Source: Planctomycetota bacterium
Lineage (GTDB): Bacteria > Planctomycetota > Phycisphaerae > UBA1845 > UTPLA1
Assembly (NCBI GenBank): GCA_015654675.1
Contig: JAATGM010000060.1
Coordinates: 62,001-126,000 of the forward strand
DNA: 64,000 nucleotides
Direction: 5' to 3'
The position numbers and the translations under genes are program-made. Position 1 is the first letter of the stretch, and the number at the start of each line of letters is the position of its first letter. Of the stretch, positions 1 through 64,000 are shown one piece after another. The notes beneath the pieces were generated by a model, which was not told the DNA's origin, did not search any database, and worked only from the letters and a program-made list of their open reading frames with translations.

Positions 1-316
1 GGTTGCGACCGCCGCCGCCGCCGCCACCGCCGTAGCCGCCGCCACCACCGCCGCCACCTGGGCGACTCTCCTTCGGGCGGGCCTCGTTAACCTTGAGGGC
101 CCGACCGCTGTGGTCCTTGCCGTTCAGGGCAGAAATCGCGGCCTGGGCCTCCTCATCGGAGCCCATTTCAACGAAGCCAAAGCCCTTGCTGTTGCCGGTA
201 TCGCGATCGGAAATGACCTGCGCGCTTCGAACTGAACCGTGAGCCGAGAAGAGAGTTTCGAGGTCTGAGCCGGTCACGTTGTAGCCCAGATTCCCGACGT
301 AAAGTTTCCTGCCCAT
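1..316 (-). CDS. Glycine-rich RRM RNA-binding protein (C-terminus beyond left edge)
   Basis: Starts at the ATG ending at 316 and runs off the left edge, so only about 105 residues are visible. An RRM fold is clear: an RNP2 motif (LYVGNL, residues 5-10) and an RNP1 motif (KGFGFVEM, residues 44-51), each with the aromatic residues that stack on RNA bases. The RRM is followed by a run of Gly and Tyr (GGGGGYGG type), which accounts for the GCC/ACC repeats at positions 1-60. This is the layout of small bacterial Rbp/glycine-rich proteins, which bind single-stranded RNA and are often cold-responsive; that role here is inferred from the family. A good promoter lies about 170 bases upstream, giving a long leader. 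Confidence 0.9.
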   Translation of the reverse strand, partial: MGRKLYVGNLGYNVTGSDLETLFSAHGSVRSAQVISDRDTGNSKGFGFVEMGSDEEAQAAISALNGKDHSGRALKVNEARPKESRPGGGGGGGGYGGGGGGGGRN

Positions 317-485
317 ATGATCTCCAGAAATGCAGGATTCGGACCCGTTCTTTTGCTTTCAGGGTCGCGTTGAAAGAGGCCGAAGGTCGGCCCAAGCGGA
401 AGGACAGGCGAGAGAGCGTACGAGGCGCAGAACGAACTCACGTGTTCGCAGACCTGAAACTCGATCGTCGAACCTACCGGGTTGC

Positions 486-514
486 ATGATAGTCCCGGCC
501 CGGCTGCGTGTCCA
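486..514 (-). promoter_or_regulatory. Sigma70-like promoter for the RRM gene, long leader
   Basis: Read on the minus strand: TGGACA (509-514), a 17-base spacer, then TATCAT (486-491), each box 5 of 6 to consensus. The expected start near 479 leaves an untranslated leader of about 160 bases before the ATG at 316. The whole gap 317-634 otherwise holds only the upstream side of the divergent deacetylase gene, whose ATG at 635 is preceded by an AGGAG about 11 bases away; I see no further gene in it. Confidence 0.6.
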
Positions 515-634
515 GTCCTGCTGAACCGGGAGGTCGCGTTGCCCCGTTCCGGGGAGGGTCCTATCATCGCCCCGATCCAGGTGTTGCAGTCGCCTTGGAA
601 TAGGTGTTTTCCCTGAAACAGGAGTTCGTCCGGT

Positions 635-1393
635 ATGGCTGAGCAGCTCGATATCATTTTCACGGCACCCCATCCGGATGACCTTGAAATCGGGTGCGGC
701 GGATGGATCGCAAAGCTCGTCAAACAGGGGTATCGCGTCGGGATGATTCATCTGACGACCGGCGAGCCAACCCCGCTTGGTTCGCTCGAGATTCGCGCGA
801 AGGAATCGGCCGAGGCGGCGAAGGTGCTTGGGGCGACGCATGTCGAGACGCTGGGGCTGACCAATCGGGAGTTGATGGATGGGCCCACGACGCGATATGC
901 GCTGGCGACCGTTTTACGTCGCTTCCGACCGCGCGTTTTGGTAGGCATTGCGGGCAAGACCGTGGCGGCTTCGCCCGACCATCTGCAGGCGCAGCTCATT
1001 ACCGAGGCGGCACGTTTCTATTCGCAATTGACCAAGTGGGATGACCGCTTTGGCCACACGGCGCCGCACCGCGTGGATCATCTGGTTTACCGGCCGATCG
1101 CCCGGACGGCGGAGAACATGCTTTTTCCGGCGTCGTTCGCGGTCGACATCAAGGACACGATTGAGCAAAAGATTGCGGCGGTGGCGTGCTACAAATCGCA
1201 GTTTCCGTCCGAGCGGTTTGCCGGGCTGCGGCACTGGTTGAATTCGATGGCGGGGTACGAGGGCGGGCTGGTGGGCTACGATTTTGGCGAACTGTATGCG
1301 CTGCCGCGGCCGCTCGGGTTTGAGGACCCGATGCCGCTATTTGGCGAGTGGCCGAGGATGAACCCGATCAAGATGAAGGCGGATCAGGAGTAG
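635..1393 (+). CDS. PIG-L/LmbE family N-deacetylase, BshB1-like
   Basis: 252 residues. The family metal motif (PHPDD, residues 12-16) and the distal SPDH (113-116) supply the likely zinc ligands His13, Asp16 and His116; Asp15 is the expected general base. The family removes acetyl groups from GlcNAc conjugates. The length, the motif spacing and the H-x-P segment near residue 145 resemble BshB1, which deacetylates GlcNAc-malate in bacillithiol synthesis. No bshA or bshC is in the window, so the substrate is inferred only. An AGGAG lies upstream of the ATG. It converges with the bL34 gene, 12 bases apart. Confidence 0.85.
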   Translation: MAEQLDIIFTAPHPDDLEIGCGGWIAKLVKQGYRVGMIHLTTGEPTPLGSLEIRAKESAEAAKVLGATHVETLGLTNRELMDGPTTRYALATVLRRFRPRVLVGIAGKTVAASPDHLQAQLITEAARFYSQLTKWDDRFGHTAPHRVDHLVYRPIARTAENMLFPASFAVDIKDTIEQKIAAVACYKSQFPSERFAGLRHWLNSMAGYEGGLVGYDFGELYALPRPLGFEDPMPLFGEWPRMNPIKMKADQE

Positions 1394-1405
1394 GAGCGGG
1401 GCCTA

Positions 1406-1540
1406 TCAGTCGATGCTGACCTTCCGGCCGCGTCGTCGGCGCCGGGCGATCAGCTTTCGGCCGCCCTTGCGTTTCATGCGGGCGCGAAAACCCTGCTTTC
1501 GCTTGCGTTTGCGGTGGCTGATTCGATGTGGGTAATGCAT
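1406..1540 (-). CDS. rpmH: 50S ribosomal protein bL34
   Basis: 44 residues, very rich in Arg and Lys, with the bL34 core (KRKQGFRARMKRKGGRKLIARRR in pattern), a component of the large ribosomal subunit. The ATG at 1540 is preceded by GAGGAAG at good spacing. A longer in-frame reading to 1597 would run into the promoter, so the short form is preferred. In many bacteria rpmH is followed by rnpA; here the downstream neighbour is the convergent deacetylase gene and no rnpA is seen. Confidence 0.95.
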   Translation of the reverse strand: MHYPHRISHRKRKRKQGFRARMKRKGGRKLIARRRRRGRKVSID

Positions 1541-1576
1541 GGGCTTCCTCGATTTCGTCTGTGATTTTCGGGGTGC

Positions 1577-1605
1577 AGTGTAGGGCCGGTTACGCATTTG
1601 GGCAA
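1577..1605 (-). promoter_or_regulatory. Sigma70-like promoter for rpmH
   Basis: Minus strand TTGCCC (1600-1605), 17-base spacer, TACACT (1577-1582), each 4 of 6 to consensus. It would start transcription about 30 bases before the rpmH ATG. Confidence 0.5.
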
Positions 1606-1628
1606 GAGTGACTTCGGTGCGAAAGGGT

Positions 1629-1656
1629 TTGACATGGCGAGTGGGCGAGATAAACT
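1629..1656 (+). promoter_or_regulatory. Sigma70-like promoter for the H1-like gene
   Basis: Perfect TTGACA (1629-1634), 16-base spacer, TAAACT (1651-1656). The expected start near 1663 lies about 57 bases before the ATG at 1720. It is arranged back to back with the rpmH promoter. Confidence 0.55.
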
Positions 1657-1719
1657 GGTTCGCTGATAGTTTTGGGACTAACCGATCCCGGGCTGGTCCC
1701 GGCGGGCGGAGATTCGGCG

Positions 1720-1929
1720 ATGAAGGAATACGACGCGTTGAAGCAGTTGGTAGAGGCCGCGGCGGACGACGTGGCGAAGGCCGAGGGCGGCAACAAGGCC
1801 GCCGGGACGCGCGTTCGCAAGTCGATGCAGGACATCAAGAACGCCGCACAGGAAGTGCGCAAGAAGATCCTCGAGGTTCGTTCCGCCGAGGGCAGCGGCT
1901 CGCCTGACAAACCGACGGCGGCCACGTGA
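1720..1929 (+). CDS. Histone H1/Hc1-like DNA-binding protein
   Basis: 69 residues. The core (ALKQLVEAAADDVAKAEGGNKAAGTRVRKS and following) matches the small Hc1-type helical domain described in Chlamydiae and common in Planctomycetota: two amphipathic helices with a conserved GNKAA(G)xRVRK stretch and a basic second helix. The Hc1 family compacts DNA. The long Lys/Ala/Pro tail of chlamydial Hc1 is absent, so this is the globular part only. The start is set by the GGAG just upstream of 1720 and by the promoter at 1629-1656. Any nucleoid role here is inferred from the family. Confidence 0.8.
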   Translation: MKEYDALKQLVEAAADDVAKAEGGNKAAGTRVRKSMQDIKNAAQEVRKKILEVRSAEGSGSPDKPTAAT

Positions 1930-2012
1930 TCGCGTTTCGCTATCGGCACAAGCTTGGCGCCGGGGCGCCCAGTATTACTGCGCGTTAGCGACGGCGGCCA
2001 AACGACTAAAGC

Positions 2013-2489
2013 ATGCCACCTACCCCCTTTTTTGACCTCAGTACTGTCGACCTGAATCAGGTCGTCGCGACGCGCGAAGACATCTACAAGGTGTTGCCGC
2101 AGCGGTACGAATTCGAGACGATCGACGGCGTCCTGCACATCGACTCTGAGCAGGAGCTGATGGTCGCCTATCGAGATATCAAGGCCGACGAGTGGTGGTG
2201 CCGGGGGCATCTGCCGGGCCGGCCGATCTTTCCGGGCGTCCTGATGGTCGAGACGGCTGCCCAGATGGCGGCGTATTACTCGGCAGTCATCCAGAAAGAC
2301 AAGCGATTCATGGCGTTCGGGGGAATCGATGACGTGAAGTTTCGCGACACGATTTCGCCGCCGGCACGCATGATCCTGATCGGCCGCGCGTTGGAGATCC
2401 GTAACCGGCGGACGGTTGTTGAGATTCAGGGATTCGTCAACGATCGGATGATCTTCACGGGCAAGATCACGGGGCTGCCGATCGAATGA
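2013..2489 (+). CDS. 3-hydroxyacyl-ACP dehydratase, FabZ-type hotdog protein
   Basis: 158 residues. The FabZ active-site signature is present as RGHLPGRPIFPG followed by LMVETAAQ, with catalytic His66 and Glu80. FabZ removes water from 3-hydroxyacyl-ACP in fatty acid elongation and works as a cytosolic hotdog-fold dimer. Planctomycetota often have several paralogues and no other fab gene is nearby, so I give no symbol. No strong ribosome binding site is seen. The next gene follows 28 bases later on the same strand. Confidence 0.85.
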   Translation: MPPTPFFDLSTVDLNQVVATREDIYKVLPQRYEFETIDGVLHIDSEQELMVAYRDIKADEWWCRGHLPGRPIFPGVLMVETAAQMAAYYSAVIQKDKRFMAFGGIDDVKFRDTISPPARMILIGRALEIRNRRTVVEIQGFVNDRMIFTGKITGLPIE

Positions 2490-2517
2490 CGGTTGCGATC
2501 CGCGACAGATTCATCGG

Positions 2518-4164
2518 ATGACAGCTATCAGCGGCGATCGCTCGCTGCCGGCGCCGGCCGGCGACCGCGGTGCCGCTCAGCCGATCTGGCCGATTCTGGC
2601 CGCGGCCTGCTTTATTTTTCTGCTACTACGAATTCAGACGGCATCGATCGCGCTGGAGCGCGACGAAGGGGAATATGCATATATCGCGCAGCGAATGCTG
2701 GCCGGGGACGTTCCGTATCGGGACGTGTTCGACCAGAAGCCGCCGGGGGTGTTCCTGGCGTATCTCGCGCCGGTCGCGATGTTCGGCACGTCGGTCCGGG
2801 CGATTCATTGGGCGATGTTCGCGTGGTCGGCACTGACGGCGTGGGCGCTGTTCGGGGTCGGTCGGGAGGTCGCAAATCGCGCGGCCGCCGCATGGGCGGT
2901 GCTGGTGTTCGCGGTCATCACGATTGAACCATCGTGGCTGGCGACAGCAGCCAATACAGAGCAATTCATGCTGCTGCCACTGGTGCTTAGCGTCTGGTTT
3001 GTGCTGCGCGGCTGCCGATCGGAGCACTTGTGGTGGTGGATCGGCGCGGGGGTGGCGGCGATGACGGCCTGCTGGTTCAAGCAGGTGGCGATAACGAATA
3101 TCGCATTTCTTGTTTTGCTGGCGGAATGGCGCTGGCGCACACCGGGGGTGGTCCGGGTGCGACGGATGAGAGCGGGGGTTGCGTTTGCCGGGGGGATGAT
3201 TGCGGCCGCGGCACCGGTGGTCGGCTATTTCGCCTTACGCGGCGCACTGGGGCCGTTTGTGGATTGCGTCTGGCGGCACAACGTAACGTACGCGACCAGC
3301 GTTCGGTTTAGCGTCGGAATACAACTGCTGCGGATGAGTCTGGAGCGGCAGGCCGGGGGACTGTGGCCAGTCTGGTTGCTTTCGGCGGCGACGTTGGTGG
3401 ATTGGCGGCGCGCGGCTCGTAGTGAGGCGGCGGTGTGCCTGGCATGGTTTCTGGCCTCGGCGGCCGGCGTTTCGATCGGCTTCTATTTCCGGGATCACTA
3501 TTTTATTCAACTCGCGCCGCCGCTGGCGCTGGCGGCGGGAATCGCGTGCGCGCGGCTGACGGCGATTCCGGCTCGACCGAGCATGCGGATGGGCCTTGGA
3601 TTGGCGGCGGGGTTGCTGGTAGCCGGGGCGCCGTTGATCACGCACCGGCGATTCTTTTTCGCGACGTCGGGCAAAGAGCAATCGCTGGAATTGTATGGAA
3701 TGTCGCCGTTCGCGTTGAACGATGAGCTGGCGGCGGTGATTCGGGCGCAGACAAAGCCGGACGATCGCGTATTGATCTTTGGTTCGGAGCCGCAACTGCT
3801 GTTTCAGGCGGAGCGGCGGAGCGCAACGCGGTACATCTTGTTTTATCCGCTGATGATGGGGCTGCCACGCGAACTGGATCGACAGCACGAGGCGTTCGCT
3901 GAGATCAGCGCTAACCCGCCGCAGTGCGTCGTGTGGACCAACGTGCAGACTTCGTTGCTGATGCAGCCGGAGACGAACCGGTTCCTGCACGACGCGGTGG
4001 GCGGGATGCTGGTGAAGGACTATCGCATCGTGGCAGCGCGGCTAATTGACGGGGGTGTGATGCGTTTCCTTACCGATCCGGGTGAGGCGACGGCGGCGTG
4101 GAACACGGCGCCACGGAGCGGGGGAGCCATGATCGTGGACATGGTGGTGCTGGTCAGGAAGTAG
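2518..4164 (+). CDS. GT39/ArnT-type multi-membrane-span glycosyltransferase
   Basis: 548 residues. After a first membrane helix (about 24-40) comes an acidic loop with RDEGEYAY (48-55) and FDQKPPG, the hallmark of the dolichyl/undecaprenyl-phosphate-sugar-dependent GT39/GT83 superfamily. About ten further hydrophobic helices follow, then a soluble C-terminal part from about residue 390. Such enzymes move a sugar from a lipid carrier to a protein or lipid on the outer face of the inner membrane. The acceptor cannot be told from the sequence. It converges with the PilB-type gene (4168), 3 bases apart. Confidence 0.8.
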   Translation: MTAISGDRSLPAPAGDRGAAQPIWPILAAACFIFLLLRIQTASIALERDEGEYAYIAQRMLAGDVPYRDVFDQKPPGVFLAYLAPVAMFGTSVRAIHWAMFAWSALTAWALFGVGREVANRAAAAWAVLVFAVITIEPSWLATAANTEQFMLLPLVLSVWFVLRGCRSEHLWWWIGAGVAAMTACWFKQVAITNIAFLVLLAEWRWRTPGVVRVRRMRAGVAFAGGMIAAAAPVVGYFALRGALGPFVDCVWRHNVTYATSVRFSVGIQLLRMSLERQAGGLWPVWLLSAATLVDWRRAARSEAAVCLAWFLASAAGVSIGFYFRDHYFIQLAPPLALAAGIACARLTAIPARPSMRMGLGLAAGLLVAGAPLITHRRFFFATSGKEQSLELYGMSPFALNDELAAVIRAQTKPDDRVLIFGSEPQLLFQAERRSATRYILFYPLMMGLPRELDRQHEAFAEISANPPQCVVWTNVQTSLLMQPETNRFLHDAVGGMLVKDYRIVAARLIDGGVMRFLTDPGEATAAWNTAPRSGGAMIVDMVVLVRK

Positions 4165-4167
4165 GGA

Positions 4168-5925
4168 TTAGCCCTCGTCGCTGAGCGTTTCGCGCGAGAC
4201 TTCGTCGATGGTCGTGATGCCGTCGAAGACCGCGAGCAGGCCGGCCTCGCGCAGGGTGCGCATTCCCTTTTTGCGGGCGAGAACGCGGAGCACGTTGGAA
4301 CTGGCGCGCTGCATGATCAGTTCGCGCATTTCATCGTCCAATGTCATGATCTCGTAAAGCGCCGATCGGCCCTTGTATCCGGTGTTGTTGCAGTTGTCGC
4401 AGCCCTTTCCGTAGTAGAACGTCTTGCCCGCGACATCGTCGGGGCGAAGCTCCAACTCCATCAGCAATTGCTCGGTGGGCTGAAACGCGGTTCGGCAGTA
4501 GCGGCAGATTTTTCGGATGAGCCGCTGGGCGACGACACCTTCGAGCGTGGCGGTCAGGAGGAACGGCTCCATGCCGAGGTCGACGAGTCGGGCGATGGTG
4601 GAGGGGGCGTCGTTGGTGTGGACGGTGGTGAGCACCAAGTGGCCGGTGAGTGAGGCCTGCACTGAGATCTGGGCCGTTTCGAGGTCGCGAACTTCGCCGA
4701 CGAGGATGACGTCGGGATCCTGCCGCAAGAAGCTGCGCAGAGCCCTGGCGAAGGTCAGACCCTGCTCGGCGTTGACCTGGCATTGAACGAGACCGTCGAT
4801 GTCGTATTCGACCGGGTCCTCGGCCGTGAGGATTTTGGTGTCAATGGTGTTGAGCTTGTTAAGGGCGGCATAGAGCGTGGTCGTCTTTCCGGAGCCGGTT
4901 GGGCCGGTGACGATGACGACGCCGTGCGGCTTGTCGATGAGCTGGAGGTATTTTTTCAGGTCGTCTTCGCGGAAGCCGAGCTTTTCGACGTCGAGCGTGA
5001 CGGCCGACCGATCGAGAATACGCATGACGACGCTCTCGCCGAACATGGTCGGGAGGACGGCGACGCGAAGGTCGATCGGGTTGCCGTGGAGCTGGAGGCG
5101 GATGCGGCCGTCCTGCGGGAGGCGACGCTCGGCGATGTCCAGGTTGGCCATGACCTTGATACGGCTGGCGATGGCGAGGGCGAGGAAGCGGGGCGGCGGC
5201 TGCATTTCGTAGAGCACGCCGTCGATTCGGTAGCGGAGTTTGTATTCGTCCTCGAATGGCTCGAAGTGAACGTCGGCCGCCTTGTCCTGAACGGCCTTGT
5301 AGAGGATGAGCTGCAAGAGCCGCTTGACGGGGGCCGCGTCGGCGAGGTGTTTGATGTCTTCGAGATCGAGACTTTCGCCGCGATTTTCGAATTGCGAGAG
5401 ATCGTCGTCGCCGGTCGCCTCGTTGATGATGTCCTGAATGCTCTCCCCGCCGCCTTCGGGATAGTAGCGCGTCAGGGCGGCGGTGATCTGCTCCTCATTG
5501 GCGATGAGGGCGCGGATGTTGAAGCCCATCATGAGCTTGATGTCGTCAATCGCGTTGAAGTTTTCGGGAGACGCCAGTGCCACGGAGAGCGTGTTGGTGG
5601 CCTGATCGAACTCGACCGGGATGACGCGGTAAGAGCGGGCCATCTGAGCGTTGAACGACTTGATGACTTCGGGCTTGACGTCGACCTTGTCGAGATTGAT
5701 GGGCTCCATGCCCATCTGGGCTGCGAGGGCGGTGACAAGGTCGACCTCTGTGATGTATCCGAGATCGATCAGAATCTGGCCGATCGGACCTTTTTTTGCC
5801 TTCTGCACTGCCAGGGCTTCGTGGACCTGCTCAGCGGTGAGCTTGCCCATTTTGCGAAGGATGCGTCCAAGCGGGCGGCCCTTGTACTGGGCGACCGAGG
5901 AGGGTTTTGAAAGGGTGTCGGCCAT
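4168..5925 (-). CDS. Type IV pilus/type II secretion assembly ATPase (PilB/GspE family), copy 1
   Basis: 585 residues, full family length. An N-terminal MshEN-type domain (about 15-155) precedes the ATPase core: Walker A GPTGSGKTT (341-349), Asp box around 368-374, Walker B VILVGEVRD (406-414), His box (TTVHTNDA), and the four-Cys zinc site C474/C477 with C509/C512. These hexameric motors drive pilin or pseudopilin polymerisation at the inner membrane. An ATG with GGAG seven bases upstream fixes the start. It is first downstream of pilT on the same strand (30 bases), as in a small ATPase operon. No platform protein (PilC/GspF) gene is in the window. Confidence 0.93.
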   Translation of the reverse strand: MADTLSKPSSVAQYKGRPLGRILRKMGKLTAEQVHEALAVQKAKKGPIGQILIDLGYITEVDLVTALAAQMGMEPINLDKVDVKPEVIKSFNAQMARSYRVIPVEFDQATNTLSVALASPENFNAIDDIKLMMGFNIRALIANEEQITAALTRYYPEGGGESIQDIINEATGDDDLSQFENRGESLDLEDIKHLADAAPVKRLLQLILYKAVQDKAADVHFEPFEDEYKLRYRIDGVLYEMQPPPRFLALAIASRIKVMANLDIAERRLPQDGRIRLQLHGNPIDLRVAVLPTMFGESVVMRILDRSAVTLDVEKLGFREDDLKKYLQLIDKPHGVVIVTGPTGSGKTTTLYAALNKLNTIDTKILTAEDPVEYDIDGLVQCQVNAEQGLTFARALRSFLRQDPDVILVGEVRDLETAQISVQASLTGHLVLTTVHTNDAPSTIARLVDLGMEPFLLTATLEGVVAQRLIRKICRYCRTAFQPTEQLLMELELRPDDVAGKTFYYGKGCDNCNNTGYKGRSALYEIMTLDDEMRELIMQRASSNVLRVLARKKGMRTLREAGLLAVFDGITTIDEVSRETLSDEG

Positions 5926-5955
5926 GATCGACTCCGGTCCGATGTCGCGGACTGC

Positions 5956-7098
5956 TTACTTTGCCTCGTCGCCTTCGTCCTGAGGTTGGATGCCGCTTCC
6001 CAGCAAGGCAGCTTCGCCGGCTTCGTGCAGCTTGCCGGCTTTTTCCAATTTTTCCTGCATGTCGCCGGGTTGCCGGCAGCGTTCGAGCATGTCGTCGGCG
6101 GTGATCAATCCGCGCTCGTAAAGCGACCAAAGGTGATCGTCCAACAACTGCATGCCGTACTTCTTGCCGGTCTGGATGGCCGAGTCGATTCGGAAGGTTT
6201 TGTTTTCGCGGATGAGGTTGGCGATGGCCGGGGTGACGACAAGGAATTCGTAGGCGGCGCACATTCCGCTCGGAATTCGCGGCATGAGCGCCTGGCTGAG
6301 GACGGCGATGAGCGAGGTCGAGAGCTGAACGCGAATCTGCTCCTGCTGCTCGTGCGGGAAGGCGTCGATGATTCGGTTGACCGTACCCTGGCAGCCGGTG
6401 GTGTGCAGCGTTCCGAAGACCAAGTGGCCAGTCTCGGCCGCGCGAATGGCGGACTCGATGGTTTCAAGGTCGCGCATTTCACCGACGAGGATCACGTCGG
6501 GATCCTGTCGCAGGGCGCGGCGGAGGGCTTCGGAGAAGCTCGGGACGTCGTTGCCGACCTCGCGCTGGTTGATGATCGATTTCTTGTGCGAGTGGTAGTA
6601 CTCGATCGGGTCTTCGACGGTGACGATGTGCTTGTCCATCTCGGTGTTGATGTAGTTGAGCATCGTCGCGAGGGAGGTGGTTTTGCCGGAACCGGTCGGG
6701 CCGGTGACGAGGAAAAGGCCGCGCGGCCGGCTGCATAGGGCTTTGCAGATGCGGGGCAGGCCGATTTCATCGAACGAGAGAAATCGGGAGGGAATGAGCC
6801 GCAGCACGAGCGAGACGTTGCCCTTCTGCTTGAAGACGGAGACGCGGAAGCGGCCGGCATCGCCAAAGGCGAAGCCGAAGTCGGTGCCGCCTTCTTCCTG
6901 GAGCTCCTGCTGGTTTCGGTCGGGCGTAATGGCCTTCATCAGGGCCACGGTGTCTTCCGGCTCGAGCACTTTGGTTTCGAGCGATCGGAGGTGGCCGTGA
7001 AGTCGCAGAACGGGCGGGCGACCTACGGAAAGGTGAATGTCCGCGCCGCCGCGCTTGATGCAGGTCTCCAGGATTCGATCGATATGCAGGGTTGCCAT
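5956..7098 (-). CDS. pilT: Type IV pilus retraction ATPase PilT
   Basis: 380 residues. Domain order is that of PilT: PAS-like N-terminal domain (ADIHLSVGRPPVLRLHG), Walker A GPTGSGKTT (133-141), Walker B VILVGEMRD, His box GTLHTT, and the AIRNLIRE-like retraction motif as AIANLIRE. It lacks the zinc tetracysteine site of the PilB-type enzymes, as expected. PilT depolymerises pili and powers twitching motility. The C-terminal 40 residues are a variable tail. It sits between two PilB-type genes on one strand. Confidence 0.92.
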   Translation of the reverse strand: MATLHIDRILETCIKRGGADIHLSVGRPPVLRLHGHLRSLETKVLEPEDTVALMKAITPDRNQQELQEEGGTDFGFAFGDAGRFRVSVFKQKGNVSLVLRLIPSRFLSFDEIGLPRICKALCSRPRGLFLVTGPTGSGKTTSLATMLNYINTEMDKHIVTVEDPIEYYHSHKKSIINQREVGNDVPSFSEALRRALRQDPDVILVGEMRDLETIESAIRAAETGHLVFGTLHTTGCQGTVNRIIDAFPHEQQEQIRVQLSTSLIAVLSQALMPRIPSGMCAAYEFLVVTPAIANLIRENKTFRIDSAIQTGKKYGMQLLDDHLWSLYERGLITADDMLERCRQPGDMQEKLEKAGKLHEAGEAALLGSGIQPQDEGDEAK

Positions 7099-7171
7099 TT
7101 GTTGTTCTTCAACTCGGGTTCAAGTTCGCCATCCGATGACGGCCTCCGCGGGAAAAGCTGGAAGCGGGACC

Positions 7172-8962
7172 TTACGCCGCGGCGATGCCCTTCTTTTCGT
7201 CGTCGGACTCGCGCTTTTCGCGATCGCCGATCTCTTCCTTTGATTCTGTCTCGATGACGCCCTCAACCTGGGTGCTCCGCATGACTTCATCGGCGGTGGT
7301 CATGCCGGTGATAATCTTGCGCTGCCCGTCCTCCAGCAGCGAACGCATGCCCGCGGCCCTGGCCGCCTTTTGCACCTGGTTCGTCGGCGCTCGTTTGAAG
7401 GCCAGCTCGCGCAGCTCGCTGTTCATGACCAGCACTTCGAAAATGCCCTTTCGACCGCGGTAGCCGGTGTTGTTGCAGCGCCCGCAACCGCGACCGCGAT
7501 AGACCGGGCGCCCCTTGAGCTTCTCCGGAGGGAGGCCGACGAGCCGCAGCACGTACGGGTCGGGGGATGGATTTACCTCTTTGCACTCCTCGCAGATCAC
7601 GCGAATGAGCCGTTGGGCCATGATGGCCTGAATCGAGCTCGCGACGAGGAACGGCTTGATGCCGAGGTCGATCAATCGGGTAATTGCCGATGGCGCGTCG
7701 TTGGTGTGCAGCGTCGAGAAGACAAGATGGCCGGTTAGGGCGGCCTGAATGGCGATTTCGCCGACGGCTCGATCGCGGATTTCGCCGACCAGGACGATGT
7801 TGGGCGCCTGGCGAAGCATGGATCGGAGGATTTTGTCGAAGCCCAACCCGATCTCTTCCTTTACCTGGCACTGATTGATGCCGGGGAAGTTGTATTCGAC
7901 CGGGTCTTCGGCGGTGATGATCTTCTTGTCGGGGCGGTTCAATTCCTGAAGCGCGGCGTAGAGTGTGGTGGTCTTTCCGGAGCCGGTTGGGCCGGTGACC
8001 AGGAAGATTCCGGTCGGTCGCTTGATGATCTTCTGGAAGAGCTCGTAGTCGTCCTGTTCGAAGCCGAGTTTGCCGAGACCGATCTTGACGTTGTCGGGGC
8101 GGAGAATTCGCAAGACGACCGATTCGCCGTGGACGCTCGGGCAGGATGCCACGCGGAAGTCGATATTCGTTCCGCTGATGTTCATCTTGATTCGGCCGTC
8201 GAGCGGGACACGCTTCTCGGCGATGTCCATTCCGGATTGGATTTTCAGGCGGGTGATGACAGCGCCCTGCATGCGCTTGGGGACGTTTTCGCGCTCGATG
8301 CAAACACCGTCAATTCGATAGCGAACGCGGACGCGGTCGGCCATCGGCTCGATGTGAATATCGCTGGCACGCCCGCGGACGGCGTCGGCGATGACCATGT
8401 TGATGAGCTTGATAATAGGGGCGTCGGGGTCTTCGGCCTTTTTCTTGCCGCCGGTTGCGTCTTTGTCGAGCGAATGATCGACCGAGGCATCGAGACTCTT
8501 AGAGAGCTCGTCGAGCGAGGCGTCGGCCGAGTTAAAGATCTTATCGATGTAGGATTTGATTCGCGTTCGCGGGGCCAGAACCGGCTCGATGTTCGCTGCA
8601 CCGCACTGAAACCGAAGCGTGTCGAGTGCTTCAAGGTCGAGCGGGTCGGACATGACGACGCGCAGCTTGCCGTTTTCCTGCGAGAGCGGAAGTACGTCGA
8701 AGCGCTTGATGAGTTTTTCCGGAATCAGCGTGATGGCGTTTGGCGCGATGATGCTGCGAGTCAGCTCGACGTATTCGAGTCCGAATTGGGCCGCGAGGGC
8801 CTTGGCGATTTCATCTTCCGGGCAGAACTCCAGCTCGACCATGGTCTCGCCGATTCGCTTGTGCGTTTTCTGGCTTTGAACGAGGGCCTGCTGAACCTGT
8901 TCGGCGGTAACGACCTTTCGGCCGACGAGAATCTCGCCAAGTTTCTGTTTCAATCGTGCCAT
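7172..8962 (-). CDS. Type IV pilus/type II secretion assembly ATPase (PilB/GspE family), copy 2
   Basis: 596 residues from the ATG at 8962, which has GGAG upstream; a 43-residue in-frame extension to 9091 has no family similarity and was left out. MshEN-type N-terminus (1-135), a charged linker (about 145-180) and the ATPase core with Walker A GPTGSGKTT (324-332), Walker B, His box and two CxxC pairs (CEEC and CGRC). It differs enough from the 4168-5925 protein to be a paralogue, not a recent duplicate. Each copy may serve a different machine (pilus and type II secretion); this is inference. Confidence 0.9.
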   Translation of the reverse strand: MARLKQKLGEILVGRKVVTAEQVQQALVQSQKTHKRIGETMVELEFCPEDEIAKALAAQFGLEYVELTRSIIAPNAITLIPEKLIKRFDVLPLSQENGKLRVVMSDPLDLEALDTLRFQCGAANIEPVLAPRTRIKSYIDKIFNSADASLDELSKSLDASVDHSLDKDATGGKKKAEDPDAPIIKLINMVIADAVRGRASDIHIEPMADRVRVRYRIDGVCIERENVPKRMQGAVITRLKIQSGMDIAEKRVPLDGRIKMNISGTNIDFRVASCPSVHGESVVLRILRPDNVKIGLGKLGFEQDDYELFQKIIKRPTGIFLVTGPTGSGKTTTLYAALQELNRPDKKIITAEDPVEYNFPGINQCQVKEEIGLGFDKILRSMLRQAPNIVLVGEIRDRAVGEIAIQAALTGHLVFSTLHTNDAPSAITRLIDLGIKPFLVASSIQAIMAQRLIRVICEECKEVNPSPDPYVLRLVGLPPEKLKGRPVYRGRGCGRCNNTGYRGRKGIFEVLVMNSELRELAFKRAPTNQVQKAARAAGMRSLLEDGQRKIITGMTTADEVMRSTQVEGVIETESKEEIGDREKRESDDEKKGIAAA

Positions 8963-9074
8963 GCCCGCTCCACCAACCGGGGGGTCGAGGTAAGGAAGGT
9001 CGAATACTCCTCGGAGATTGTATTTTGGCACGTGCGGCCGATCAAGCGAGCGGGCGATTTGGCGCGCAATTAGA

Positions 9075-9109
9075 AGGGCACGCCGACCCACTGCGGGCCG
9101 GCGTGTCCT
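9075..9109 (-). terminator. Terminator-like hairpin after the PEP-CTERM gene
   Basis: An 11-base-pair stem (9075-9085 with 9099-9109, one G-T pair) around a 13-base loop, 33 bases past the stop of the PEP-CTERM gene. The following minus-strand bases (TTCTAATT) are only weakly U-rich. Confidence 0.5.
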
Positions 9110-9141
9110 GAGTTATCTGAGTGAAATGACGTTCCGGGTTG

Positions 9142-9864
9142 TTATCGCCGCCGGCGTCGCAGCAACTGCAGGCCGCCGACCGCCAGAAGGCCGAGTGTGG
9201 CCGGTTCCGGGATCGCTCGGACTTCGACGACGAGGTCGTTGAAATCGCGATCCGAGCCACCATCGAGCGGTCCAGAGAGGTCCTCGAAGCAGAGGAGCCA
9301 GACCGTCTCGTTGGTCGGAAGACCGGTGATTTGATAGGTGACCATATGGTCGAGACCGTCGGCATTCTTCGTCTCATCTGAGTTGAACGAAGTGCCACCG
9401 CCTTCGTCGCGACGAATCCAGTTCCAGGACTTGCCGGTCAGATCCTGGGTGGCGTTTCCGCTGACGGCCAGACTGGAGCCGCCGATGGCAAAGAGCGATT
9501 CAAAACCCGAGCCCTTGTCGATGCCGAGTTCCTGCGAATTGCCGGCGAATCGGGCCACGGCCGTCACATTGATCTTGCCGTCCGTCCAGAACTGGTCGGC
9601 GGCCGATCCGGCCGTGGGGCCGAAGATGGCCAGCGTGTTATTCGGCGGGAGAGAATCGTCCCAGCGAATGGCCGAGATCGTTCCGCCGGCGCCGCCACCG
9701 GTGAAGTCCACGCCGCTGGCGCTGAAGTCACCGCCGTAGTAGCCCTCAAGAATCTGCTCGTGGTTGAATTCGCCACCGGGCGACGGCGACACCGTGGTAA
9801 AACCTGCGAACGCCGGCGCCGCAACGGCCAGAATGGTCGTTCCGAGTGCAATCATGTGCTTCAT
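9142..9864 (-). CDS. Secreted PEP-CTERM protein
   Basis: 240 residues. A signal peptide (IALGTTILAVAAPAFAG) opens the protein. The C-terminus is a textbook PEP-CTERM sorting signal: IPEPATLG, a short hydrophobic helix and a final run of five Arg. Such proteins are cut by an exosortase and anchored to or released at the surface; no exosortase gene is in the window. The middle has a DUF4114-like pattern (DRDFNDLVVEV near the end). Start chosen at ATG 9864, seven bases after GGAGG; a GTG at 9867 is also possible. Confidence 0.85.
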   Translation of the reverse strand: MKHMIALGTTILAVAAPAFAGFTTVSPSPGGEFNHEQILEGYYGGDFSASGVDFTGGGAGGTISAIRWDDSLPPNNTLAIFGPTAGSAADQFWTDGKINVTAVARFAGNSQELGIDKGSGFESLFAIGGSSLAVSGNATQDLTGKSWNWIRRDEGGGTSFNSDETKNADGLDHMVTYQITGLPTNETVWLLCFEDLSGPLDGGSDRDFNDLVVEVRAIPEPATLGLLAVGGLQLLRRRRR

Positions 9865-10116
9865 CACCGTTCCTCCGAATCGGGAACAGAATCTGCCCAG
9901 ACGGACTTCCCGAGAGCCCGGCTGAAATCCTTAACACGGGGTTAGTCGTTACTCCCCCCCACAGGAGAGCGTTCAATGCCCCCCAAGCATGCGCCGCTTT
10001 AGCAAAAAGGCAAACAATTCGCAGGTCCGAAATCCCCCCATCCGACGAGGGCCGATAGAGCACCGGGGGCGAGGCGTCATTCGCATGAAACGCCCCGCCG
10101 CATAACATGGGCGTCC

Positions 10117-11904
10117 ATGAATTCTCACCCTCGCCTTGTCCGAGAACCGACGCGAACGACGCTTCTTCCGCTGGCGGCCGGACTCCGCTCGGCCTTCGCG
10201 ACCGGATATGGGGCGTGCGAGCTCGGCCGGGATGTGTTGTCGGGGCTGGTGGTCGGCACGGTGGCGCTGCCGCTTTCGATGGCGCTGGCAATCGCCTCGG
10301 GCGTGCCGCCGCAACACGGGCTCTATACGGCAATGGTCGCTGGCTTCCTGATCGCGGCACTGGGCGGCTCGCGGTTTCAAGTCTCGGGGCCGACGGCCGC
10401 TTTCGTGGTGTTGCTGGCACCGATCTCGGCCCGATTTGGTTTGGCCGGACTCGCGATCGTGACGGTGCTGGCCGGCGTGGTGCTGATCGGGTTCGGCGTG
10501 GCGCGGATGGGGAAGTTTATTGAGTTCATTCCCTATCCGGTCACGACCGGGTTCACGAGCGGAATAGCGGTGGTGATTGCGACGCTGCAGATCAAGGACA
10601 TGCTCGGTCTGACCGTTGCGCATATGCCGGAGCACTACCTCGGACGCGTTGCGGCATTGGCCCGGGCGTTGCCGACAACTCGCCTCGGCGATCTCTTGAT
10701 CGGGATTCTCACGCTTGCATTGCTTGTAGGTCTTCCAAAGCTTACGAGGCGTGTGCCGTCTCCGTTGGTCGCGCTTCCGTTCGCGGCGCTGGCGGCATGG
10801 TTCATGCACCGCGGCTGGCCGTCCGTTTCGGTGGCGACGATTCAGGATCGCTTCAGCTACGTGATCGACGGAGTGGTTCGGCCGGGCATTCCGCGGGTGC
10901 CGCCCGCGTTCGGTTTGCCGTGGAACCTGCCCGGGCCGAATGGCGGAGCGCTGGTCTGGTCTTACGACGTCGTTCAGGCGTTGATCGGGTCCGGGTTCGC
11001 GGTGGCGATGCTTGGTGCGATCGAGTCGCTTTTGTCGGCTGTGGTGGCCGACGGCATGACCGGAAATCGTCATGACCCGGATTCCGAGCTGATCGCACAG
11101 GGCGTCGGAAATGTCGTAGCGCCGTTTTTTGGAGGATTTGCGGCGACGGGCGCGATCGCCCGGACGGCGACCAACATCCGTTCCGGGGCACGGTCTCCGA
11201 TTGCCGCCATGGTGCATGCTGTTTTTGTATTCGCTGCCGTGCTGAGCTTTGCGTCGCTGCTGGGATATTTGCCCATGGCTTCGATGGCGGCACTGCTGCT
11301 GATCGTCGCGTGGAACATGGCCGAGGCGAAGCATGTGGTCCGCGTGCTTCGGATTGCGCCGCGGAGCGATGTGCTTGTTCTGCTGACGTGCTTCGGCCTG
11401 ACGGTGATTTTTGACATGGTTGTGGCCGTGACGGCCGGAGTCGTGCTCGCGGCCATTCTCTTTATGCAGCGGATGGCGGAGGTGAGCGGGGCGCGAGTCG
11501 TCGGGGACGAGCATCCGTCGGTCCAGTTGCCGCTGCCCAAGTCCGTCATGCTTTACGAGATCGCCGGCCCACTGTTCTTCGGGGCGGCACAGAAGGCCAT
11601 GAGCTCATTGCGCACCGTCGAGAGCGGGGTGCGGTGCGTCGTACTGAACCTGCAGGCGGTGCCGGTGATTGATGCGACGGGCATCGTCAATCTGGAATCG
11701 GCCCTGGAGCGGCTTGGTCATGCACGCGTGCTGGTTATTCTGGCAGGGGTGCAGCCGCAGCCGCGCGAGGCCATCGCGCGGGCGGGGATCGCGGAAGTGC
11801 CCGGGCGGCTCGTGATTCGAGAGTCGTTCGACGCGGCCGTGGCGTTGGCACGGGCGTTTGTGGTGGTGCAGGGGTCCGAGGAGCGGATCGCGGCGAGTGC
11901 TTGA
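10117..11904 (+). CDS. SulP family anion transporter with STAS domain
   Basis: 595 residues. The N-terminal 430 residues contain the SulP membrane core, opening with the signature GLVVGTVALPLSMALAIASGVPPQHGLYTA. A cytoplasmic STAS domain follows (about 460-575) with the VIDATG loop. SulP proteins carry sulfate, bicarbonate or other anions, and the exact substrate cannot be read from the sequence. The downstream cysteine dioxygenase, 62 bases away, suggests a sulfur oxyanion. The gap 9865-10116 to the divergent PEP-CTERM gene contains a C8 tract (9954-9960 region) and no clear promoter. Confidence 0.88.
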   Translation: MNSHPRLVREPTRTTLLPLAAGLRSAFATGYGACELGRDVLSGLVVGTVALPLSMALAIASGVPPQHGLYTAMVAGFLIAALGGSRFQVSGPTAAFVVLLAPISARFGLAGLAIVTVLAGVVLIGFGVARMGKFIEFIPYPVTTGFTSGIAVVIATLQIKDMLGLTVAHMPEHYLGRVAALARALPTTRLGDLLIGILTLALLVGLPKLTRRVPSPLVALPFAALAAWFMHRGWPSVSVATIQDRFSYVIDGVVRPGIPRVPPAFGLPWNLPGPNGGALVWSYDVVQALIGSGFAVAMLGAIESLLSAVVADGMTGNRHDPDSELIAQGVGNVVAPFFGGFAATGAIARTATNIRSGARSPIAAMVHAVFVFAAVLSFASLLGYLPMASMAALLLIVAWNMAEAKHVVRVLRIAPRSDVLVLLTCFGLTVIFDMVVAVTAGVVLAAILFMQRMAEVSGARVVGDEHPSVQLPLPKSVMLYEIAGPLFFGAAQKAMSSLRTVESGVRCVVLNLQAVPVIDATGIVNLESALERLGHARVLVILAGVQPQPREAIARAGIAEVPGRLVIRESFDAAVALARAFVVVQGSEERIAASA

Positions 11905-11942
11905 CTCCTATAGGAGTGTCGATACACTCTCATAAGAGTGTA
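11904..11942. promoter_or_regulatory. Tandem near-identical palindromes, candidate operator
   Basis: Two dyads lie side by side between the SulP stop and the dioxygenase start: ACTCCTATAGGAGT (11904-11917) and TACACTCTCATAAGAGTGTA (11923-11942). Aligned as 16-mers they match at 13 positions, and their centres are 22 bases apart, about two helical turns. That suits two dimers of one repressor or activator bound on the same face. No T-run follows either one, which argues against a simple terminator. The regulator is unknown. Confidence 0.5.
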
Positions 11943-11966
11943 ATTGGATGACACCGGGAGATCCAG

Positions 11967-12620
11967 ATGTCCGTTGCCAGTATCCGGTCGCAGCGGGTCC
12001 CGTCGAGGATTCGGCCGAAGATTCCGCGAAGCCTTGCCGATCTGATCGCAATTTGGGATCGGTACGACGGGGCGATTCCGCTGCGCGCATTGCGCGCGGG
12101 ACTGCGCGGACTTCGCCTTACGCGCCATGATCTGGATGGCTTCGCCGAATTCTCGGAATCGTGTTATCGCCGAAATCGAATTCACACCGGGCCGGCTTAT
12201 GAATTGCTGGCGCTGTGTTGGGCTTCGGGCCAGCGCAGCCCGATCCACGATCATCGCGGTTCGGCATGCGCTCTGCGAGTCGTCGAAGGCATCGCTACGG
12301 AGACGAAGTTTGAGTTCAGCCCGAGCGGACTGATTTATGCGACGGGTACGGGGCGACTGGCGGCGGGTTCGGTCACGGCGTCCTACGACGCCGACATGCA
12401 CCAGATGGGAAATCTCGAACCGTCTGGCTGCGATCTGATCACCTTGCACGTCTATTCGCCGCCGCTGCTTCGGATGGGTCGGTACTATCTGGGCGACGCG
12501 GTCATGGGCGAGGGCGAAGTTGCACTGCGTTCGCGGCTCGCGCGAATCGTGGCGGGCCGGCGGCCGGTGCGAATGAAGGCCGCATTGAGCGCGATCCGAT
12601 CGCGGACACGAAAGGCGTGA
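11967..12620 (+). CDS. Cysteine dioxygenase (Arg-type, with Cys-Tyr cross-link pair)
   Basis: 217 residues, cupin fold. Iron ligands are His94 and His96 (IHDHRGSAC) and His145 (DMHQMGN). Arg69 in YRRN matches the Arg that binds the cysteine carboxylate in mammalian enzymes, separating it from mercaptopropionate dioxygenases that use Gln. Cys101 lies five residues after His96 and Tyr163 is in HVYSPP, the same places as the Cys93-Tyr157 pair of rat enzyme. The reaction is cysteine plus O2 to cysteine sulfinate. GGAGA precedes the ATG. The stop overlaps the next gene's GTG (GTGA). Confidence 0.85.
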   Translation: MSVASIRSQRVPSRIRPKIPRSLADLIAIWDRYDGAIPLRALRAGLRGLRLTRHDLDGFAEFSESCYRRNRIHTGPAYELLALCWASGQRSPIHDHRGSACALRVVEGIATETKFEFSPSGLIYATGTGRLAAGSVTASYDADMHQMGNLEPSGCDLITLHVYSPPLLRMGRYYLGDAVMGEGEVALRSRLARIVAGRRPVRMKAALSAIRSRTRKA

Positions 12621-13969
12621 GCGTGGGCCGAATCGCGATCGTGGGTGCGGGGCTGAGCGGGACGCTGACGACCGTGCAGCTTTTGCGACGCGCGGCGCGG
12701 CCGATCGAAATCGTGTTGATCGAGTCGCGGCCGACGATGGGGCGCGGCGCTGCGTACGGAACGACCAGTATTCATCACCTGCTGAATGTGCCGGCGGGCC
12801 GAATGAGCGCATTGCCCGATGATGCTACTCATTTTCTCAACTGGGCCAGACGGCGTGATCCGGGGATTGACGCGAAATCGTTTGTTCCACGGTTGGTGTA
12901 TGGCGACTATCTCGGCGAGCTGCTGAGCGAATCGGAGAGTGCGGCCCGCGCCGGAGTGCGGCTGACGCGAGTCAGGGAGCGCGTCTGGTCGGTGGACGCG
13001 GGTCCGCCGGTTGAGTTGCGCCTGGCGGGTGGGGCGGCGATCGGAGCCGATCTGATTGTTTTCGCGCTTGGCAATTTTCCGCCGACTGGCATCGCGGCGG
13101 CGGAACGTGATTTGGGCGACGATCGGCGATACATCCGCGATCCGTGGACTGGCGCGGAGTTGCCGGTGATCGGTCGGGATGCAGGGGTAATGCTGATCGG
13201 CACCGGGCTGACCGCAATCGACATGGTGGCCGGACTGGACGCGTCGGGGCATCGTGGGTCAATTACGGCAGTGTCGCGACACGGGCTGCTTCCAGCCGTG
13301 CATGCGGATGTTGGGGCGGCGGGGATCGACATCGGAATTCGGGCGGGAGTCGCAGTCCAAAAAGTTTTGCGACGCTTGCGGCAGGCGAGTCGGACTCAAC
13401 CCTGGCGGCAGTTAGTTGACGGGCTTCGCGGCGAAACGTCTGCGATTTGGCAGTCGTGGAGCCGGCCGGACCGCGCCCGCTTTCTTCGACATGTTCGTCA
13501 ATATTGGGAAGTGCATCGACATCGCATTGCGCCCGATGTGGGCGCGAGCGTATCGCGACTGATCGCTGAACGGCGATTGACGATTGTGGCCGGGTCACTC
13601 GCGAGGTTTAGAGCCAACGGGGGACAGATCGAAGCGGAGGTGCGCCGTCGCGGACAGGGAGACACCACGTTGCTTCGGGCCGCATACGTGCTGAATTGCA
13701 CCGGGCCGAGTTGCGACTATGGCCGAATTGACGATCCGCTGGTGCGTTCGATGCTGGCCGGCGGAATCGCGCGGCCTGACGAGTTGCGGCTTGGTTTGGA
13801 GACGGCTGACGACGGTGGGCTGATTGGGACTGACGGCCGGGCGTCCGCGAGATTTTTCACGCTTGGTCCGCCGAGCAAGCCGCGGCTGTGGGAGACGACC
13901 GCCGCGCCGGAAATCCGCGTTCAAGCGGTCAGTTTGGCGGAGCGGCTGCTGGCCGGCGATCAGATTTAA
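12617..13969 (+). CDS. FAD/NAD(P)-binding oxidoreductase (NAD_binding_9 type)
   Basis: 450 residues. It begins with a Rossmann FAD motif (VGAGLSG, 9-15), continues with GRGAAYGT and LLNVPAGRMSALPDD, the typical opening of the PF13454-like group, and has a second dinucleotide motif (IGTGLTAIDMV). The GTG start overlaps the dioxygenase stop by four bases (GTGA), so translation is probably coupled and the two proteins are likely to act in one pathway. The substrate is unknown; acting on a product or partner of cysteine sulfinate formation is inference. Its 3' end overlaps the convergent gene by four bases. Confidence 0.75.
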   Translation: MSVGRIAIVGAGLSGTLTTVQLLRRAARPIEIVLIESRPTMGRGAAYGTTSIHHLLNVPAGRMSALPDDATHFLNWARRRDPGIDAKSFVPRLVYGDYLGELLSESESAARAGVRLTRVRERVWSVDAGPPVELRLAGGAAIGADLIVFALGNFPPTGIAAAERDLGDDRRYIRDPWTGAELPVIGRDAGVMLIGTGLTAIDMVAGLDASGHRGSITAVSRHGLLPAVHADVGAAGIDIGIRAGVAVQKVLRRLRQASRTQPWRQLVDGLRGETSAIWQSWSRPDRARFLRHVRQYWEVHRHRIAPDVGASVSRLIAERRLTIVAGSLARFRANGGQIEAEVRRRGQGDTTLLRAAYVLNCTGPSCDYGRIDDPLVRSMLAGGIARPDELRLGLETADDGGLIGTDGRASARFFTLGPPSKPRLWETTAAPEIRVQAVSLAERLLAGDQI

Positions 13970-15243
13970 TCGAAGAAGGCGAGCTGCTTCCGGAAGGTGC
14001 GGGCGAAAAGACCGTGCAGCCGCCCGAGGAAGTAGATGCCAAAGAACCCGAATCCTATGACCGCGCCCCAACTCAGGAGTCCGGCGGCGGCCTGTACAAC
14101 ATTTCCCGCGCCGGCCGCGACGCTCGTTCTCTCCAGGACACCGGCAAACCAGCTTACCACCCCGGAAAATGCGAGCGCGAACATGACGGCGTATGCGGCG
14201 ACCAGCAGGAAGAGGAAGGCATAGTTGACGTTGGTCTCGGCGATTGATTTGCCGACGTTGAGGGGATTCAGCCCGCTCACGATCGAACTCGTGGCGATTC
14301 CGATCAGGTGCATGGGCACGATGAACGTGAACACGGCCGCCACCAGAATCACGCCGGGCGTCAGTCGAGATCGCAATTCGGCCATGGTTGCCGGGATGTG
14401 AAAGTCGCCCTTGTTCGATATCCAGAGCGCCACCGCTGCAAAAACCGCGTAATAGATCAGCAATGAGAGGTATGCAACGATGCTGCTGCCCCACTGCGAT
14501 GGATTCCACACCAGCTCGGGCGGTCGATCGGTGCCGATGGCTGTTGCCCGGACGACATCCAGGAACGCATGCACACCGACCGCAAGGAAGAAGAAGACCT
14601 CCAGCAGAACACAGCCGACGAAGGCCTTTTGAACGCCGGACAGATAGAGCGGGGTCTCGTGTCCCGAGCCGACGTTGCCTTGATTCACCGCGAACGCTAT
14701 GCCCACCGCGCCAGCGACCGGCAGGAGAATGACGCCGACAGCCGCGACTACACTCGTGATGAGCGAGCCGGACGCGCCAAATGGATATCCAAATGCCGAA
14801 GTAAGGCCCGAATAGAATCCGATTTCGCCGCGCGTGCGAAGATGGGCCGTGTTGTAACCGTGATCGGCAGACTTCCCCTTTAGCAGTGCCGGAATGGGCT
14901 GCCAGCAGTTGGAGCAAAGTGCTTCGACATACGGGTCCTTCAGCATTACTTCCTTGTTGCAGTGCGGACACGCACGGGCGGTCGGCTCGGCCGGCGTCGG
15001 ATCGGGAATGGGCAACTGACCGGAGTATTCCTGGGCCTCGCGCGCGTCCATGGCCTCTGTGCCGCGCTCGAGTGAGGCCAGGTCTTCGAGATTGACGCTC
15101 GTGTCCGTCCGAACCGGTGCGATCGTCTGGGACGGTCGCGGAATGCGGAACGCCTTATTGCACCCCTTACAACGAATACTTCGCCCGGCCCACTCGTCTG
15201 GGACGGCGATTTTCGACTGGCATCGTGGGCAGCGTAGCTTCAT
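13966..15243 (-). CDS. Double zinc-ribbon multi-span membrane protein, function unknown
   Basis: 425 residues, not recognised as a named family. It opens with an MJ0042-like zinc ribbon (C5, C8, C25, C28) and has a second one near residues 90-115 (ACPHC...LCSNC). From about residue 145 there are six or seven hydrophobic helices, with soluble stretches around DRPPELVWNPSQW. Zinc ribbons of the first type at the start of membrane proteins are common in Planctomycetota. It lies 85 bases downstream of lptD on the same strand and could be cotranscribed with it. Confidence 0.7.
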   Translation of the reverse strand: MKLRCPRCQSKIAVPDEWAGRSIRCKGCNKAFRIPRPSQTIAPVRTDTSVNLEDLASLERGTEAMDAREAQEYSGQLPIPDPTPAEPTARACPHCNKEVMLKDPYVEALCSNCWQPIPALLKGKSADHGYNTAHLRTRGEIGFYSGLTSAFGYPFGASGSLITSVVAAVGVILLPVAGAVGIAFAVNQGNVGSGHETPLYLSGVQKAFVGCVLLEVFFFLAVGVHAFLDVVRATAIGTDRPPELVWNPSQWGSSIVAYLSLLIYYAVFAAVALWISNKGDFHIPATMAELRSRLTPGVILVAAVFTFIVPMHLIGIATSSIVSGLNPLNVGKSIAETNVNYAFLFLLVAAYAVMFALAFSGVVSWFAGVLERTSVAAGAGNVVQAAAGLLSWGAVIGFGFFGIYFLGRLHGLFARTFRKQLAFFD

Positions 15244-15328
15244 GGCGTCCCGAAGAGTCCTGATTCTAACTGCTGGATTCTATGCCGCCCGAACAGACAC
15301 GGAAGCCCACCTCCGCCAAAGCCCGGAG

Positions 15329-18304
15329 TTAGGGCCGAATTCCGACCGATTCGGCCACGCCGGTCAGGCGCTTGTTGCCGAGTGCGAAGTTGGGTGCGCC
15401 TTCGGGCCAGATGGAGAGGTTGACACCGTATTCGTCGATGGAATTGTCGAAGTCGAAGGTGATACCGGTGTACCAGCGCGGCCAGCGCTTGATCAGCGAG
15501 ATTTGCGTTGAGTAATTCCGCTCGAAGTAGATGTCGTAGTATTCGCGGAGGGCAAACGTGTATTTCTCGTTCAGTTTGTAGTTTCCGCCGAAGCCGATCA
15601 GGTTGTCCTGCGTCTCCTGGATGTAACGATATCCGACGAAATAGGACAGGCGCGGGTCGCGTTCGACATTCAGCGAGACGCTCATGACGCCGGTGCTGCC
15701 GCGATTGAGGTCCCACACGGCGTCGTAGACCACCGCGGTCGACTCGCTTACGCGGTAGGCCAGATTGGCGGCGATGAAGTTCGAGCTGATGCTGTCTTCA
15801 GGCCGGGCGAAGATGTAATCGCCGTGTGTATTCTGCGTGTCGCGGGGATTGCTGAAGAAGCCGGCTTCGACGTCGAGCGTGATCCAGTCGACCGTTCGCC
15901 AGCGGCCGGGGCCGCCGCGCTTGGTCTGCCATCGTTGCCGGGCTCCCAGCGTGACGCCGGAGAAATCGTCGATGGTCTCGACGCCCTGATCGAAGGGCGA
16001 GATGTCGTTGCTGACGATATTGTCGGCCGCGCCCCAGACTGCGACCTCGGGCTTGATGATGTGCCGCAGGCGATGGACATCGAGCAGGTCGGACTCGACG
16101 TTGTCATAGTTTCGCTCGAGGTACATGTTGCCGGTGGCACCGACCGCACCAAAGATGCGATTTTGGGCACCGCCGTCATGCGGCGTGTCGCTCCAGGCCG
16201 AGTCGCGGCCCATCACGTAGGGCGTGATCTTGATCGGGCCAATTTCCGGGAGCGGGATGCGGAGTTCCTCGCGGGCATCGACGCGGCCATCGGAGCCGGT
16301 GTTGCCGGTGTTGTCGGCGCGTTCGTCCTCGTTGACGAAAACGCGGCGATTGTCCTGCAGGAACTTGACGACACTGGCTCGCTGCTCGGAGTAGAAGGTG
16401 ACGAAGTCAGCCAGCGGCTCGCCAATGAGCGAGAAAACCACGTCGGGATAGTGCTCGGTCAGCGCAATCCAATAGTTCAGCCGCCAATTTGCCAGCGTCG
16501 AAAACTGCCAGTTTTCCTTGCGCTTCAGCAGATAGACGACCGTCTCCTGGTCCTTGCCGTTCTCGAACTCGGCGCGGTAGTAGCTTTCGAGGAAGTTAGG
16601 ATCGCTCAGGTATGACGTTTCCAGCGTCAGCTGCCAGTCCTGTGGCAGATACTGGCGATGACGCCAGAGTATGCGCCCGCGATCCTCGGTTGGCGGGTAG
16701 CCGCTGCGAAGCGGGCCGATGGCGTCCTTGCCGTCGTCGTGGATGTAATACGACCGCAAGAGACCGTAGTAGTTTTCGCTGACGTAGTCGGTGTCGATGC
16801 CGACGCCGGGGCCGCGCTTGGAGAAATAATCCAGCTTCAACGTCGAGTCGAAGCCCTGCGGTTTCTGCAGGCCGAGCAAATTGAAAAGGTACCAGCGCGT
16901 CTCGATGACCGCGCCAAAACGGTTGTTGTAGCCCGTGCGAATGCCTTTGAACGCCATCGTGTCTTCAGAAAAGTCGCCCTGAGCCACGGGCCAGTAGAGA
17001 ATCGGGACGCCTTCGACCTGCATGGTGGTGTCGTAGGCCTTATAGCTTCCGGCCTGAATTCCGATGATTTCGCCTTTGTCGTTGCGCGGCGTCTTGTCGG
17101 TGATGTAGACTTTTTCGGTTCCCAGCGCGACGTGTGGAACGGCGAACTCGCTGGTGGTGAGCTTGGCGCGCCGCGCGAAGTATTCGCTCGCCGAAAGCTG
17201 CCGCACCTGCTCGGCGCGGACATAGATCGGCACGTCGCGATCCTGCGCGAAGGCGCGCATGACCACGTCGAGGGCCAGCGCGCGATCCGCTTCGAAGTCG
17301 TAATACATCTGCGGCGCGCGGATCATCCGCGTGCCACGTGTCAGCACGACGTCGCCTTCCAGATAGGCCGATGAAACGAACTCCTGAGCGCTCTGCCGAT
17401 CCGACTTATCGCGGCCGCGCAGTACCGGCTCGTTTGCTGCGGAAGGCGGCTGGGCCTCGCCAGCGGGCTGGGTGGTCGGCTTTTTCTTTTTCTCGGTACC
17501 CGGCATGCCCATCAGCGATTCGGCTGTGGCTCTCTCAGAGAGGAACAACACTGCCGAGTCGGCGCGAAGTTCCATCGCCTCGGCGCTGGGTCCCTCGCGC
17601 GAGCCAAGCCGGACATCGCCGATGACGACCACTACTCGGCGGTCGCCAACGACTTCGCTGGAGAGATCACGGCCGCTGTAGTCGATTCGTCGGGGCGGGC
17701 GCGCCGCGCGGAGCGGGCGAACAGCTTCACCGTCGGCCGTCCGCGTCTGTACGGGACCCGTCGGGGCCGTGGTTGGTTGAGGTAGATCGGGCCGATCGAC
17801 GGAAGCTCGAACGGTACTGGCCCGCTCGTAGAGCGGACTGTTCTCGTCCGACTGCATGGTGTGGCTGCCGGGCAGCATTGCGAGCTTTCCGGCTGACGCC
17901 AGTGAGACCAGCAATGCCGGACCGGTTTCGAGCGTTCCGGCCGGTTCGACGACTTCGGCGTCCTGCCAAAGAAAGACATCCAGTTCGATGTACGGGACGG
18001 TCTCCCATTTCTTGGTGCGAAACCAGACGACGGCGTCGCGACTCCGCAACTTGTAGTTGCCCATTTTGAGGGCGAAGTCGCCGTAGATGGAGAGGACGTT
18101 GGTTCCGTCCGTCAGCTTCCATGCGTAGGCATAGACGCCTGAAATCGCGACCGTTTCGGCGCTGATTCCGGGCGGGAGTGCCGGGCCTTTTTCGTCGTTG
18201 AGGTAATCGGAGGCGATCGAGTTGTCGATCTCGTCGGCGGTCGCTGACGCCGTGGCGAGCGAGCCAAAGAGGGCAGCGGTCAGGACCGCGAGTCGCAGGT
18301 TCAC
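15329..18304 (-). CDS. lptD: LPS-assembly outer membrane protein LptD (OstA family)
   Basis: 991 residues from a GTG at 18304 that opens a clean signal peptide (LRLAVLTAALFGSLATASA). An upstream TTG at 18412 falls in the promoter -35 box and is rejected. The N-terminal half has OstA/LptA-like beta-jellyroll segments (such as LRSRDAVVW and VYITDKTP regions) and a long low-complexity insert; the C-terminal half has alternating strands of a large beta-barrel and ends in a short barrel terminus. LptD receives lipopolysaccharide from the periplasmic bridge and inserts it in the outer membrane. It shows that this organism builds an LPS-type outer membrane. LptE is not seen. Confidence 0.85.
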   Translation of the reverse strand: MNLRLAVLTAALFGSLATASATADEIDNSIASDYLNDEKGPALPPGISAETVAISGVYAYAWKLTDGTNVLSIYGDFALKMGNYKLRSRDAVVWFRTKKWETVPYIELDVFLWQDAEVVEPAGTLETGPALLVSLASAGKLAMLPGSHTMQSDENSPLYERASTVRASVDRPDLPQPTTAPTGPVQTRTADGEAVRPLRAARPPRRIDYSGRDLSSEVVGDRRVVVVIGDVRLGSREGPSAEAMELRADSAVLFLSERATAESLMGMPGTEKKKKPTTQPAGEAQPPSAANEPVLRGRDKSDRQSAQEFVSSAYLEGDVVLTRGTRMIRAPQMYYDFEADRALALDVVMRAFAQDRDVPIYVRAEQVRQLSASEYFARRAKLTTSEFAVPHVALGTEKVYITDKTPRNDKGEIIGIQAGSYKAYDTTMQVEGVPILYWPVAQGDFSEDTMAFKGIRTGYNNRFGAVIETRWYLFNLLGLQKPQGFDSTLKLDYFSKRGPGVGIDTDYVSENYYGLLRSYYIHDDGKDAIGPLRSGYPPTEDRGRILWRHRQYLPQDWQLTLETSYLSDPNFLESYYRAEFENGKDQETVVYLLKRKENWQFSTLANWRLNYWIALTEHYPDVVFSLIGEPLADFVTFYSEQRASVVKFLQDNRRVFVNEDERADNTGNTGSDGRVDAREELRIPLPEIGPIKITPYVMGRDSAWSDTPHDGGAQNRIFGAVGATGNMYLERNYDNVESDLLDVHRLRHIIKPEVAVWGAADNIVSNDISPFDQGVETIDDFSGVTLGARQRWQTKRGGPGRWRTVDWITLDVEAGFFSNPRDTQNTHGDYIFARPEDSISSNFIAANLAYRVSESTAVVYDAVWDLNRGSTGVMSVSLNVERDPRLSYFVGYRYIQETQDNLIGFGGNYKLNEKYTFALREYYDIYFERNYSTQISLIKRWPRWYTGITFDFDNSIDEYGVNLSIWPEGAPNFALGNKRLTGVAESVGIRP

Positions 18305-18726
18305 GCTTGTTCCGCAGCGGCGTGTCGGCGCGATCGGTGACGCACCGCGCCGTGCGTCAGCTCCGTCGTCCGATCGGCGCGGCGAGTGTATCGGACGTCT
18401 GCACAGCGTCAAGCTTCAGCAGAGCGGCGAGTTGTGGATTCCGGCGAACTTTGCGCCAGAGGTTGGCGCGGACGACACACGCGCAGAATTTGCCAATCCA
18501 AAGCGCACGGACCTAGGCCGGCCGAGTGATGGCATGTCGCGCGGATGTCGGCGACGACAGTCTCGCATCACGGTAGTTCAATCATCGTTTGCAATGCTGG
18601 CAGGCACCATCGACCCGGAAATATCAAGGCGGCCAGCCGCTACGGCGCGGGCAGGAGGGTTCAAGCGAAATCGCGTTTTGGTCGATAGGGTCTTGTTTTT
18701 CAGCATGTTACGAGAAGGCGCGAGGT
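18305..18726. other. Divergent intergenic region between lptD and the EPS locus
   Basis: 422 bases with no gene that I can support. The lptD side carries a promoter (18385-18412). On the other side, the GAAGG near 18714 and GAGG near 18722 precede two possible GTG starts for the TPR/SPOR lipoprotein. No convincing promoter for the plus-strand locus was found by eye. Confidence 0.5.
18385..18412 (-). promoter_or_regulatory. Sigma70-like promoter for lptD
   Basis: Minus strand TTGACG (18407-18412), 16-base spacer, TACACT (18385-18390). Transcription would start about 74 bases before the GTG at 18304, supporting that start. Confidence 0.5.
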
Positions 18727-19542
18727 GTGCGTAGCGTGGCAAAGTGGTATCCGTGTTCGCGAATCCCGAGTCGGCATTCACGCTGGACCGCGATAGCGCT
18801 GTTGGCGCTGCTCGCGGGTTGCGGAGAGTTGCCGCCGAACATGCGGCAATCCATCATCGATGCCGACCGCGCGTATCGAAAGCACGACATCGACACGGCG
18901 ATCAAGAAGTCCGACGAAGTCATCGCTCAACACGCAGGCGTCCCCGAGACGGCCGAGGCCTATTACGTGCGAGCACTCTGCCGGATCGATCAGGGACGGG
19001 CGCGCGACGCCATGGCCGATTTGCAGGTCTGTGTGCAGCTCTCGAAGCGGCCGGACCTGACGGCGCGTGCTTATGCTTCGCTGGGCGGCATCCAACACGA
19101 TCTGGGACAATTGCAGGCCGCGGCGGGCTCGTTCCAGAGGGCCCTGCAGAAATTGCCGAATGCGCCGCCGGCCGATCAGGTGTTGCTTCGCTATGGCATC
19201 TGCCTTCAGCGACTCGGGCAGTGGGACGACGCGCGAACCCAGTTCTCGACGCTGTTGAGCCGGTTTCCGACGAGCCCCTATGCGGAGGATGCGCGGCGGC
19301 GCCTCAACTGGAAGAACGCGTTCTTCGCGATCCAATGCGGTGCGTTTGTTAAGCAGAGTCAGGCCGACGCTTTAATTCAAAAGTTAAGGTCCGCTTTTTC
19401 CGAATCATGGGTTGACCCGGAAAGCCGCTTCGGACGGCCGATGTATGTAGTCTACGCAGGAAAGTACGGGACGCTCGCCGAGGCCGAAGCCGGCCTGCGA
19501 GATGCCCGTCGGGTGACGCCGGAGGCGTTCATCGTTCCCTAA
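18727..19542 (+). CDS. TPR lipoprotein with C-terminal SPOR domain
   Basis: About 271 residues from GTG 18727 (GTG 18736 is also possible). A signal peptide ends in the lipobox LLAGC. Four or five TPR-like helices follow (for example AYYVRALCRIDQGRARDAMADLQ and later ILGQWDD-type repeats). The last 75 residues are SPOR-like (FFAIQCGAFVKQSQADALIQKL...YVVYAGKYGTLAEAEAGL). SPOR domains bind denuded peptidoglycan; TPRs bind proteins. It is first in the plus-strand polysaccharide locus, 52 bases ahead of the Wza-like gene, and may help place or stabilise the export machine (inferred). Confidence 0.8.
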   Translation: MRSVAKWYPCSRIPSRHSRWTAIALLALLAGCGELPPNMRQSIIDADRAYRKHDIDTAIKKSDEVIAQHAGVPETAEAYYVRALCRIDQGRARDAMADLQVCVQLSKRPDLTARAYASLGGIQHDLGQLQAAAGSFQRALQKLPNAPPADQVLLRYGICLQRLGQWDDARTQFSTLLSRFPTSPYAEDARRRLNWKNAFFAIQCGAFVKQSQADALIQKLRSAFSESWVDPESRFGRPMYVVYAGKYGTLAEAEAGLRDARRVTPEAFIVP

Positions 19543-19594
19543 AGCGCAGAGGATGTGGCTGGAGCCCGCGTCGCTGTCGGTATGGGTGTCAGGG

Positions 19595-20794
19595 ATGACG
19601 CAGCGCCATTTCTATCCCGCGTTTCCGCGAGCTTCTCGTGCGGCCGCTCTTGCCGTTGCAGCGGCATGCATACTCTCTGCTCCCGGGTGTGCCCGCTACA
19701 ACCACAAGATCCCGGATTCGGCCCCGCCGCAGCCCAATGATCTGTTCCAGCCGTTCAACGAACAGCAGGCGATTCCGCAGAGCATGGTTGAAATGCCGCC
19801 CTACCGGCTGAACGTCGCTGATGTGATCGAAATCATCTACCAGGTGAAGGTCGGTGCGAAGACGGGCGATCGACGCGGGTATCGGCTGCAATCGGAAGAC
19901 GTGATTGAGATCAAGTTTCCGTATCACCGAGACCTGGACCAGCGGCATGTCGTGCTGCCCGACGGCTATATCAACTGTCTGCTCATCGGGCGCGTGCGGG
20001 CCGTCGGGGAGACGCTCGACGCCCTCCAGGCGCAGCTTACGAATGCCTACAAGCGCTACGTGAAGAACGTCGAGCCGACGGTGATCGTCAAGGAAGCCAA
20101 TAAGAAGATCGACGAGTTGAAGAAGGCCATCACAACCGCCCCGCGCGGCCAGTCGCGCCTTATGCCGGTCAAGCCGGACGGCACCATTGACCTGCCGTAC
20201 ATTGGCAATGTCTACGCCTTCGGTCACACGATTCCGGAATTGCGGGCGACCCTGAACCAGGAATACGTCCGCAACGATCTGGAAGAGATCGAGGTCACGG
20301 TCCAGTGTCTCGAATTCGCGCCGCGGCGCGTTTATGTCATGGGCGAGGTCAACCAGCAGGGTGTGTTCCCGACACAACAGAACGTGACGGTCATCCAGGC
20401 GCTCACCATGGCCGGCGGAATGAACACCCGAGCCGACAAGGCCCACGTCATGGTCGTGCGGCGCAAGTTCCTGCCGATTCCGCAGGCGACGATCGTCGAT
20501 GTGCAGTCGCTGCTCGACGGTCGCAAGCCGTCGGCCGAAGGCCTTGTTCCGAATGGCGAGCGGATGCGGTACGATTTCTTCCTGCAGGACGAGGACGTGA
20601 TCTATGTTCCGCCGACCGACCTCGCGCTGGCAGGCGACTTCACCGACATGTTCTTCAACCGGATTGTGCGGCCGATCTTCCCCGTCTCAGGAATTCTGGG
20701 CATGAACTTCGGCTACCAGATCTACAACGCCCCATCGACTTACACCAACAACGTGAAGGGACCGCCACGGTTTAACACCACCATCGGGCCGTAA
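19595..20794 (+). CDS. Wza-like polysaccharide export lipoprotein
   Basis: 399 residues from ATG 19595; an upstream ATG at 19553 adds a tail that does not look like a signal peptide. The lipobox is SAPGC. A poly-export domain follows, then SLBB-type segments (RVYVMGEVNQQGVFP, TVIQALTMAGGM). The opening of the poly-export domain occurs twice, as YRLNVADVIEI and YRLQSEDVIEI. The family forms the outer-membrane channel for capsule or exopolysaccharide. Neighbouring Wzz-like, Wzy-like and Wzx-like genes agree with a Wzy-dependent pathway. Confidence 0.9.
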   Translation: MTQRHFYPAFPRASRAAALAVAAACILSAPGCARYNHKIPDSAPPQPNDLFQPFNEQQAIPQSMVEMPPYRLNVADVIEIIYQVKVGAKTGDRRGYRLQSEDVIEIKFPYHRDLDQRHVVLPDGYINCLLIGRVRAVGETLDALQAQLTNAYKRYVKNVEPTVIVKEANKKIDELKKAITTAPRGQSRLMPVKPDGTIDLPYIGNVYAFGHTIPELRATLNQEYVRNDLEEIEVTVQCLEFAPRRVYVMGEVNQQGVFPTQQNVTVIQALTMAGGMNTRADKAHVMVVRRKFLPIPQATIVDVQSLLDGRKPSAEGLVPNGERMRYDFFLQDEDVIYVPPTDLALAGDFTDMFFNRIVRPIFPVSGILGMNFGYQIYNAPSTYTNNVKGPPRFNTTIGP

Positions 20795-20847
20795 CGCGGG
20801 CAGCAGCCCGCGCATGGATGCGAACGGATAACGAAGGATCGTTACTT

Positions 20848-22521
20848 ATGGCAGATACCTACGCGACCAAGACACTCCGGGAACTGATGCGGGTGGTATT
20901 TCTGCGCACGGGGCGGATCCTCCTCATCACGCTTCTCGCCGCTGGTGTGACCTACTTCGTGTGCATCAAGGCCGAGCCGATTTATCGCAGCACCGTCACG
21001 CTGATCTTCAAGCAGCCCTCGGATAAGAGCCCGGTCTTTCGTGAGCAGCCCGATCGGCCGCTTGAAATTTTCGTCAAGGCCCAGCAGCAGATTGTCATGA
21101 GCGATTTGGTGCTGGCGCGGGCGAAAGTGATCGCGGAAGATGAGAAGTTGCGGGAACCGTGGATTCGGCTACGCAATGCTTATGACGCGCTGCGATATCA
21201 CCGTGCGCTGCCGTCGGATCCTTACGATCCGAAGACGGCGAGGGAACTGGTTGAGGTTCAGCACCAGATCGAGGAGTTTCTGACCAAGCGCGGTCCAAAT
21301 ACTGTTGCGGACAGGGTTCAGGACCTGCTCGACAAGCACCAGAAGTCGCTCTCCGATTTTCGAGATGACGTGAAGCTCAAGACTCCCGGCGGCGAGCAGG
21401 TCGCCATGACCGAGTCGTTCCAGATTCAGGTGGATCGGCCGGCGCCCGGCAATCGCGACAAGACGTGCCTCAACGCGATGTACGCAGCGGACGTTCTCTC
21501 GGACATGTACATGGTCCGTTTCCGCGAGCTTCAATCGCGTCTGGCCGGGGCGGCCGACGAGTTCATGAAGCGCGTGGTCGAAGAGCACGTGAAGGTGATC
21601 AACAACGCGCAGGCGAGATTGTCCGAGTTCATTGATAAGGAACTCGACTCACCCGGCGATATCGCCATTCTCGAACAGTTGCTCAAGAGCGGGACTGAGC
21701 AGGGCTTCCAGATCATCGCGACCCGGGCGCGAGAAAACACCCTGACGCTCAAAGACAATCTGGCCCGCTCCAAGTCGATGCGGGATTTGCTGCGGGGAAT
21801 GCTGCCAGCGAAAGCAATGGAAGGCGACGGCGCCGCACAACTGACAGACGAAGAGGTCTCGCAGGCGATCGCCGTCATCCCGCCTGAGGTGACCGAGAAC
21901 AACATCATCGTGAACCGACTTTCGGGTCGCATGCTCCAGGTGCAGGCGAAGCTGACCAATCTGCAATCGACCTTTGCGAAGGAATATGGATCGGTGCAGG
22001 AGACCGAGGCCGAGTTGAATCAGACCAAGCGTCAGCTCCTGCAGGAGCTGGTGGCGAACGCCAAGGCGCTGGACATCTCGATCAAGTCGTACGAAGACCG
22101 GCTGACTGACAATGCAAGCGAAGTGAAGACCATCGAAACCCGCCTGGATAAGATCAACCGCCGGCTGACCGAGTACCAGCGGCTGAAAAATGATGTTGAG
22201 GTCACCCAGAAGCAGCACCAGGACATTCAGAAGGAGCAGGTTGACGCATTCGTCGCCGCCGAGCAGGCCCGCGTTGCCATCACCATCGAGAAGATGGACA
22301 AGGCCTCGCAGCCGAATCCGGATCGCCCCGCCCAGCCGTTGACTCTGGTTTACACGGCCATTGCCGGCGGCGTCGGGCTGATTCTGGCGATCGCATTGGC
22401 CTTCCTGGGCGATCATTTCGACCACACGTTCCGGACGATCGAAGACGCCGAGCGGTACACGGGCCTGCCCGTCGTCGGATCGGTGACAAAGCAGGGCCGC
22501 ACCATTTTGACGAGCGCATAG
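20848..22521 (+). CDS. Wzz/GumC-like polysaccharide co-polymerase
   Basis: 557 residues from ATG 20848, preceded by AAGGA. Topology is that of the PCP family: one membrane helix (about 22-42), a long periplasmic part with several coiled coils (for example 235-300 and 370-480), and a second helix near the C-terminus (TLVYTAIAGGVGLILAIALAFL) followed by the RTIEDAERYTGLPVVGSV segment. These proteins set chain length. There is no fused kinase domain; a separate ATPase-like protein is encoded next. Confidence 0.88.
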   Translation: MADTYATKTLRELMRVVFLRTGRILLITLLAAGVTYFVCIKAEPIYRSTVTLIFKQPSDKSPVFREQPDRPLEIFVKAQQQIVMSDLVLARAKVIAEDEKLREPWIRLRNAYDALRYHRALPSDPYDPKTARELVEVQHQIEEFLTKRGPNTVADRVQDLLDKHQKSLSDFRDDVKLKTPGGEQVAMTESFQIQVDRPAPGNRDKTCLNAMYAADVLSDMYMVRFRELQSRLAGAADEFMKRVVEEHVKVINNAQARLSEFIDKELDSPGDIAILEQLLKSGTEQGFQIIATRARENTLTLKDNLARSKSMRDLLRGMLPAKAMEGDGAAQLTDEEVSQAIAVIPPEVTENNIIVNRLSGRMLQVQAKLTNLQSTFAKEYGSVQETEAELNQTKRQLLQELVANAKALDISIKSYEDRLTDNASEVKTIETRLDKINRRLTEYQRLKNDVEVTQKQHQDIQKEQVDAFVAAEQARVAITIEKMDKASQPNPDRPAQPLTLVYTAIAGGVGLILAIALAFLGDHFDHTFRTIEDAERYTGLPVVGSVTKQGRTILTSA

Positions 22522-22632
22522 GTCGCCCGGCGGACGGCAAAAGATGCGGGCTGGCGTGCGGCTATGGCGAAAGCAGTACGGCTATCCGATAACTTCCTAT
22601 AGCAGGCGGAGTTCTTCAGAGGCGTTTAGCGC

Positions 22633-23565
22633 GTGAGCGACAGACCCGACAAACAGGAACCCGACGAACCCGAACCCGAGGAATCGGTTGAGGGTGAGTC
22701 GATCTGGCCTGCCCGCGACGCCGACATCGAGCCCGAGCCGATGTACGAAGACGAGGCCGGCGTCGAAGCTGAGCCCCAATACTCGGAGTCGGCGGCGGAA
22801 GGCGAGCCCGTCGTCGACCTCGAATCGCTGGAGCCCGAACCAGACTCGGGCCTGCAGTTGACGGGCGCGGGCTCAACCAGCGTTATCAGCCGGCAACGCA
22901 TCCCAGCATCCAGAAAACTACGCAATCGAGCACAGACCGAGCTAGGGCAGCTCTGGGGCAGCGTTTTCTTCGCGGCCGACAAGGCCTCGCCCAAACTCGT
23001 CGGCATTACCAGTGCGCAGCGTCAGGAAGGCGTGACGCAGATTGCTACAGCACTGGCCATGTACGGCGTGCTGGCGAATACAGGACTTCGAATCGCGCTG
23101 GTCGATTGCAACCTTCGTCATCCAAAGATCGCCGACCTGCTGGGCGTGCAGGCGTCGCCGGGTATTTCGGACATACTTTCCGGCCGCGCGACGCTTGAAC
23201 AATGCCTGCAGGTAATCGTCATGGCCGACTCCGATCGGGAGTTGTCCGTTCTGACCGCGGGGACTGCGGACTCCCAACCACTGGGTTTGCTTCGTGGTCG
23301 GCAATTCAAGTCGTTGCTCGGCGCGCTTCGCGAGCGATTTGACCATGTCGTGTTCGACATGCCGGCCGCAAACTCTTATCCGGACGCACAGATCATCGGT
23401 GCGGCTTCGGATGGCGCGGTCCTGGTGGTGCATGCGGCCCGCACGCGGCGCGAAACGGTCGCGGAAGCGAAAAAGCGGCTGGAGCACGCCCAGACACACC
23501 TACTCGGTCTGGTATTAAACCAGCGCACCTACCCGATCCCGGGCTTTCTATATCGAAAGTTCTAA
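22633..23565 (+). CDS. Degenerate BY-kinase/ParA-like ATPase of the EPS locus
   Basis: 310 residues, GTG start. The first 85 residues are an acidic, Glu/Pro-rich tail. The rest has the CpsD/Wzc cytoplasmic fold: Walker A' (ALVDCNLRHP, 155-164) and Walker B (HVVFDMP). At the Walker A site (127-136) the sequence is SAQRQEGVTQ where active kinases have a P-G-E-G-K-S/T pattern, so the catalytic Lys is absent. The Tyr-rich C-terminal cluster is also missing; only two Tyr remain near the end (YPIPGFLYRKF). Position after the Wzz-like gene suits a regulator of chain length, probably without kinase activity. Confidence 0.8.
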   Translation: MSDRPDKQEPDEPEPEESVEGESIWPARDADIEPEPMYEDEAGVEAEPQYSESAAEGEPVVDLESLEPEPDSGLQLTGAGSTSVISRQRIPASRKLRNRAQTELGQLWGSVFFAADKASPKLVGITSAQRQEGVTQIATALAMYGVLANTGLRIALVDCNLRHPKIADLLGVQASPGISDILSGRATLEQCLQVIVMADSDRELSVLTAGTADSQPLGLLRGRQFKSLLGALRERFDHVVFDMPAANSYPDAQIIGAASDGAVLVVHAARTRRETVAEAKKRLEHAQTHLLGLVLNQRTYPIPGFLYRKF

Positions 23566-23661
23566 CTGCCGGACCGATAGAAGGTTCAGGACGCCGAGCG
23601 TGCGCGCCGTGCCGGACGGCCTTGGTTGCGCGCCCGTTTCGGACGCTGCGTGAGATTGGAA

Positions 23662-25197
23662 ATGCCTGCCGCAAGTCGCCAGAGCTTCTCGATCGGATGG
23701 CTGCTCATCCTGGCGATCGTTCTCGCCGGGGCGGCCTTCGTCACCCCCGCCAAGTATCTCGGTTTCTATTGGGCCGGAATCGGCGGCCTGACGCTGCTGG
23801 TTCTCTATTCCGTATTCGGCGATCTCGTCACGGCCGTGCTGCTTTGGTTTTTCACGCTCATTTGCCTGCACGAAGAGTTCTGGCGAAAGACGGTGCCGTT
23901 CTTCTTCAACATCACCATCCCGCGGCTCTTCATCGTGGTGCTCGTCATGCTGTTGGTGATGATGCTGATGCTCGGCCGTATTCGATTGAATCTGGCCGGT
24001 TCGGTCGGGTTGGCCGTTTTCTGCCTTGCGCTCTACTTCATCGTCTCGGCGGCGATCTCGGGGTTTGAGACGCATTCGCCAGTAAAGGTTCACTATCGCC
24101 TCATCGGCGGCTATCTGTTTCCGTTCACGATTTTCCTGCTGGTACTCAATGGGGTGCAGACGGAAGCGCAGGTTCGTCGCATTTCCGTCTTCTTCGCGCT
24201 GATCAGTATCTACCTGACGTTTACCGGCTGGATGGAGCGATTCGAAATCTGGACGCTTGTCATTCCGAAGTTCATTGCTGATCCTTCGGTGGGCATCCAT
24301 TTCGGCCGTGTCCGCGGGCCATTTGTGCAATCGGCGGCCATGGGCTTTACGCTGACGTTTTGTTACTTCAGCAACCTCGTCCTGGCCCGGCAGACCTCTG
24401 CCATTACGCGCTGGCTGATTTACGGGCTCAATATTCTGATGCTCCCGATCATTTTCTGGACGAAGACGCGATCGGTGTGGCTCGGCTTCCTGCTCTCGCT
24501 GCTGGTGTGGTTCGCGTACTCGAAGAAGCGCACCATTCGGGCGGTCTGGGTTGCCGTACTGATTGCGGGCGCGTGCTTTGTGGCAGCCGCCAACCTCGAG
24601 GGCTTCCTGAGCGAAGATCGCGAGAAGGGCGGCGTCACCGACGTTGAGCCGATCCTCGTGCGGCTCGGCCTGGCGCAGATCACCTGGAATATGTTTGAGG
24701 TGCGGCCCTTTTTGGGTGTGGGCTTTGGCCATTTCCGCGATTACGCCCCGGAATTCGCCGGAGATCCATCTAGCCCGTATTACGCGTTTGCCACCACGGC
24801 GATGGAGCACAACAATCTCCTGAGTATCCTCGCCGAAACGGGGCTGGTGGGCCTCGTGCTTTATATTCTTACGCTGGTACTGATTGTGCGGATGAGTTTC
24901 TCGCTGTACCGCAAGTTGCCGCCTACCGCGCCGGGCTTTATCAATCGCGATCTCATTGTTCTCTTCTGGATTCTCGCGATTGCTTACCTGGTGGATGGCT
25001 TCTTCCGCGAAACCAGCGACAACCCGTTCGCCAATAGTCTGTTCTTCGGTCTCAGCGGCGTTATTGTCGCGCTCAACGTCATGCTTGGGCCGCGACCGAT
25101 CACGCGCGGCTCGGCGTCCATCCCGCAACGATCGCCCGAGCCCGCTTCACCTTCGGCCGGCGCGCTGGGCCCGCCACGGCCCGGAATCGCCTCATGA
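23662..25197 (+). CDS. O-antigen ligase/Wzy-type polymerase
   Basis: 511 residues with about eleven membrane helices. The Wzy_C/O-antigen ligase signature is present in the large loop (RPFLGVGFGHFRDY, then MEHNNLLSILAETGLVG). In this gene order it is most likely the Wzy polymerase that joins repeat units in the periplasm, although ligases share the fold. The start is uncertain: ATG 23662 follows GGA closely, and GTG 23650 or TTG 23626 are possible. Its stop overlaps the next ATG (ATGA). Confidence 0.82.
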   Translation: MPAASRQSFSIGWLLILAIVLAGAAFVTPAKYLGFYWAGIGGLTLLVLYSVFGDLVTAVLLWFFTLICLHEEFWRKTVPFFFNITIPRLFIVVLVMLLVMMLMLGRIRLNLAGSVGLAVFCLALYFIVSAAISGFETHSPVKVHYRLIGGYLFPFTIFLLVLNGVQTEAQVRRISVFFALISIYLTFTGWMERFEIWTLVIPKFIADPSVGIHFGRVRGPFVQSAAMGFTLTFCYFSNLVLARQTSAITRWLIYGLNILMLPIIFWTKTRSVWLGFLLSLLVWFAYSKKRTIRAVWVAVLIAGACFVAAANLEGFLSEDREKGGVTDVEPILVRLGLAQITWNMFEVRPFLGVGFGHFRDYAPEFAGDPSSPYYAFATTAMEHNNLLSILAETGLVGLVLYILTLVLIVRMSFSLYRKLPPTAPGFINRDLIVLFWILAIAYLVDGFFRETSDNPFANSLFFGLSGVIVALNVMLGPRPITRGSASIPQRSPEPASPSAGALGPPRPGIAS

Positions 25198-26894
25198 ACG
25201 AACCGGTTGCGGCCAACGGCGCCTCATCCGCGGCGATTTCAGTCGGACCGCTTGGGGGACCGCTGGACGATTCGGGGCGGCCGCGCGGGCTCTTTGCATC
25301 GTCGGCTTCGTCGAGCGCGATGGGGCTTTACGTTCCCGCTACCGTTGGCATCCGCCTGATCAACTTTGCGCGCGTCATCATGCTAACGTGGTTCATGACC
25401 ACGCAGCAGTTCGGTCTGCTCAACATCCTTCTGCTGGTCATCAACGTTTTGACTCCGCTTTGCAGTCTTGGATTGAACGAGGCCGTTACGCGATATGTCC
25501 CGCAATTTGAGTCGCGCGGCCGACTGATCGACTTTCTGCGCCGGACGTTTGTGCTTGTTGCAGCGGTCGCGGGCGTGGCGACGGCGGCGTTGCTCTTCGT
25601 TGCGCCGATGGCCGGTACGCGGTTTTTCGGGCAGTTCGTGACGGACGCGGCCATGCGTCAATCGTTGCGGGCCGACCTCGGTTACCTCACGCGCCTTTCG
25701 GCGGTCGTGATTGGTTTGCTCATTCTCTATTTCTATCTTCTGGCGGTGCTCAAAGGGTTGCGGATGATCCGGGCGCTCGCCTTGGCCGAGCTGATGCACA
25801 GCATTGCGTTTGTCTTGCTGACAGTCGCGGCGTGTATGAGCAACCACGCATCGGCGAAGACCATGACCGCCTGCTATGGCGCGTCGCTGATCGTTACGCT
25901 CGCGATTTTCTGGTTTGGCTTGCGCCACTCGGTTCGCGGCTGGCGTGATCAGCGGTTGACCGTTGACGATCCGGAACTGCTGCACCGGCTGCTTTCATTC
26001 AGCTCGTGGGCGATGCTGTCCGGCGTCACGTGGCAGATCCTTCAGTACTACCCCGCCTGGTATCTCAACAAGATCATGGGAAACGACGCGGTCGCGATTT
26101 TCTCGGCTGTTCGCCAGATCGGGCAGTTTGTGTTGCTTGGTGCCGTGACGCTTGTCACGGTGGTGATGAGCGGCATCACGAAGACGTGGGAGACGCGCGG
26201 CGTCGAAGCGGCCGATCGCCAGCTTTCGCTGGCTTTTCGCGGGGCGGGCGCGGCGATGCTCGTGGGGTGTGCGGTGATCGCTCTCGCCCGGCGCCCGATC
26301 ATGCGGCTTTTCAATCCGGCCTATGCACCGGGGGCCGATGTGCTGCCCCTGCAGTTGCTGTTCTTCCTGATCGGCGGCAACTTCGCATTCATCGCGCTGC
26401 ATTTCAACCTGATCGAGAAGCCGCGCCTGCACTTTCTTCCGTACGCCGTCGGCGTCGCGGCCAATATCCTTTTCGGCTTCTGGTTCTTCGGTGAACGCCT
26501 CGCGTGGCTCCGCGATCTGGCGGTGTTCAAGGCACTTACACCGCTCGGCACAGCGTTGCTGACCTGCGGGCTTTCCGATTCGCTCGGGTTGCGCGGGGCA
26601 TCGTGGTGCGGCGTGCTGGCGATCATGTCCGCGCTGGTCGCGTGTTTGCTGCTACTGCGTTCCGAAGGACGCGGACTGGATCGAGGGAGTTATGTCGTTC
26701 TGGCGGCCGCGCTTCTGTTGGCGGCGAACGACACCATATTGATCGTCGGGGTCGGCGTGCTGGTCGGTTTGCTTTGCGGCACGGAAATCATTGTCAGCGC
26801 GGGGGAGCGACGTGAACTCATCGACTATGCCGCCGCCGTGGCGCGCACCATCCTTCGAATCCCGGCGCCGGCTCGCGATGTCCGCCCGAGCTGA
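25194..26894 (+). CDS. Wzx-type polysaccharide flippase (MOP superfamily)
   Basis: 566 residues with about 14 hydrophobic helices, beginning at TVGIRLINFARVIMLTWFMTTQQFGLLNI, typical of the oligosaccharidyl-lipid flippase family. It moves lipid-linked repeat units across the inner membrane. The ATG overlaps the preceding stop by four bases and its 3' end overlaps the following glycosyltransferase by 17 bases, so translation is probably coupled. Confidence 0.87.
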   Translation: MNEPVAANGASSAAISVGPLGGPLDDSGRPRGLFASSASSSAMGLYVPATVGIRLINFARVIMLTWFMTTQQFGLLNILLLVINVLTPLCSLGLNEAVTRYVPQFESRGRLIDFLRRTFVLVAAVAGVATAALLFVAPMAGTRFFGQFVTDAAMRQSLRADLGYLTRLSAVVIGLLILYFYLLAVLKGLRMIRALALAELMHSIAFVLLTVAACMSNHASAKTMTACYGASLIVTLAIFWFGLRHSVRGWRDQRLTVDDPELLHRLLSFSSWAMLSGVTWQILQYYPAWYLNKIMGNDAVAIFSAVRQIGQFVLLGAVTLVTVVMSGITKTWETRGVEAADRQLSLAFRGAGAAMLVGCAVIALARRPIMRLFNPAYAPGADVLPLQLLFFLIGGNFAFIALHFNLIEKPRLHFLPYAVGVAANILFGFWFFGERLAWLRDLAVFKALTPLGTALLTCGLSDSLGLRGASWCGVLAIMSALVACLLLLRSEGRGLDRGSYVVLAAALLLAANDTILIVGVGVLVGLLCGTEIIVSAGERRELIDYAAAVARTILRIPAPARDVRPS

Positions 26895-28998
26895 TGATCG
26901 TCGCGACGCCGCGCCGACGCTGGCCGTCGTCATCTGCACGGCCGGCCGGCCCGATTCGCTCAGGCGCACGCTTGAGTCGGTCTGGTCTCAGTCGATTGAA
27001 CCGGCCGAACTCATCATCGTCGACGATGGACGGCTCGACGACGCGACTTTGAATGCCGCCGAGTCGCGCTGCGTTGGCCTTGGCATCGGCTGGATCTATC
27101 ACCGTAAGCAAAAACCTGGTTTGACGGCTTCGCGCAATGTCGCGGCGGTCTCGTCGAGCGCCGACATTCTGTTTTATCTTGACGATGACGTTTCGTGCGG
27201 GCCGGGTTTGTTCGCCGAAGTTGTCGATCTCATGCGCGACCGATCCATCGGCGCGATTTCGCCCGTGATCGTCGAACCCTCGCTCTCAAGCCCCGGATCG
27301 CAGCTCTTCCAGCTCGGATACTCGCTGGCGGGCTGGTGGCGAATCCGGCCGCGGCGTGCGGCGCCGAGACCGCCGCCCGCGGTCCTTCACGATATGAAAC
27401 GAGTCCGCAAGCTGCGTTGGCTGTCCGGCGCCGCCATGGCCATCCGCCGCGATCTCGTGCTCGATCGCCGGTTTGACGAATCGTTGGCCGGTTATGCGCT
27501 GGGCGAAGATCGCGAGATGGGTTACCGCCTCGCGCCGGAGACATGGCTGGTAGAGGCGCTTCGCGTTCGGGCCATCCACCGCCGGGACTCGGCTGGTCGC
27601 AGCGACTCGTACCGCTTCGGGTTCATGACTGCACGAAATTACCTGCACATCCTCGGGCGCACGTGCCCGCTTGGGCTGGGCGAATACGTCTTGCTGATCT
27701 GGACGTTCGCCATTCTCGCGGCCATGCAGTTCGTGTTCGCGTTCGTCGGCGATCGACAATCGCACTTATCTGAGTTGGCCGGAATGGCCGCGGGCCTGAT
27801 GGCCGGCATTCCGAAGCTGTTTGCTCGCGGTGGCCGCTCTACTGATGCCGCGCCCGTTGGCGGCCGGGCGAATCGTTTCGGTAGGCGCCCGCGTGTCGTG
27901 TTTGTGACCAACCGGTTGGAGCATGGCGGCGCGGAATGGATGTTGATCGAGACCGCAAAGCGGCTGAGCGGTTTCGGCGTCGACCCTGCGGTGCTGTGTC
28001 TGAAGGATGCGGGTCCGCTGGCGGTCGAATGCGTTCGCGCCGGCATTCCAGTCTTCGATAATTTGCTGCATTTCAAGTACGACTTTGACGCCGTTGACCG
28101 AATCGAGCGAATCGTCCGTGATTACGACGTCATCATCGCAGTTGGCAGTGGCGGCGATCGCATGTTCTGGTCGACACTGGCGGGCAGTCGAGCGGGAGTT
28201 CCTGTTGTCGTGTGGTCACATTGGTGCCCGACCGCCGACGAGCAACGCTTCGAGCGGATGAATCGTGCGCTTTATCGCAAGGTGGATCGATTCGTGGCGC
28301 TCGGGCGGCGTCATCGCGATGCGCTGGTCCGTTGGGAGAACGTCCCGGCCGGCAGAATCGAGATTATCCACAACGGGATCGACGTATCCCGTTTCGACCT
28401 CCGTGAGCGTCGGCGCGAGGCCCGTGAACGGCTGGGTCTCTCGGACGGCGAAGTCGGCATCGCCCTGGTCGCTAATCTTCGGAACGAGAAGCGGCACGAT
28501 GTATTCATCGAGGCCGCGCGGCGCGTCGCGCAACGTCAGCCCTCCGCAAGGTTCTTCATTATTGGCGATGGCCCGAATCGTGACTTTGTTGAGGCGGCCG
28601 CTCTACGATCCGGGCCTCAGCGATCGGTGCTCCGGCTGCTCGGGGCGCGCGACGATGTCCCGCTGTTGCTGTCCGGCCTGGATGTGTGCTGTCTCTGCAG
28701 CGAATTGGAGTGCTTTAGTTTGACCATGCTCGAAGCTGCGGCGTCCGGCTGTGCGTTCGTCGGGCCGGACACGGGTTCGATGGACGAGTTTCTCGACGAT
28801 GCCCGGACGGGCCTGCTGACCCGACCAGCCGAAGCCGACTCGCTCGTTGCGGCATTGGACCGGCTGATCAGCGATCCCGAGTTACGGATGCGCCTGGCCA
28901 ACGCCGGTCGGGAGCGAGTACGGTCTGATTTCGGCATCGAGCGAACCGCTCAGGAGTTCGCCCGCCTGGTCGGCGAATTGGCGCGAGTGCGTGCCTAG
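26878..28998 (+). CDS. Two-domain glycosyltransferase (GT2 + GT4 fusion)
   Basis: 706 residues. Residues about 15-230 are a GT2 domain (TLAVVICTAGRPDSLRRTLESV, an acidic IIVDDG and the FYLDDDV metal site). A membrane helix follows (YVLLIWTFAILAAMQFVFAFV, about 282-302). Residues 335-700 are a GT4 domain with VFVTNRLEHGGAEWML, EIIHNGIDVSRF, LRNEKRHDVFIEA and an E-x7-E site near ELECFSLTMLE. One chain could therefore add two sugars in turn to the lipid carrier. The start ATG 26878 overlaps the flippase gene. Confidence 0.85.
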   Translation: MSARADDRRDAAPTLAVVICTAGRPDSLRRTLESVWSQSIEPAELIIVDDGRLDDATLNAAESRCVGLGIGWIYHRKQKPGLTASRNVAAVSSSADILFYLDDDVSCGPGLFAEVVDLMRDRSIGAISPVIVEPSLSSPGSQLFQLGYSLAGWWRIRPRRAAPRPPPAVLHDMKRVRKLRWLSGAAMAIRRDLVLDRRFDESLAGYALGEDREMGYRLAPETWLVEALRVRAIHRRDSAGRSDSYRFGFMTARNYLHILGRTCPLGLGEYVLLIWTFAILAAMQFVFAFVGDRQSHLSELAGMAAGLMAGIPKLFARGGRSTDAAPVGGRANRFGRRPRVVFVTNRLEHGGAEWMLIETAKRLSGFGVDPAVLCLKDAGPLAVECVRAGIPVFDNLLHFKYDFDAVDRIERIVRDYDVIIAVGSGGDRMFWSTLAGSRAGVPVVVWSHWCPTADEQRFERMNRALYRKVDRFVALGRRHRDALVRWENVPAGRIEIIHNGIDVSRFDLRERRREARERLGLSDGEVGIALVANLRNEKRHDVFIEAARRVAQRQPSARFFIIGDGPNRDFVEAAALRSGPQRSVLRLLGARDDVPLLLSGLDVCCLCSELECFSLTMLEAAASGCAFVGPDTGSMDEFLDDARTGLLTRPAEADSLVAALDRLISDPELRMRLANAGRERVRSDFGIERTAQEFARLVGELARVRA

Positions 28999-29051
28999 GC
29001 CGCGAGTTTCCCCCTGGTTCTGTTTGATTTTGCGGATGGCGGACAATTAGA

Positions 29052-30278
29052 ATGGGTAAGAATGGAGGAGCAGCCCAGCCCGGCGTCGATGCGAACCTTC
29101 CACGGCATCGAATCTTACACTTTGTATCGACGTTCGAGCCGAAGACTGACACGAAGTGGCTCCTGCAGATCGCGCGTTATCTGGACCCGACGCGGTTCCA
29201 ACTGACGGCGGCTTGCGTGTATGGCGGAGGGCCGATGGCCGGCCGATTGGCCGAATGGGGCGTCTCGACCCATAACCTTGAGGTTCCGGGGAACTGGGAC
29301 CTTCGTGGCGTCGAGCGAGCGCGACGGTTGATCGAAGAAGTCGCGCCCGATGTCGTTCATACGCACCTGTTACGGGCCGATCTAATGGGTGGGGCCGCGG
29401 CGCGCTGGGCGGAAGTCCCGGTGGTTGTTTCGACGGCGTATGCGGTCGGCGAGTATCGACGGGCGTTTCGGCGGCGAGCGGATGGGTTGCTCGACGCGGC
29501 CTGCCGGCTGTTGCCGACGCATGTGCTGGCGGTGAGCAAGGCCGTGCGGCGCGATTGTGTTGGGCGGCTGGGGTTCTCGCCGGCGCAGGTGCGCGTGATC
29601 CGAACGGGGATCGAGCCGCCTCCGCCGATGGACGCGAACGCGATTGGGCGGGCGCGGAGCGAGTTTGAAATTGAGCCGGGCGACGTTTGGGTTCTCGCAG
29701 TCGCCCGGCTGAGCTATGAGAAGGGCATCGACGACCTGATCGATGCGGCCGCGATCGTTCGGCGGCGCGTCGAGAACGTGCGATTTGTCGTGCTCGGCGA
29801 CGGGCCGCAGCGCCCGGAGCTTGAGGAGCGGATTGCGTCGCAGGGCCTGGCTGGTGTGGTCCGACTGGCGGGATTTCGCGACGACGTGTGGCCTTACCTG
29901 GCCGCGGCTGATGTGTTTTGCCTGCCGTCCAGGATGGAGGGCATGCCGAACGCGTTGCTGGAGGCGATGGCGGCGGGGCGGCCGATCGTGGCCACGGATG
30001 TGGGCGGCGTGCCGGAGGCGATCGAGAGCGGCCTGAGCGGGCTGCTGACGCGGCCGGGCGAGCCGGTGGAACTGGCGGCCGGACTGGAACGCCTGCTGAC
30101 GGACGCCGAATTGGCGTGTCGACTGGGTAGGGCGGCGCGGGCTGCCGTGGATGAACGGTTTTTGGCGCGGCACGTGGTCGCGCGGTATGGCGAATGGTAC
30201 GAATCACTGATATTGGAATCGCGCGGGGGTCGGTCAGCGGAACCGCATTCGCGGATGGTCGCGGGCGCGGAGGATTGA
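29052..30278 (+). CDS. Glycosyltransferase family 4
   Basis: 408 residues, GT-B fold. The nucleotide-sugar region has VLAVARLSYEKGIDDLIDAAAIV and the E-x7-E motif lies in SRMEGMPNALLEAMAAGRP. The N-terminal acceptor domain begins with ILHFVSTFEPKTDTKWLLQIAR. It probably adds one sugar to the repeat unit at the cytosolic face. The donor sugar cannot be told from sequence. Confidence 0.88.
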   Translation: MGKNGGAAQPGVDANLPRHRILHFVSTFEPKTDTKWLLQIARYLDPTRFQLTAACVYGGGPMAGRLAEWGVSTHNLEVPGNWDLRGVERARRLIEEVAPDVVHTHLLRADLMGGAAARWAEVPVVVSTAYAVGEYRRAFRRRADGLLDAACRLLPTHVLAVSKAVRRDCVGRLGFSPAQVRVIRTGIEPPPPMDANAIGRARSEFEIEPGDVWVLAVARLSYEKGIDDLIDAAAIVRRRVENVRFVVLGDGPQRPELEERIASQGLAGVVRLAGFRDDVWPYLAAADVFCLPSRMEGMPNALLEAMAAGRPIVATDVGGVPEAIESGLSGLLTRPGEPVELAAGLERLLTDAELACRLGRAARAAVDERFLARHVVARYGEWYESLILESRGGRSAEPHSRMVAGAED

Positions 30279-31048
30279 GCGCTGCGCCGACGGGCGATGT
30301 GGCGATGGTGCTGGGGTATCCGGTGCGGCGGGTCCTTCGCGATGAGTTGGTGGAGCTGTTGCTCGATCGCGCGGCCGGCAGCGAGGCCACGACTGTCGGA
30401 TACCTGAACGCGAACACTTACAATCTGGCTCAGCGCGACGCGAATCTGCGGCGCGATTTGCTCGACTGCGACATTCTTTATCCGGATGGCATCTCGATTG
30501 TTTGGGCGAGCCGGGTGCTTGGTTCGCCGTTGCCGGAGCGGATGACGGCCGCGGACTTTTTCCCGCGTTTTGCGTCGGGTTGTGCCGAGCGCGGGCGATC
30601 GCTTTATCTGCTCGGTGGGGCGCCGGGCGTGGCTGAGCGCGCGGCCGATCGGCTGCGGCGCGATTTGCCGTCGCTGCGGATTGTGGGGGCGCGCGATGGA
30701 TTCTTCAGCGATCGCGATGCACTGCGCGTAGTTGATGCGGTGAATGCCGCGGCGCCGGACGCGCTGATTCTGGGTATGGGCAGCCCGCGGCAGGAGCGGT
30801 TTGCGATGATCGAGCGGCACCGGATTCGCTCGCCGCTGCGGTGGTGCGTCGGGGCGCTGTTTGACTATCTGGCGGGCGAGGAGCCGCGCGGGCCGCAGTG
30901 GATGTGCGACGCGGGTTTTGAGTGGCTGTTCCGCCTCGCGGCTGATCCGATCGGCAAGTGGCGGCGATACATGATGGGCAATCCGCGGTTTGTCGCGGCG
31001 GTTCTGCGGGCGCGGGCGGCCGGGCAATCAGCGAAAGTGGGGCGTTAG
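30275..31048 (+). CDS. WecG/TagA/CpsF family glycosyltransferase
   Basis: About 257 residues from a TTG at 30275. Family motifs: MVLGYPVRRV start, YLNANTYNLA, DILYPDGISIVWASRVLG with the catalytic Asp, and GMGSPRQERF. Enzymes of this family (GT26) transfer ManNAc, ManNAcA or similar from UDP-sugars to lipid-linked acceptors. The start is uncertain: TTG overlaps the preceding stop (ATTGA) but has GGAGG only one base upstream; ATG 30194 would overlap the previous gene by 85 bases; ATG 30305 would give a minimal domain. Confidence 0.85.
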   Translation: MSAAPTGDVAMVLGYPVRRVLRDELVELLLDRAAGSEATTVGYLNANTYNLAQRDANLRRDLLDCDILYPDGISIVWASRVLGSPLPERMTAADFFPRFASGCAERGRSLYLLGGAPGVAERAADRLRRDLPSLRIVGARDGFFSDRDALRVVDAVNAAAPDALILGMGSPRQERFAMIERHRIRSPLRWCVGALFDYLAGEEPRGPQWMCDAGFEWLFRLAADPIGKWRRYMMGNPRFVAAVLRARAAGQSAKVGR

Positions 31049-31054
31049 CGGGCG

Positions 31055-31738
31055 ATGTCTTCCAAGGCCACGACGCTTGACTGGTTGCGATCCGCTCCGG
31101 ATTCGGCGTGGAGCCGGCCGAGGGCGCGCGATGCGGCATACGAAGCGGTCAAGCGCGTGTTTGACATTGTGTTTGCGTCGGCCGTGCTGGTGCTGACGTC
31201 GCCGGTTTTGCTGCTGGCCATGGTCGCGGTGAAGCTCAGTTCGCCGGGGACGATCTTTTTCCGGCAGCTTCGGGCGGGGCGCGACGGCAAGCCGTTTCAC
31301 ATGTACAAGCTCCGGACGATGGTTGCGACGGCCGACGACGACAAGGAATTGTTCCGCGGATTCAACGAATTGCCGACCGGTCCGTGCTTCAAGATGAAGA
31401 ACGATCCGCGTGTGACGCGGGTCGGTCGCTATCTACGCCGCGCGAGCATTGATGAGCTGCCGCAGCTATTCAACATCTTGCGCGGCGAGATGAGCTTTGT
31501 CGGGCCGCGGCCGCTGCCGCTCGATGAGGTGCGCCGCGACACGCCCGAACAGACGCTGCGGCTGACGGTGAAGCCGGGGCTGACTTGTCTGTGGCAGATT
31601 TCGGGCCGGACGGAGATTCCGTACGAAGAATGGCTGGGCATGGATGTCTGGTATGTGCGGAATCGCAGCTTTTGGCTCGATTTTTTGATTGTCCTTAAGA
31701 CACTTCCGGCGGTGCTGACGGCGCATGGGGCGTATTGA
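31055..31738 (+). CDS. Initiating phosphoglycosyl transferase (bacterial sugar transferase)
   Basis: 227 residues. A single hydrophobic re-entrant helix (VFDIVFASAVLVLTSPVLLLAMVAV) is followed by the catalytic domain with FRQLRAGRDGKPFHMYKLRTM, the RRASIDELPQLFNILRGEMSFVGPRP core and KPGLTCLWQISGR. This is the small, monotopic class: it lacks the four-helix N-terminal part of WbaP/WcaJ. It starts repeat-unit synthesis by moving a sugar phosphate to undecaprenyl phosphate. It is the last gene of the polysaccharide cluster proper. Confidence 0.92.
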   Translation: MSSKATTLDWLRSAPDSAWSRPRARDAAYEAVKRVFDIVFASAVLVLTSPVLLLAMVAVKLSSPGTIFFRQLRAGRDGKPFHMYKLRTMVATADDDKELFRGFNELPTGPCFKMKNDPRVTRVGRYLRRASIDELPQLFNILRGEMSFVGPRPLPLDEVRRDTPEQTLRLTVKPGLTCLWQISGRTEIPYEEWLGMDVWYVRNRSFWLDFLIVLKTLPAVLTAHGAY

Positions 31739-31855
31739 CAGTTTGCTCACAGGCCGAAATCAACCTCTACCCAATCGGGCCCATCGCGAATAGCTTTCTT
31801 CAACGAGAATCAACTGATTGTTGAGCAATTGCTCGGGCGTCTTTCAGAGCGTTCT

Positions 31856-32305
31856 GTGAACCTTTCTCAAAAGGCCTGGAGTGTTCCGTCCCTCGCCGCA
31901 CGCAGCGGGGGACTTGGGCTGCTTATTTTTATGATCACCGGGGTTGCGCTGGTGCCGCTCGCCAATCGTCTGCTTACGGGCGTATTTTGGATCGGCGTGG
32001 CGATCAATCTTCTACTCTTTGTCGGGTACTCCCTCGGCGTGCCGCTGGTTCTCCTGCGTCAGTTTCGATCGCAGACGGCCACTCCACTGCGGAGTCTTGT
32101 TTTTGTCATCAGTTATGCGTTGGGGTGGCTGGTGCTGCCCTGCGCGGGCGTGCTCGCTTTCGTTCGGCCGGATGTGAACATTCCGCTGGGCCGCTGGCAG
32201 CTTCCGTTGCTGTTTGGGATGATCGCGTCGTTCATGCTGATGGCCTTGTTCGCGGCCTTCCTCGCGCGGCGGGGCGGGCGGGACGCGGCGAACCCAACCG
32301 ACTAG
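31856..32305 (+). CDS. Small four-helix membrane protein, function unknown
   Basis: About 149 residues with four hydrophobic helices and a short basic C-terminus. No family recognised. The GTG at 31856 is one option; a TTG at 31829 would add nine residues. It lies between the sugar transferase and the VWA protein on the same strand, ten bases ahead of the latter, so it may be cotranscribed with it. Confidence 0.55.
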   Translation: MNLSQKAWSVPSLAARSGGLGLLIFMITGVALVPLANRLLTGVFWIGVAINLLLFVGYSLGVPLVLLRQFRSQTATPLRSLVFVISYALGWLVLPCAGVLAFVRPDVNIPLGRWQLPLLFGMIASFMLMALFAAFLARRGGRDAANPTD

Positions 32306-32315
32306 ACTACGCGCG

Positions 32316-34301
32316 GTGAAATTCCTTTCGTTGAGCACGCTGATTACCGCTGCCGCGTTGGCCGTGCCCGCGCTGCTGCTGCTCTATTTTCTCAAACTGA
32401 AGCGGCAGGAGTTCAAGATCTCTTCGACGCTCTTGTGGCGAAAGGCCGTCCAGGATTTGCAGGTAAACGCCCCGTTCCAGAAGCTGCGCAAGAATCTCCT
32501 CCTTTTCCTGCAATTGCTTATCCTGGCTGGCTTGCTCTTCGCGCTTGGGCAGCCGGTCGCGAAGTTTGTGAGCCAGACCAAGCGAACCATCGTCGTTCTG
32601 GTCGATCAGTCGGGGTCGATGAAGACGCGCGAAGGTTCGGGGACGCGACTTGAGGAAGTGAAGCGCGAGGCAAAGACGTTCGTCGATAATCTGGGTTCGT
32701 CTGACAAGGCGATGGTGATCGCGTTCTCGGATCGGGCGCGAGTTATCTGCCCGTTTACGGCAGACAAACGGCAGCTTGCCCAGCGAATTGAATCAGTACA
32801 GGCGACGGACGGCCGCTCGACGCTGGCCGAGGCCCTGCAACTCGCCGTCGCGCATAGCAGCAAGATTGTCGACATTCCGGGCATGACCGCCCCGCAGGCG
32901 TCGCTTGGCGCCGCCGACATAGAACTTTTTTCCGATGGTCGAATTGAAGACGCGGATGACCAGGTCGTGCAGCGCGGTCAGATGCGTTATTACAAGGTCG
33001 GTCAGGCGGCCGACAACGTGGGCGTCGTGGCGATGGACGCGCGGCGGAGCTACGAAAAACCGGAGCAGATTTCGGTCTTCGCACGAGTCGAAAACTTTGG
33101 CCCCGCGCCGGTCAAGACGGACGTCTCTCTGCTGCTCGACAATAAGATATTGTCGGTGAAAGAAGTCTCGCTCGCTGCAGCCGAGCTGGCGACGACGCAG
33201 CCGGCCGCGGCGAGACACGCGCGGGCCGGCCCGTCTGCGGCACAGAACCTGGCCTTCGAACTGACGCACGATGCCGCCGGCACGCTCGAGCTTCGCGTCA
33301 ATCGCGACGACGCACTGGCTGCCGACAACGTCTGCTATGCCCCGCTTCCGCCGCCGCGCGACGTGGTCGTACTGGGCGTCGGTGATCGGGCCATTCCGCA
33401 GGCATATTTCTCGCGCGTCATTTCGTCGGTGCCGGGGGTCCGTCTAGAGTGGATGACGCCGGACGAATACGCCAAGGCCGGTGACGACAAGTTGATGGAG
33501 GGCGGCCGCTCCAAGTTCGACCTGGTCATCTTCGATAAGGTGGATACCGACAAACTGCCGGCCGGCAATTATCTTTTTTTTGGCGGCATTCCCAAGATCG
33601 TTGGCGTGGGCGTCGAGGGCGAGGTGACCAACGAGCATGTCCAGAATTGGGACGAATCCTATCCGCTCATGCGCTATGTCCGATTCGAGGGGATCCTCAT
33701 CGAGAAATGGCGACGTCTGAAGTTGCCCGATCAGGCGGTTCGAGTGGTCGAAGGCGAGACGAGCACGATCATCGCGTACCTCGGCGACCCCGGACGGCAA
33801 TTCGTCATCGTTGCTTTCGACTTTCTAGACTCAACTGCCGGGCTCGCGGTGCCGTTCGTCATGTTCATGCAGAACGTCGTGCGGACGCTTACGGCCGGCG
33901 GGGGCGACGCGGCCCACATGCTCCGCCCCGGCGATACCGTGACCTGTGCGGTACCGCGCGGCGCCTCTTCGGCGGAGGTCACCCGCCCGGACGGCGACGT
34001 CGAATCGATCGATGTCGCGAATCGCCTTCAGCTCGTCTATGGACGGACTGAGACGGTCGGGCTTTACCAGATCACATTTGACGACAGCTCGAAAACCCGC
34101 GCGACCTATGCCGTTAATCTGCTCGATCGCGTCGAAAGCACGATTGCGCCGAGCGATAGATTTGTGATCGGCTCGGACGTGGTTGCTCGCGAGCAGGGTG
34201 TCGAGCGGACAAATCAGCCGCTATGGCCTTACGCGGTCGTGGCGGCGATCATTGTTCTGCTGATTGAATGGTGGATTTACAACCGGCGAGTCATGATCTG
34301 A
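32316..34301 (+). CDS. BatA/VWA-domain membrane protein
   Basis: 661 residues, GTG start. An N-terminal BatA-type helix pair (TLITAAALAVPALLLLYFL and NLLLFLQLLILAGLLFAL) is followed by a von Willebrand A domain with an intact metal site DQSGS (97-101). A long extracytoplasmic part comes next, then a last helix near the C-terminus (YAVVAAIIVLLIEWWIY). In aerotolerance-like operons such proteins accompany a MoxR AAA+ ATPase and a DUF58 protein; neither is here. It probably senses or assembles a surface or envelope complex (inferred). Confidence 0.82.
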   Translation: MKFLSLSTLITAAALAVPALLLLYFLKLKRQEFKISSTLLWRKAVQDLQVNAPFQKLRKNLLLFLQLLILAGLLFALGQPVAKFVSQTKRTIVVLVDQSGSMKTREGSGTRLEEVKREAKTFVDNLGSSDKAMVIAFSDRARVICPFTADKRQLAQRIESVQATDGRSTLAEALQLAVAHSSKIVDIPGMTAPQASLGAADIELFSDGRIEDADDQVVQRGQMRYYKVGQAADNVGVVAMDARRSYEKPEQISVFARVENFGPAPVKTDVSLLLDNKILSVKEVSLAAAELATTQPAAARHARAGPSAAQNLAFELTHDAAGTLELRVNRDDALAADNVCYAPLPPPRDVVVLGVGDRAIPQAYFSRVISSVPGVRLEWMTPDEYAKAGDDKLMEGGRSKFDLVIFDKVDTDKLPAGNYLFFGGIPKIVGVGVEGEVTNEHVQNWDESYPLMRYVRFEGILIEKWRRLKLPDQAVRVVEGETSTIIAYLGDPGRQFVIVAFDFLDSTAGLAVPFVMFMQNVVRTLTAGGGDAAHMLRPGDTVTCAVPRGASSAEVTRPDGDVESIDVANRLQLVYGRTETVGLYQITFDDSSKTRATYAVNLLDRVESTIAPSDRFVIGSDVVAREQGVERTNQPLWPYAVVAAIIVLLIEWWIYNRRVMI

Positions 34302-34307
34302 ATTTGC

Positions 34308-34505
34308 GTGTGTGCGGCTGTCCACAGCGCGCGGGGCCTGCACACCCAGTTTCAGAGGTTCCGGGCGTTTCATGAGGGTGGAGCGGACTTGCTCGACAAC
34401 TTCGCGACGACGCCCGAACCGGCTAGGCTGGTACTGCTTGGCGCGGCGGTGTTCCTGGGTCGGCGGCGGATGAAACGATGCGTTCAATCATCGCTATTGG
34501 CGTAA
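34308..34505 (+). pseudogene. Orphan PEP-CTERM tail (gene remnant)
   Basis: A short reading frame whose C-terminal part is a good PEP-CTERM signal: TPEPARLVLLG, a hydrophobic segment, then RRRMKR (the Pro-Glu-Pro codons begin at 34413). The region before it shows no signal peptide and no domain. It lies in the same frame as the VWA gene, after its TGA stop at 34299-34301, and overlaps the start of the next gene. It is best read as what remains of a deleted secreted-protein gene; readthrough from the VWA gene is a less likely option. Confidence 0.45.
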
Positions 34506-35908
34506 CAATTGGTTTCTCGGCCGGCGCGCTGGCCGCGCCCGGCGACATGAGCGCGGATGCCGTGCTCGGTCAATCGGCGTTTAATACACGCATCCCCGAT
34601 CGCCCGGACGGCGTACCGGCGGCGAATAATTTCGCGTTATCCAACGCGGCTGATGTTGCCATCGGGCCGAATGGCCGGCTGTATGTCTCCGATCCTGAAA
34701 ACAATCGAGTTTTGAGCTGGCCGAGTGCGGCGGGCTATGCAACCGGGCAGCCGGCCGATCAAGTTTTTGGCCAGCCGGGATTCACCAGCAACGCGCCGAA
34801 TAATGGGGGAGTGGGTCCGTCTGGATTGAGTTTGCCGCAGGGGGTGTTTGTCGACGCGAGTGGCAATCTTTGGGTGACGGACGCGTTTGATCACCGCGTG
34901 CTCAAGTTCAACAACCCGCAGACGGATGCGACCCCGACGACCGCCGATCTCGTGATCGGACAAGTCGATCTATTTCATAATCAGGAGAATCTCGGGCAGG
35001 GCGGAAGTGGGCCGGATGTTCCGCTACCGGACAGTCTGCAATTTCCGGGGCGAGTCCTGGTGATTGGGACGGACGTGTGGCTCGCCGACTCTGGAAATAG
35101 CCGTGTCCTGCACTACACCAATGTAGTTGCAGACAAACCGTTCGCCGATCGCGTATTCGGACAGTTCGGGAATTTCTTCAAGCGAGCAAAGAACAACGAC
35201 GGGAACGGCCAGAATGGTTTCGATGCGTCGGCGGACAACTTGTTGAATCCGATCGGGATTACGGTCGATGCGACGGGCTCACTCTACATTGCGGACTGGG
35301 GCAACCACAGAATTCTCCGCTACGACAATCCGATTCTTGGCGACATGACGGCTGATGAAGTGATCGGTCAGCCCGATTTCGTTCACCGCGACGTGGATAG
35401 CGGCGGCCCCGCACTCGGTCTGACGCTTCCGATTGATTTGTTTCTGGATGCGGCCGGCCGAATGCTTGTGGCGGACTCGGGGAATAATCGCATACTGCTT
35501 TTTTCCTCGCCGCGTACAAGCGTCGCGGCCGACCTGGTCTTTGGGCAATTTGACAGTCTGTCCAGCGATTCACCGAATCACGGCCTGGGCGAGACCGAGA
35601 CCGACGCTGACGGGTTGTTCGGCCCGACCGGGGTCGCACTCGATACTGCCGGCAATCTTCACGTGGTCGATACGAACAATCATCGCGTGCTGCGCTATGA
35701 TTCGCCGTTTGCGGTTGCGGGCGATATCAATTGCGATGGAGTTCGGAACGGAGCGGATGTCGTCGCGCTGGTGCAGGCGCTGACCAATCCGGCTGCATTT
35801 GCCGCAAGCCATCCGGGTTGCGACATCCTGCACGCGGATCTGAACGGTGATTTGAGCGTGAACGGCGTGGATGTCACCGCGTTTGTCGCGCTTGAGACAG
35901 GACCATGA
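34478..35908 (+). CDS. Secreted NHL-repeat protein with C-terminal dockerin
   Basis: 476 residues. A signal peptide (IIAIGVTIGFSAGALAA) precedes about six beta-propeller NHL-like units with repeated patterns such as NGRLYVSDPENNRVLSW, GNLWVTDAFDHRVLKF and GSLYIADWGNHRILRY. Between them recur segments of the type ADxVxGQxxF. The last 60 residues form a type I dockerin: GDINCDGVRNGADVVALV and ADLNGDLSVNGVDVTAFV, two calcium loops. Dockerins bind cohesins and often mark surface-attached proteins in Planctomycetota. The stop overlaps the next ATG (ATGA). Confidence 0.85.
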   Translation: MRSIIAIGVTIGFSAGALAAPGDMSADAVLGQSAFNTRIPDRPDGVPAANNFALSNAADVAIGPNGRLYVSDPENNRVLSWPSAAGYATGQPADQVFGQPGFTSNAPNNGGVGPSGLSLPQGVFVDASGNLWVTDAFDHRVLKFNNPQTDATPTTADLVIGQVDLFHNQENLGQGGSGPDVPLPDSLQFPGRVLVIGTDVWLADSGNSRVLHYTNVVADKPFADRVFGQFGNFFKRAKNNDGNGQNGFDASADNLLNPIGITVDATGSLYIADWGNHRILRYDNPILGDMTADEVIGQPDFVHRDVDSGGPALGLTLPIDLFLDAAGRMLVADSGNNRILLFSSPRTSVAADLVFGQFDSLSSDSPNHGLGETETDADGLFGPTGVALDTAGNLHVVDTNNHRVLRYDSPFAVAGDINCDGVRNGADVVALVQALTNPAAFAASHPGCDILHADLNGDLSVNGVDVTAFVALETGP

Positions 35909-36828
35909 ACGCGCAATTCAGGCGGTACACAAGCGCCTATCCCTTCAGGGCCGCCTTTACTCTGGTCGAATTGCTCACGGTCATCGCGATCATCGCGTTG
36001 CTCATCGGCGTATTGGCGCCAGCACTGGCTTCCGCTCGGCGCACGGCGCGGTCGGTCTCGTGCCGCGCTAATCTGGCCGGTCTGATGACCGCCATTCATA
36101 TGTACTCGACGGAGAACGCCGACCTCGTTGTGCCATCGTACAACACGCGTTCGGTTACTACCGGTACCAGCAATCCGCTGGATGGCTGGGGGCCGATCCT
36201 CGATCGTGATCATTTCACTTATGGCAACCGCGAACTGCGCGGAAACCCGATGGCGTGCCCGGACACCGTCGATGTTGCCGGCATGACTTCGACGCAGACG
36301 GGCACCAGTCTCGACAATGCACGCGGCTGGATGGAATGGCCCGCGATTCTGACGATCTCGTCCGACTATTCGACCACTATTCCGCAATTTGGATTCGAAC
36401 GCGTGCTGAAGGTTGCCTACTGGATGAATGCCGACAATCTGATCGGCGTTCCGCGGCCGATTTTTCAGGGCATCCATTTCAGCGGATCGGTCGGGTATGG
36501 GCCTGATCCGTCCGGGAAGACCATGCTGCCCAATAAGCTGTCCGATTCAAAGTATCCTTCGCGCCTGATCGCCCTTGCAGACGGCCTCTATGCCGGGCAG
36601 CAAACCACGACTCGATTTGGCAATCCGAATTCACGTATCGGCTACCGTCATGGCGGAAGCATTCCGGTTGCGAATGCTGCGTTCGCGGACGGGCACGTCG
36701 AGCCGATTCGCGGCGACACGTTTCCCCGCCGGCTTATGGACGGCTCGCCGCCTGAAACAGTGCGCGATGAGAACATGAGCCCCAATCCGACCGTTTATTC
36801 CGATCCTGAGAAGTACCTACTTCCCTGA
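35905..36828 (+). CDS. Type II secretion-like pseudopilin with H-x-DG motif
   Basis: 307 residues. The class III signal is AFTLVELLTVIAIIALLIGVLAPAL: a basic leader, cleavage before Phe, Glu at +5. The residue before the cut is Ala where Gly is usual. The C-terminal part has HGGSIPVANAAFADGHVEPI, the H-x-DG pattern of the large planctomycetal DUF1559-type pseudopilin group. It is coupled to the dockerin gene by an ATGA overlap. The 3' end overlaps the convergent kinase gene by 12 bases. Confidence 0.85.
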   Translation: MNAQFRRYTSAYPFRAAFTLVELLTVIAIIALLIGVLAPALASARRTARSVSCRANLAGLMTAIHMYSTENADLVVPSYNTRSVTTGTSNPLDGWGPILDRDHFTYGNRELRGNPMACPDTVDVAGMTSTQTGTSLDNARGWMEWPAILTISSDYSTTIPQFGFERVLKVAYWMNADNLIGVPRPIFQGIHFSGSVGYGPDPSGKTMLPNKLSDSKYPSRLIALADGLYAGQQTTTRFGNPNSRIGYRHGGSIPVANAAFADGHVEPIRGDTFPRRLMDGSPPETVRDENMSPNPTVYSDPEKYLLP

Positions 36829-39270
36829 CACCGCTGCTGACGTTGCGGGCTGCGAATCCGGGTCGGGTTTGAGTTTGGCGCGGAGTTGAGCGGCCTCCTG
36901 CGATTTACCTTCGCCATCCAGATCCATGATGAGCCACTTGAGCATTTGCTGGCTCCACTTGCCGTCGTCGCCGGACGACGCCTGGAATTTCGCCAGCGCG
37001 CTCCGAAGCAGCGGCTCGGCGTCCGGGTAGCGTTCCATTTCGACGAGGCATTTTCCGAGGAATCCTTCCGACTTTGCGATGTTGGGGTGGTCGGCTGGCA
37101 AGCTTTTCTGAAAGATCTCCAGACTTTCGCGAAGCAGTGGCTCGGCCTCGACCGGACGGCTGTCTTCTCGAAGCACGCCGCCCAAAGATGCCATTGTTTC
37201 AGCCAGTTCGGGATGTGTGGCCGGTAGAACGGTGCGGCGGATTCGCAATGCCTCGCGATAGAGCGGTTCGGCTTCCTTGAGACGGTCCTGATTGTGGAGG
37301 CAGATGGCGAGGTTGTAGGAGACGAGGGCGACATCGGGAGAGTCGTCGCCGCCGGCCTTGCGGAAGCGTTCAAGGGCCTGGTGATAAAGTTTCTCGGCCT
37401 GGGGGAGGTCGTGGGCGTCTTCCAGTGCGCCGGCGAGATTCATGGTTGCGCCGGCGATCAGCGCATCGTCAGGTTGCTTGGCCGTCTCGAGCTGGGTGAG
37501 GGCTTGCCGGAACAGTCGTACGGCTTCGTCGGTCTTTCCTTTTTGAATTTGTATCACAGCGAGACGTGTGAGCAGCTCGGAGGGGCGCTTATTGCTCGCG
37601 GCGTCGGCGATTCCGGGCAGGGCAGCCGCTTCGAGGATCAGCTTTTCAGCATCGGCGAGGCGGTTTTGCTCCGTGCGTAGTTGCGCTACTGCCAAAAGGG
37701 TATCAAGCAACTCGACGTCAGCATCGCCGGCGTGGGAGCGCTGTTCGGCGAGGGCCGCTTCCAAGTGCGGTTCGGCCTTATCGAACAATCCCAACTGGAA
37801 GTAAGACAGGCCGATGGTGTATCGAAGCGCGGCGGTTGTCTGGGGCTGAAACGGCAGGCCGTCGGCGATGGTCTTCGATGCTCGATCGAGGATTTCGCGG
37901 ACTGTGGTTTCGCGACCCTTGGCCTGAGCGGGGCGGGCCAATGCGAGCATGCGTTGCACGAAGCGCGTGACTTTGGTGGCGCGGTCGGCGGCGAGGAGGG
38001 CCCGATCGCGCTCGATCACGGCGCGATGCTCGGCTCGGGTGGCGCGAACTGCCTGCCATGTGGTGGCGCCCGCGCCGATGATTAACAACAAGATCGCCGC
38101 TGCGACGCCTCCGACCAGCGCCCGATTCCTTCGGGCAAACTTGCGAAACTGATACCAGGTGCTGATGGGCCGGGCGGCGATCGGCTCGTCGGCGAGGAAG
38201 CGTCGGATGTCGACGGCAAGCTCGCCAGCGGTTGCGTAGCGGAGTTGAGGGTCCTTTTCGAGGGCCTTCATCAAGATGGCGTCGGTATCGCCGGTGACCA
38301 GCGAGGAGGAGCGGCTTGATCGTCGCACCGTTGAAGGCGGAGGCGGATCGGCAGATGCAATGCGAGCGAGGACTTCCTGGAGTGGGCCGTCGACGTTGCA
38401 CGGCAGTCGGCCCGCGACCAGTTCGTAGCCCATCGCGCCGAGCGAGTAGACATCGCTGCGGACGCTGAGGGTCGTCAGCTCGCCGCGTGACTGTTCAGGC
38501 GACATGTAGGCCAGGGTGCCGAGCAGGCGATTGGGGCCGTCGACAGTCAAGGCGCGCGACACATGCGAGCCGGGGTCGATGGCTTTGGCGAGTCCGAAGT
38601 CGAGGACGTGCGGATTGCCGCCGGCGTCGATCAGGATGTTGGACGGCTTGAGGTCGCGATGCAGAACGCCGCGCTGGTGCGCGTAGTCGACGGCATCGGC
38701 GACGGTCGCGAGTGTGGTCAGCGCTCGATTGACATCAGGTTTCGCCGGATCAAGTGCGACGTCGAGCGGTTTGCCGTCGACGTACTCCATCACGTAGAAG
38801 AATCGTCCGCGACTTACGCCGGAGTCGATGATACCGACGATACCGGGGTGTTGGAGTCGCGCGACCAGTTCCACTTCGCGCTCAAATCGTCGCCGGCCGG
38901 ATTCCGAGGCGGCGGCCAATTCGGACATGACCTTCACGGCGACGCGGCGGCCGGTCGATCGTTGATAGGCCTCATAGACGATGCCCATTCCGCCGCGGCC
39001 GATCTCGTCGATGAGATCGTAGCCCTCGAGTTCGGGCGGGATGAGGGCGGCGCTGGCTGATGGGGACTCGGCCTGGGAATCGGAACTCGTGCGGCTTGTG
39101 CGGAGCTGATCGGCGATGGCGCGAACCGCCGCGTCGCGCGTCCGCCGCCGATCGGTGTCGGCCGGTGCATCGCGAACGAGATCGTCGATCGAGACGCGTT
39201 CTCCCTGTCGCCGGCGCTCAAAGAAGCGCGCAACGATTTGCTCAACCGCGGGAGTGTCGGGACTTTCCAC
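36817..39270 (-). CDS. Membrane Ser/Thr protein kinase with TPR sensor domain
   Basis: 817 residues from a GTG at 39270 with GGAG nine bases upstream. Kinase domain about 84-345: glycine loop GRGGMGIVYEA, VAVKVM (Lys113), HRDLKPSNILID and DFGLAKA. A membrane helix follows (ALVGGVAAAILLLIIGAGATTW, about 379-400), then about ten TPR-like repeats to the C-terminus, several of the kinesin-light-chain type (ALRIRRTVLPATHPELAETMASLGGVL). It is divergent from an ECF sigma factor gene 46 bases away, a pairing common in Planctomycetota, where the kinase may control the sigma factor. Confidence 0.92.
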   Translation of the reverse strand: MESPDTPAVEQIVARFFERRRQGERVSIDDLVRDAPADTDRRRTRDAAVRAIADQLRTSRTSSDSQAESPSASAALIPPELEGYDLIDEIGRGGMGIVYEAYQRSTGRRVAVKVMSELAAASESGRRRFEREVELVARLQHPGIVGIIDSGVSRGRFFYVMEYVDGKPLDVALDPAKPDVNRALTTLATVADAVDYAHQRGVLHRDLKPSNILIDAGGNPHVLDFGLAKAIDPGSHVSRALTVDGPNRLLGTLAYMSPEQSRGELTTLSVRSDVYSLGAMGYELVAGRLPCNVDGPLQEVLARIASADPPPPSTVRRSSRSSSLVTGDTDAILMKALEKDPQLRYATAGELAVDIRRFLADEPIAARPISTWYQFRKFARRNRALVGGVAAAILLLIIGAGATTWQAVRATRAEHRAVIERDRALLAADRATKVTRFVQRMLALARPAQAKGRETTVREILDRASKTIADGLPFQPQTTAALRYTIGLSYFQLGLFDKAEPHLEAALAEQRSHAGDADVELLDTLLAVAQLRTEQNRLADAEKLILEAAALPGIADAASNKRPSELLTRLAVIQIQKGKTDEAVRLFRQALTQLETAKQPDDALIAGATMNLAGALEDAHDLPQAEKLYHQALERFRKAGGDDSPDVALVSYNLAICLHNQDRLKEAEPLYREALRIRRTVLPATHPELAETMASLGGVLREDSRPVEAEPLLRESLEIFQKSLPADHPNIAKSEGFLGKCLVEMERYPDAEPLLRSALAKFQASSGDDGKWSQQMLKWLIMDLDGEGKSQEAAQLRAKLKPDPDSQPATSAAVSGK

Positions 39271-39316
39271 CGGATTTGCTCCGCAAGTAACGTCGGAACC
39301 CGAAGAGGGATATTAT

Positions 39317-39967
39317 ATGGGCATGGCGGAAGCGAGCCCCCCAATTCTGACCGCCGTCGAAATCGAGGCGCTTTGCACCAAGGCCATTGCGGGCGATCCG
39401 GACGCCCTGGAGCAATTGCTCTGGTCATACCACGACCGGCTAACGGAGTATGCCCGCCGCAAGGTCGGACCTGACTGGCATGGCAAGATCGACGGCGAGG
39501 ACATCCTGCAGGAAGCGTATGTCGACGCTTTCGCGGGGATCGGCAAGTTTGAATATCGCGGCGAGGATTCGTTCTATCACTGGCTGACGCACGTCATTGA
39601 GCGGCGATTCATTGATCATATCCGCCGAGTTCGCGCGGCGAAGCGCGATGTGGCTCGCGAAGTTCGCACACCGGCCGCTTCCAGTTACGCCTCGCTGATG
39701 CAGCAGTGCATGGCGGACTCGGCCACGCCGAGCCGGTTTCTTCGGCAGGAGGAGGCCGTGTCAGCCATGATGAGCTGCCTGGCGCGGCTGCCTGACGACT
39801 ACCGCGAAGTGGTGCAGCGCGTTCACCTTCGACAGGAGCCGATTGCTGCGGTCGCCGCCGACCTTGGCCGGACGGAGGATGCGGTGCGACGCCTGGCCGG
39901 ACGGGCGCTGGAGCAGTTGCGCGAGGGGTTGCTGCGAGTGTCTCAGTTTCAGTCGCGGGCGGGGTAG
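39317..39967 (+). CDS. ECF-type RNA polymerase sigma factor
   Basis: 216 residues from ATG 39317, with AGAGGGA at good spacing. Region sigma2 includes DGEDILQEAYVDAFAGIGKF and YHWLTHVIERRFIDHIR; region sigma4 includes LPDDYREVVQRVHLRQEPIAAVAADLGRTEDAVRRLAGRAL. Both DNA-contacting regions are intact and there is no C-terminal extension. There is no anti-sigma factor gene beside it; the divergent Ser/Thr kinase is the obvious regulator candidate. Confidence 0.9.
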   Translation: MGMAEASPPILTAVEIEALCTKAIAGDPDALEQLLWSYHDRLTEYARRKVGPDWHGKIDGEDILQEAYVDAFAGIGKFEYRGEDSFYHWLTHVIERRFIDHIRRVRAAKRDVAREVRTPAASSYASLMQQCMADSATPSRFLRQEEAVSAMMSCLARLPDDYREVVQRVHLRQEPIAAVAADLGRTEDAVRRLAGRALEQLREGLLRVSQFQSRAG

Positions 39968-40133
39968 GGGGCCGGGCTCCAAATTAACACAATATTTGCG
40001 CCCGAATTGGTCGCCGATCGCGATGTTCACACTAAGCATCGAGTCTCGCGCAATTTGCGCGGCGGCCGTTACGGGCTTGGCGGCCGAGCTGAATCGGTGC
40101 ATTCACGCCTCGACAATGACGGGGAGTTGTGGG

Positions 40134-40167
40134 TCCCGCCTCCGCGACTTTAATCGCGTAGGCGGGA
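40134..40167. terminator. Terminator-like hairpin between ECF sigma and ankyrin genes
   Basis: Eight-base-pair stem (TCCCGCCT 40134-40141 with AGGCGGGA 40160-40167) stacked on an inner five-pair stem (40143-40147 with 40154-40158). On the plus strand TCTCGCTTTT follows, so it can end transcription of the sigma factor gene; it also lies 22 bases past the stop of the minus-strand ankyrin gene. Confidence 0.6.
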
Positions 40168-40188
40168 TCTCGCTTTTGTGGGGAGAGG

Positions 40189-40851
40189 CTAATCGGCGTT
40201 GGCGCGCAGCATTGCAGCCAGTTCCTTGTGGCCTTCCTTCTGGGCCATGTCGATCGGCGTCTGGCCGTCGTCTGATTTCGTGAGCGGGTTGGCCCCAAAT
40301 TGCAGTAGCAACTTCGCCAGCTTCATGTCGCCGCGATGGCCGGCCGAGTGCAGGGCGGTCCAGCCGGCTTGTTGCTTTGCATTTGCATCGGCGCCGTTTT
40401 GAAGCAGCAGATCGACGCTTCGAAGGACGCGGCTTGCTACCGCCGAGTGCAGGGGTTGCACGTTTCCAAAGGCGGGCGCGATGGCGCTGACGTCTGCTCT
40501 GCGCTCCAGGAGATAAGCGACGACATCGGGATGGCCGAAGAAGCAGGCGAAGTGCAGGGCGGTTCCGCCGTCGGGCGACTTGGTGTGGATTGCCGCCGCG
40601 TCCTTTTCGACCAGCGAGCGGACGCGCGGGAGGTCGCCCAACATCGCGGATTCGAACAAATTCAGCGGCGGTCCGGCCTCGACGATGATTGCGGCGATGT
40701 CCTTCTTTTGGTGGTAGAGAGCCGTCACGATGGCCGAGAGACCGTTTTCATCTCGTGCGCCGGCCAGCGTGGAATTTGCGGCGAGCATCGAGCGAACCTG
40801 TTCGGCGTTGCCTGCCTTGATGGCGGCGAAGAGGTCGGCGGTTGAGGACAT
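40189..40851 (-). CDS. Ankyrin repeat protein
   Basis: 220 residues made of about six ankyrin repeats, with typical lines such as PDGGTALHFACFFGHPDVVAYLLERRADV and AGWTALHSAGHRGDMKLAKLLLQFGANP. No signal peptide, so probably cytosolic. Ankyrin repeats bind other proteins; the partner is unknown. The neighbouring GT4 gene ends 23 bases from its start on the same strand. Confidence 0.88.
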   Translation of the reverse strand: MSSTADLFAAIKAGNAEQVRSMLAANSTLAGARDENGLSAIVTALYHQKKDIAAIIVEAGPPLNLFESAMLGDLPRVRSLVEKDAAAIHTKSPDGGTALHFACFFGHPDVVAYLLERRADVSAIAPAFGNVQPLHSAVASRVLRSVDLLLQNGADANAKQQAGWTALHSAGHRGDMKLAKLLLQFGANPLTKSDDGQTPIDMAQKEGHKELAAMLRANAD

Positions 40852-40874
40852 TGATCAGTCCCTCCCATTGTGCC

Positions 40875-42026
40875 CTACTTGCCGCGAGATACTGCCGCGT
40901 ACATCTCGACGAATCTGGGCAGCAGCGTTTCCCAATTGAATTGAGCGACCACCAGCCGGCGGGCCCGGTCGCCCATTGCCCCTAGTGAACCGTCGGGAAG
41001 GTTCGTCAGCTCGCGCAGTCCAGCGGCGATATTTCTGCGGCGTGGTTCCACGATTCGGCCGGCGTCTGCTTTTTGTACTTCTGGCATGTTGCAGGCCGGC
41101 GAGATGACGACGGGGCGGGCCGCGGCCATCGCTTCGAGGATCGACATGCTCAGGCCTTCGCTCAGACTTGGCTGGGCCAGGACTTCGCAACGGGCCAGCG
41201 CCTGGAGCACCTGATTGCGTTCGAGCGGGCCGACGAATGTGACGCGGTCGGTCATTTCCTTGCGTCGCACGGCTGCTTCGATCATGCCGCGCATGCCGCG
41301 ATAGTCGGGTCCGGCGATGACGAGGTGCCAATCGGATTTCACCGAGGCCGAGTCGAGGCAGGCCTGCATCAACGGGACGATGCCTTTTTGCGGGCTGATC
41401 CGGCCGAGGAATAGAAGCCAGCGCTTCTGCGCCAGATGCGGGTGGGCCGCGAGAATCTCGTTCGGTGGTGGGGCGTTTTCGAATTCAGCCGGCCAGACGC
41501 CATTGGGAATGGTTTCGATGCGATCATTGAACCGCAGCGCCCGCATGGCGTCGGCCTCGCCGGGCGCGAGCGCGTGCAGCCGGGCGGCGTGTCGCAGATT
41601 GCCATGCTCAAACAGCCAGCCAATCGGGCGTTTCTTCCACCAGCTACGGCCCCAGGCCCAGGGCATCATCATGCTGTGCGGCGTCATGATGTAGGGCTTG
41701 CCGGCCCGCCTTGCCGCTTTACCCGCCGACCAGTTTTGGGATTGCCAGAGTCCGTGCAGGTGGACGACGTCGGTTTCGGCCACGAGCGCGCCGATTGCGC
41801 GATTGAACTCGGCCGAGCGACCGAGCGATCCCTCGGACGCGGCGAAAGTCCGCACCTCGACGCCGTCAACGCGTATCGGCGTGCCATAGCGTCCGCCGGC
41901 CAGCGTTGCGATGCGGCAAGTGGTGCCGAGCTTCGTCAGTCCGGCCGTCAGCTCCGAGATGACGCGCGCAATTCCGCCCCAGGCCGGATCGAGGGATTGA
42001 ACGACATGGAGAACCTTCACGGGCAT
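40875..42026 (-). CDS. Glycosyltransferase family 4
   Basis: 383 residues, GT-B fold. Opens with VLHVVQSLDPAWGGIARVISELTAGL, has LLFLGRISPQKGIVPLMQACL in the donor domain and the E-x7-E site within QPSLSEGLSMSILEAMAAARP. It lies outside the main polysaccharide cluster and on the other strand, so it may serve lipopolysaccharide or another glycan. It is followed by the ankyrin gene. Confidence 0.87.
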   Translation of the reverse strand: MPVKVLHVVQSLDPAWGGIARVISELTAGLTKLGTTCRIATLAGGRYGTPIRVDGVEVRTFAASEGSLGRSAEFNRAIGALVAETDVVHLHGLWQSQNWSAGKAARRAGKPYIMTPHSMMMPWAWGRSWWKKRPIGWLFEHGNLRHAARLHALAPGEADAMRALRFNDRIETIPNGVWPAEFENAPPPNEILAAHPHLAQKRWLLFLGRISPQKGIVPLMQACLDSASVKSDWHLVIAGPDYRGMRGMIEAAVRRKEMTDRVTFVGPLERNQVLQALARCEVLAQPSLSEGLSMSILEAMAAARPVVISPACNMPEVQKADAGRIVEPRRRNIAAGLRELTNLPDGSLGAMGDRARRLVVAQFNWETLLPRFVEMYAAVSRGK

Positions 42027-42107
42027 GCGCGGCTAAGGTAAGGGCACGACGCCGGCTTTCCAAATCGAAGCGCGGCGCCATTTCGTTCCGATTCCGCCCA
42101 GCGGGAC

Positions 42108-43022
42108 TTACACCCCGCTCACCTTTTGGCGAGCTGCGTGAATGTGCCCCGGTGTCGTGCCCGAAGAACCGGCCACGATTGCAGCGCCCGCGAGCCGTAG
42201 CGCCGCGGCCCGTTCGCCAAAGGCCCGGGCATCCTCCGAATACACCACTTGTCCGGCCTCAAGCTCGGGCATGCCCGCATGCGATCGAACAAAGACGGGC
42301 TGCTTTCCATGTTCCGACAGAATTGCAACCAGCGTCAGCGCGGTGTCGGGTGACGTGTAATCGCAGCCGATCACGTCCGCCCCTGCAGCGAGCAGCCGAG
42401 CTGCGCATTCGGCCGCCGGTTGTCCGGCCGCCGTCTCAAGCCGATCGGCCCCCGAGTCAAACACCAGCGCTCCGATGATCGGCCGCTTCAATGGCTGACA
42501 AGCGCGTAGTGCAATGAGCAATTCGGAAAGGTCGAGGAATCGCGCGAGTAATATCACCTCCGCTCCGCCGCGAACCAGCCATCCCGCCTGCTCGGCGAAC
42601 GTCCCCGCAAGCTCCTCCTCGCCGATTTCGCCGACGCCCATCAGCTTGCCGCTCGGGCCGATCTGCCCCGCGACGATAACGCTCGCGCCCGAATCGGACG
42701 CACTGTCAGCCGCCCCGCGCGCCACCGCGACGCCCGTTCGATTGATTTCTTCCGCCCGATCAAACAGTCCCCAGCGCTCCAGCGCCAACCGATTCCCGGC
42801 CGCGGTGTTCGTGCAGATAATCTCCGCCCCCGCGGCCACGAACTCGCGCGTCACAGCCGCAACCCATTCCGGATGATCCAGGTTTGCGGCCTCGGCCGGC
42901 AGCCCCTCATCGAGCCCCAGCGCCCGCAAGCCCGCCAATAGCGGACCGTCGCCAATCAATCCCGCCGACAGCCGCGAGGCAAAGTCACGCGCCACGCGCG
43001 CCCTCCGTGACGTCCCATTCAC
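42108..43022 (-). CDS. Homocysteine S-methyltransferase-like protein lacking zinc ligands
   Basis: 304 residues, GTG start (GGAA upstream). The fold of the MetH/BHMT/MmuM zinc methyltransferases is clear: early DGPLLAGLRALG, EIICTNTAAGN, VIVAGQIGPSG and a final GTTPGHIHAA. Active members hold zinc with one Cys in a G-x-N-C motif and a Cys pair in GGCCGT. Here those places read GCDYTSP (Tyr at the Cys position) and GSSGT (Ser286-Ser287). All three ligands are therefore replaced. The protein is unlikely to activate homocysteine thiol in the usual way; its real job is unknown. Confidence 0.75.
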   Translation of the reverse strand: MNGTSRRARVARDFASRLSAGLIGDGPLLAGLRALGLDEGLPAEAANLDHPEWVAAVTREFVAAGAEIICTNTAAGNRLALERWGLFDRAEEINRTGVAVARGAADSASDSGASVIVAGQIGPSGKLMGVGEIGEEELAGTFAEQAGWLVRGGAEVILLARFLDLSELLIALRACQPLKRPIIGALVFDSGADRLETAAGQPAAECAARLLAAGADVIGCDYTSPDTALTLVAILSEHGKQPVFVRSHAGMPELEAGQVVYSEDARAFGERAAALRLAGAAIVAGSSGTTPGHIHAARQKVSGV

Positions 43023-43149
43023 GATTTCCGTTATCCATCATCCACATATCGTACATTCGAATCCGCATCACCCGCCAACACCGGGAGATGAGAGAGACGG
43101 CCCGCGTCGGAGGTCGCCTTCGGAACCGCCAGAACCTGGGGGGCAGCCC

Positions 43150-44472
43150 ATGGTTTCCGACGTGCGCCACATTCGTATCGGCGCGTTCACCGCTTGCGCC
43201 GCCGCGGCCTGTTTGGCTGTGCTCGGCTGCGAAACGGCCGACTTCGCCAACGCCAACGACGGCAACGCCAATCAACTCGGCACGCTCGCCGCGCGCGACA
43301 ACGCCACAGCTCGCGGGTTCCCGACACCCGCACCGGTATCGCTACCCGCGTCCGGAGAAACCTCCGTCGACGGATCCCTCGCAAGCGCCGACGAAGCCGC
43401 CGTCTTCTCTCTCGGGCCGTGTTCGCGTGGCGACCGCATTGTCGTTGACGTGGTTGGCGACGGCGGGCTCAACACGGTTGCTGTCCTGTTCAATTCAGCC
43501 GGAGAAATCATCGAGCTCAACGACGACCGGTCCTACTATGGCGGCCTGCTCGATCCTTATATCAGCACCACGCTGCGCGAAGACGACGGCAACGTGATGG
43601 TCGGCGTGGCGGTATCGCGTGCCCGCTATTTCGCGTCGTCGCAGGGCCGCTTTTCATCTGGCACATTTCACATCCGTCTCCGCCGCGACCCGGGGCAATC
43701 CACTCGACTGAACTCGCAGATCGTCTGGCTTGAGTTTGGCGGCGGCAGCAACATTCGCATCGCCCAGGAGGCGGCCGTCAACGTCCCGCCGTTGAGCGCT
43801 GGAGCAATCTCATCCCGCCTCGACGGCCAGACCGATTATCTGAAGGACGCGCTCGTCAGTCGCATGAACGCCGATTTCGCCGGCTTCAATGTCGCACTTC
43901 TGCGCAGCGATCGCGATACCCAGCCCAGCGGCGACTTCACCGTCATGTACTTCGGTGGCTCGAGCGACCGCTTCCTCGGCCTCTCTGACAACGTCGACAG
44001 TTACAACGCCAACGCGCGTCAGAAGTCGGTAATCTTCGCGGAGACGCTTCGCACATTTGATTACCTGAACCCCAATATCGATGAAGTCGCCCAGGGGCTC
44101 GCCAATATCGCGTCGCACGAGCTCGGCCACTTGCTCGGTCTGCAGCACACCGCCGACCCCAACGACCTCATGGCGCCGGCTGCCTCCGCCAATCAGATCT
44201 TCTTCGTCGATGCTTCGTTTCGCATTGCTCCGCTGGCCGACGATCTTTTCCCCATCGGCGTCCAGAATGATGCCCGCCAGCTTGCGCTGGGCGTCGGCTT
44301 GCTCGGTGGATTTGCGCTGGATCTTGACGGGGCGGTTCGTCAGAATTCCGCTCGGGCGCTGATCGTCGAAAACAGCGACGCGGCTCCGGCCGCCGCACGG
44401 CGCATCAACTGCGACCACGGTGCGCTCAAGTTGCCTTCGAAGAATACTGAGAAGAAGAAGCGTAGCGACTGA
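43150..44472 (+). CDS. Matrixin-like zinc metalloprotease lipoprotein
   Basis: 440 residues. Signal peptide with lipobox LAVLGC. A beta-rich pre-peptidase-like domain (about 70-180, with AAVFSLGPCSRGDRIVVDV) precedes the protease domain, whose zinc motif is HELGHLLGLQH followed by a Met-turn-like DLMAP. This fits metzincins of the matrixin type. The protein would sit on an outer or inner membrane surface and cut extracellular protein; the target is unknown. A short basic tail (KNTEKKKRSD) ends it. The convergent PilZ gene ends two bases away. Confidence 0.82.
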   Translation: MVSDVRHIRIGAFTACAAAACLAVLGCETADFANANDGNANQLGTLAARDNATARGFPTPAPVSLPASGETSVDGSLASADEAAVFSLGPCSRGDRIVVDVVGDGGLNTVAVLFNSAGEIIELNDDRSYYGGLLDPYISTTLREDDGNVMVGVAVSRARYFASSQGRFSSGTFHIRLRRDPGQSTRLNSQIVWLEFGGGSNIRIAQEAAVNVPPLSAGAISSRLDGQTDYLKDALVSRMNADFAGFNVALLRSDRDTQPSGDFTVMYFGGSSDRFLGLSDNVDSYNANARQKSVIFAETLRTFDYLNPNIDEVAQGLANIASHELGHLLGLQHTADPNDLMAPAASANQIFFVDASFRIAPLADDLFPIGVQNDARQLALGVGLLGGFALDLDGAVRQNSARALIVENSDAAPAAARRINCDHGALKLPSKNTEKKKRSD

Positions 44473-44474
44473 GA

Positions 44475-44885
44475 TCAGTTGGCCCAGCGAATCGGCGCCA
44501 GCGTGCGAATCGCCACCCGCCGCAAAGCCGCACCATTCTCCGCGGGCTCTACCCGGACCACCGCGCCTCGAAATCGAGCCCGCGACTCGAACGGCCAAAC
44601 TCCCTCGTCCGCCGGCAGCCGCAGGGTGACATCCAATGTCTCGCCGGGTTCCAGATCGTCGACAACCGTCTCCACCAGTACGCCTGCGACGCTGACATTG
44701 GTGGTGGTAGCGGGGACGTCACCGCCGCGTAGCCCGTTAAGCCGCTGCATCACAATCGGGAGCCGCAAGTCGAGCCGGCGAAACTGCCTTCGTTCGGAGC
44801 GGGCGGCCGCCCGCCGGGGCTTGCGTGGCCGGCGTTCTGCCAATACCTGATCTACGGATAAGTGCACATCCATCGCTCCCAACAT
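44475..44885 (-). CDS. PilZ domain protein (c-di-GMP receptor candidate)
   Basis: 136 residues from ATG 44885, preceded by GGAG at six bases. The c-di-GMP binding residues are in place: RRQFR in the N-terminal loop (RxxxR) and NVSVAG (N-x-S-x-x-G). A basic N-terminal arm precedes the domain. PilZ proteins link c-di-GMP to motility or polysaccharide output; pilus ATPases and an exopolysaccharide locus in this window would be natural targets, but no direct link is visible. Confidence 0.8.
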   Translation of the reverse strand: MLGAMDVHLSVDQVLAERRPRKPRRAAARSERRQFRRLDLRLPIVMQRLNGLRGGDVPATTTNVSVAGVLVETVVDDLEPGETLDVTLRLPADEGVWPFESRARFRGAVVRVEPAENGAALRRVAIRTLAPIRWAN

Positions 44886-44957
44886 CGGTAACTCCGGCAA
44901 AAAACCCCAGTTCCAGCGTCGCCACCGGCCGATAACGGGTACTACCGTCGCATTTGT

Positions 44958-44986
44958 TTGACTCGGCGTTCAGGTGCCTCTACCAT
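44958..44986 (+). promoter_or_regulatory. Sigma70-like promoter for the DsbA-like gene
   Basis: TTGACT (44958-44963), 17-base spacer, TACCAT (44981-44986). The expected start near 44993 gives a leader of about 130 bases to the ATG at 45123. Confidence 0.5.
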
Positions 44987-45122
44987 TTAATGAGCGAAGT
45001 CCCCCTCGCCTGCGGTCGACGTGCGTCGACGCTCTCCCGCGTCGATAACGGGGACCGAGACTCCTCGCATGACTAGTTGAGCCGTGGTGCCGCCTTGCGC
45101 GGCAGCATTTTCGGAGGATTTC

Positions 45123-45905
45123 ATGACACGTTTGTCGTCGGATGCTTCAAGGAAGTTCTGGCTTGTTTCAAAGGTCGCCGCATTTGCGCTGGCCGTTGCC
45201 GTGGTCGTCGGATCATCCGGAGCGAGCTGCGGCACCGCACCTCCTGATGGCGGGGGCGACGGTAATGTCGACCCGTGCGACATCACCAAGCAGAATGGCG
45301 GTACCTCACCGGTCGTCCTCAGTGGTGAGTCCGAGCTTGGCTCACCCAATGCGCCTGTGACGGTGATGGAATTCGCCGATCCGCAGTGCCCGTTCTGTGC
45401 CCGATTCACCAACAATACGTTTGGAACGCTTAAGAGCGAGTTCGTCGATTCCGGCAAGGTTCGCTGGATTTATCGCCATTTCCCGTTGGATAACATCCAC
45501 CCCAATGCTCGGACGGGAGCCCGCGCCGTTGAGTGCGCCGGACTTCAGAGCAAGTTCTTCGAATACCTCGAGCAGATCTTCGCCACCTATGACAACAATA
45601 CCGGCAAGGTCACCCTGCTCGATGGCTCGTCCAGCACCGCGATTGCAAATCTCAAGCAGCTCGCCGTTAACCAGGGCCTGGACGCTAACGCGTTCAATAG
45701 CTGTCTGGACAACAGCACCACCGCGAACGCGGTGGAAAGCGACTTCCAGTCCGGAGTTTCGCTGGGCGTGACCGGAACCCCCAGCTTCTTCATTACCTAC
45801 CAGCAGAACGGGCAGACCGTTACCAAGGTCGTCGCGGGCGCCGCTTCAACGGCGTGCTTCGAAACGCTGCTAAACTCGGCCCTTCGCGAAGCCGGCGTCC
45901 AGTAG
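45123..45905 (+). CDS. DsbA-like thioredoxin-fold exported protein
   Basis: 260 residues from ATG 45123, with an excellent GGAGGATTTC in front. A membrane-anchor or signal segment (VAAFALAVAVVVGSSGASC) may end in a weak lipobox. The thioredoxin domain has FADPQCPFCARF (CPFC active site), the DsbA helical insert and the cis-Pro loop as GVTGTPSFFI. Similar DsbA/TlpA-like proteins oxidise or reduce disulfides in the periplasm. No DsbB partner is in the window. Confidence 0.88.
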   Translation: MTRLSSDASRKFWLVSKVAAFALAVAVVVGSSGASCGTAPPDGGGDGNVDPCDITKQNGGTSPVVLSGESELGSPNAPVTVMEFADPQCPFCARFTNNTFGTLKSEFVDSGKVRWIYRHFPLDNIHPNARTGARAVECAGLQSKFFEYLEQIFATYDNNTGKVTLLDGSSSTAIANLKQLAVNQGLDANAFNSCLDNSTTANAVESDFQSGVSLGVTGTPSFFITYQQNGQTVTKVVAGAASTACFETLLNSALREAGVQ

Positions 45906-46220
45906 TCGGTTCACTAAAACTCAGCATGCAAGGGCGGCGTCGCCATTTCGTGACGCCGCTCTTTTTCTTGCGCGCTGCAGCATGGCAGGACATCCCAAGC
46001 GGTCCTGCCGATGTGGCAGAATTGCCGCGATCCGGCCAGTCGCGATCACGTCGCCTAATTCCAGTGGGGTCCGATAGTTATCGCAACTATAGCAGCGAGC
46101 CCTTCCAAGGCACAATGCTTGCTCTATCTACTCGCGCAACGGGTGCGTTTCTCTGCGCCCATTTCGCGGTGTTGGATCAGATATTCATAAGAATGCCAGA
46201 CAACAGGAGTAGCTTAACCC
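45906..46220. promoter_or_regulatory. Upstream region of groEL with two inverted repeats
   Basis: 315 bases without a gene. After the terminator (45930-45969) there are two perfect inverted repeats: GGCAGGAC (45984-45991) with GTCCTGCC (46002-46009), and ATAGTT (46074-46079) with AACTAT (46085-46090). No CIRCE element (TTAGCACTC-N9-GAGTGCTAA) is present, so HrcA control is not supported. AGGAG lies ten bases before the groEL ATG. I could not pick a convincing -35/-10 pair. Confidence 0.45.
45930..45969 (+). terminator. Rho-independent terminator after the DsbA-like gene
   Basis: A stem of about 11 pairs whose core is GCGGCGTC (45934-45941) with GACGCCGC (45952-45959), followed by CTTTTTCTT. 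It begins 25 bases after the stop codon. Confidence 0.8.
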
Positions 46221-47930
46221 ATGCCCGCCAAGCAGTTGTGTTTTGATACCGATGCTCGCACCGCCCTGCTCACAGGCGTCGAAAAGCTAGCCCAAGCCGT
46301 CAAGGCCACCCTCGGGCCCCGCGGCCAAAATGCCATTATTGACAAGGGATGGGGTGCACCGACGGTTACCAAGGACGGCGTCACTGTCGCCGAAGAAATC
46401 ACCCTGAAGGACAAGTTCGAGAACCTCGGGGCACAGCTCGTCAAGGAAGCGGCCTCCAAGACGTCTGAGTCGGCGGGTGACGGGACGACGACCGCCACCG
46501 TGCTGGCCGAGGCCATCTTCAAAGAGGGTCTCAAGAACGTCGCCGCCGGGGCCGACCCCTTCGCCCTCTGCCGCGGCATCGACAAGGCCGCCAAGGCGAT
46601 CGTCGAAGCCCTCAAGGGCCTCAGCAAGCCGATCAAGGCCGCCAAGCGGGACGACGTCATTAACGTCGCCTCGATCTCCGCCAACAACGACCGCGAAGTC
46701 GGCGAGAAACTGGCCGACTGCTTCGAGAAGGTCGGCAAGGACGGCGTCATCACCATCGAAGAAGGCAAGAGTCACGACACGACGGTCGACATCGTCGAAG
46801 GCATGCAGTTCGACCGCGGCTACCTCTCGCCGCACTTCGTCACCGATCAGGACGACATGACCTGCGTCTTCGACCGCGCCTTCGTCCTCATCTTCGAAGA
46901 AAAAATCTCCAGCGTGACGAAACTCGTCCCGCTGCTCGAGAAAGTCGCCCAGACCAAGCGTCCGCTGCTCATCGTCGCCGAAGACGTCGACGGCGAGGCC
47001 CTCGCGACGCTGGTCGTTAACAAGCTTCGCGGCATCCTCCAGATCTGCGCGGTCAAGGCCCCAGGTTATGGCGATCGCCGCAAGGCCATGCTCGAAGACA
47101 TTGCGATCCTCACCGGCGGCAAGCCCATCTTTAAGGACCTTGGCATTGAGCTCGACGGCGTAACCATTGCCGACCTCGGCCAGGCCAAGCGCGTCCAGGT
47201 CGACGCCGACAACACCACCGTCATCGAAGGTGCCGGCTCCAGCAAGGATATCCAGGGCCGCATCGAGCAGATCCGCCGCGAGATCGAGAACACCACCAGC
47301 GACTATGACAAAGAGAAGCTCCAGGAGCGTCTCGCCAAGCTCGCCGGCGGCGTCGCCCAGATCAAAGTCGGCGCGGCCACCGAAGCTGAGATGAAGCAGA
47401 AGAAGGCCCGCTACGAAGACGCCCTTCACGCCGCCCGTGCGGCCATTGAAGAAGGCGTGGTTCCCGGTGGCGGCGTCGCCCTCGTCCGCGTGGTCGGCGA
47501 GCTTGACAAGGTAAAGACGCGGACCGATGACGAAGCGACCGGTGTCGCGATCATCCGCCGCGCCATCACTGAGCCCCTCCAGACCATCGCCCGCAACGCC
47601 GGCTTCGATGGCCGCGTGGTCCTGCACAAGGTTCTGAAGTCGACCGGCTCGTTCGGCTTCAATGCCCTGACCGGCGAATATGGCGACCTGGTCAAGGACG
47701 GGGTCATCGACCCGACCAAGGTCGTCCGCACAGCCCTTGAGAACGCGTCGAGCGTTGCTCGAATCCTCCTCTCGACCGATTGCTGCATCACCGAGAAGCC
47801 CGACGCCAAGGAGAAGGGCGGCCCCGGTGGACCCGGCGGCGGCATGGACGACGAAATGGGTGGAATGGGAGGTATGGGTGGCATGGGCGGAATGGGAATG
47901 GGCGGCATGGGAGGCATGGGCGATTTCTAA
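46221..47930 (+). CDS. groEL: Chaperonin GroEL, copy 1 (with GGM tail)
   Basis: 569 residues, longer than the usual 545 mainly through the tail. All landmarks of a 60-kDa chaperonin are present: [26 protein letters not shown] with the catalytic Asp, the apical domain, and [19 protein letters not shown] with the second catalytic Asp. The C-terminus is an extended Gly-Gly-Met repeat (about 30 residues of MGGMGGMG type), longer than the 13-residue tail of E. coli. It folds client proteins inside the ring with GroES. It is followed by groES 72 bases later. Confidence 0.97.
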
Positions 47931-48002
47931 CGAATCGCGACAGTGTTCCAACCGCAAGTAATCAACGGCAATACCGAACTGAACTGATAGAGGAGCATCC
48001 AA

Positions 48003-48299
48003 ATGGCATCCCTGAAAATCAAACCACTCGACGACCGGATCGTGGTCGAGCAGGCCAGCGCCGAGGAAAAGACCGCCGGCGGAATCGTCCTGCCTGAAAC
48101 CGCCAAAGAGAAGCCGCAACGTGGCAAGGTTCTCGCGGCCGGTCCCGGCAAGCTGCTCGACAGCGGCAACCGCGGCCCGCTCGCCGTGCGCGTCGGTGAC
48201 GAAGTCTTCTACGGCAAGTACAGCGGCACCGAAGTCGAAATCGGCGGCAAGAAGTACACCGTCCTCCGCGAAAGCGACGTCCTCGCCGTCATCGACTGA
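48003..48299 (+). CDS. groES: Co-chaperonin GroES
   Basis: 98 residues. The mobile loop (AEEKTAGGIVLPETA) that docks on GroEL and the roof-forming loop are conserved, as is VLRESDVLAVID at the end. AGAGGAG precedes the ATG. It lies between two groEL genes, where the usual order is groES then groEL, so one GroES may serve both rings. Confidence 0.97.
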   Translation: MASLKIKPLDDRIVVEQASAEEKTAGGIVLPETAKEKPQRGKVLAAGPGKLLDSGNRGPLAVRVGDEVFYGKYSGTEVEIGGKKYTVLRESDVLAVID

Positions 48300-48337
48300 C
48301 AACGAAAACTGATCTCTGACTAACTCCGGGAGTCCAA

Positions 48338-49957
48338 ATGTCCGCCAAGCAACTGATGTTCGATCAAGTCGCCCGCGAGGGCGTTCGCAACGGCGTTCGA
48401 AAGCTCGCCGCCGCGGTCAAAGTCACCCTCGGCCCCGTTGGCCGAAACGTCGTCCTGAAGAAGAGCTGGGGCTCGCCCCGCATCACCAAGGACGGCGTCA
48501 CGGTCAGCAAGGAAATCGAGCTGGCCGACCCGTTTGAGAACATGGGCGCCAAGATGGTCAACGAAGTCGCCAGCAAGACCGGCGACCTCGTCGGCGATGG
48601 CACCACGACCGCCGTCGTTCTGGCCGAGGCCATGTTCAACGAGGGCATGCGAAATATCACGGCCGGCGCCAATCCGCTGCCCGTCAAGCGCGGCATCGAC
48701 AAGGCCGTCGAAGTCGCCGTTGCCGAGATCGCCAAGCTTGCCACCAAGGTGAAGGACAAAGACGCCGTCGCCAAGGTCGCGACCGTGTCCGCCAACGGCG
48801 ACGCCGCGATCGGCAAGCTCCTGGCCGATGCGATGGACGAAGTCGGCCGCGAAGGCGTCGTGACCATCGAGGAGGGCAAGGGCTTCGAGACCGAGAAGGA
48901 AGTCGTCGAAGGAATGCAGTTCGACAAGGGCTACATCTCGCCCTACTTCATCACCGACCCGACTGACATGGAGTGCGTCCTCGAGGACTGCTACATCCTG
49001 ATTCTCGAAAAGAAGGTCAGCAATCTCCGCGACCTGGTACCGCTGCTTGAGAAATCGGTCAGCACCGGCAAGCCGCTCCTCATCATTTCCGAAGACGTCG
49101 AAGGCGAGGCGCTGGCCACGCTGGTCGTCAATCGGCTGCGCGGCATCCTCAAGATCTGCGCTGTGAAGGCCCCCGGCTTCGGCGATCGCCGCAAGGCGAT
49201 TCTGGGTGATCTGGCCGTCGTCACCGGCGGCGAGTTCATCAGCGAAGATCGCGGCCTCAAGCTCGAAAGCATCGAGCTTTCCCAGCTCGGCCGAGCCAAG
49301 AAGATCGTCGTCGCCAAGGAAGCTACGACCATCATTCAGGGCGCAGGCAAGACCAAGGACATCGAGGCCCGCTGCGAGCAGATTCGCAAGCAGATCGAAA
49401 AGACCACCAGCGACTACGACCGCGAGAAGCTTCAGGAGCGGCTCGCCAAGCTGACCGGCGGCGTGGCCGTCATCCGCGTCGGCGGCGCGACCGAGACCGA
49501 AGTCAAAGAGCGCAAGGATCTGGTCGACGACGCCTTCCACGCAACCAAGGCCGCGTGGGAAGAGGGCGTCGTCCCGGGCGGCGGCGTGACCTACCTCCGC
49601 TGCATCAAGCCCATCAAGGAAGCCGCCAAGAAGGCGGAGGGCGACGAGCGCGTCGGCATGGAAATCGTCACTCGCGCGTTGGAATTCCCCACTCGCCAGA
49701 TCGCCGAGAACAGCGGCGCGGATGGGGCTGTCATCGTCTCCGAAATCCTCGAGAAGTCGGGGGCCTACGGCTACGACGCCCGCGCGGGCGACTTCATTGA
49801 CCTCGAAAAGGCCGGCATCATCGACCCGGCCAAGGTCTGCCGCTGTGCCCTCCAGAACGCGGCCAGCGTCGCCGGGCTGCTCCTGACCACCAGCGTCCTG
49901 ATCACCGAGCTCAAGGACAAGGACTCAGAAAAGGAAATCAACGGAGCAATCCGATAA
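48338..49957 (+). CDS. groEL: Chaperonin GroEL, copy 2 (no GGM tail)
   Basis: 539 residues. The ATP-site motifs are intact ([43 protein letters not shown]). The C-terminus ends in [15 protein letters not shown] with no Gly-Gly-Met repeat, so the inner-cavity floor differs from copy 1. The two copies differ through most of their length, which means an old duplication or separate origin. A GGGAG ribosome site is present. A strong terminator follows it, closing a groEL-groES-groEL unit. Confidence 0.95.
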
Positions 49958-49993
49958 AATCAGGAGACGAAACCCTGGACGTTTGAAACCAGC

Positions 49994-50034
49994 GGGTGCC
50001 GGGCGTGGCGTCTCCACTCCCGGCACCCTTTTGT
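49994..50034 (+). terminator. Strong terminator closing the groE cluster
   Basis: A perfect ten-pair stem GGGTGCCGGG (49994-50003) with CCCGGCACCC (50019-50028), extended inward by GTGG with CCAC, followed by TTTTGTTT. Confidence 0.9.
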
Positions 50035-50070
50035 TTGGCGCAAGGCGGGCCCAAGCGTCCGTAGCGAGCA

Positions 50071-51201
50071 ATGCCAGTGGCTGCACGACGAGATTTGTAC
50101 GAAGTCCTGGGGGTCCAGCGCGAAGCCAGCCCCGATGACATCAAGCGCGCCTACCGCCAGGCCGCGCTCAAGTATCACCCCGACAGAAACAGCGAGGATC
50201 CGGACGCCGAGGACAAATTCAAGGAGGCCTCCGCCGCCTACGAGATCCTGTCCGATCCCGACAAGCGCCACCGCTACGACCGCTTCGGCCACGAGGGCCT
50301 CAATGGCGCATCCATGCACGATTTCTCCGGCATGCGCGCCGAAGACATATTCAGCATCTTCGGAGACATCTTCGGCGATGTCTTCGGTGGCGGCGGACGC
50401 GCCGATCGCGGCGTCAACCTCCAGCTCGAAATCGAGCTCGAACTCGCCGATGTCGCCCACGACGTCGAACGCCAGATCGAATTCACCCGAAATGATTTCT
50501 GCGACGTCTGCGGCGGAAACGGCGCCGAACCCGGCTCCAAACTCCGTACCTGCCAAACCTGCGGTGGTTACGGACAGGTCGAGCGCACCAGCGGCCTAGG
50601 CTTCTTCATGACCCGCATGGTCACCGCCTGCCCCGACTGCCGCGGCGCCGGAAAGACGGTCACCAAACCCTGCAAGCCCTGTCGCGGTCGCGGCCGCGTG
50701 CAGAAAGAGCGGCTGGTCACCATCAAGATTCCAGCCGGCGTTCAGGATGGCCAGGCCGTCCGACTCCGCGGCGAAGGCGAGCCGTCGCAACAGGGAGATT
50801 CTCGCGGCGATCTACTTTGCTACGTGCGCATCAAGCCGCACCCCTATCTTGTCCGCAACGGCAACGATCTGATCTTCGACCTCCCCATCAGTTTTACGCA
50901 GGCAGCTCTGGGCACAAAGGTGGAAGTGCCCACGCTGGCTGGCAAATCTGAGATCACCATTAAGCCCGGCTCACAGCACGCCGACCTTGTGCGGCTTGCC
51001 GGCAAGGGCGTGCCGGATGTCCGCTCGCGCCGCCACGGCGATCTCATCGTTCGACTGCTGATCGAAGTCCCGCGCCGCCTCAACGATCGCCAGCGCGAGT
51101 TGCTTTCTCAGTTCGCCGAGACGGAGGACAAGCAATCGCTCCCGACCACGCGCGGATTCTTCGAGAAGCTAAAGGAGTATCTGGCGTCGCTTTCGAGCTG
51201 A
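50071..51201 (+). CDS. dnaJ: Chaperone DnaJ (Hsp40, class I)
   Basis: 376 residues. J domain with the HPD tripeptide (YHPDRN), a short Gly/Phe stretch ([12 protein letters not shown]), four zinc repeats ([32 protein letters not shown]) and the C-terminal client-binding domain. It delivers clients to DnaK and stimulates its ATPase. dnaK itself is not in the window. grpE follows 15 bases later. Confidence 0.96.
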
Positions 51202-51216
51202 CACCGTCGTGCCGCC

Positions 51217-51789
51217 ATGAAAAACAAGAACCCCGACAATAATGTCGCCATGCAGGACGAACCGGATCGCACGTCGACTGATCGCGCCGCGGACTCGCCC
51301 ACCGATCCGCTGAAGCAATCGCAGGCCGAGGCCTCCGAGTTCAAGGACAAATTCCTCCGTGCTCAGGCGGAAATCGCCAACGTCACCCGCCGCCTGAACG
51401 ACGAACGCGCCCAGGCCGTTCGTAACGCTAACGCCAATTTCGCACGCGAGCTGCTGCACGTGGTCGACAACTTCGAGCGGCTCATGGCTTCCGCCGCCGA
51501 CCGTCCGGCCGACGATCCGGTCGTTCAGGGGGCCAGACTGATTTTCGATTCGCTGCTCAAGGTCCTTCGCAACCACGGCGTCGAGCCGATTGAAACCGTC
51601 GGACAGCCGTTCGATCCGCGCCTTCACGAAGCCATTCTTCATCAGCCCAGCGATGTCGTGCCCGAAGGGCATGTCGTCGCCGAAATGACCAAGGGCTACA
51701 AAATGCATGACCGCGTGCTTCGCGCCGCCATTGTCTCGGTCGCAAAGAAGCCCGACGACGACCATCCCGGCCGAAAGGGCCACCACTGA
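51217..51789 (+). CDS. grpE: Nucleotide exchange factor GrpE
   Basis: 190 residues: an acidic N-terminus, a long coiled coil (about 30-75, with FLRAQAEIANVTRRLNDERAQAV) and a beta-wing domain (GVEPIETVGQPFDPRLHEAILHQPSDVVPEGHVVAEMTKGYKM in pattern). GrpE exchanges ADP for ATP on DnaK. The stop overlaps the ATG of the zinc-ribbon gene (TGATG), suggesting coupled translation. Confidence 0.95.
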   Translation: MKNKNPDNNVAMQDEPDRTSTDRAADSPTDPLKQSQAEASEFKDKFLRAQAEIANVTRRLNDERAQAVRNANANFARELLHVVDNFERLMASAADRPADDPVVQGARLIFDSLLKVLRNHGVEPIETVGQPFDPRLHEAILHQPSDVVPEGHVVAEMTKGYKMHDRVLRAAIVSVAKKPDDDHPGRKGHH

Positions 51790-52130
51790 TGCCCACGTAC
51801 GAATATCAATGCAAGACCTGCGGAAAGGTTTTTGATCTCTACCAGTCCATCTCTGACAAGCCGCTCCGGTCCACCCGTTGCGAACACTGCGGAAAAACGC
51901 GGAAGGTCGAACGTCTCATCGGTACCGGCGCGGCGCTGCTCTTCAAGGGCAGCGGGTTCTACCAGACGGACTACCGCAGCGACTCCTACAAAAAGGCCGC
52001 TTCAGCCGATTCCAAGCCCGCCACGGACGATAAGAAACCCGCGGACGCCAAGTCCGATGCGAAAAAGTCCGCGGCGCCCAAACCGGCCAAGTCCGACGCG
52101 CCCAAGAAGCCCAAATCGCAATCCGAGTGA
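51789..52130 (+). CDS. FmdB-type zinc-ribbon protein
   Basis: 113 residues. The FmdB/CxxC_CxxC_SSSS domain is at the start (MPTYEYQCKTCGKVF, then CEHCGKT) with the usual FKGSGFYQTDYRSDSYKK segment. The remaining 45 residues are a Lys/Ala/Pro/Asp-rich tail. The start overlaps the grpE stop. Its place at the end of a dnaJ-grpE unit suggests a role tied to protein quality control; the family function is poorly known. Confidence 0.85.
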   Translation: MPTYEYQCKTCGKVFDLYQSISDKPLRSTRCEHCGKTRKVERLIGTGAALLFKGSGFYQTDYRSDSYKKAASADSKPATDDKKPADAKSDAKKSAAPKPAKSDAPKKPKSQSE

Positions 52131-52273
52131 ACGTCGCATAATCACGCGCCGTGCGACCAGTGCGCTCCGGGGCCGCTTCGCCGGCGAAAGCATCCCGCTA
52201 TTGCCGACCCAGCCGCGACTTTTATAATGCCGACCACAGCCGGCCCACCGCCGTGCCCAAGGAGACTCGCCGA

Positions 52274-53677
52274 ATGCCGGACGAAAACGCGGATTCTCGC
52301 CGCATCAGCTGCTCCGATTTACTTCCATTCACGTCGATCTTCCGCGGTTTCAAACTCGCTACCGATCTTCGCAAGCTCGCACTCGCCACCGCCGCCGTTC
52401 TGCTCATCTATCTCGGCGGTCGCGTGCTGGATGGGATCTGGCCGAATGGCTCCAGCGTCGTCGTTTCCGAAGACGGCGTCTCCGAACTGAAGGTCTTCCT
52501 CGATTCCGGACTGAGCTGCGCCGAGACTTCCAAATGGATCAAGGACGTCGGCAAGAAAAAGAGTTCGAAGCGCATTGGCGTCTTTGATACGCTGCTCAAT
52601 CAGTCCCGCACAGTCGCCCTGCAGCTCAACGAAGCCACGCTGGGCTTTAGTCCCGGCGGTGTCATACGCACCGTTATCCAGGGCGCCGGTGCCAAGGTCT
52701 GGCTGGCGGTCATGCACCCGGTTTATGCACTCATTTATCTGCTCGGCGTCTGGCTGCCGGTCTGGGCCTTTTTCGGCGCGGCGATCTGTCGAATCGCCGC
52801 CATGCAGGCCGCCCGCGACGAGCGTCTCCCCATTGCCGACGCCCTCGCGTTTGCTCGCTCGAAGTTCTGGTCGTTCGTCTCCGCTCCGCTGCTGCCCATC
52901 GGTGTCATTATCATTGTCGGGCTGCTGCTCTTCCTTGGCGGCTTTGTCGGCGCGATTCCCGGTGTCGGTACGTTCCTCACGCCGCTCTTCTTCTTCCTCG
53001 CCATTCTGGGCGGCTTCGTGATCGCGATCGTTTCGATCGCCCTTGCGCTTGGAGCGCCGCTCATGTATCCGACCATCGCCGTCGAGGGCTCTGATGCATT
53101 TGATGCCCTTAGCCGCTCGTTCTCATACGTCGGCGAACGCATCTGGCGAACCCTGCTCTACTTCGCCGTCGCCCTGGTCTACGGCACGGTCTGCTTCGTC
53201 TTCGTCAAGCTCTTGGCCCGCATCGCGCTCTTCGCTTCGCACTTCTTCGTCGGACTCAGCATGAACATTGGCAGTGCGACCAGCGGCAAGACCGAGATAG
53301 CGCACAAGCTGGATGCCATGTGGCAGGCCCCCGCCCTCGACTTCTCGACGCCCTTCTACGGCGTTTTTGATCATTCCGTCGTCACCGGCTGGTCCGCCTT
53401 CGGCCGGTTCCTGCTCATGCTCTGGGTGTACGGCGTCTTTGCCGTCGTGGCGGGCTTTCTCATCAGTTATTTCCACTCCGCCAGCACCCTCGTCTATTTC
53501 CTCCTCCGCCGCGACGTCGATGCGACCGATATGGAGGAAGTGTTCGTGGAGGACCACGATCAACCGCCGTCCGCCGGCCAGCCCGCTGAGCCGCCGCCTC
53601 CGGCCCCCGCTACCTCGCCTGGTTCGCTCGCCTCGTTGCCCGTCGTCGGCCAAACCCAGCCGCACGATGGCCACTGA
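52274..53677 (+). CDS. Multi-span membrane protein, function unknown
   Basis: 467 residues from ATG 52274, preceded by AAGGAGA nine bases away. About six or seven hydrophobic helices (for example LALATAAVLLIYLGG, VYALIYLLGVWLPVWAFFGAAI, VIIIVGLLLFLGGFVGAI and FLLMLWVYGVFAVVAGFLISYF), a soluble segment around 60-130, and a Pro/Ala-rich acidic C-terminal tail. The SAMAAxxRI-like segment after the third helix (CRIAAMQAARDERLPIADALAFAR) is of the kind seen in Planctomycetota. No named family recognised. The next gene starts 14 bases later. Confidence 0.65.
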   Translation: MPDENADSRRISCSDLLPFTSIFRGFKLATDLRKLALATAAVLLIYLGGRVLDGIWPNGSSVVVSEDGVSELKVFLDSGLSCAETSKWIKDVGKKKSSKRIGVFDTLLNQSRTVALQLNEATLGFSPGGVIRTVIQGAGAKVWLAVMHPVYALIYLLGVWLPVWAFFGAAICRIAAMQAARDERLPIADALAFARSKFWSFVSAPLLPIGVIIIVGLLLFLGGFVGAIPGVGTFLTPLFFFLAILGGFVIAIVSIALALGAPLMYPTIAVEGSDAFDALSRSFSYVGERIWRTLLYFAVALVYGTVCFVFVKLLARIALFASHFFVGLSMNIGSATSGKTEIAHKLDAMWQAPALDFSTPFYGVFDHSVVTGWSAFGRFLLMLWVYGVFAVVAGFLISYFHSASTLVYFLLRRDVDATDMEEVFVEDHDQPPSAGQPAEPPPPAPATSPGSLASLPVVGQTQPHDGH

Positions 53678-53691
53678 CAACGGATCGAACA

Positions 53692-55239
53692 ATGAAAACT
53701 CAATCGGCCGACCGTCGTGATTCGCAGGTCAGCTTTCCTCATCCGGTGGCCATTGCGCTGTTTCTAATTGCCGCGCTGGTTATTGCGCCGGCCGGCTGCA
53801 CCGGGCTCTACCTTGCCTTCGGCCCCAACGGCTTATTCCCGCCAACCACGTCCGGTCCGGCCGCCGGTGGGTCGAACCCGGGCGGTACGCCGTCCCTGAA
53901 TCCGAGCACCGGCGGGCTTTCGAACCCCAGCAACACCGTTCCGACCACGTCCGCTCCGGCCCCCGTTTCGCCGCCGGCCTTTCGCATCAGTCTGCTCGAC
54001 GACCTGTTTGAGGCCACCGCCGGTCCCAACATGATCATCAGCACCGATTTCAACAATGACGGCCTCCCCGACTTCGCCTCGATTGCGTCCGAGTCGCAGG
54101 TCGTCCAGATTTTCGTCCGTGACGCCGCCAACACTCGCTACGACCAGCTCCCCATCGCCGGCGGATTGCCGCTCACTCGTATGGTCCGCATCGGCGCCGC
54201 CGATTTTGACGGCGATGGCCGCGTCGATCTCGCCGTTGCGGTCAGCAACACCGGTATTGCTCCAACTTCACCTGCCAGTAAGGTCGCGCAGATCGTTCTT
54301 ATCTTCGCCCCGCCCGATCCACGCGACCAACTGAGCTGGGTGACGGTCCCGCTGACCAACGCCTTCCGTCAATGCGACGACAAATCGATCTCCGACATGG
54401 TCGTCGCCGACTTCGACGGCGCGAACGGCCCGGACATCGCCTTCATGTCCAACGAGCCGCCTCCCAGTGGTTCCTCCATCCAGCGACGCTATATCTTCAT
54501 GTTCCTCAACCCCGGCCCGGGCTCAGCCCGCACGCCCGGCGCATGGGGCATTCCTCGCCCCGGCGTCTTTGGCACGCTTCCGCCCTTTGTTGAGATTGAT
54601 GCCCCGGACGCCACGCAACTCGCCGCCGCTGATATCGATGGCGACGGAAACATCGACCTGGTTGCGAGCTTTTCGCCGGCCGAGTCCTACAACATCCGCT
54701 GGTTGCAAAACCCGGGTCCCGCCAACATTGACCCCAATCCGGCCGTCGCATTGCCGCGCTGGGTCCGCCGCTTCGTCGGCCAGCAGGATAAGGGCGGCAA
54801 TGTACTGGCCGTTGCCGACATCGACGGCGACGGCGCTCCGGACGTCGGCGCTGCCACCAACGTCCCCACACCACTCATTCAGTGGTTCCGCAATCCCGGT
54901 ACGGCCACAGTCGCCGCCCAGGCCTTCCCTTGGAGTGTTTACAACATCGGCGCGACCACCGACACGCCTATCAACCAGCTTGCTTTTGCCGATCTCAACA
55001 ACGATGGCCGGCTTGACGCCTGGTTCGGCGCGGGCGGCGTGATTGGCGGATTCTTCCCGCGCACTGGCGCCAATTTCTTCGATTGGTGGACGCCCTTCAC
55101 GATCGCCTCTACCAATCCGGTCGCGACCATCGGCGTTCCGGCCTTCCTTGACATCGACAATAACGGCCGCACCGACTTCGTCGTGCCGCTCGACCGCACG
55201 GGCCTGACGCAGGACGGATTCGCCATCTTCGCACGATGA
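53692..55239 (+). CDS. Exported FG-GAP/VCBS-repeat protein
   Basis: 515 residues. A signal segment (VAIALFLIAALVIAPAGC) ends in a lipobox-like PAGC, so it is probably a lipoprotein. A Gly/Ser/Thr/Pro linker (about 45-95) leads to seven calcium-loop repeats of the type DFNNDGLPDFA, DFDGDGRVDLAV, DIDGDGNIDLVA and DIDGDGAPDVGA. The fold is a beta-propeller found in surface and adhesion proteins. The stop overlaps the sirtuin ATG (ATGA). Confidence 0.85.
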   Translation: MKTQSADRRDSQVSFPHPVAIALFLIAALVIAPAGCTGLYLAFGPNGLFPPTTSGPAAGGSNPGGTPSLNPSTGGLSNPSNTVPTTSAPAPVSPPAFRISLLDDLFEATAGPNMIISTDFNNDGLPDFASIASESQVVQIFVRDAANTRYDQLPIAGGLPLTRMVRIGAADFDGDGRVDLAVAVSNTGIAPTSPASKVAQIVLIFAPPDPRDQLSWVTVPLTNAFRQCDDKSISDMVVADFDGANGPDIAFMSNEPPPSGSSIQRRYIFMFLNPGPGSARTPGAWGIPRPGVFGTLPPFVEIDAPDATQLAAADIDGDGNIDLVASFSPAESYNIRWLQNPGPANIDPNPAVALPRWVRRFVGQQDKGGNVLAVADIDGDGAPDVGAATNVPTPLIQWFRNPGTATVAAQAFPWSVYNIGATTDTPINQLAFADLNNDGRLDAWFGAGGVIGGFFPRTGANFFDWWTPFTIASTNPVATIGVPAFLDIDNNGRTDFVVPLDRTGLTQDGFAIFAR

Positions 55240-55994
55240 GTTTGCCCGCTGATGCAATTGGGCGGCTTGCCGATCTGATCCGATCCTCGAAGCACGCGAT
55301 CGCCTTCACCGGTGCCGGCATCAGCACTGAATCCGGCATCCCCGACTTTCGCAGTCCCGGCGGCCTGTGGTCGCGCTATAGGCCAGTTACGATCCAGGAC
55401 TTCGTCGCCAGCCACGAAGCCCGTCAAACGTTCTGGAAAATCCGTCGTGAGTCGTATGCTGACTTTGTTGCAGCTCGCCCCAATGCGGGGCACATAGCCA
55501 TTGCCCGACTCGAATCGACCGGCCCCATCGCTGCTGTCATCACGCAGAATATCGATGAACTACATCAACAGGCCGGCAGCAAACGCGTATTGGAATTGCA
55601 TGGAACCGCACGCCATGTGCTATGTCTTTCCTGCGATAAACGCTGGCCTGCCGCTGACATTCAGAAACGCGTCGTCGCGGGCGAGGATGTCCCGACCTGT
55701 GACGAGTGCGGCGGATGGCTCAAATCCGCCACGGTCTCTTTCGGCCAGCAACTCCCCGCCGACGTGCTTGCGGAAGCCGCACACCTCGCCAAATCCTGCG
55801 ATCTATTCCTGGCAATCGGCTCGTCGCTCACGGTCCAGCCGGCCGCCATGCTCCCCGTCTACGCTCACCAAGCGGGAGCAAAGCTCGTCATCATCAACCA
55901 AACTGAAACTCCGCTCGACGATCTCGCCGAGTTGATTATCAATCAACCTATTGGGCCGACTTTCGAGACCGTATTGCAATTACTGAGGAAATGA
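55236..55994 (+). CDS. Sirtuin NAD-dependent protein deacylase (CobB/Sir2)
   Basis: 252 residues. Motifs: GAGISTESGIPDFRSPGGLW (about 26-45) for NAD, TQNIDELHQ, the catalytic His in LELHGT, and zinc ligands CLSC and CDEC. The acyl-pocket Tyr/Arg pair of desuccinylases is not evident, so an ordinary deacetylase is likelier. The ATGA overlap with an exported protein's gene looks like compact packing, not shared function. It converges with coaD 17 bases away. Confidence 0.92.
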   Translation: MSLPADAIGRLADLIRSSKHAIAFTGAGISTESGIPDFRSPGGLWSRYRPVTIQDFVASHEARQTFWKIRRESYADFVAARPNAGHIAIARLESTGPIAAVITQNIDELHQQAGSKRVLELHGTARHVLCLSCDKRWPAADIQKRVVAGEDVPTCDECGGWLKSATVSFGQQLPADVLAEAAHLAKSCDLFLAIGSSLTVQPAAMLPVYAHQAGAKLVIINQTETPLDDLAELIINQPIGPTFETVLQLLRK

Positions 55995-56011
55995 CGCTTC
56001 GCGTGTTGCGA

Positions 56012-56527
56012 CTATTTCCGTTTCCGCCGATCGCGGCGGCGGGCATTCAGCCGCTTGGCCACCTGTGGTGGCACGAGTCCCACTAGCCGCGATGCATCCC
56101 CGCCGAATTCCATAACTTGCCGAATCAGCGTGCTGCTCGTCAGGGCGTACTGATCCCCGGTCAGCAGAAACACGGTCTCGACGTTTCCCGCGATCTGATT
56201 CACGTTGGCCTGCTGCAATTCCGAGCCCAGGTCCGACGAATCGCGGATGCCCTTGATGATCACCGACGCGTGCTTTTCGCGCACGAAGTCCATCGTCAGC
56301 CCGCCGTAGGCCTCGACCCGCACGTTCGACATGCTGTGCGTCAGCTCGCGCAACATCGCGACGCGCTCCGACTCTGTGAAGAAGGGCTGCTTTTCTGGGT
56401 TCCGGCCGACCGCGACGATCAACTCATCAAACAGCCGCCGCGCGCGACGGATGATGTCAACATGCCCGCTCGTCGGAGGATCAAACGTCCCCGCGAAAAC
56501 CGCGATCTTGCGCTTTGAATTGGTCAT
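56012..56527 (-). CDS. coaD: Pantetheine-phosphate adenylyltransferase
   Basis: 171 residues from ATG 56527. Nucleotidyltransferase motif GTFDPPTSGH (13-22) and the C-terminal SSTLIRQ motif are present. It joins 4'-phosphopantetheine with ATP to give dephospho-CoA, the fourth step of CoA synthesis. A longer reading to 56617 would cross the tRNA terminator and is rejected. The basic tail (RRRDRRKRK) is longer than usual. Confidence 0.93.
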   Translation of the reverse strand: MTNSKRKIAVFAGTFDPPTSGHVDIIRRARRLFDELIVAVGRNPEKQPFFTESERVAMLRELTHSMSNVRVEAYGGLTMDFVREKHASVIIKGIRDSSDLGSELQQANVNQIAGNVETVFLLTGDQYALTSSTLIRQVMEFGGDASRLVGLVPPQVAKRLNARRRDRRKRK

Positions 56528-56586
56528 GGAGTCGGATTGTCGCGGCCCGCTCGCCGGCTGTCGACCGCAACGGCCCGAAAACGGAA

Positions 56587-56612
56587 CCGGCCCGCGCGCT
56601 GGCACGGGCCGG
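56587..56612 (-). terminator. Terminator of tRNA-Arg
   Basis: Eight-pair stem CCGGCCCG (56605-56612 side on the minus strand) with CGGGCCGG around a ten-base loop, followed on the minus strand by TTCCGTTTTCG. It lies a few bases past the tRNA end. Confidence 0.65.
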
Positions 56613-56619
56613 AACAAAT

Positions 56620-56693
56620 CGCGCCCGGCAGGACTCGAACCTGCAACCTACTGGTTCGAAGCCAGCCACTCTATCCAATTGAGCTACGGGCGC
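56620..56693 (-). tRNA. tRNA-Arg (anticodon TCG)
   Basis: A complete cloverleaf of 74 bases including the discriminator G: acceptor GCGCCCG with CGGGCGC, D arm GCTC/GAGT, anticodon stem GCTGG/CCAGT with loop CTTCGAA (anticodon TCG, reading CGA codons), and T arm GCAGG-TTCGAGT-CCTGC. The CCA end is not encoded. Confidence 0.97.
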
Positions 56694-56746
56694 GGATGAG
56701 TCTGAAAAGAATAGCCCTGAAGCACATGCCCGTCAACGAATCGGGC

Positions 56747-57649
56747 CTACTGCACCTTCGTCAGCTTGCGCGCATCCGAATAGAGCGTGGAGTCCGGTGC
56801 GCCGAACCCGCTCACCCCCATCTGCTTGCAGACTTCCGGGTTCGACTTCACGCCCGACAGCAAGTACTCGCGCAGGAGTTGAACCTTGGCGGGATCGGTC
56901 TTTGGAGACGCAACCACCACCAATTCCGCCACCGCTTCCGTCTCACCGATCACGCGAAGCTGGTCCTTCGACGCACCTCCCAGGATCGATCCGCCGGTCG
57001 CAGGCATCGCGCTCCACGTCATCTCGTCGATCACGCCACACGCGATCCCGCCGTCAAACGCAACATTCTTTGCGACATCCGCCGCCCCGAACGGGCAGTG
57101 CAATCGGCCGTCCAGACTCAACGGAGGCAACTCCTTCTTCAGATCCGCCGGAGAAACGCCGGCCTTTTCGAGTGCCGCGCGCGCCGCGTTGTCGAGCAAC
57201 AAATCGTTGGCCGGGCCAAACGCAAATCGCTGACCCTTGCAATCCGCGGTCGATTGAAGATTTGAAGACGCCTTCGTGATGATCAATCCCTTGCGCGCCG
57301 GCTTCCCATCGCTGTTCAACCCGCCGGCCACCAATTCCGCCTTGCTGTCAACAGGCGTCTCGGCATACTCGCGGGCCGTCAAGACGGCGAACTGCACGTA
57401 CCCGCCATCAAGCTGTTTGCCGATCATCTCGCCATTCAAATACGGATCGAACACCACCGGCTGGTTGAAGAGCTTCTCGAGCTCCGGGTGCAACGCCCGA
57501 AACTCAGCCGGCAGCAAGACCGCGCCGATTCGCGTGCTTCCCACGTGAACCGCCGGCTTGCCGATGCTCGCCACTCGAGCGCCGCCCTGGCATCCGGCGG
57601 CGAAAACCAACCCTCCTGCGAGCAATGCGACCTTCACGAACCGCGACAT
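56747..57649 (-). CDS. PhnD-type ABC transporter substrate-binding lipoprotein
   Basis: 300 residues with lipobox FAAGC. The body matches the phosphate/phosphite/phosphonate-binding (PhnD/SsuA-like) fold: VVFDPYLNGEMIGKQLDGGYVQFAVLTAREY, then GQRFAFGPANDLLLDNAARAALEKAGV, then DGGIACGVIDEMTW. Usual partners (PhnC ATPase, PhnE permease) are absent. Orphan members in Planctomycetota may act as sensors, so the ligand is open. Confidence 0.82.
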   Translation of the reverse strand: MSRFVKVALLAGGLVFAAGCQGGARVASIGKPAVHVGSTRIGAVLLPAEFRALHPELEKLFNQPVVFDPYLNGEMIGKQLDGGYVQFAVLTAREYAETPVDSKAELVAGGLNSDGKPARKGLIITKASSNLQSTADCKGQRFAFGPANDLLLDNAARAALEKAGVSPADLKKELPPLSLDGRLHCPFGAADVAKNVAFDGGIACGVIDEMTWSAMPATGGSILGGASKDQLRVIGETEAVAELVVVASPKTDPAKVQLLREYLLSGVKSNPEVCKQMGVSGFGAPDSTLYSDARKLTKVQ

Positions 57650-57731
57650 CGCTTTTCTCCTGGTGCGGACATCAACTGTCTAAGCCGGACCGAGTATACG
57701 TCGGCCAAAGCCCCCATACAAGAATCGTCGA

Positions 57732-58193
57732 TCAACTGGAAAGCCCCGATTCCCAAAGAATTACGCCCAATTCCGCCGCATCCGCCTCCGAAAAAGACCC
57801 GACGTCAAAACTGTCTAAATCAAACACGCCCCAGCACGATCTGTCCGCATTCAGACAGGGCAAAACCAACTCACTCCGATCGCGCGGATCACAGGCGATG
57901 TAGTTCTCGCCCAGCTCCTTCACGTCGCGCACTACCAATGGCTGGCGCGACAGGAACACCTGTCCGCACGCCCCGTGCAGCCCAATCGGCGAGCAGGCCG
58001 GCTTATCGCGCCGGGCCGCCAGAATCAGTTCGTCAGGCCCCCCGGCCACATAGAATCCTAACCACGAAACCCCCGTCGGATGCAGCCCGTCCCACAACAA
58101 ATCGCAAACCGCCGACATCTGTGCCGAGCGATCGGACAATCTCGGAAGGCGACGAAAAAGGTCCGCATAGGGTCGTTCCATGGCAACTAACAT
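57732..58193 (-). CDS. GAF protein, free methionine-R-sulfoxide reductase type (fRMsr)
   Basis: 153 residues, one GAF domain. The three Cys of the reductase are in family positions: Cys67 (ACSPIG), Cys76 (GACG) and Cys101 (YIACD, followed by RSELVLP). In the characterised E. coli enzyme these reduce free methionine-R-sulfoxide. The start could be 58193 or ATG 58181; neither has a clear ribosome site. It is divergent from the aldehyde dehydrogenase gene, 47 bases away. Confidence 0.8.
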   Translation of the reverse strand: MLVAMERPYADLFRRLPRLSDRSAQMSAVCDLLWDGLHPTGVSWLGFYVAGGPDELILAARRDKPACSPIGLHGACGQVFLSRQPLVVRDVKELGENYIACDPRDRSELVLPCLNADRSCWGVFDLDSFDVGSFSEADAAELGVILWESGLSS

Positions 58194-58240
58194 GTCGGTT
58201 TCTCAACCTGCTTGCAAGCGCGCCCAGCTTCTTCGCTAGA

Positions 58241-59695
58241 ATGTCACCAATGCAGCGAATCAACCATTTCATTAACGGTCAGCCGAAGGCCCCGGAGAGT
58301 TCTGCCTATTTCGATTCTCTCGATCCGGCCACATCAAGACCACACGCCCACGTCCCAGACGGCGACGAACGCGACGTCGAAGCGGCCGTTGCCGCCGCCG
58401 AGCGTGCATTCCCGAGTTGGTCGCAAACGCCGGCCGCCGAGCGGTCACGCATCCTCCTCAAAATCGCCGACCTCATCGACGCCGACCTCGAACCGCTCGC
58501 TCGCGCCGAGTCCGCCGATGCCGGTAAGCCGCTAGGCCTCGCCCGCTCGCTCGACATACCCCGCGCCGCCGCCAACTTCCGCTTCTTCGCCACCGCTATC
58601 CTTCACTTCGCCTCCGAGGCCCATGCCACCGACGACCAAGCCATCAACTACACCCTCCGCGACCCGCGCGGCGTCTGCGGACTCATCGCCCCGTGGAATC
58701 TCCCGCTCTACCTGCTCACCTGGAAGATCGCCCCGGCCCTCGCCTGCGGAAACACCGCCGTCGCCAAGCCCAGCGAACTCACGCCGCTCACCGCCTCCAT
58801 GCTCGGCGACATCGCCACCCGCGCCGGCCTGCCGCCGGGTGTGCTCAACATCGTCCACGGCCTCGGCCACAAAGTCGGCGCAGCCATCGCCGCGCACCCG
58901 CGCGTCAGCACGATCTCCTTCACCGGCGGCACGATCACCGGCGCGAAGATCGCCGCCGCCGGCGCACCGCTATTCAAGAAAGTCTCGCTCGAACTCGGCG
59001 GCAAGAACCCCACCATCGTCTTCGCTGACGCCGACATGGCGCAGGCCATCCCCAACACGCTCCGCGCCGCCTTCGCCAACCAGGGTGAGATCTGCCTCTG
59101 CGGCTCGCGCATCTTCGTCGAGAAGTCCGCCTATCCCCGCTTCGTTGAGCAATTCGTCGCCGCTGCAAAGGCCCTCCGCATCGGCGATCCGCTCGACCCC
59201 GCGACTGACCAGGGCGCCCTCATCTCCGCCCAGCATCGCGAAAAAGTGGAAAGCTACGTGGAACTTGCCCGCAAAGACGGCGGCAAGATCCTCACCGGCG
59301 GCGGTCGACCTACGAAGGTTCCCGAGCGCTGTCGCGACGGCTTTTTCTTCGAGCCCACCGTCATCACCGACCTGCCGTCCAACTGCCGCGTCCTGCGTGA
59401 AGAAATCTTCGGCCCCGTCGTCACCATCACACCGTTCGCCGACGAAGCCGAAGCAATCGCCCTCGCCAACAGCACCGACTACGGCCTCGCCGCCTCGCTC
59501 TGGACCGCCGACCTCTCGCGCGGCCACCGCCTCGCCCGCCGCATTCACTCGGGCACGATCTGGGTCAACTGTTGGATGCTCCGCGACCTCCGCGTCCCCT
59601 TCGGCGGAATGAAACAAAGCGGCGTCGGCCGCGAAGGCGGACTCGAAGCCCTGCGGTTCTTCACCGAGCCGAAAAACGTCTGCGTAAAATACTGA
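58241..59695 (+). CDS. NAD(P)-dependent aldehyde dehydrogenase
   Basis: 484 residues from ATG 58241 (ATG 58250 also possible). The opening (RINHFINGQPKAPESSAYF) and the Pro-rich APWNLPLYLLTWKIAPALACGNT segment resemble the 2-aminomuconate/2-hydroxymuconate semialdehyde dehydrogenase group. Catalytic Glu is in SLELGGKNP and the catalytic Cys in GEICLCGSR. The enzyme oxidises an aldehyde to its acid; the substrate is not fixed by sequence. No catabolic operon surrounds it. It converges with sat, 12 bases apart. Confidence 0.9.
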   Translation: MSPMQRINHFINGQPKAPESSAYFDSLDPATSRPHAHVPDGDERDVEAAVAAAERAFPSWSQTPAAERSRILLKIADLIDADLEPLARAESADAGKPLGLARSLDIPRAAANFRFFATAILHFASEAHATDDQAINYTLRDPRGVCGLIAPWNLPLYLLTWKIAPALACGNTAVAKPSELTPLTASMLGDIATRAGLPPGVLNIVHGLGHKVGAAIAAHPRVSTISFTGGTITGAKIAAAGAPLFKKVSLELGGKNPTIVFADADMAQAIPNTLRAAFANQGEICLCGSRIFVEKSAYPRFVEQFVAAAKALRIGDPLDPATDQGALISAQHREKVESYVELARKDGGKILTGGGRPTKVPERCRDGFFFEPTVITDLPSNCRVLREEIFGPVVTITPFADEAEAIALANSTDYGLAASLWTADLSRGHRLARRIHSGTIWVNCWMLRDLRVPFGGMKQSGVGREGGLEALRFFTEPKNVCVKY

Positions 59696-59707
59696 TCGAG
59701 CTGGGCG

Positions 59708-60907
59708 CTACTTCTTCGCCTCTTCCTGGTAGTGCTTCATCAGAATCGCCGCAACTTCCGGCCGCGCAAATTCCGGCGGCAACGGCTGCCCCGCCGCCAG
59801 CAACTCGCGCACCTTCGTCCCCGACAAATTGATGTAATCCTCCGGCTTGTGATCCGGATGATCGCGCATCATCACCACCCGCCCGACCTTCTTCGACCAG
59901 GCCGTGTGATCGGCCTTGAAGATTTCAATCTCGAGCGCACCCGGCGGCAGCTCGTCAAAAATCGACTGTGCATCAAACGGCCCGTAGTAAGTCCCGACGC
60001 CCGCATGATCGCGCCCCACGATCAGATACGAACATCCCGCGTTCTGCCGAATGATCGAATGCAGCACCGCCTCGCGCGGCCCTGCGTACATCATGTCGAA
60101 TCCGTATCCGGCGATCATCACACTGCCGGGCTTGAAATACAGCTCGGCCATCTTGCGGATCGAAGCATCCCGCACGCCGGCCGGAATGTCTCCGGGCTTT
60201 AGCCGCCCGAGCACCATGTGAATCACCAGCCCATCCGCGCCGGTCGCCTCCATGGCCATCTTGCACAGCTCTTCATGGGCGCGGTGCATCGGGTTCCGCG
60301 TCTGAAACGCTACAACCTTCTTCCATCCGCGCTTCGTAATCTCCTCGCGTATCTGACCGGCCGTGCGGAAGGTGTCCGGGAACTCCGCCGGGAAGTATGA
60401 GAAATTCAAGACCTCGATCGGCCCGGAGATCAGCACATTCCCCGCCGCCGTGAAATCCGCCACGCCAGGATGCTTCGGGTCCGTCGTCCGAAACGTCCGC
60501 TCAATCAAAAACGACAACTGCTCCGGCGACACATCTTCAATCGCGGCAACATCCATCACCGCCAGAACAGGGTTCCCCGCTACGTTTGGATCGCGCAGCG
60601 CAATCCGCTTCGCCTTGCGAATCTCCGGCGTCACCTTGTCGCGTGGAACCAGATTCACCACCGGCACCGGCCAGGCCACTCCGCTCGGCAGCGCCATCTT
60701 CTCCGCCACGCTGGTCGCCTCAGCCAGGTTCATGAACCCCGAAAGCGGATTGAAATACCCGCTTCCCAGCATGACTGCGTTCGAAGCCGCCCCCGACCCG
60801 ACCACCAGCGAAGGCAGTCGCTGCGCCTCGGCCTCCAGAGCAGCCCGCCGCCCGGCATCGGCCACAAATCGTGCATTCAACGTTTTCGACCCATGCGGAT
60901 TCGTCAT
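59708..60907 (-). CDS. sat: ATP sulfurylase (sulfate adenylyltransferase)
   Basis: 399 residues from ATG 60907; the in-frame Arg-rich extension upstream to 61087 overlaps the SPFH gene and is rejected. Motifs QTRNPMHRAHEEL and GRDHAGVGTYYG are those of the homomeric enzyme that makes APS from sulfate and ATP. In this window it is the enzyme that could feed imported sulfate (see the SulP gene) into reduction or sulfation. No APS kinase or reductase gene is near, and no kinase domain is fused. Confidence 0.95.
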   Translation of the reverse strand: MTNPHGSKTLNARFVADAGRRAALEAEAQRLPSLVVGSGAASNAVMLGSGYFNPLSGFMNLAEATSVAEKMALPSGVAWPVPVVNLVPRDKVTPEIRKAKRIALRDPNVAGNPVLAVMDVAAIEDVSPEQLSFLIERTFRTTDPKHPGVADFTAAGNVLISGPIEVLNFSYFPAEFPDTFRTAGQIREEITKRGWKKVVAFQTRNPMHRAHEELCKMAMEATGADGLVIHMVLGRLKPGDIPAGVRDASIRKMAELYFKPGSVMIAGYGFDMMYAGPREAVLHSIIRQNAGCSYLIVGRDHAGVGTYYGPFDAQSIFDELPPGALEIEIFKADHTAWSKKVGRVVMMRDHPDHKPEDYINLSGTKVRELLAAGQPLPPEFARPEVAAILMKHYQEEAKK

Positions 60908-60998
60908 GATGTTTCTCGCGATCAGAATACCAGCAGAGCCGCGACACCCCGCCGCGGCTCTGGAGCAATTCACAGAATAGAGAACCCCCGGTTGCCGG

Positions 60999-62753
60999 TC
61001 AATCGCGGTCCTTGGATGGCGCCGCCGGTGTCGTTGGCGTCGCGCCCTGCCGCTGTTTGATGATCTCCGCCGCGCCGACCTCCTCAATCCGCTTCAGGTC
61101 TGTCCAAAACGTCCCTGGCCCGGCAAAGAACAGCTTGATGTCCGTCGGCTCGAAGTTCTTCGCAAATGTATAGAGGTTGTACGCCGTCCCCGACCCCAGC
61201 GCCGTCACCATCATCTTCCGCCCATCGGCCTCGGCCTGCCGCTTGAACCGCTCCACGTCAGTCCGTGCCTTGCCCAGCACCTGCGTCTTCTCCGCTTCGA
61301 GCATGGCCACCTGCTGCTCGATCTTCGCGACCTCCAGCCGCCCGCGCGCCGCTGTCTCGGCCGATTTTCGCTCGCCATCGGCCATGATCGTCGCCATCTT
61401 CTTCCGCGTCTCGGCCTGAATCGTCTCGCGCGCCACGTCCACCTTCTTCCGCGCCTCCTCAAGCAGCGCGAGTTTCTTTGCGGTCTCCTGCAGCTTCGTA
61501 TTGGTAATCTGCCGCTCGATCGCGATATAGCTGTTCTGGATTTCGGTTTTCAGATCGGTCACGCCTTCGCCGCCCGTCTGCCCCTCCCGGCTATAGACAT
61601 CGATCGAGCTGATCAGCGCCAGCAGCAGTTCAATATTCTTCTGATTGCAAACCTCACGCAGACTGTCAGTCAAAACCTTCTGAAACTCTTCGCGCCGATC
61701 TCCGCGAATAAAATCCCGCGCCTCGTAGAGCGATCCCTGGTTCCGGCAGATCGACCGCAACTGCGGCTTGATCACTTTCTCCAGCACTTCATGCGTCGTG
61801 CCGAACTCGTTAATCACCTCAGCAGCGTGCTTCGGGTGCAGCCCCCATACCACCGTCACGCCCAGCTCGATGTCATAGCCCGACTTCGACGGAAACCGGA
61901 TCGTGTCCTGCGACGCCTGCGTCGCAACCTGCGAAAACTCGTCAAACCCGACCTCCGTGATTTTGATGCGAACGACATACGGATTGAGGTAATAAACCCC
62001 CGGCGGCAAGACGTGCTTCAATGTCCCGCGCTGCCCGGCCACCGCCAGCGGCCGAATCCGCTTCGTCGTCGGCGCCAGCGCCGCGTCCTGCGAAGTCGTC
62101 GCCTGCGTCGGCACATCCGGGACGTCAATCATCTCCGGCTGCTCGCCCGACTGATTCGTCACCACGCCCACAAACCCGGCCGGAATCACCACCGCCGGCT
62201 CACGCCGCACCTCGTACTCATAAGGATTGATGCGATAAATTCCAGGCGTCAAAACCTCGCGAATAACGCCCTGGTACCCGCTCGCCCGATCAACCACTGC
62301 ATCCTTCGTCCCCTGCGGGCTGACCGGGCCGGTCTTGCGAACCAGAATCCCGACCTCAGGAAAATCGCCGGTGATGATATTCGCCCCGGGCCCGCCGCCC
62401 CGCGGCAATCGCTGAACAGAATGAACCCAGGTCCACGAATCCGGCCGACCCGCCTTGATCTCAACCAGCGGCTCAAGCTTCGTGTCCCACGAATACGGGT
62501 TCAGGAAGTATCGCCCCGGCCCCCACGTCTCGCGCTGAATGCCCTTCTGTCCCGCGTCGGCCAGCGTCTGACCGGGCGGCGGCTCGCTGCCGCCCTTGGC
62601 AATCCGTACCAAACAAGAGCCTGGCGGCACGTAAACCCGAAATACGCCAAACATGACCGCCGTCACGATCGCAACGATCAACACGCCGGCAATCACCAAC
62701 CGTCGAACAATGCGCCCGACCGACCCAAACGGTGTAGGCATGGCAGACATCAC
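60999..62753 (-). CDS. SPFH/band 7 membrane protein, copy 1
   Basis: 584 residues, GTG start overlapping the preceding stop (GTGA); an ATG at 62750 is the next codon. One N-terminal helix (VIAGVLIVAIVTAVMFGVF), repeated PG-rich loops (LTPGIYRINPYEYEVR, LPPGVYYLNPYVVRI), then an SPFH domain and a long coiled coil (about 430-530, ETIQAETRKKMATIMADGERKS). Flotillin-like families form membrane-organising complexes and may bind proteases. It is cotranscribed with the second SPFH gene. Confidence 0.85.
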   Translation of the reverse strand: MMSAMPTPFGSVGRIVRRLVIAGVLIVAIVTAVMFGVFRVYVPPGSCLVRIAKGGSEPPPGQTLADAGQKGIQRETWGPGRYFLNPYSWDTKLEPLVEIKAGRPDSWTWVHSVQRLPRGGGPGANIITGDFPEVGILVRKTGPVSPQGTKDAVVDRASGYQGVIREVLTPGIYRINPYEYEVRREPAVVIPAGFVGVVTNQSGEQPEMIDVPDVPTQATTSQDAALAPTTKRIRPLAVAGQRGTLKHVLPPGVYYLNPYVVRIKITEVGFDEFSQVATQASQDTIRFPSKSGYDIELGVTVVWGLHPKHAAEVINEFGTTHEVLEKVIKPQLRSICRNQGSLYEARDFIRGDRREEFQKVLTDSLREVCNQKNIELLLALISSIDVYSREGQTGGEGVTDLKTEIQNSYIAIERQITNTKLQETAKKLALLEEARKKVDVARETIQAETRKKMATIMADGERKSAETAARGRLEVAKIEQQVAMLEAEKTQVLGKARTDVERFKRQAEADGRKMMVTALGSGTAYNLYTFAKNFEPTDIKLFFAGPGTFWTDLKRIEEVGAAEIIKQRQGATPTTPAAPSKDRD

Positions 62754-64000
62754 TTGCCCCCCTTCAAAGCCGGATCAGCCGAGGCCGCCGCATTCACGGC
62801 CGGCGTCGGAGCCGCCGCCGGTACTTTTTGAAAGTCACGGAAAATATCCGCAAATGGCCCATCCGTATTCGCGAGCACCGACCGAATCGACGGCGCGATC
62901 TTCTGCATCATCATGTTGCGTGCAAAAAGCTCGCCGCTCCCGAACGCCCGCACCATATCCCCGAGCGGCTCGGCCTCGGCTTTGTAACCCAGCAATACCA
63001 CATTCGCGTCCGCCTGCCCCCGCGCGATCATCGCCTCGGCCTGACGCCGCGCTGCCTCCAGTTCGAGCTTCGCCACATCCAGCCGCTGGCTCGCCCCCGT
63101 CACCGCCACATCCATCGTCTGCTGCGACATCGTCACCAGCGTCACGACCTGCTTGTTCGTGTCGCCGATCGACTGCTGTTGATTCGCCAGCTCTTCCTGC
63201 TCGACCAGCTGCGCCTTGGCCTGCGCCTCGGTGATCTCATTTTCGTACTTCGTCATCGTCTGGTCGGCCAGCTCGCGCTCCCGGATGATCGACCGAATCC
63301 GCTCCGGCGGCTTCAGGTCGCGAATCGTCGCCGCCTTGATCTGAACGCCCTGCTGCCGGCATCGCTCCCGAAGATCGGCGAACAACCGCCGCTGAAACGC
63401 CTCACGCGCCCCCATGAACTCGCGCGCCGTCATCTTCGATCCCTGAATCCGCGCCAGACTCATCGTGTATGGCCGGATCACCTTCGCAACCACGTCTTCG
63501 AGATCCCCCACCTCTACGATCACATACGGCGTGCGATCCGGATAAATCGCCCACTCCACCGTCGCCTCCATATGAATCGTGAATCCGTCATTCGACGGAA
63601 ACTCGATCGCGTCCTCCTTGAACATGTCATATTTCTGACTTCGCAGATCGACCAGATCGACGCGCGTCTCGTACGGATTGCGATCCAGGTAAGTCCCCGG
63701 CGCCAGCGTCTCCGGCTGCACGCCGCGTTCGCCCGTCTTCACGATGTAGTCGTCCGGATTGGAAGGGTCCGACCCCGACAACCGCGTCTGCACACCCGTG
63801 AAACCCTCAGGCACAACGATCGTGTCAAAGATTTGCAGGTCATACGCCAAAGTATTGATGTTGTGCCGCCCCGGCGACAGCGTCCCCGAAACCGGCCCGC
63901 GCTCGTCCGGCGCAACCGCCACCGTATGCCCCGGCGGCAACGGCCGGCCATATTTGCGAATCATGACGCCGAACTTCCCTTCGGGAATCCGCGTCGCCGG
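62750..64000 (-). CDS. SPFH/band 7 protein, copy 2 (start beyond right edge)
   Basis: The frame stays open past 63964 to the window end (RIPEGKFGVMIRKYGRPLPPG reads through), so the N-terminus is missing. Visible residues: PG-loop segments similar to copy 1 (LSPGRHNINTLAYDLQIFDT, LAPGTYLDRNPYETRVDLVD), the SPFH core (IEFPSNDGFTIHMEATVEWAIYPD) and a coiled coil with QAKAQLVEQEELANQQQS. It ends in an Ala/Pro-rich tail. Its stop overlaps the GTG of copy 1, so the two are likely made together and may hetero-oligomerise, as HflK and HflC do (inferred). Confidence 0.85.
   Translation of the reverse strand, partial: PATRIPEGKFGVMIRKYGRPLPPGHTVAVAPDERGPVSGTLSPGRHNINTLAYDLQIFDTIVVPEGFTGVQTRLSGSDPSNPDDYIVKTGERGVQPETLAPGTYLDRNPYETRVDLVDLRSQKYDMFKEDAIEFPSNDGFTIHMEATVEWAIYPDRTPYVIVEVGDLEDVVAKVIRPYTMSLARIQGSKMTAREFMGAREAFQRRLFADLRERCRQQGVQIKAATIRDLKPPERIRSIIRERELADQTMTKYENEITEAQAKAQLVEQEELANQQQSIGDTNKQVVTLVTMSQQTMDVAVTGASQRLDVAKLELEAARRQAEAMIARGQADANVVLLGYKAEAEPLGDMVRAFGSGELFARNMMMQKIAPSIRSVLANTDGPFADIFRDFQKVPAAAPTPAVNAAASADPALKGGK

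Follow-up and report, generated by a model that had tools for sequence, protein, structure and literature searches.

A homocysteine methyltransferase-like protein that has lost its zinc ligands in a family of planctomycetes, probably as a pseudoenzyme lineage

The window, that is, the whole stretch of 64,000 nucleotides of planctomycete DNA that was analysed, contains a short gene of the homocysteine (Hcy) methyltransferase family together with two conserved neighbours. The features of the locus are the following:

42108..43022, minus strand: zinc-less homocysteine methyltransferase-like protein (“HMTL”), 304 aa, GTG start (PF02574, AlphaFold2, Foldseek)
42945..42950, minus strand: D25-G26 in the first-strand loop, with the Asp retained in the window protein (alignment)
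42543..42545, minus strand: Ala160, replacing the Hcy-amine Glu (E146 of T. maritima MetH; E159 of BHMT) (alignment)
42357..42368, minus strand: G219-C220-D221-Y222, replacing G-x-N-C, with Y222 at the first zinc Cys (C207 of T. maritima MetH) (sequence; HMMER alignment to 1q7m)
42162..42167, minus strand: S286-S287, replacing the Cys-Cys zinc pair (C272-C273) (sequence; HMMER alignment to 1q7m)
43150..44472, plus strand: secreted matrixin-like protein (PF00413), 440 aa, divergent neighbour (Pfam; synteny)
44475..44900, minus strand: PilZ-domain protein, second conserved neighbour (Pfam; synteny)

The fold of an Hcy methyltransferase was assigned to this protein in the original prediction, and the assignment is confirmed by profile, model and structural comparison. 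PF02574 covers residues 23–300 with 142.5 bits (gathering score 22), AlphaFold2 predicts a confident barrel from 38 aligned homologs (pLDDT 96.2, pTM 0.93), and the top solved match of this model in Foldseek is the Hcy barrel of T. maritima MetH (1q7m/3bol), with a TMq of 0.87–0.88, an rmsd of 1.4–1.7 Å and 28% identity along the whole length; the next matches are BHMT and then E. coli MmuM (TMq 0.71–0.79). The NCBIfam equivalogs all score below their curated cut-offs (metH 173.7/453, PRK08645 121.8/338, PRK07534 92.7/1011, PRK09485 52.5/215). In the window genome (4.93 Mb, 62 contigs) there are two PF02574 genes, the one that encodes HMTL and one that encodes a MetH of 1183 aa, which keeps G-M-N-C and G-G-C-C-G.

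The two altered motifs are encoded on the minus strand by the codons GGC TGC GAT TAC (42368-42357) and TCT TCG (42167-42162). The HMMER alignment to 1q7m places G219-C220-D221-Y222 on G-I-N-C, with Y222 at C207, S286 and S287 at C272 and C273, and A160 at E146. We take C207, C272 and C273 to be the zinc ligands of T. maritima MetH and E146 to be its Hcy-amine Glu, presumably the equivalent of E159 of BHMT. The replacement of all three zinc ligands, also predicted originally, is thus borne out by both the DNA and the alignment, and with all three gone HMTL would be unable to bind zinc in the usual way, as had been proposed. The further idea that the losses are selective for the zinc ligands fails, given that the Hcy-amine Glu, the TNTF, GPSG and PNAG motifs and other residues are also gone. 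Cys220 was considered as a stand-in zinc ligand and rejected, as many intact relatives have a Cys here too, namely the first of their G-C-N-C motif. Both the Pfam score and the Hcy-barrel fold place HMTL within PF02574, but it lacks the three Cys and the Hcy-amine Glu by which the functional class of zinc-dependent Hcy methyltransferases is recognised; HMTL is a homolog of these enzymes that lies outside their functional definition.

The short gene is present in 15 of the 17 genomes of the family to which the window genome belongs (the other two, G001 and G003, carry MetH only), and MetH is intact in all 17. The zinc Cys trio is absent in 13 of the 15 orthologs and complete in two (L043 of genome G011 and L047 of genome G010), while a partly intact trio occurs in none of the 15. 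The Hcy-amine Glu is missing in all 14 orthologs that cover its position, both Cys-intact members included; Asn206 in T. maritima numbering (Asn221 in window numbering), next to the first zinc Cys, has become Asp or Glu in 15/15, and of the 14 orthologs with coverage of the D25 position, 8 no longer have the Asp. A loss private to the window genome, or an assembly error, is ruled out, the trio being absent from 12 other orthologs.

The outside sample consists of short homologs, 67 distinct ones from the order and class (68 rows, two of which, L084 and L103, are one gene) and 28 from the phylum sample; duplicates, which amounted to 15 of the 55 newly examined loci and 1 of the 29 in the phylum sample, were dropped. 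These 95 homologs were chosen from the better-scoring or listed matches and are not a census, with well over 100 further listed short homologs lying outside the sample. The zinc Cys trio is kept in 95/95 and the Hcy-amine Glu in 94/95, the exception (L120) having Gln; one row, L028, has Thr for the Asn. The trio loss is shared by 13/15 family orthologs and by 0/95 sampled outside homologs. Chance is not a sensible explanation, because the three Cys are missing together in one syntenic ortholog after another, while all the sampled outside homologs are intact. It had been anticipated that close homologs with intact Cys would count against the proposal. Such homologs exist, namely the sister L043 and the homologs of neighbouring families (up to 43% identity to HMTL); the observation itself stands, and their existence means that the loss is derived and recurrent.

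The original prediction left room for another metal, and it could be thought that the protein is still an enzyme, which transfers methyl or another group with the help of a metal bound by oxygen ligands or with no metal at all. Such oxygen ligands could come from Y222, S286, S287, D221 and D25 in HMTL, and a MesB-type enzyme is reported to tolerate one altered zinc ligand (PMC7857596). However, across the 13 Cys-less orthologs the ligand positions are occupied mainly by G, R, L, A, P, T, S or Y, a combination that does not make up a set of metal ligands, and the Cys-less members other than the window protein have chiefly Gly, Arg, Leu, Ala, Thr, Pro or Ser there, so that there is no common metal site and the proposal of another metal finds no support. 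The amine-binding Glu, moreover, is missing in 14/14, and a surviving enzyme of this kind is improbable.

The number of losses was addressed with a tree of 43 rows, from which the fragment L042 and five duplicate loci were left out. The 14 family sequences form one clade (support 99/96), whose sister group is made up of short homologs of related planctomycetes (families f4 and f5). The clade divides into two branches, one with the window protein and L043 (100/98) and a second with the remaining 12 sequences, including L047 (100/99). A tree in which all Cys-less rows are constrained to one clade is rejected (p-AU 0.00033), which rules out a single ancestral loss of the zinc site and implies that the site was lost at least twice. 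Support for the branch that unites the remaining 11 Cys-less rows is low (71/53), and for this reason more than two Cys losses are possible. The pairing of the window protein with L043 agrees with the gene order shared by both loci; as the two branches are long (0.9 and 1.26), this placement rests on the model plus synteny. The simplest reading of these sequences is that the Glu was lost in the ancestor of the family and that the Cys would have been lost later, at least twice. Apart from MetH and L047, genome G010 has a second Cys-intact short homolog, L046 (G010:C45), which groups with family f5 in the tree and was possibly acquired by transfer.

The remodelling of the pocket goes well beyond the zinc site and, besides the Glu, has removed most of its other conserved residues. 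Among the positions with at least 90% conservation in the 67 outside homologs, those that fall below 60% in the family clade include D25, T30, N72, F74, G125, E160, T161, M199, C222, N248, P252 and C287; at the place of C286 the clade has chiefly Gly or Ser, and what has been retained is for the most part the glycine and proline framework. Three new residues are consistent. Asp27, directly after the Gly of the DG loop, is found in 12/12 members of the second branch; in the other two changes, Phe replaces Tyr61, and Asp or Glu replaces Asn221. The Hcy-amine Glu has become Arg in 8 of the 12 members of the second branch, and the window protein has Ala160 and Pro27. In MetH and BHMT the Hcy carboxylate is reported to be held by backbone amides where the first loop begins, and the amine by carboxylates (PMC539065). 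Judged from these residues, an Asp in the loop and an Arg for the Glu (8/12) would oppose Hcy binding. It may even be that the pocket of the 12-member branch is charge-swapped and not just eroded, that it was rewired first for a ligand of opposite polarity and dropped zinc later, and that the window protein (Ala160, Pro27) represents a second, separate experiment, but this proposal in its entirety is unlikely.

All these changes could also be regarded as plain decay, in which a gene that is redundant beside MetH has an eroded active site, has acquired no new function and is on its way out. The evolutionary rate was expressed as the distance of the short gene divided by that of the MetH Hcy domain from the same genomes. 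This ratio is 3.37 in the window family (14 genomes, 91 pairs), whereas two families whose genes are intact have 1.49 and 1.23 (8 genomes and 28 pairs each), so that the lineage evolves, on this MetH-scaled measure, 2.3 to 2.7 times (about 2.5) as fast as its intact relatives. Decay is further favoured by the disappearance of the gene from G001 and G003, and by substitutions at the ligand positions that vary between genomes. Against decay, the ORF is full length in 14 of the 15 family genomes and is interrupted in the 15th by a contig end, the three new residues are consistent in the clade, and the barrel is predicted with confidence. The Nei-Gojobori dN/dS values of the short gene, obtained for two pairs only, are 0.075 (G006/G014) and 0.179 (G002/G013), all four genes being Cys-less, and those of MetH in the same pairs are 0.036 and 0.034. 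Since these values are low and yet above those of MetH, the short gene is under purifying but looser selection, and its function is dispensable in view of its absence from G001 and G003. Taken as a whole, decay appears rather unlikely, and the reading of HMTL as a pseudoenzyme has to accommodate the fact that fast evolution and the loss of the gene in 2/17 genomes also fit plain decay, which counts against it, as does the lack of any metabolic partner that recurs beside the gene.

The neighbourhood of the gene is conserved. The divergent pair of matrixin-like and HMTL genes occurs in 13/15 loci, that is, in 13/13 with flanking sequence, as L039 and L042 end at a contig edge; a PilZ-domain homolog lies near the gene in 8/15 loci, and a gene for a HEAT-repeat protein follows it in 13/15, the exceptions being the window and L043. 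In the window genome and in G011 this HEAT-repeat protein is encoded elsewhere, and the gene order of the window and L043 is alike, with no HEAT gene and with DsbA-like and GroEL-like genes beyond the PilZ gene. The matrixin-like protein (PF00413) has a homolog in 17/17 family genomes, nearly always adjoining the short gene, and the HEAT-repeat protein (e.g., L033:10349-12922), which looks secreted and has a weak match to a receiver-like domain, is likewise found in 17/17. The adjacent plus-strand ORFs 46221-47930 and 48338-49957 of the window match each other's homologs in the synteny search, and the same pair is present in L043; ORF 46221-47930 is presumably GroEL, by its sequence. In G001 the matrixin-like and HEAT genes are adjacent, the short gene being missing between its two usual neighbours, and tblastn found no HMTL remnant in this genome, as all matches had E values of 0.07 or worse except for one, which is the reverse frame of the matrixin-like gene.

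These neighbours bear on another suggestion of the original prediction, that of a regulator, taken here as one that would sense homocysteine or methionine through the old pocket and act on methionine metabolism. The fold has been retained, and pseudoenzymes often turn into regulators. However, Pfam detects no DNA- or RNA-binding domain within the 304 aa, the residues that hold Hcy in MetH and BHMT are those that were lost, and the recurring neighbours are matrixin-like, PilZ and HEAT-repeat proteins and not methionine genes; no recurring operon with methionine or corrinoid genes was found among the 15 loci. With neither an extra domain nor a recurring regulatory neighbour in its favour, the suggestion is highly improbable. 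The intact homologs of other families share no neighbour theme (10 ORFs in 5 loci). Upstream of L082 (JAJXWV010000063.1, Acidobacteria bacterium), a short Hcy methyltransferase with its Cys intact, lies an ORF that presumably encodes a corrinoid-binding protein, the usual kind of partner, which the window gene is without. In genome G053, a class I cysteinyl-tRNA synthetase-type gene (L004:3-1406, minus strand) lies directly after an intact short Hcy methyltransferase.

The reading that we prefer, and consider probable, is that HMTL belongs to a pseudoenzyme lineage that descends from a short zinc-dependent homocysteine S-methyltransferase and has a rebuilt, metal-free pocket, and that it is still selected and at the same time dispensable. 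What was found is an ortholog group without the catalytic residues and under purifying selection (15/17 genomes, 13/15 Cys-less), as such a lineage is defined. In the proposed sequence of events, the Hcy pocket would have been rewired first, in the ancestor of the family (Glu lost, Asn206 to Asp), which would have made the zinc thiolate chemistry useless, and the Cys would then have been dropped in separate branches, the whole set each time. HMTL would no longer activate a thiol through zinc or make methionine, a task that would fall to MetH, and it is most likely a metal-free barrel that binds some other small ligand or a protein partner.

What defines this enzyme family is zinc thiolate chemistry, and an ortholog group with two Cys-intact members, about a dozen Cys-less ones and the Glu gone from all exposes the order of events, first the substrate site and later, repeatedly, the metal site, an order that is rarely open to view. 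The group also offers a small set of foldable natural proteins for asking what a metal-free Hcy barrel does, and it calls for caution in annotation, as such genes, with their good Pfam scores, would be annotated as homocysteine S-methyltransferases.

In the open-licence literature that was searched, no paper on zinc-less PF02574 proteins was found. Several known systems share one part or another of this picture. The barrel of T. maritima MetH and HMTL have the same fold along the whole length and the same glycine framework, but HMTL has neither the zinc Cys nor the Hcy-amine Glu and is a stand-alone single domain without folate and cobalamin modules. The short stand-alone PF02574 methyltransferases of related planctomycetes (f4, f5) have the same length, are up to 43% identical and are its sisters in the tree; unlike HMTL, all those sampled keep C207/C272/C273, and their evolution relative to MetH is slower by a factor of 2.3 to 2.7. 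BHMT and MmuM, which share the Pfam family and the fold (TMq 0.71–0.79), both need the Cys trio. According to one paper on BHMT, activity is abolished when C217, C299 or C300 is mutated, and the D26 and E159 mutants are strongly impaired (PMC9713302).

A parallel for the loss itself comes from another family. A MesB-like clade of Chloroflexales is reported to have lost its zinc ligands (FSHG, YCDQ and YREQ for HCEC), and the authors propose another function for it (PMC7857596). These proteins resemble HMTL in being a clade within a methionine synthase family without zinc ligands, but they belong to the MetE/Mes family, have a different ligand set and have no detectable sequence kinship to MetH/PF02574 (PMC539065). 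The latter source also holds that the N-terminal barrel of MetE and uroporphyrinogen decarboxylase are thought to descend from the zinc/Hcy barrel, with the binding of both metal and Hcy lost (PMC539065). Those losses are ancient and lie in fused or distant proteins, whereas the loss in HMTL is recent and recurrent, and took place within one ortholog group.
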